The position numbers and the translations under genes were made by a program. From Planctomycetota bacterium (GTDB lineage Bacteria; Planctomycetota; Planctomycetia; Pirellulales; Pirellulaceae), in assembly GCA_029259935.1 (NCBI GenBank), contig JAJDEH010000126.1, forward strand, positions 1 through 19,259: DNA of 19,259 bases, written 5' to 3'. The notes beneath the pieces were generated by a model. It ran no database searches. It had not been told where the DNA came from and saw nothing but the letters and a program-made list of their open reading frames with translations. Within the stretch, counting starts at the first letter, position 1. Each line of letters starts with the position of its first letter. Shown in pieces: positions 1 to 19,259 of the stretch.

Positions 1-318
1 TCAGGGTTCGCTTGTTTTGGGTCTAGCTCCACAAAGTAGTGGCAATAGTAAATCTCACGATATCCGTACGCGTCACGCATGGTCTCTTTTTCAAGTTCCG
101 AGCGAAACAGATTTGTGATCGTTCTGTCAACGACGTCCTCACGATACACATGCGCCTCCAATCACACCAAGTTTCGGGAAAATCACCGCCCGACCATTCC
201 AGAATCACTCAAAACCGCCGTGTGAGGTCCGGGTCGGGCCAAGCGACCTTCTTCACCGTTGAGTTCAAGGGATCGCGAATCTCGCCGTCAACTGATACGC
301 ATTGCCTTACAGGAGTCT
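1..318. other. Window-edge stretch with no convincing gene
   Basis: This AT-richer stretch lies downstream, on the minus strand, of the small membrane protein ending at 319. Short open frames exist on both strands. None has a recognisable motif, a good ribosome binding site or a hydrophobicity pattern that suggests a protein. It may hold remnants of the accessory island whose left end lies outside the window. Confidence 0.4.
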
Positions 319-637
319 TTACTTCCGCCGCGCTCTTCGATATAGGAGTACGACACCACAGATGCCGACCGGCATGAAGTAAACCATCAAGCAGAGAACA
401 ATGCATTGGAGAACTGTCGGAATCAACAAGAGCGAGCGTTGGTGTAGATTCACCGTGGTGGTAACCACGAATAACAGAACACCCAGCCACAGCACCGAGA
501 CGACGAAATAGAAGATTTCCGGATCTTCTGTTCCGGGGATAATGACAAAATGAAACAAGGCGAGCGACACGAAAAGAAATCCGAAATCCGGTGCACAGGA
601 TTACAGCCACCGTGTAGATAGTTTCACCGGCTGTCAT
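319..637 (-). pseudogene. Small multi-pass membrane protein, apparently frameshifted
   Basis: An ATG at 637 lies about 15 bases after the stop of the zinc-ribbon gene and starts with MTAGETIYTVAVILCTG, the beginning of a hydrophobic segment. In this frame the hydrophobic character is soon lost. A second frame, open from about 590 to the stop at 319, continues with FGFLFVSLALFHFVII and two more strongly hydrophobic stretches (VVSVLWLGVLLFVVTT and VLQCIVLCLMVYFMPVGIC), ending in the basic tail RRARRK. Joined by a one-base shift near 585-600, the two give a roughly 105-residue protein with three or four membrane segments. Alternatively, translation starts at the GTG at 570 in the second frame, giving 83 residues. 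I do not recognise the family. The spacing suggests co-transcription with the two genes upstream. A sequencing error is also possible. Confidence 0.5.
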
Positions 638-652
638 ATTCTTGGTTCTTAC

Positions 653-820
653 TTATTCCTTGATTTCTGGCGCTGGCTCATTGGGGTTTTCTACGGCGGC
701 AATTGGACTCGAGGGAACAATGGTCCCGCAGGAGGGGCATGCTCCATTTACTGAGCCAGAGACCCACCCCCAACCCTGGCAGTGGTGACACTGAATCAAC
801 TTATTATATTCGTTGTTCAT
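653..820 (-). CDS. Very small zinc-ribbon protein
   Basis: The ATG at 820 opens a 55-residue protein beginning MNNEYNKLIQCHHCQGWGW. Two CxxC pairs (C11/C14 and C28/C31) are separated by an aromatic, glycine-rich turn, the normal layout of a zinc ribbon that binds one structural zinc. The C-terminal 20 residues are proline- and glutamate-rich and probably disordered. The open frame extends further upstream, but that part overlaps the SUKH-3 gene and has no similar character, so I chose this start. It lies 38 bases after the SUKH-3 stop and 15 bases before the small membrane protein, so all three look like one transcript. Role unknown; such ribbons often bind nucleic acid or a partner protein. 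Confidence 0.55.
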   Translation of the reverse strand: MNNEYNKLIQCHHCQGWGWVSGSVNGACPSCGTIVPSSPIAAVENPNEPAPEIKE

Positions 821-858
821 CGAACCCAATTTACGCCCCAGACACGAACTATTCGCCG

Positions 859-1362
859 CTATCGATAGCACTCCGGAACAAATTCCCTGGGGATTTCCTG
901 AGGTTGAGATCCGACCGCGTACGCATTTAGTAACTCGTTCAGCCCATCGCAGATGCTTGGAAGAATCCAATAGCCTTGCCACTGATCATTCAGTAAGAGC
1001 ATGCGACCATCGTCGAGCAAAAACATCAGCAGCGCATTTCCAATGCCTATTGGGCATGCAGTCGATCCCAGCATTGCTTGGAAGCTATCGCCATCTTCTT
1101 CTGCATCAAATGCTCCTACAACCTCTTTTGGGTCGAATAGGATTGGAGAACCTGACTCTGTTTCGCAAGTTAGGCCTCCGAACGATCGCAAGAAAGACGC
1201 CGCGTGGAGATTGAACTGAAACCCCTCTTCAACTAAGGTTTGGCGATCCTCGTCAATTGAAATTGCCCGGCTTTCTGTCCATCCGCTTCTTGATAACGCT
1301 TCTCTCGTGATGTTTGTCAAACGGCTTAAATCGATCATTTGAAAGAACCCTCGAAGTTTCAT
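859..1362 (-). CDS. SUKH-3 family immunity protein
   Basis: A 167-residue protein from the ATG at 1362. This start has a GGAGG ribosome binding site formed by the last codons of the upstream ORF. An alternative start at 1383 would overlap that ORF. Features typical of the SUKH-3 branch of the SMI1/KNR4 superfamily are visible: a helical N-terminus ending in RSGWTESR (about residues 25-32), the FLRSFGGL motif (57-64), a central strand region with a DP turn, a PIGIGNALLMFLLDDGRMLLL segment (split here by eye into two strands), and a C-terminal helix with LNELLNAY. SUKH proteins are known immunity proteins that bind and neutralise secreted or contact-delivered toxins, often nucleases or deaminases. 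The ORF just upstream is a candidate for a matching toxin end. I am fairly sure of the superfamily and less sure of the partner. Confidence 0.75.
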   Translation of the reverse strand: MKLRGFFQMIDLSRLTNITREALSRSGWTESRAISIDEDRQTLVEEGFQFNLHAASFLRSFGGLTCETESGSPILFDPKEVVGAFDAEEDGDSFQAMLGSTACPIGIGNALLMFLLDDGRMLLLNDQWQGYWILPSICDGLNELLNAYAVGSQPQEIPREFVPECYR

Positions 1363-1364
1363 TC

Positions 1365-1811
1365 TCACCCTCCACCAACCCAAGATGCGGGTGGATCAAA
1401 CTCAATCGCTTTATTTGGTTGAAGTTCAGGGACGCCCCACGGAAGGCGAGACTGCTTTACCTTTAGAAAATGGCCAGGAAGTGACTCGCAATGTTCGCAT
1501 GGACTAACATAGTACCATCGGTTCTTTTCAACATTCCAACGAAAACCTCCTTTAGAGATCTCTCTAATCGTATTCGGTCCAGGTGAGCCCAGCAAATCGT
1601 CCGCAGCCTGGAGTGATTGCGAGGCCCCGCATTTGCCAGGGATGGTTCTGCAATCTGGGTTTCTTGGGACCACATAGTTAGAAGGATTGCTTCCGCTCTT
1701 ACGCACCACGAGTACTTTGGACTCCGTATCGTACGTGGACTCAACGACACTCTGAACTCTTCTGACTCTTCCATTTTTTTGCACTTTTTGAAGCACACCT
1801 GCATCTCGCAA
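1365..1811 (-). CDS. Possible deaminase-like toxin C-terminal domain (fragment)
   Basis: This 148-codon frame starts at a TTG (1811) and ends five bases before the SUKH-3 ATG. The C-terminal half looks like a compact enzyme domain. A KCGASQSLQAADDLL helix (Cys codon at 1629-1631) is followed about 43 residues later by YYVSPCEHCESL, with PCEHC at 1488-1502. A Cys/His ligand in a helix followed by PCxxC is the zinc-binding pattern of the cytidine-deaminase-like superfamily, used by many polymorphic toxins (for example YwqJ-like). The glutamate normally two residues after the first ligand ([HC]xE) is not seen here (CGA), so it may be inactive or a different fold. There is no good start or ribosome binding site, and the upstream sequence continues in another frame (see 1774-2017). 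The neighbouring SUKH-3 gene supports a toxin origin. The family call is tentative. Confidence 0.4.
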   Translation of the reverse strand: MRDAGVLQKVQKNGRVRRVQSVVESTYDTESKVLVVRKSGSNPSNYVVPRNPDCRTIPGKCGASQSLQAADDLLGSPGPNTIREISKGGFRWNVEKNRWYYVSPCEHCESLPGHFLKVKQSRLPWGVPELQPNKAIEFDPPASWVGGG

Positions 1812-2017
1812 TTAGAGTGAGAGGGGCATGAGGTCGCCATCTCGATGGGATGATGGCGCATGCTGTAAGACGCCGCTCGCCGAGGCGCGAGACGTTTGCG
1901 CTTACCCGGTTGAAACTCTAGCCGAGTTGCAAACGTTTTTGGATTCGATTCACTCCGGCAGGATGGGCACGGTGTTGCGGTAACTCCTTTGCGTGGCTTT
2001 TTTTCGGGCAGTTCCAT
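1774..2017 (-). pseudogene. N-terminal half of the broken toxin-like gene, other frame
   Basis: From the ATG at 2017 this frame reads a basic, Cys-containing protein: MELPEKKPRKG, then a CPSC pair, a KRKRLAPRR basic stretch, and SCPSHSNCEMQVC. The frame stays open to 1463, but beyond about 1775 it overlaps the better-looking frame that encodes the PCEHC domain. That frame has a stop just before 1811, so any join must lie between 1811 and about 1770. This stretch contains two A-runs in the coding sense (T7 at 1774-1780 and T5 at 1785-1789), and the required shift is -1. The joined product would be about 217 residues. Either the gene is a pseudogene, or slippage at the A-run makes the full protein. 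No known family is recognised in this half. Confidence 0.35.
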
Positions 2018-2053
2018 GGACAACCAAACGGCATCAATTCGGCAATCGCTTGT

Positions 2054-2551
2054 TTGTTACACTCGTCAAGTTGCCCCGCTTGGGATCCGGCCCGGCAGCG
2101 GGACTCGCTGTTCGCGTTGCGGCCGGCGGATTATGATTTCCATCTGGCACGCTACGAAACGGAGCTAACCGCCGTGAGCCAAATCCACGCCCAGCGACTT
2201 GAAGGCCAGCCCCCGTCCGCAGCGGCTTCGTCGGCCATCGACCAGTGGCTGCACGAGCAAGGAGTGGAAACGAATCCGCTGCTGTCTCAGGTCCGCTATC
2301 GGGAAGCTACGAGCGCGACAACCACCGGCCAACAAACGGGCCTCGATTCGACTGTCGCGGTTGATGCACCTAGCGACACCAGGGCCAAGGACTACCGGCT
2401 CGATGGGCACCCGGAAGAGCTTCGTCCAGCGTCGCAAGACGCGTCCGCGAACCGGCGAGCGGAATTCGGCCGTCACCGCCACGTTCGTCCGGTTTCTAGT
2501 TCAGTGCGTATGCTCGTTCACGGAAAAGAGTGGACGGTTTTGCTAGAGTGA
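2054..2551 (+). CDS. Unrecognised ORF, possibly a gene remnant
   Basis: An open frame of 165 codons from a TTG at 2054. The first part (about residues 12-90) has plausible coding character: GC-rich third positions and helix-like segments such as YDFHLARYETELTAVSQIH and SSAIDQWLHEQGVE. The second half is rich in Arg, Ser, Asp and His without hydrophobic pattern and looks less like a protein. There is no ribosome binding site at 2054 and the frame remains open further upstream, where base composition drops. This could be the 3' part of a gene truncated by the AT-rich island. Its TGA at 2549-2551 is in the same frame as the oxidoreductase that starts at 2600, with no start codon between. I do not recognise it. 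A minus-strand frame (2165-2482) is also open but is no better. Confidence 0.3.
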   Translation: MLHSSSCPAWDPARQRDSLFALRPADYDFHLARYETELTAVSQIHAQRLEGQPPSAAASSAIDQWLHEQGVETNPLLSQVRYREATSATTTGQQTGLDSTVAVDAPSDTRAKDYRLDGHPEELRPASQDASANRRAEFGRHRHVRPVSSSVRMLVHGKEWTVLLE

Positions 2552-2599
2552 CGTCGACAGCCGACCGCCGCGGAGAAATTACATGAAAATGAGTTCAGA

Positions 2600-3910
2600 A
2601 TGGAATTAGAGACTTCCGCCCGCATCGCCATTCTTGGGGCTGGCCCCATTGGGCTGGAAACGGCGCTGTATGCCCGTTCGCTCGGCTACCAGGTGGCTGT
2701 TTACGAACGCGAGCAAGTAGCGGGAAACGTGCGCCGCTGGGGCCACGTTCGCATGTTCAGCCCCTTTCGAATGAATGCCTCGTCTCTGGGACTAGCTGCC
2801 TTGGCAGCGCAAGATCCCGCTTACAAGCCACCCGATCCTGACGCCCTGCTGACGGGCAACGAGTGGTACGAGCATTACCTGCGACCGCTGTCGAAAACCG
2901 ATCTACTGGCCGGCTGCATTCACGAGTCGAACCGTGTGCTGGCGATTGGCAGAAGTTCGTGTCTGAAGTCCGAACACCCGGGCGGCGAACAGCGAGCGGA
3001 TTCCGATTTTCGAATTCTAATGAGCGGCCAAGAAGGCAAGTACGTCGAAGGCGAGTACACCGAAAGCGAGTACATCGCGACGGCCGGCGCGGTGATCGAC
3101 ACGACCGGCGTGTTCCGCAATCCCAATTGGGCCGGACAGGGCGGTATTCCGGCCATCGGCGAGCAAGCGTCGCGCCCGCGAATCGAAACCGGAATGCCCG
3201 ATGTACTCAATCAGCAACGGGCCGACTATGCCGGCCGGCGGATCCTGGTGGTCGGCAGTGGTTACTCGGCGGCAACCAATGTCGTGGCGCTCTGCGAACT
3301 GGGGAAAGAAGAACCTAAGACAAGCGTTACTTGGATCACCCGGCGGGATGCTGCTGACGCCGAGAATCACGAACCTGACGGGCCGATTCGGCGTATCCCC
3401 GAAGATCGACTGGCCGAACGCGACGCACTGGCCGTGGCCGCGAATCACTGCGTGACTGACGACAACTCGCCCGCCCGGCATCTGGACGGCACGATGCTGG
3501 AACGAGTCGACTATGACACAGGTTCGAGCCAGTTTTCCGTGCAGCTTGTGGGACGCCATGCCGGTGAAGAAGTGTTCGACCGGATCATCACCAACGTGGG
3601 CTATCAGCCGGACGGCTCGATTTACAGCGAACTGCAGGTTCATCAGTGTTATGCCAGTGATGGCCCGATGAAGTTGGCCGCGGCACTGCTGGGCGCGACG
3701 TCGGCCGATTGCCTCGATCAATCGTCGCACGGAGCGCAAACGTTGCTGAACCCCGAACCGAATTTCTACATCCTGGGCGCGAAGAGCTACGGTCGCAATT
3801 CTCAGTTCCTTGTTTCTGTTGGACTGCGGCAAATTCAAGAGTTGTTTACGATTCTTGGGGGTCGAGCGGATTTGGATCTTTATGCCAGTGTCGAGCATCT
3901 TGTGCCGTGA
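2600..3910 (+). CDS. FAD/NAD(P)-dependent oxidoreductase (flavin monooxygenase-like)
   Basis: A 436-residue two-dinucleotide-binding flavoprotein. The N-terminal Rossmann motif ILGAGPIGLE (residues 11-20) with an acidic residue at the end of the second strand (VAVYERE) fits FAD binding. A second motif, ILVVGSGYSA (GSG at about 219-221), fits NAD(P)H binding. A C-terminal segment NFYILGAKSYGRNSQF resembles the region closing the FAD site in flavin-containing monooxygenases and N-hydroxylating enzymes. Length matches that group (430-480). It has no signal peptide or membrane segment, so it is probably cytosolic. ATG 2600 is the only start available after the in-frame stop at 2549; its ribosome binding site is weak. 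Its last bases (GTGA, 3907-3910) overlap the start of the radical SAM gene, so the two are translationally coupled. The substrate cannot be read from the sequence. It might oxidise or reduce the product of the radical SAM enzyme. Confidence 0.85.
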   Translation: MELETSARIAILGAGPIGLETALYARSLGYQVAVYEREQVAGNVRRWGHVRMFSPFRMNASSLGLAALAAQDPAYKPPDPDALLTGNEWYEHYLRPLSKTDLLAGCIHESNRVLAIGRSSCLKSEHPGGEQRADSDFRILMSGQEGKYVEGEYTESEYIATAGAVIDTTGVFRNPNWAGQGGIPAIGEQASRPRIETGMPDVLNQQRADYAGRRILVVGSGYSAATNVVALCELGKEEPKTSVTWITRRDAADAENHEPDGPIRRIPEDRLAERDALAVAANHCVTDDNSPARHLDGTMLERVDYDTGSSQFSVQLVGRHAGEEVFDRIITNVGYQPDGSIYSELQVHQCYASDGPMKLAAALLGATSADCLDQSSHGAQTLLNPEPNFYILGAKSYGRNSQFLVSVGLRQIQELFTILGGRADLDLYASVEHLVP

Positions 3911-4803
3911 ACGAACCGCAATCGCCATTGATCGAGCTTTCCCATTTGGACCATTTGTGGTTTCAAGTTTCCGGCACCTTGTGCAATTTGACCTGCCATC
4001 ATTGCTTCATCAGTTGCAATCCGAAAAATGATTCGTTCGGCTATCTTTCGTTGCAGGAAGTCAAACGCCGGTTGGAAGAGTCGGTCGCGATGGGCGTGAA
4101 GGAGTACTACTTCACCGGCGGCGAACCGTTTCTAAATCGCGAGATGACGGAGATTCTGGTTGAGACTCTTTTGTATGGTCCCGCGACCGTGCTAACCAAT
4201 GGCACGGTGTTGAAAGACGAATGGCTGCGACAACTGCGCGACGCCGAACGCGAGAGCCTGTACTCGCTGGAGTTTCGTGTGTCGCTGGACGGATTTTCAC
4301 CCGAAAGCAACGATCCGATTCGTGGTGACGGGACTTTTGAACGGGCGATGCGAGGCGTCGTCCAATTGGTGGAGTTCGGATTTCTGCCGATTATCACGGC
4401 CGCGCGAACTTGGCCCGATGAAGACGAGCAACAAGTCGTGGGGTCGTTTGTGAACATGCTCAAGCAGGCCGGTTATGTGCGCCCGCGACTGAAGATCCTG
4501 CCGACGTTGCATCTAGGCGCGGAAGAGGATCGCTCGCACGGCTACCACCACGGCGATCGCGTGACGGTGGAGATGATGCAGGACTACGACCAGTCGCAGT
4601 TGGTTTGCGAGCATAGCCGCATCGTGACGGACCGCGGAGTTCATGTGTGTCCGATTCTGATCGAGTCTCCCGACTCGGTGTTGGGGTCATCGCTGCAAGA
4701 AGCGGCAGTGCCGTTCGAGATTCGGCACGGAGCCTGTCATACGTGTTATCAGTACGGCGCGATTTGCTCGAATGCTTCGAGTCTCTTTGAATCATCGAGT
4801 TGA
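3907..4803 (+). CDS. Radical SAM enzyme with C-terminal auxiliary cysteines
   Basis: A 298-residue protein from a GTG at 3907 that overlaps the previous stop by four bases. I prefer this over the longer open frame from 3709, which lies inside the oxidoreductase. The canonical CxxxCxxC (C26, C30, C33) for the SAM-cleaving [4Fe-4S] cluster sits in LCNLTCHHC, with one more Cys at 37. TGGEPF (70-75) is the SAM-binding GGE motif, and VLTNGTVL and EFRVSLDG fit the beta-strands of the barrel. Near the C-terminus, five cysteines (C234, C248, C277, C280, C287) lie in a SPASM/twitch-like arrangement able to hold an auxiliary Fe-S cluster. Such enzymes modify peptides or small metabolites by radical chemistry. 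The substrate is unknown. No precursor peptide gene with an obvious leader was seen nearby. It is co-transcribed with the flavoprotein and the phosphoesterase. Confidence 0.9.
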   Translation: MNEPQSPLIELSHLDHLWFQVSGTLCNLTCHHCFISCNPKNDSFGYLSLQEVKRRLEESVAMGVKEYYFTGGEPFLNREMTEILVETLLYGPATVLTNGTVLKDEWLRQLRDAERESLYSLEFRVSLDGFSPESNDPIRGDGTFERAMRGVVQLVEFGFLPIITAARTWPDEDEQQVVGSFVNMLKQAGYVRPRLKILPTLHLGAEEDRSHGYHHGDRVTVEMMQDYDQSQLVCEHSRIVTDRGVHVCPILIESPDSVLGSSLQEAAVPFEIRHGACHTCYQYGAICSNASSLFESSS

Positions 4804-4821
4804 AAGACGGCGGGCCCCGCA

Positions 4822-5625
4822 ATGATCGCTTCCGGTTCAAAAACTCGCATCGCTTGTTTCGGCGGCATTTACAATAACTATCTCGCGTTGGAGCAGGCTA
4901 TCGGGGACGCGACGTCTCGCGGCGTCGATGCGATCTACTGTCTCGGCGACATGGGTGCTTTCGGTCCCCATCCGGATCGCGTGTTTCCCCTGCTGCGGGA
5001 TCATGATGTTCAGTGCTTGCAAGGGAACTACGACGACTCGATCGGCAACGAACTGGACAATTGCCAATGCGGATACACCGATCCGCGCGACAACCATTTC
5101 GCTCAGATTAGCTACGATTACACCTTGGCGAATACGTCGGAGGAAAATCGTCGGTTTCTGCGCGAGCTACCCAAGCAGCGTAGGCTCGAACTGGGTCCGC
5201 TCAACGTGCTGCTCTGTCACGGCAGTCCGCGGAAGGTGAACGAATTTCTGTGGCAGTCCACGACATCGACGCATTTTCTTTCGTCGCTGGCTCGGGAAGC
5301 CGAAGCGGATGTACTCGTCGCCACGCATTCCGGCATCAAATGGCATCGCGGTTTGGGCGACGGACGGCACTTCATCAACGTCGGCGTGCTGGGACGGCCC
5401 GAAAACGACGGTCACACCAACGTCTGGTACACGATTCTGGAATATTCGTCGGCGAGCGGCTTTTCGCTGGAGTTCGTGCCCTTGGAGTACGATTACCAAA
5501 GATTGGCCAAGGAGATGACCGCGGAGAGCCTGCCTCGAGAATTCATTGAAACCGTCGAGTCGGGGTGGTGGACCACTTGCTTGGAGATTCTGCCGAGCAA
5601 GGAGCGTCGCCAAGGTCCGTTTTGA
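4822..5625 (+). CDS. Calcineurin-like phosphoesterase (YfcE/MJ0936-like) lacking metal motif I
   Basis: A 267-residue protein starting 18 bases after the radical SAM stop. The fold is recognisable from the ordered motifs of the metallophosphoesterase superfamily: LGDMGAFGPHPD (GD at 42-43), QGNYDDS (68-73; usually GNHD), LLCHGSPRKVNEF, ATHSGIKWH in place of GHTH, and NVGVLGRPENDG, which matches the NPGSVGxPR end motif of the YfcE group. The first motif, normally DxHGN, reads GGIYNNYLALE (14-24), so the Asp and His that bind the first metal are replaced by Gly and Tyr. A CQCGYTDPRDNHF insertion follows the GNYD motif. It may bind one metal, use a different substrate or act without phosphoesterase chemistry. 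It is probably cytosolic. Its place at the end of the three-gene operon suggests a step on the same unknown metabolite. Confidence 0.85.
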   Translation: MIASGSKTRIACFGGIYNNYLALEQAIGDATSRGVDAIYCLGDMGAFGPHPDRVFPLLRDHDVQCLQGNYDDSIGNELDNCQCGYTDPRDNHFAQISYDYTLANTSEENRRFLRELPKQRRLELGPLNVLLCHGSPRKVNEFLWQSTTSTHFLSSLAREAEADVLVATHSGIKWHRGLGDGRHFINVGVLGRPENDGHTNVWYTILEYSSASGFSLEFVPLEYDYQRLAKEMTAESLPREFIETVESGWWTTCLEILPSKERRQGPF

Positions 5626-5694
5626 TTGAGGGCCGTTTTGATTTATGGCGTCCGAGCCACCAAAAAAGGATGTCCAACCGGACCGCAACTGTGT

Positions 5695-5700
5695 TACAAT
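5695..5700 (+). promoter_or_regulatory. Candidate extended -10 promoter element for the HEAT protein gene
   Basis: TACAAT preceded by TG and one base gives the TGnTACAAT form of an extended -10 element, about 50 bases before the ATG at 5750. No convincing -35 hexamer lies at the right distance. The gene follows the phosphoesterase by 124 bases, so a separate promoter is reasonable. Confidence 0.3.
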
Positions 5701-5749
5701 CCGACGTGCATCGCCAACTTCACCAGAATTTCCAAGCAGGGCAAACCCC

Positions 5750-6868
5750 ATGATCTGTTCGATCCGTTTCTACTTGGTGTTGGTAACCGGCATCTTCCTT
5801 AGTGTTTCCACCGTCAGTTCGGCGGATCCTGAAACGGATATTCCGAAACTGGTTCGGCAGCTTGGTTCCGATCAGTTTGCCGAACGCCGGTCGGCGAGCG
5901 ACGCGTTGCAAGAGCTGGGCAAAGCGGCCTTTCCCGCGTTGTCCGAGGCGGCCAAGAGTGGCGATCGCGAGGTGACCACCCGCGCGACGGCGATACTGAA
6001 ACATCATTTGAAGAGCAACGACCAGGAGACGCTGGACGCTGCTCAAAAGGCTCTGCAAGGACTGGCGGAAGACAGCCACGCGGTCGCGGCCCGTTTGGCC
6101 AAACAGGCGCTCAAGCCCGAAGAACCGGAAGTGGAAGTGAATCCCGTGCTTCGCAATTTGAGAGCCGCTCAAATAGCCCAGATTCAGATCCAGGTGCAAG
6201 GCGGCAACAACGCTCGTCAGGTAAGGGTCAAAGTGGCCAACGGCAACAAGGAAATCAAGATCAAAGAGCAAGGCCGTGAAATTGAAATCCAACAGGCGGC
6301 CGATGGTTCGATCAAAATGCAAGTTACGGAAAAGAAAAACGGGAAAGACGTCGTCAAGAAATACGAAGCAAAGAATGTCGACGACCTGAAGAAAAAGCAC
6401 CCCGAGGCACATAAGATCTATCAGCAGCATAACCGGCAAGGAATTCAACTGGGCGGAATACGAATTGGAGGGCGGCCGGCAATTCAACGGCCGGGCAGGC
6501 CGGTTCCAGTCGCTCCATTTCAACGAAATCAGCAGCAGTTCGAAAAATCCAAGAAACGATTGGACGAAACGATCAAGCAATACCGCGAGCGAATCGAAAA
6601 GGCGGAGAAGGAAATCAAAGCCAGCAAGAAAGCGATTCAAGACAAAGACGGCAACGCCCAGCAACACGAGAAGGCGATCGAAGAGAGTACCAAGGACCGG
6701 GACCGACACCAGCAACAAATTGCCACTCTTGAGCAGGCCAAGGAAAACCTAGACAACATCCAAAAACGCATCGGCGACATCCAAAAGCGAGCCGATCAAA
6801 ACCGCGCGGACTTGCAAAAGCAAAGAGAAGAATTGAAACGCCGGATAAAGTTGCCGCAAGGCCGCTAG
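5750..6868 (+). CDS. Secreted HEAT-repeat and coiled-coil protein
   Basis: A 372-residue protein from the ATG at 5750. I chose this start because it is followed directly by a signal peptide (MICSIRFYLVLVTGIFLSV, cleavage probably after VSSA). The longer frame from 5645 would bury it. Residues of about 30-120 form HEAT-like helical pairs (LVRQLGSDQFAERRSASDAL, then a second unit around AAFPALSEAAKSGDREV), a common domain in planctomycete exported proteins. The middle (about 145-255) is Gln/Lys-rich with a possible beta region. Residues 265-372 are highly charged with strong heptad character (KSKKRLDETIKQYRERIEK onwards) and should form a long coiled coil. There is no enzyme motif. It is probably periplasmic and a protein-binding scaffold. 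Its stop overlaps the stop of the converging glycosyltransferase gene. Confidence 0.75.
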   Translation: MICSIRFYLVLVTGIFLSVSTVSSADPETDIPKLVRQLGSDQFAERRSASDALQELGKAAFPALSEAAKSGDREVTTRATAILKHHLKSNDQETLDAAQKALQGLAEDSHAVAARLAKQALKPEEPEVEVNPVLRNLRAAQIAQIQIQVQGGNNARQVRVKVANGNKEIKIKEQGREIEIQQAADGSIKMQVTEKKNGKDVVKKYEAKNVDDLKKKHPEAHKIYQQHNRQGIQLGGIRIGGRPAIQRPGRPVPVAPFQRNQQQFEKSKKRLDETIKQYRERIEKAEKEIKASKKAIQDKDGNAQQHEKAIEESTKDRDRHQQQIATLEQAKENLDNIQKRIGDIQKRADQNRADLQKQREELKRRIKLPQGR

Positions 6869-8436
6869 TGCCTTCCTTCCGCTGCTAATTCCAATCGTGC
6901 GAGCTGCACGGCACCTTGTTGGTGGACGACTTTCGTCACGCAGTCCCAGCCTTTCGCGTTCAAGGCATGACGGATTCTTTTTGTGTAGTCGTTCGATCGG
7001 GACTCCGTGCCGCGGACGATCAACCAAGCTCCTCCCGCGTGGCGAATTTCATCAAGCTGAAGATCGGTTGGCGAATAGTCCGTGGTAGGCAGGGCGAACA
7101 GGTGCCGATCGGTCGCTTCAATACGGTAGATTCCCCGCACGGCGAATAGACAAAACTCGTGGAATTGGGGATCGGGACTTGTCTTCAGATGGTCGTCTTC
7201 GATGAGTCCGGCCGCGACGAAAACAGGCCACTTGCGCGTTTCCTTCGCCTGATTGACCGCTTCGACCACGGAGCGCCAATCCTCGTTGCGTTCTCCGTTG
7301 AAGCGACCGTCACGCTGGTATTGGCTGGGTACATCGCTGGTTGCGATGGCCGCCCCCAATACGACGATGGCCACGATGGTGCGAAGCATCCTGTTGGGTA
7401 CCGCCGCGCAGCACAAGGCCGCGGCAACCAGCGACGCGGGCAGGGCGACGATCACATAACGCATCCTCGTCAGTGAGGCCACTTCGAAATAGGTTCCCAG
7501 CCATGCGCAGAGCAGTGGCACGAACAGCCAGCAACAAGTGGTGGCCACAACCCGAAGGTCGATGCGAGCGACTTTCGGTTCGCGCCGCGACAGCCAACGG
7601 CCCGCCGCAATCGCCGCCAACAGCAGTGCCGGTACACAGAGATAGATGTGCACGAACCGCCACAGCGCGGGCGTGGGCCACCGCTCGGCAATCAAACGCC
7701 AGTTGTCGCGCCGCTCTAGCAGACTGGATAAATACGGACCGGCGGGAACACAACCCAAGCCTACGATGAATCCGTCCGCCAAGAAGGAGGAGAAACCGTA
7801 GGAGGGCCGGGGAACCACGACCAGCAGCAGCAGATAACAAGCCAGCTCGCCCAAAAACAACAATGCGCCCGTGGGATGAGTATGAAACAAGAGCAGCGAC
7901 GCGCAGATCAAAACGATGCGGCTCGTGCGTTGAAAAGCGAGTGGTTGACCTTCTTCCGGCGGCAGACGCATGAGATGTGAAAAGGCATAAACCTGTACCA
8001 GTCCGATCAGTTGGACGGCGGCATAGGGCCGTGCCTCTTGGCCATAAAACAGAAAGTCACGATCAATGGCCGCCAAAGATGCCGCCAACAGGGCCGCCAC
8101 GTTCGAGGAAGTCCAGCGCAGCACCACCAGGAACAATAGTGGGACCAAAAGAGTTCCGGCGACAATGGAGGGCATCCTTAGTGCCATCTCATTCAGGCCG
8201 CCGCATTGCACCACGACCCACGTCAGATAGAAGTAAACGGAGCCTTGGTTGCCCTGCGCCGCTCGCGTGGCGACTTTGTCCACGCCGTCCTCAACGGTCC
8301 ACGCCGTATGAAGTTCGTCCAGCCACAGGGAATCGCCGGCGTGGTGGATGCGCATGGCGGGCGCCAATGCGGTGACCAAAACCACGAGAACGATGACAAT
8401 AGAAGGAGGACGGCGATGGAGGACCGGGGATTTCAC
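6865..8436 (-). CDS. GT39-like integral membrane glycosyltransferase (PMT_2/ArnT type)
   Basis: A 523-residue polytopic membrane protein from a GTG at 8436 with AGGA seven bases before it. After the first membrane segment (about 12-30) comes GDSLWLDELHTAW, where D40-E41 matches the acidic catalytic pair in the first periplasmic loop of GT39/ArnT-like enzymes. YGQEARPYAAVQL (131-143) is the second conserved feature of this group. Further hydrophobic segments follow to about residue 370, with a soluble C-terminal domain of about 140 residues facing the periplasm. These enzymes transfer a sugar from a lipid-linked donor to a protein, lipid or glycan at the outer face of the cytoplasmic membrane. 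It is the last gene of the 12497-6865 operon, 49 bases after the ExeA-like gene, so it probably acts in surface glycan assembly. Acceptor and donor are unknown. Confidence 0.8.
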   Translation of the reverse strand: MKSPVLHRRPPSIVIVLVVLVTALAPAMRIHHAGDSLWLDELHTAWTVEDGVDKVATRAAQGNQGSVYFYLTWVVVQCGGLNEMALRMPSIVAGTLLVPLLFLVVLRWTSSNVAALLAASLAAIDRDFLFYGQEARPYAAVQLIGLVQVYAFSHLMRLPPEEGQPLAFQRTSRIVLICASLLLFHTHPTGALLFLGELACYLLLLVVVPRPSYGFSSFLADGFIVGLGCVPAGPYLSSLLERRDNWRLIAERWPTPALWRFVHIYLCVPALLLAAIAAGRWLSRREPKVARIDLRVVATTCCWLFVPLLCAWLGTYFEVASLTRMRYVIVALPASLVAAALCCAAVPNRMLRTIVAIVVLGAAIATSDVPSQYQRDGRFNGERNEDWRSVVEAVNQAKETRKWPVFVAAGLIEDDHLKTSPDPQFHEFCLFAVRGIYRIEATDRHLFALPTTDYSPTDLQLDEIRHAGGAWLIVRGTESRSNDYTKRIRHALNAKGWDCVTKVVHQQGAVQLARLELAAEGRH

Positions 8437-8485
8437 GAATCCATCCTAAATCCCTCGATCAGAATTACAAATGCCCGGGCCGATG

Positions 8486-9301
8486 TCAGGCTGCCGCGGC
8501 CGTCGTCAGTTCGCCCGCGGTCGCTTCGATCTGCGCGGCACCCAGAACTTCCTGCTCGTCGGCAAAGCCGATCAGCAATGCCAAATCGCAGAGCCGGTTG
8601 ATTTGTCGTGGCACGCCGCCCGAATGACGGTGAATCGCCTGGAGGGCTCCTTCGTCGAAGAGGGGCCGAGATGCTCCTGCCGCCTCCATCCGATGCGCGA
8701 CATAGCCCGCCGTCTCTGGCGGCGTTAAGGGCCGTAGCAAACACTTGACCCCCAGCCGGCTGTCGAGATCCGGCATGCGATCGAGTACCGGCAACAATGG
8801 TGGCTGGCCGACCAGAACCAGCGTCATCAACGATCTCAAGTCTTGATTGAAATTCATCAACAGCCGCACCGTCTCCAGCGATGATTCGCGCAGCAGGTGT
8901 GCTTCGTCGATGATCACGACGGCGTGGCATCCCAGTTCATCATTTTCCTGTAAGGACCGCTCCAACCGCCGGACACTCTGCTGGACGGACGGCATGCTGG
9001 CGATCGACTCGCCCGTTAGGCTGCCCGCCAAATAGGCGAGCAATTGGTCGGGTGGCATATCGGGAAAAACCAAATGGACCATGGGTGAGAATTCGCTGGA
9101 CAAGTCGCCCGCCAACGTCTGCACGAGCAAGGTCTTGCCGAGGCCCGTTGTTCCGCATAACAGCGCCGAACCGCGACGATTCTCGACCGCATAGCGCAGT
9201 TTCAGCATCGCGCCCTGGTGCACGTCGCTGGGAAAGTAGAACCGAGGATCCGACGTGTTCTCGAACGGCTTCGTTTCAAGCTGCCAATAATTCTCGTACA
9301 T
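8486..9301 (-). CDS. ExeA/GspA-type AAA ATPase
   Basis: A 271-residue P-loop ATPase. The N-terminus MYENYWQLETKPFENTSDP is the hallmark opening of the ExeA family (general secretion and XrtA/EPS-associated ATPases). Walker A is GTTGLGKT (50-57), Walker B is VVIIDEAHLL (128-137), followed by a LVLVGQPPLLP sensor segment and a C-terminal winged-helix-like part with GGVPRQINRLCDLALLIG. There is no transmembrane segment after the ATPase domain, unlike ExeA of Aeromonas, which carries a C-terminal peptidoglycan-binding part. This short form is the one usually seen in exopolysaccharide gene clusters. It lies 92 bases after the BY-kinase-like gene and just before the glycosyltransferase. I infer that it powers or regulates assembly of the envelope system encoded here. 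Confidence 0.85.
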   Translation of the reverse strand: MYENYWQLETKPFENTSDPRFYFPSDVHQGAMLKLRYAVENRRGSALLCGTTGLGKTLLVQTLAGDLSSEFSPMVHLVFPDMPPDQLLAYLAGSLTGESIASMPSVQQSVRRLERSLQENDELGCHAVVIIDEAHLLRESSLETVRLLMNFNQDLRSLMTLVLVGQPPLLPVLDRMPDLDSRLGVKCLLRPLTPPETAGYVAHRMEAAGASRPLFDEGALQAIHRHSGGVPRQINRLCDLALLIGFADEQEVLGAAQIEATAGELTTAAAA

Positions 9302-9393
9302 CGTGTGCGTTGCTCACGTTAAGGCTTCGTGGATGGGAGTACATCCTGGAGGCTGACAGGACAAGCTAATGCCTGGACTCCAACTTCGCGGTA

Positions 9394-11358
9394 CTAGGCA
9401 CGTCGCGCCGTGAAGTTTTCGGCGATCCCCAAGGTCTCGACGCCGGCTGCATTCAGACGCCCGGCAAGCTCTTCGACTTCGCTGGCACCCGTCAGGCGAG
9501 AATTACGCACGATGAGGGCGGCATCCAACGCTCCAGCCAAACGATCGTCGAATGCGCCGGCATCAATCAACACCAGATCGAACTGGTCGGCCGCCTGGCG
9601 CAACAATTCAACCGCCGTGGAATCCTGCAAGGCAAAGGCCGCTTGTTGACAGTTCTGGTCCAATGGCAGCAGTGACATCTGTTCTTCCACGGCGATCACC
9701 GCGGTGTCATCCAGAGGTTCATTTCCTTGAATCGCTTTTTCCCATCCGTTGGGCAGGCTGATACTGAGTTGCGTCGCGATCTGCGGATCCTGAAAGTCGC
9801 CGTCGACGAGCAGCACACGCGTGCCCATCGCGGAAAGTTGTCGGGCCAGACAAAGGGCGACCGTCGTGCAGCCTTCGCCCGTCGACCGGCTCGTAATACC
9901 CACCAGCTTGCGCCCGCTGTCGGCCACTGCCCGCAGACAGTCCGCGACCGAAGCGAAAACGTCATCCGTCGACTCGGACAGCGAATCGCAAATCTTCGGC
10001 CAAGAGATACGTTGAATCTCCCAGGCCGGGTTGAACTTGACGATCGGTTTCCGCGCGGTTGGTTCGTCGATGCCAGAGTCATGGACGAGCTCGGCGTCTT
10101 CAATCAACGGCGCATCTTCAATCAACGGCGCATCTTCAATGGAGAGTGTAGGCGGGTGACTCTCTTCGGCCTCCTGCTCAGTGACGACTTCATCAACCGT
10201 TTCTTCCTCGGCAACTTCAGCTTTCGCGAGGGCGTCCGAGGCGATGTTCTCCGCGGCCGCCTGTCCGCCCGCATCCAACAATGCAAGTTCCTGTTCCTCG
10301 AGCGCTTCCTGCTGGTTGATAACTTCCGCGGCCGTTGGGGCGGAGTCCGCGATTTCGGATTTTTCGATCTCGGATTCTTCTTCAGTGGCGATGGTTGAAA
10401 TTACGTCGCTGGCCACTTCCGACGTTTCCTCGTTAACTTCCTTTGTTTGGTTCTTTTCTACAATCAGGGTCGCAGGTTCGGAGTGGAGTCGTTGGTCCGC
10501 CGAAGAACCCGGTTCGCCGCTGTCAAATGGGATGGTCGGTGTTTGCGACAACGACTCGATTTCGTCAACCGTTTGGACGCCATCCGTCCGTTGTGAAGAG
10601 TCGGGAGACGTCGCGGTTTTGCGCTCCGTGGCGGCGGGAGCGAGCGGAAAATGGGGCACCGGAACTGAGTGCGCATGAGGATCGTCGATGCGACCGAACG
10701 TCACCTGCCGCCCAAATTCGACGCTGTCCGCTGCGCCAGGATTCGTCACTGGGGCCGATGGGATTTCTTTCTCGAGCGGTGGACTGGCGTTCTCGAAAGA
10801 GGGCCTAGTCTCCGTGGGCTCGTCGGCGTTCCGCGAAGGGATCGGACCGGGAACCATGGGCGCGGGTTCTTGCGGCGCGGGTTCCATCGGCTTCGGTGCT
10901 GGAGCGTGCGGTGTGAGATCGGCGCGCGGCGGAACGAAACTGGGATACGGTTGTTGTGCGACGGGCTCAAGTGGAACCCACTGCGGTATGTGTCCAACTC
11001 CGACGTAGGACGACAGCGAATCCAAAGTCGGCAACTCAGGTGGATTCGCGGAAACGCTGGGCGGTTGCTCGCTCGCGCGGCTGTCCTCCACGGTCGGTGC
11101 ATCGTTTTCCGATGGGCTTGCGAAATGAGGCCCCTCGTCGACCGCTTCCTCCGTTGGCGCGACATCCGATCGATACCACGACGCGTCCGCGTACCAATGA
11201 TCGACTCCTTCGGGACGCGACTGGCTGATCGGGTTGCTGCTTGGCGCTGGCGCGACCGCCGGTGATTCCTTGCCGGCTTCTGGGCCGCTATCGACCGTGC
11301 CGGGATCGGTGGCGTCCTTGGAATAAGCTCGGATGAATACTTGATCTAACCCGCTCAT
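9394..11358 (-). CDS. BY-kinase/CpsD-like ATPase with long disordered N-terminus and altered P-loop
   Basis: A 654-residue protein. Residues 1 to about 435 are Pro-, Glu-, Ser- and Ala-rich with no membrane segment and are probably disordered. The C-terminal 200 residues are a MinD/BY-kinase-type ATPase domain: LVGITSRSTGEGCTT where the P-loop should be, RVLLVDGDFQDP as Walker A', and FDLVLIDAG as Walker B. The P-loop lysine is replaced by Cys (C497), so normal ATP binding is doubtful. There is also no C-terminal tyrosine cluster (the end is ENFTARRA), so autophosphorylation like Wzc or CpsD is unlikely. The start codon overlaps the previous stop (ATGA, 11358-11355), so the protein is coupled to the membrane protein upstream and may act as its cytoplasmic partner, in the way that CpsC and CpsD pair. 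An 18-bp tandem repeat encodes the IEDAPL units. Confidence 0.8.
   Translation of the reverse strand: MSGLDQVFIRAYSKDATDPGTVDSGPEAGKESPAVAPAPSSNPISQSRPEGVDHWYADASWYRSDVAPTEEAVDEGPHFASPSENDAPTVEDSRASEQPPSVSANPPELPTLDSLSSYVGVGHIPQWVPLEPVAQQPYPSFVPPRADLTPHAPAPKPMEPAPQEPAPMVPGPIPSRNADEPTETRPSFENASPPLEKEIPSAPVTNPGAADSVEFGRQVTFGRIDDPHAHSVPVPHFPLAPAATERKTATSPDSSQRTDGVQTVDEIESLSQTPTIPFDSGEPGSSADQRLHSEPATLIVEKNQTKEVNEETSEVASDVISTIATEEESEIEKSEIADSAPTAAEVINQQEALEEQELALLDAGGQAAAENIASDALAKAEVAEEETVDEVVTEQEAEESHPPTLSIEDAPLIEDAPLIEDAELVHDSGIDEPTARKPIVKFNPAWEIQRISWPKICDSLSESTDDVFASVADCLRAVADSGRKLVGITSRSTGEGCTTVALCLARQLSAMGTRVLLVDGDFQDPQIATQLSISLPNGWEKAIQGNEPLDDTAVIAVEEQMSLLPLDQNCQQAAFALQDSTAVELLRQAADQFDLVLIDAGAFDDRLAGALDAALIVRNSRLTGASEVEELAGRLNAAGVETLGIAENFTARRA
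10098..10140. repeat. 18-bp in-frame tandem repeat (about 2.4 copies)
   Basis: The unit CTTCAATCAACGGCGCAT occurs perfectly at 10098-10115 and 10116-10133, followed by a partial copy to 10140. It lies in frame inside the BY-kinase-like gene, where it encodes repeated IEDAPL units just before the ATPase domain. Perfect identity suggests a recent slippage event. Confidence 0.85.
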
Positions 11359-12497
11359 CGGCGTGACCTGTTTTGAAAAGGTGGTCGTTGAATCTCGTTT
11401 GGCCGATTCGCCACTCCTGGCTGTCGGCCGGGTTGTTGTGCTTGGAACTGACCGCGGTTTGGATACTGCTGCTCAACAGGACCCCGTTCCGGTTGCTCCC
11501 AGGTATTTTTGAAAGTCGCGGGATCGGTTTCTGGATAACTTGTTTGGGGGGCCGAATGCGCGTGCCCGATCTGTTCGACGGGTGAAGGTCGTTCAACTTC
11601 CCACGGTGCCGCACCGGGGTCGAACGAATTGGAATGATCATTCGCGATTGGCGGGCCTAGCTGTGCTTGTGCCGCTTTCGTTGGGCCCAACGTGTCGAAT
11701 TCGGTAAACTCGGCACCGGCATCGACTGGAAATTCGCGTGCGTTTTCTTGCCCGTCGGCCGCGGCAGCGAAGTCGGCAGCGAAGTCGTGGTGACCCGCGA
11801 ACTCGTTTGGCTCCAGACTGTCCCCCAGATCGATTTTCAAGTCTGGAACAGCTTCTTGTGCGGTAGACGGGCCGTCCTGGGAATCACCTTCGCCGCCTCC
11901 GGAATAAATTGTGGCAATGGCCACGGCGACCAGCCCAATTAGCAGCAAGCCTGTCCCCAACTGCCAGCCTTGTTTGCGCCAGTCGACCCATGATTCCTGT
12001 CGGCGATGCTGATGACGCCGAGAGCCGCGGCCGCGCGTCTTTGGCGCGGGGGCGGAGTCGGATTCGTTAGCGTCCTTGGCGTCGGATTCCGCGGCCGGAG
12101 CTTCCTTGGCCTGTGGCTCGGCGGCCTCGGTCGCATCTAACGACTCGTCTTGCTCGGTTGCGCCTTGCTCGTCTACGTCTTGCTCGGTTGCGCCTTGCTC
12201 GTCATTCACGGTCGACGGAGCGTCGCCGCCTTCAAGGGATGAAGTTTCGCTGGTTTCCGCCTGCTGGACTTCCTGCTCTTCCGTGGGCTCAGGTTCCGCC
12301 GACGGGATGTCCACCGTTTGGTCAGCCTCGGGCGGAGGAGCATCTAGGTCGGGCAAGCTTAACAGGATCGGCAGCGACGATATCGTCGGCAACAATGTCG
12401 TCGGCATATCCGAAGGCGATTGCAGTGCTTCGATGACGTCAGCACCACCGGCGCTGAATTCCGTTTCGGTCGGCGGCGAATTGGTCATGGCAAACAT
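11355..12497 (-). CDS. Acidic, disordered single-pass membrane protein
   Basis: A 380-residue protein, first in the four-gene operon. Starts at 12497 (MFAM) and 12488 (MTNS) are both possible. Residues 1-150 are acidic and rich in Glu, Ala, Ser, Thr and Pro. A basic patch RGRGSRRHQHRR (155-166) precedes one clear membrane helix, WQLGTGLLLIGLVAVAIAT (178-196). By the positive-inside rule the acidic part faces the cytoplasm. The 180 residues after the helix are Gln-, Pro- and Asn-rich and probably lie in the periplasm. There is no known domain. The placement directly before, and overlapping, a CpsD-like ATPase resembles polysaccharide co-polymerase pairs, but the sequence lacks the Wzz fold, so I infer only a membrane anchor or recruiter role. 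A 27-bp repeat encodes duplicated DEQGATEQD units. Confidence 0.75.
   Translation of the reverse strand: MFAMTNSPPTETEFSAGGADVIEALQSPSDMPTTLLPTISSLPILLSLPDLDAPPPEADQTVDIPSAEPEPTEEQEVQQAETSETSSLEGGDAPSTVNDEQGATEQDVDEQGATEQDESLDATEAAEPQAKEAPAAESDAKDANESDSAPAPKTRGRGSRRHQHRRQESWVDWRKQGWQLGTGLLLIGLVAVAIATIYSGGGEGDSQDGPSTAQEAVPDLKIDLGDSLEPNEFAGHHDFAADFAAAADGQENAREFPVDAGAEFTEFDTLGPTKAAQAQLGPPIANDHSNSFDPGAAPWEVERPSPVEQIGHAHSAPQTSYPETDPATFKNTWEQPERGPVEQQYPNRGQFQAQQPGRQPGVANRPNEIQRPPFQNRSRR
12147..12203. repeat. 27-bp perfect direct repeat, 30-bp period, in frame
   Basis: A 27-base identical sequence occurs at 12147-12173 and 12177-12203, separated by 3 bases, so the period is 30 and the reading frame is kept. 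It encodes the duplicated DEQGATEQD segment in the acidic cytoplasmic part of the membrane protein. It looks like a recent duplication in a disordered region. Confidence 0.85.
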
Positions 12498-12586
12498 CCG
12501 TGTCGATGACGGGACTCGTTAGCGAACGCGCAGCCTTGCACGTTGGAATCCTTCTTCTGCGTTGCTTCATCGGTAACGCCTGAGCA

Positions 12587-12610
12587 AAACTTGAGTCCTA
12601 AGTCAAGTTT
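12587..12610. promoter_or_regulatory. Perfect inverted repeat upstream of the envelope operon
   Basis: AAACTTGA at 12587-12594 and TCAAGTTT at 12603-12610 form a perfect 8-bp dyad around 8 bases. On the minus strand it contains TTGACT, a good -35 hexamer, about 100 bases before the first gene of the operon. No clear -10 follows at 17 bases. There is no T-run, so a terminator is unlikely. It may be an operator for a dimeric regulator. The rest of the 12498-12629 gap shows nothing else I can name. Confidence 0.4.
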
Positions 12611-12620
12611 GGCGATTGGT

Positions 12621-12657
12621 AAAAATAGGAAGCGGACCCAGTTTTTGCGGCCCGCTT
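12621..12657 (-). terminator. Probable intrinsic terminator of the MerR-type gene
   Basis: Read on the minus strand, AAGCGGGCC and GGTCCGCTT pair as a 9-bp stem (one G-U) around a 10-base loop, followed by CCTATTTTT. The stem begins inside the stop codon region of the MerR-type gene (stop at 12656-12658). It separates this gene from the envelope operon transcribed in the same direction. Confidence 0.55.
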
Positions 12658-13474
12658 ATTCCGCGCCGTCTTCCCAGAACACTTGGATCTCCGTCAAGTA
12701 CTTTTTGGGGTTCCCGCGAAAGATCATTCCAGGGCCCTTGATGTACACTTCGCGAGTGGGCCGCGTGATTTTGTACCCCTTTTCCTTCATGTAGCGCAAG
12801 ATCACTTCGTAAGATCGGCTCAGTTCCTCGTACGGCCCCTTATGCAGCAAGCTGGCGCATCGCCCGCCCGCTAGCGTTCTTACGGATATCTCGTCGGTGG
12901 AGTTCCCTTTCTTGATGGGCATGCACGGTTCAAAGTCCGCGTCGTCTTCCTTGTACTCCGAGTCGTAGCAGAGCATCAGCGGCTTGCCATTGAGTTGCAT
13001 TCCAAACTTGCGACCGATTCGGCCAAAGCCTTTTCCACATTCGCTGTACTTGCCTTGCATTCGCACGCCCGCGATCAACAGGTCGTCCACGGCTTTTTCT
13101 TCGACTTGGAATTCTGTCTGTTGCATTGCCACTCTGGCCTCCCGTTCTTTGGTAATAATCTGATCCAACGAACGGCTGATATGACGATCGGCTTGCATGC
13201 GAGCTTGGATCGTTCGTTTTTGGCTTTCCAGAAAGTCGAGGATGTCCGCGTCATCCTCAAACTGCTTCAGCATTTCGGCGATGTCGGCAAGCGAAAAATC
13301 GAGTTCGCGCAGTTTGCAAACAACCCGCGCCGCCTCGATCTTGCTCTCGCCATAATACCGATACCCAGTTTGGTCATCGACACTGGAAGGAGTCAAAACG
13401 CCCTGTTCGTGATAGAACCTAAGCGTCTTGACCGTAAGCCCTGTAATTTTCGAAAACTCGCCGATGCTAAACAT
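12656..13474 (-). CDS. MerR-family transcription regulator with GyrI-like effector domain
   Basis: A 272-residue regulator from the ATG at 13474, where the MerR signature starts at once (MFSIGEFSKITGLTVKTLRFY). A TTG further upstream is unlikely. Residues 1-70 form the winged helix with the expected GYRYY motif, and residues of about 75-120 form the dimerising coiled coil (LDFLESQKRTIQARMQADRH). The C-terminal 150 residues look like a GyrI-like/SOUL-type effector domain (VRTLAGGRCASLLHKGPYEE and a final IQVFWE strand). This is the BmrR/TipAL layout, in which a small hydrophobic or drug-like ligand switches the dimer to an activator that twists a promoter with a long spacer. No transporter or obvious target gene lies beside it. 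The promoter upstream suggests autoregulation. Confidence 0.85.
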   Translation of the reverse strand: MFSIGEFSKITGLTVKTLRFYHEQGVLTPSSVDDQTGYRYYGESKIEAARVVCKLRELDFSLADIAEMLKQFEDDADILDFLESQKRTIQARMQADRHISRSLDQIITKEREARVAMQQTEFQVEEKAVDDLLIAGVRMQGKYSECGKGFGRIGRKFGMQLNGKPLMLCYDSEYKEDDADFEPCMPIKKGNSTDEISVRTLAGGRCASLLHKGPYEELSRSYEVILRYMKEKGYKITRPTREVYIKGPGMIFRGNPKKYLTEIQVFWEDGAE

Positions 13475-13520
13475 GTTCTTGCCGGGCTGTTGGATCCGCC
13501 AATTCAACCGTCATATTCTA

Positions 13521-13551
13521 AGCCTACAGCCTCCAGCCACGGGAGAGTCAA
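13521..13551 (-). promoter_or_regulatory. MerR-type promoter/operator with 19-bp spacer
   Basis: On the minus strand TTGACT (13551-13546) and TAGGCT (13526-13521) are separated by exactly 19 bases, the over-long spacer typical of MerR-controlled promoters. Within the spacer, CTCC and GGAG form a short dyad near its centre. The -10 lies about 46 bases before the ATG of the MerR-type gene, so autoregulation is likely. A TAGAAT closer to the gene is an alternative -10, at a 25-base distance. Confidence 0.5.
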
Positions 13552-13588
13552 GAGGCGGTGCGATAAAGATGTCCACGGATTCCGGCAT

Positions 13589-14542
13589 CTATCGGCGAGC
13601 TTGGCGGAAACGAGGGCGGAAGCTGGAACGCGCATCGCGCATCGGAGAATGGCCCTGCGTGCCGGCGAAGTCCGGAGGGGCGCCTAGCATGTCTAGGGAG
13701 CGGGGGTCGGCCAAGTCGACTAACGGGTAGCCTTCGGGTTGGGGCATGGACCATAGCCTGGCTGGATCGCCCGCGAGTTGGTTGATGCGATAATTAGCGA
13801 CGTCGATTTGGAAGGCGGTTTGGTTTGGTTGGCCCGGAGCGAATTGGACTTCGATGTGACGCGGCAAGGTGACCCCGGCTTCCGGGTAGAATTGGTGTTT
13901 CGACGCGCGGGCGGAAGCCACAATGTTTCCCTGGACATCGTAGATGTGCTGTTCCTGTACCAAACCATGGACGCTGTCGACGACGGTGATTTTCTTGACC
14001 GGGCCGGCGGCGGACGCCAATTGGGAATGGATTTCCAGCCTGCCTGGGACGCGTTCGAACGGACCTTCGTGATGGCCCGACGGGTCGAGTTCCACGACGC
14101 CAAGGGCTTGAATAATCCAATCGGGCTCGACGGGCACCAGTTGCCGCGCGGAACTCCGCGCGAACTGATCGTGGCGGGCGTAGTAAACTCCGGGTGGTCG
14201 CATCTGCTCGGAGAAGATCCAGAATAATTCGTCATTGCTACCCAAATCGACGCCGATTCCCTGGATGCCAAACAGCGAGGTTTGAAGTCGTAGACGGCGC
14301 GGTCGCTCCATCGCCAGCTTTCCGCTGAGGCCAAATCCGCGGACCCGTAATGAGACGTTCGACTCGAGTTGTTGGATACGCGAACTGTTGGCATTGATCA
14401 CGCCAATGACTTGCTCTTTCGTGGCCGGCGGCGTGGGAAAGGCGACCGGAAATTGCTGCGCGGGCTGCCGCCAGAGGTGTTGGCATCCCGAAAGCAACAA
14501 CACGAAATGCGGCAGCAGCAAATAGAGGTAGCGGCGAGTCAA
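13589..14542 (-). CDS. Exported lipoprotein of unknown function, possibly LolA/DUF4292-like
   Basis: A 317-residue protein from a TTG at 14542 with AAGGA upstream. The N-terminus is a lipoprotein signal: RRYLYLLLPHFVLLLSGC, with the lipobox LSGC and Cys at residue 20. After a Pro/Gln linker, residues of about 45-260 alternate strands of LolA/LolB-like style (a helix IQQLESNVSLRVRG, then GKLAMERPRRLRLQTSLFG, then a late HIEVQFAPGQ strand). This resembles the DUF4292-type outer-membrane lipoproteins that shield a hydrophobic ligand, but I am not certain. The last 50 residues are Pro/Arg-rich. It is probably anchored in a membrane facing the periplasm. It is 68 bases downstream of the 14611-15099 gene, so it is probably in the same transcript. 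Confidence 0.7.
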   Translation of the reverse strand: MTRRYLYLLLPHFVLLLSGCQHLWRQPAQQFPVAFPTPPATKEQVIGVINANSSRIQQLESNVSLRVRGFGLSGKLAMERPRRLRLQTSLFGIQGIGVDLGSNDELFWIFSEQMRPPGVYYARHDQFARSSARQLVPVEPDWIIQALGVVELDPSGHHEGPFERVPGRLEIHSQLASAAGPVKKITVVDSVHGLVQEQHIYDVQGNIVASARASKHQFYPEAGVTLPRHIEVQFAPGQPNQTAFQIDVANYRINQLAGDPARLWSMPQPEGYPLVDLADPRSLDMLGAPPDFAGTQGHSPMRDARSSFRPRFRQARR

Positions 14543-14610
14543 ATCAGCATCCTTGCTGGTTGTGGATTCGGTGCTCCGAATTAATTTCGCGGTCAGCGGC
14601 GACCGTACGG

Positions 14611-15099
14611 TTACGTCGCGTTGGCGAACAAGAGTTGAGCGAGTTCTTCCTGAATTTCGTTAATGCGCGGTTCGGTGGGATCGATGACGAAGACTTTGTA
14701 TTCTTTTTCGTTACGCGAACAGAACAGTACGAGTACTTCACGACCCTGCTCGTCAGTTTCCGTCTCCTCAAGCCGCAACACGCGGCGACGAATCATCAGC
14801 AATGCGAGGATATACCGCATGTCATGCTTATCGGGTTGGTCCTCTAACTGGACGAAATATTCCAGCATCACGTCGTTAGGTGCCCACTGCATTTTCTTGG
14901 CCGACAACGATGGCATTTCCGACTTCCACCAGCCCAGCGAATCTTCCGGGGGCCCCTCCCAGGCTGGCTCGGAATAATCGAGTCGAATGACCTCGGCTTG
15001 GTCCTGCCGAAGCATGGAATAAAACGCCTGGCCCGGCTTCAGTTCTTCGCCTGTTTTGGCGCAGCGGCGCGTACATCGCTGAATTTCGAGGTCGAACAT
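14611..15099 (-). CDS. Conserved-looking hypothetical cytosolic protein
   Basis: About 162 residues from the ATG at 15099. A GTG pair at 15108 gives only three more residues, and GGTGG lies before the ATG. There is no signal or membrane segment. The start MFDLEIQRCTRRCAKTGEE carries two Cys in a C-x3-C arrangement. The middle has tryptophan-rich strands (EPAWEGPPEDSLGWW), then a helical part with ALLMIRRRVLRLEE, and the end has strand and helix elements (EVLVLFCSRNEKEYKVFVID). I do not recognise a named family or an active site. Its order (Cys-rich small protein, this protein, lipoprotein) and close spacing suggest one transcript. Function unknown. Confidence 0.65.
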   Translation of the reverse strand: MFDLEIQRCTRRCAKTGEELKPGQAFYSMLRQDQAEVIRLDYSEPAWEGPPEDSLGWWKSEMPSLSAKKMQWAPNDVMLEYFVQLEDQPDKHDMRYILALLMIRRRVLRLEETETDEQGREVLVLFCSRNEKEYKVFVIDPTEPRINEIQEELAQLLFANAT

Positions 15100-15162
15100 G
15101 GACACCACCGGCGAGCAATCGAGTGAAAAGCCGTGGAATACTATGCAAAACCGGCGGTTGAC

Positions 15163-15438
15163 TCAATAGACGGTAAAGAAGCGGCTGTCGGAGCCCCCGT
15201 TGCCGATGCGGAAAGTGATGCGGCGACGGCACTTAGGGCAATTCCCAGCGTACTCGGTCGCCGTGCGGTTCACGTACACCCGCGAATAGACTCCACAGCA
15301 CGCGAAGTGAACCCCCAAATATCGGTTGTCGGGATTCGCGGCATCTTCGGCCCGCGAGGGAGGAACGCTGCTGCTGTCGAAGTTTTCGCCGATCATCGAT
15401 AGGTCCACTCGATCTGAATAAATCTCCACGCAGTTCAC
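15163..15438 (-). CDS. Small Cys-rich hypothetical protein
   Basis: Up to 91 residues, depending on the start. GTG at 15438, GTG at 15429 and ATG at 15396 are all in frame; the last has GAGTGG in front. The C-terminal half is the best part: YLGVHFACCGVYSRVYVNR followed by GNCPKCRRRITFRIG. The pair ACC plus CPKC can supply four Cys for a zinc site, and the basic residues after it would suit nucleic-acid or anionic binding. There is no membrane segment. It lies 63 bases upstream of the 14611-15099 gene on the same strand, so it is probably the first gene of that transcript. No known family is recognised. Confidence 0.6.
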   Translation of the reverse strand: MNCVEIYSDRVDLSMIGENFDSSSVPPSRAEDAANPDNRYLGVHFACCGVYSRVYVNRTATEYAGNCPKCRRRITFRIGNGGSDSRFFTVY

Positions 15439-15734
15439 CGGCGATGGCCGAATTGGTCAAGAGCGGTTTTGGCGGCCGGTTATGGCCCATTACGGCACTA
15501 TCACCGCTGAACGGTGGGACGTCGCTGGTAGCTTGTCGGGTAATGCCAACGAGTTATGAAGGATAGGTTAGAAATGTCCGGCAGGACGGAGTGTTTCGGC
15601 GCTGTGCGTCTTCATCGTCTTGCGGACAACAACCAAAAGAACGAAAAACTGGACTTCCGACCGCATCCCCTTTTGGTGTCAGGTTGACCGAACCTTGCGG
15701 CTCGGTTACAGTCATTAACCATCAATACACTGTT
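15439..15734. other. Intergenic region between divergent transcripts
   Basis: About 300 bases between the minus-strand Cys-rich gene and the leu leader. It must hold promoters for both directions, but I cannot assign firm -35/-10 pairs; TTGCGG near 15696 followed by AT-rich sequence is one weak possibility for the leader. A plus-strand frame from 15591 reads into the leader peptide but has no coding character before it. Confidence 0.4.
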
Positions 15735-15746
15735 GAGGAAACCGCC

Positions 15747-15806
15747 GTGGATTCACCTTCCCTATTGGCATTGCTACTACTTTCCCGTCACCGGGCCAAA
15801 GGGTGA
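15747..15806 (+). CDS. leuL: leu leader peptide
   Basis: A 19-residue peptide from a GTG seven bases after GAGGA. It reads VDSPSLLALLLLSRHRAKG (first residue read as Met). Six of 19 codons are Leu, and they are CTA, TTG, TTG, CTA, CTA and CTT. CTA in particular looks rare compared with the CTG-rich neighbouring genes, which would make the stretch sensitive to charged leucyl-tRNA. The TGA stop lies 31 bases before the stem of a terminator. The peptide itself probably has no function; its translation senses leucine. Too short for most gene finders. The symbol is by analogy with leuL of enterobacteria, with no claim of homology. Confidence 0.75.
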   Translation: MDSPSLLALLLLSRHRAKG

Positions 15807-15837
15807 TTTGTCGCGACGTGTTCGACTGCTGATCCAT

Positions 15838-15866
15838 CCCGAGGCTTAGAAACCTCGGGTTTTTTT
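15838..15866 (+). terminator. Intrinsic terminator of the leu attenuator
   Basis: CCCGAGG (15838-15844) pairs perfectly with CCTCGGG (15853-15859) around an 8-base loop, followed directly by seven T (15860-15866). This is a strong factor-independent terminator placed before, not after, leuA. Confidence 0.85.
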
Positions 15867-16112
15867 GTGTTTTCTCATACTGTCATCAAATTCCATGAAT
15901 GCTGCTAAATTAGATCGCTGGTCGGAACTTCGCGGTGCGTCCAGCAGGGGAATCGGCGTTCAAGATCGGTGGATTTCTCGCGCTGGGGCGCGATTGTTAT
16001 TGCCTGGCCGGCCACGAGCCGGCAACTAAGCGAACGTGATCGGGCGTCGATTGACGGGGCGCCCAACCAAGCAAAGGCACTCTCCACCGAATTTCCACAA
16101 GGAATCCATTCC
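15867..16112 (+). other. leuA leader beyond the attenuator
   Basis: About 245 bases between the terminator and the leuA start. It contains a 44-codon frame (15895-16029) with no ribosome binding site, and a GCCGG/CCGGC hairpin near 16004-16020. AAGGA at about 16099-16103 is the leuA ribosome binding site. I see no second regulatory element I can name. Confidence 0.4.
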
Positions 16113-17645
16113 ATGACGGACAAGCGATATATAAAGATATTTGATACGACCCTGCGTGACGGCGAACAGTCGCCGGGAGCGAGCATGAATCTGGCCGAGA
16201 AGATGGAGGTGGCCCAGGCGCTGATCGACCTGGGAGTCGACATTATCGAAGCCGGCTTTCCCATCGCCTCGCCGGGCGATTTTGAAGCGGTCCGCGAAAT
16301 CTCCGCCACCTTTCGCGGATCCACGATTTGCGGATTGGCCCGCTGCAACGACGCCGATATCGATCGGGCTTGGGAAGCGCTGAAACTGAGCGAACAGCCG
16401 CGTATTCATGTGTTTCTGGCGACCAGCGCGATTCATAGGGAATTCAAACTGAAGATGTCTCCCGACGAAATCGTCCAGCGCAGTGTGAAGGGCGTCCAGC
16501 GCGCCGTGGGCTATTGCGACGATGTTGAATTTTCGCCGGAAGACGCCGCCCGCACCGAACTCGATTTCCTGTGTCGCGTAGTAGAAGCGGCGATCGAGGC
16601 GGGGGCGACCACGGTCAACATTCCTGACACGGTTGGTTACGCAACTCCGCAGCAGATGGGCAAGGTGATCGCCACGCTGGTTGATCGGGTGCCCAATATC
16701 GACAAAGCGGTGATCAGCGTCCACTGCCATAACGATTTGGGACTGGCGGTGGCCAACAGTCTGGCGGCCGTCGAAAATGGAGCTGGCCAAATCGAATGTA
16801 CCGTGAATGGAATCGGCGAACGGGCGGGCAATTGTTCATTGGAAGAAGCAGTCATGGCCATGCGCACCCGTAGTGACTATTACGGTTGTGAAACGCGCGT
16901 GAATACTCAGCGGCTGGTTCCCGCCAGTCGCCTGGTGTCTTCGATTACGGGAATCCAGGTGCAGCGTAACAAGGCCATTGTCGGCCGCAACGCGTTCGCC
17001 CATGAAGCGGGAATCCACCAAGACGGAATGCTCAAGGAACGCACCACCTACGAAATCATGCGACCCGAAGATGTGGGCTTTACGAAAACGGATTTGGTAC
17101 TCGGAAAACACAGTGGCCGGGCGGCACTGGCCGATCGCGCCAAGACGCTGGGATATCACCTCACCGCGGAACAACTGCTGACAGTCTTCGACGAGTTCAA
17201 GATCCTTGCCGACAAAAAGAAAGAGGTCTACGACGGAGATATCGCCGCACTGATTGATCAGCAGATCCGTAGTATTCCTCATGAAGTATGGTCGCTGGTC
17301 GCATTTCAAGCGACTTCCAGTAGTGAAGGGGCACCGAACGTGCGAATGACCCTGCGACACGGCGATCAGGAATTCACCGAAGATCATTCCGAGGGCGACG
17401 GGCCGATCGACTGTGCCTTTTGGGCGGTCGAGAAAATCACGGGCGTGAAATTACACTGCAAGGATTATCAAGTTCGCAGCGCAACTTTGGGCCGGGATGC
17501 GCAGGGCGAGGCTACACTGGAAGTAGAACATGGCGGCCAGACGTTTCGTGGCCGGGGCGTCTCGACCGACACGGTTGAGGCGACCATCCGAGCCATCCTC
17601 GACGCGGTGAACCGAGTGGCGATGACTAAAATGAAGGCTGGATAG
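16113..17645 (+). CDS. leuA: 2-isopropylmalate synthase
   Basis: A 510-residue enzyme that condenses acetyl-CoA with 2-oxoisovalerate, the first committed step of leucine synthesis. ATG 16113 has AAGGA nine bases upstream and matches the usual family start; the open frame upstream lacks similarity. The TIM-barrel catalytic domain carries [10 protein letters not shown] (13-22, with metal ligand D16), HCHNDLGLA (H204 and H206 as metal ligands, D208) and [23 protein letters not shown] and [10 protein letters not shown] lie in the linker subdomains. The C-terminal 130 residues (from about [10 protein letters not shown]) match the LeuA regulatory dimer domain that binds leucine for feedback inhibition. 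Length fits the short-chain bacterial type (510-525). It is controlled at two levels: attenuation by the leader upstream and, by family knowledge, leucine feedback. No other leu genes follow. Confidence 0.95.
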
Positions 17646-17708
17646 TCTTGACGGATGGCAGCGAGTGAACGTGAAGAAGTCTTCCACGGAAAATCTGTTA
17701 CGAACTGT

Positions 17709-17724
17709 CCTGGAAGAGGCCAGG
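17709..17724 (+). promoter_or_regulatory. Small hairpin over the ribosome binding site of the FHA gene
   Basis: CCTGG (17709-17713) and CCAGG (17720-17724) pair around the loop AAGAGG, just before the ATG at 17732. The likely Shine-Dalgarno AGG (17722-17724, seven bases before the ATG) lies in the stem, so the hairpin could dampen translation. There is no terminator between leuA and this gene, so read-through from leuA is possible. Confidence 0.3.
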
Positions 17725-17731
17725 TAGTTGT

Positions 17732-19259
17732 ATGGCTACTATTAATGTCATGCTGGACGACGGCGAGTCGAGAAGCGTGCCCCTGCTTCGTCGCGAGACG
17801 ATGATCGGCCGCCAATCGACTTGCGACGTCGTGCTGCCCGATTCCACGGTATCGCGAATTCATGCGCGCATCGTGTGCGATCGCGATGGTTTTTACGTCG
17901 AGGACTTGGACAGCTCGCACGGCACCAAGCTGAACGGCCAGCGGCTCACCAACCGCGAGCTGTTAGGCAACCTTGATAGAATTCAAATATCGGGCGCGCT
18001 GCTGACGTTCTACGAGTCGGATTCGCCCCAGGATTTGGATGCGGCCAAAGGCCTAACGGCCGACAATTCATCGGCGATTCTCAGCCGGCAAGACCCTTCG
18101 GAAGTGATCACCCGGAGCAACGTCAACGCACAGAAAAAACTGCGGGCGTTGCTCGAAATTAACGAGATCCTGGGGGCGTCCCTGGACACCGACCAGATCT
18201 TTCCGGCATTGCTCGATCGAGTCTTTCAGATCTTTCCGCAGGCCCGCCGAGGTTGCGTGCTGCTGGCCGACTCACTAGAAGGCGACCTAATCCCGCAGGC
18301 GGTTAAGAATTTGGAGGACTCGGGCAATTCGCGGCGCGCGGTCAGCCGTACGATTGCCGAATGCGTGATCAATAATGGCGAAGCGATCTTGTGTGCCGAC
18401 ACCAACCTTGATTCGCGGTTCATGTCTAGCGATTCGGTGGCCACGTTGCAGATCCGTTCGGTGATGTGCGCGCCGTTGTTGGCCGCCGAATCGAAGCCGC
18501 TGGGAATGATCCAAATCGAAACCGATGAAACGCGGTCGCCCTTCTTGGAGGATGACCTGGAAGTGCTGATCAACGTCGCCAAGCTGGCCGGCCACATCGT
18601 TTCGCACGCAAGATTGCACCAATCGCAGTTGCAATACGATCGGCGTGAACGCGACGTCTCGTTTGCCAAGCAAGTGCAACTTCATTTCTTACCGCAAGCG
18701 CCGCCCGAGATTCCCGGTTACAAGGTACGTGATTTTTATCGTGCCGCCGAGGGCGTGGGGGGCGACTATTTTGGTTACATCGATTTGTCCGACGGCCGCC
18801 ATGCCATTGCCATGGGGGATGTTTCGGGAAAAGGCGTCTCGGCCGCCTTGCTGATGGCCCGCCTGTGCAGCGACGTTCGCTACTGTTTGGCGACTAGGCC
18901 GACACCGGCCGAGGCGGTCGCCCAACTTGACCGGGAAATGGTGAACGCCGTTTTGTTGGGCGGCTTCATCACGTTTGTGCTTTGCGTTTTAGATTGTCGG
19001 ACGCATGAATTGAGCGTCGTCAATGCCGGCCATATGCCGCCGCTGTGTCGCCGCGCGAAATCGGGCCGGGTCGAAGCGATCGGTGGCGACGTGGCGAATC
19101 TGCCTTTGGGCGTCGGATCGGATTCGGCCTTTCGGCAGGCCAATATCCAACTAGAACCGGGCGACGCTTTCTTTCTGTACACCGACGGCGTCAGCGAGGC
19201 GACCAACTCCAAACTGGATTTGTTCGGTACCGAGCGGATTTCAAAGTTGATGGCCGAAC
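17732..19259 (+). CDS. FHA-GAF-PP2C (RsbU/SpoIIE-like) protein phosphatase, 3' partial
   Basis: At least 509 residues; the gene runs off the window. Residues 1-95 are an FHA domain with all key motifs: MIGRQSTCDVVLPDS (24-38), VSRIHARI (40-47) and DSSHGTKLNG (60-69); it binds phosphothreonine peptides. Residues of about 130-300 form a GAF sensor domain (starting LLEINEILGASLDTDQIF, ending PLGMIQIETDE). From about 310 follows a PP2C/SpoIIE-type phosphatase: FLPQAPPEIPGY, GVGGDYFGY (D345), GDVSGKGVSAALLMA (D363), NAGHMPP and FFLYTDGVSEATN (D485). The metal-binding Asp residues are present, so it should be active. Such proteins dephosphorylate anti-sigma factor antagonists in partner-switching pathways. 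No partner is within the window. It is cytosolic. The ATG at 17732 has AGG seven bases upstream. Confidence 0.9.
   Translation, partial: MATINVMLDDGESRSVPLLRRETMIGRQSTCDVVLPDSTVSRIHARIVCDRDGFYVEDLDSSHGTKLNGQRLTNRELLGNLDRIQISGALLTFYESDSPQDLDAAKGLTADNSSAILSRQDPSEVITRSNVNAQKKLRALLEINEILGASLDTDQIFPALLDRVFQIFPQARRGCVLLADSLEGDLIPQAVKNLEDSGNSRRAVSRTIAECVINNGEAILCADTNLDSRFMSSDSVATLQIRSVMCAPLLAAESKPLGMIQIETDETRSPFLEDDLEVLINVAKLAGHIVSHARLHQSQLQYDRRERDVSFAKQVQLHFLPQAPPEIPGYKVRDFYRAAEGVGGDYFGYIDLSDGRHAIAMGDVSGKGVSAALLMARLCSDVRYCLATRPTPAEAVAQLDREMVNAVLLGGFITFVLCVLDCRTHELSVVNAGHMPPLCRRAKSGRVEAIGGDVANLPLGVGSDSAFRQANIQLEPGDAFFLYTDGVSEATNSKLDLFGTERISKLMAE

Follow-up and report, generated by a model that had tools for sequence, protein, structure and literature searches.

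The region upstream of leuA in a 19,259-nucleotide stretch of a Pirellulaceae genome (the whole stretch being referred to here as the window) raises the question of whether a short ORF rich in leucine codons, followed by a terminator, forms a transcription attenuator in Planctomycetota. The logic would be that of the enterobacterial leu operon attenuator (leuL), in which a leader with Leu codons, including the rare CUA, precedes an intrinsic terminator and leuA is the first gene. The first-pass annotation of the window knew of no such case in this lineage, and none was found in searches of open-access papers that named the group or one of its genera; little on the control of amino-acid synthesis in Planctomycetota was found in the literature searched. 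The features concerned are as follows.

14611 to 15108, strand opposite to leuA: upstream neighbour ORF
15684 to 15712, forward strand: promoter-like site TTGACC-17-TACAGT, 9/12 matches to the consensus TTGACA/TATAAT
15735 to 15739, forward strand: Shine-Dalgarno-like GAGGA, 7 nt 5' of the GTG, read from the sequence
15747 to 15806, forward strand: leader peptide ORF VDSPSLLALLLLSRHRAKG, 19 codons, GTG at 15747 and stop TGA at 15804 to 15806
within 15762 to 15782, forward strand: six leader Leu codons, CTA TTG TTG CTA CTA CTT, three of them CTA
15793 to 15803, forward strand: candidate antiterminator 5' arm GGGCCAAAGGG in the last leader codons, with the GGCC-N3-GGG register seen in relatives
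15838 to 15847, forward strand: terminator 5' arm, which is also the candidate antiterminator 3' arm, CCCGAGGCTT
15838 to 15866, forward strand: intrinsic terminator with a perfect 7-bp stem (15838 to 15859), an 8-nt loop and T7 (15860 to 15866)
16113 to 17645, forward strand: leuA, 2-isopropylmalate synthase, 510 aa, ATG at 16113, over the NCBIfam cut-off

The first-pass annotation had described a GTG-started 19-codon ORF with its own Shine-Dalgarno sequence and six Leu codons, ending 31 nt before a perfect 7-bp stem with seven T, with leuA as the next gene, in a planctomycete-like genome. All of this was borne out, the leuA product scoring 751.7 bits against NF002086 (cut-off 532) and 708.3 bits against TIGR00973 (598.7), and the nearest LeuA among relatives (81% identity) coming from a Planctomycetota genome. 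The description of CTA as rare in neighbouring genes was fair, as this codon accounts for 3/6 of the Leu codons in the leader, compared with 0/34 in leuA and 19/380 in 11 genes of the window. The terminator lies 246 nt before leuA, and its T run 253 nt.

We consider that positions 15684 to 15866 constitute a ribosome-mediated transcription attenuator of leuA responding to leucyl-tRNA supply, with a probability of roughly 0.88. Translation of the leader, stalling of the ribosome, a change in termination and a response to leucine are all predicted from sequence. Transcription would start upstream of the leader, as conserved promoter-like sites suggest. When Leu-tRNA is plentiful, the ribosome would proceed to the leader stop and mask the antiterminator 5' arm around it, allowing the terminator to form and preventing transcription of leuA. 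When Leu-tRNA is scarce, the ribosome would pause in the CTA/TTG/CTT run and the antiterminator arm would stay free to pair with the terminator 5' arm, so that RNA polymerase would read through to leuA.

Taken alone, the pieces in the window would not exceed chance, since 14000 to 18500 holds 3 terminator-like sites where 5.2 are expected and 1 promoter-like site where 2.3 are expected. By the criteria of this analysis, the combination of a Leu-rich short ORF and a terminator occurs once on the forward strand of the whole window and nowhere on the reverse strand. That such sites are not above expectation here speaks for a terminator of another transcript lying beside a random Leu-rich ORF, but the upstream ORF (14611 to 15108) is on the other strand and conservation refutes coincidence for the family; this explanation is scarcely credible for the window. 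The element exceeds chance because it is conserved, being present at 136/196 leuA loci compared with 2/588 shuffles.

This conservation was established in two sets of loci. The first came from a contig scan with LeuA that confirmed 592 stretches, of which the best 80, by title mostly Planctomycetota, were retained. The criterion was a short ORF in which 7 codons included 4 Leu or more, located no more than 800 nt upstream and ending 35–85 nt before a terminator T run. Including the window, the composite was found in 53/81 loci, compared with 0/810 dinucleotide shuffles and 0–2 of 81 for other amino acids. Enlargement drew on 196 genomes of the order to which the nearest relative (L001) belongs, of which 194 had a LeuA match; 30 automatic and 114 chosen loci were added, and the resulting 225 loci were reduced to 196 that were non-redundant at 97% leuA identity. 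With the leader-to-T-run distance set at 30–90 nt, other amino acids gave 0–5 of these 196 loci. Requiring 3, 4, 5 or 6 Leu per 7 codons gave 139, 136, 122 and 70 of 196 loci, while a single shuffle at each threshold gave 2, 0, 0 and 0. The expectation of the first-pass annotation that related leuA upstream regions would retain the Leu run and terminator was therefore realised in both sets, and the window element belongs to a conserved set of leuA attenuators in Planctomycetota that are very probably ribosome-mediated.

The element is, however, absent by these criteria from 60/196 loci, 29 of which stand as an unbroken block at the foot of the LeuA tree listing. The criterion is conservative, as L112, scored as lacking the element, shows by eye a terminator and a Leu leader that contains UUA. 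Summed over loci, CTA represents 242/1005 Leu codons in leaders and 84/4840 in leuA. Attenuator-like composites were found at 0/28 ilvB and 0/27 trpE loci in a sample from the same order (30 were returned for each gene, and only loci exceeding the family cut-off are counted), indicating that the scanner does not fire everywhere; the ilvB and trpE queries were longest ORFs whose start is possibly too far upstream, in which case a terminator very near the gene could be missed.

The placement of promoter-like sites agrees with the proposed order of events. Sites with at least 9/12 matches to TTGACA/TATAAT were found in the 108 nt preceding the leader start at 92/134 loci, where 7.2 are expected from mononucleotide shuffles, and past the terminator at only 3/86 loci, where 1.6 are expected. 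The hexamers are mostly TTGACC, TTGACG or TTGACT, with TAGAGT, TAGACT, TAAAGT or TACAGT. A sole leuA promoter beyond the terminator, which the first-pass annotation had named as evidence against its proposal, is thus not indicated by these promoter-like sites, and their placement and the conservation together support its interpretation of the region as a probable leuA attenuator.

The terminator stem is well supported among 43 aligned leaders, in which 86.2% of cells are paired and 47 cells are changed on both sides, compared with 14.2 when shuffled (0/500), the covariation score dropping at every slide. The candidate antiterminator arms of relatives consist of the last codons and stop of the leader, typically GGCC-nTAG-GGG or GGCC-TTAG-GGT, opposite a terminator 5' arm CCC(C)-GA-GGCC. 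The first-pass annotation had looked to covariation in this antiterminator, and here the outcome was divided. In MAFFT columns, 23 cells are changed on both sides compared with 12.5 (0/500), but 68.6% are paired compared with 67.2, the covariation score is equalled by 122/500 shuffles and a slide of +1 scores higher, an ambiguity that is probably due to MAFFT mixing two registers. Because this column-wise signal is equivocal, an alignment-free RNAduplex swap test was preferred, and it favours each arm's own partner. The own mean is −17.8 kcal/mol over 53 loci (permuted partners −15.0, 0/5000; shuffled arms −12.3) and −19.8 kcal/mol over 136 loci (permuted −16.8, 0/300; shuffled −12.9), in statistics that ignore kinship of the sequences. 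Single-sequence folding was rejected as evidence, the leader region of the window folding no better than shuffles (z −0.18).

The best antiterminator duplex overlaps the stop codon in 124/136 loci. Assuming a ribosome footprint reaching 12 nt ahead of the A-site codon, an A site at 817/1012 leader Leu codons leaves the antiterminator arm free, and a ribosome at the stop overlaps the arm in 136/136 loci, partly owing to how the arm was searched. In a test against each locus's own shuffles, 91/136 duplexes beat 38 of 40; the other 45/136 do not, which counts against the pairing, as do weak duplexes in some cultured relatives (L035 −9.9, L038 −10.5 and L055 −4.7 kcal/mol). Rhodopirellula maiorica SM1 (L030) has a stronger one, at −17.2 kcal/mol.

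The window itself has a weak duplex, GGGCC-AAA-GGG / CCC-GA-GGCUU, at −11.2 kcal/mol, which falls short of the 53-locus mean and is matched by 821/2000 shuffled arms. This would fit an attenuator that is real in relatives and has decayed in the window, the antiterminator being lost and leuA simply partly terminated. Such decay is improbable, since the GGCC-N3-GGG register is retained although the stop comes two codons later than in relatives like L001, the CTA codons and the perfect T7 terminator are also retained, and covariance model R1, built from 43 leaders, matches the whole element at 15753 to 15870 (E 3.5e-12, 48.8 bits, the window being part of its training set).

Another explanation is that the leader controls translation, as a uORF or through reinitiation, or encodes a working small peptide, with the terminator as a separate feature. 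A 2016 paper reports that in several phyla, including Planctomycetes, the frequency of leader genes peaks a short distance upstream of genes (PMC4833913), which is compatible with such a role. Against it, the T run stands at a steady distance from the leader stop (median 62 nt, interquartile 59–67), the T run of the window seems too far from leuA, at 253 nt, for reinitiation, and the peptide varies among relatives outside the Leu run while the RNA arm pairs. A translational or peptide role is accordingly very unlikely, though less so than coincidence, and attenuation of leuA transcription is retained as the preferred reading.

Compared with the enterobacterial Leu_leader, the planctomycete antiterminator 5' arm includes or abuts the leader stop codon, and the window element has no Rfam match at gathering. 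Neither Leu_leader nor any other Rfam family reached its gathering score in the window, searches at E up to 10 in 15600 to 16000 giving only unrelated weak matches, and in relatives, where 20 of the 80 first loci were scanned, only tRNAs were matched. T-box riboswitches sense uncharged tRNA and control a terminator; no T-box covariance-model match was found in the window or in relatives scanned with Rfam, and sensing in the window would instead proceed through the codons of the leader ORF. A Leu-run leader before leuA is shared with Actinobacteria, where the LEU element and the C. glutamicum leuA leader are described (PMC1262725, PMC4046766). The LEU element is presented as a pseudoknot formed by pairing between the run of Leu codons and the Shine-Dalgarno box of leuA (PMC1262725). 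Compared by description, the window differs from the LEU element in having an intrinsic terminator after its leader, 246 nt before leuA. Neither leuA nor planctomycetes are mentioned in the main text of a survey of premature terminators from 2010, whose authors state that they knew of earlier demonstrations of leader-peptide systems only in Proteobacteria and Actinobacteria (PMC2965389). A motif named 'Rhodopirellula-1' is listed as likely cis-regulatory in Proteobacteria and Planctomycetes in another study (PMC2864571), and possibly overlaps the leuA element.

R1 matches at E up to 0.01 occur in 108/148 genomes of the class, the weaker ones often covering the terminator part only. Among 20 chosen main matches outside the 196 genomes, some of which are near duplicates, 19 precede a LeuA of 58–69% identity and 17 have a Leu-rich ORF and terminator (not L283, L290 or L294). 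The match at L290 (G302:C176) precedes an ORF that by eye is aminotransferase-like and has no Leu-rich leader by the criteria. A further 20 matches, mostly second in their genome, comprise 9 before a LeuA paralogue of ~29% identity, 7 before DAHP synthase, 2 before LeuA and 2 before neither. Of the nine paralogues, L257 and L258 exceed the cut-off for citramalate synthase (TIGR00977); of the seven DAHP synthase loci, L264 and L269 exceed that of TIGR01361.

The remaining cimA and DAHP synthase loci were located by tblastn with those proteins, 30 loci per gene being taken as best matches and not as a random sample. The loci examined were L255–L258, L263, L268, L270, L272, L273 and L295–L324 for cimA, and L259, L260, L262, L264, L267, L269, L271 and L325–L354 for DAHP synthase. 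Ile-rich leaders precede cimA at 13/38 loci (8/30 best order matches and 5/8 selected by the model), with 0/190 in shuffles and 0–4 for other amino acids. Leaders rich in Phe/Tyr/Trp precede DAHP synthase at 24/36 loci (19/30 and 5/6), with 0/180 in shuffles, 11 for Phe alone, 12/36 for Gly and 0–1 for the rest; we attribute the Gly count to these leaders being Gly-rich at their end. These leaders contain Phe, Tyr and Trp codons and many have a GRGAGGG-like end. Any terminator within 700 nt was found at 29/38 cimA and 27/36 DAHP synthase loci. The agreement between leader amino acid and pathway product, Ile at cimA and aromatic at DAHP synthase, supports the attenuator interpretation. Leaders with Phe or Phe-Tyr-Phe before aroF (DAHP synthase) in Corynebacterium and Acholeplasma appear in earlier reports (PMC4046766; uORFC-13-1, PMC8632094), from which the planctomycete leaders differ in often holding Phe, Tyr and Trp together.

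Taken alone, the window element is less novel, being a switch of known type from a lineage for which no described case was found. Attenuation by ribosomes depends on transcription and translation being closely coupled, and the planctomycete cell plan has been debated; conservation of such attenuators in the class would therefore be sequence evidence for coupling there. The newest parts of the analysis are a link between some attenuators and a tRNA gene, and leaderless leader mRNAs, both offered as hypotheses.

A tRNA-Leu gene, always with anticodon UAA, lies within 2 kb downstream on the leuA strand at 38/196 loci, and a terminator between leuA and this gene was found in 0/38. L049, whose tRNA overlaps the called end of leuA, was added to the tRNA group by hand. 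UUA is read only by tRNA-Leu(UAA), and its presence in leaders tends to accompany this arrangement. Where the tRNA gene is near (<400 nt; 22 loci, 21 with a leader), UUA occurs in 21/21 leaders. Where it is far (520–1229 nt; 17 loci, mostly with an opposite-strand ORF between), UUA occurs in 14/16 leaders, and where no tRNA was found in at least 1200 nt of visible sequence, in 13/91. Loci with downstream sequence too short to tell had UUA in 4/8 leaders. The near loci include L010, L016, L017, L026, L042, L044, L047, L062, L073, L077, L079, L115, L128, L139, L145, L166, L190, L194 and L217. At far loci such as L056, L070, L083, L085–L087, L164 and L196, the intervening opposite-strand ORF is membrane-like, has ~160 aa and is presumably DUF420. 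The window has no tRNA gene and its leader no UUA.

UUA represents 44/156 (near), 16/124 (far) and 13/668 (none) of leader Leu codons, compared with 36/735, 16/569 and 93/3245 of leuA Leu codons at the same loci, so that leuA codon use does not account for UUA in the leaders. Fisher's test for any tRNA gave 1.4e-16 (34/36 compared with 18/100, before L049 was reassigned), ignoring kinship. The LeuA tree shows 11 changes of tRNA state. In a sign test on 8 independent pairs, a mean of 4.3 pairs went the same way, 0 the opposite way and 3.7 showed no difference (p 0.0625–0.125, not significant). A correlated-evolution likelihood test in our own code gave LR 37.8 and p 1.3e-7 on 128 tips when near, far and no-tRNA loci were included, and LR 33.8 and p 8.1e-7 on 112 tips when far loci were omitted; it used a single LeuA quick tree, and some of its rates took extreme values. 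An operon effect alone was considered for the association and is weakened by the far loci, which still have UUA in 14/16 leaders. The search found no UAA tRNA-Leu besides the leuA-linked gene in G108 and G092 (near) and G167 (far); in G007, which has no linkage, the UAA tRNA-Leu is located elsewhere.

It may be, then, that the attenuator monitors its own tRNA as well. Scarcity of tRNA-Leu(UAA) would stall the leader at UUA and switch on the tRNA's own gene, and this self-monitoring would spare leucine-replete cells the shut-off of an essential tRNA. If causal, the match between gene and codon would connect a tRNA gene with a sensor that works through that tRNA's own codon. We would place at somewhat less than even odds the combined picture in which, in part of Pirellulales, the leuA attenuator also governs the downstream tRNA-Leu(UAA) gene and a UUA leader senses that tRNA, charged or not, while Ile attenuators at cimA and aromatic ones at DAHP synthase operate in parallel in the class, and some mostly related loci are leaderless.

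This last component derives from the spacing between promoter and leader. Shine-Dalgarno-like motifs precede 25/134 leaders, and in 18/92 loci with a promoter call the -10 box ends 6–9 nt 5' of the leader ATG, for example in L023, L025, L030, L033, L035, L036, L038 and L048, and further in L052, L053, L067, L123, L127, L167 and L201. At this spacing the mRNA would start at or beside the start codon, which predicts leaderless leader-peptide mRNAs. By reading of the tree listing, 15/18 of these candidates fall in the run that holds named Rhodopirellula strains.
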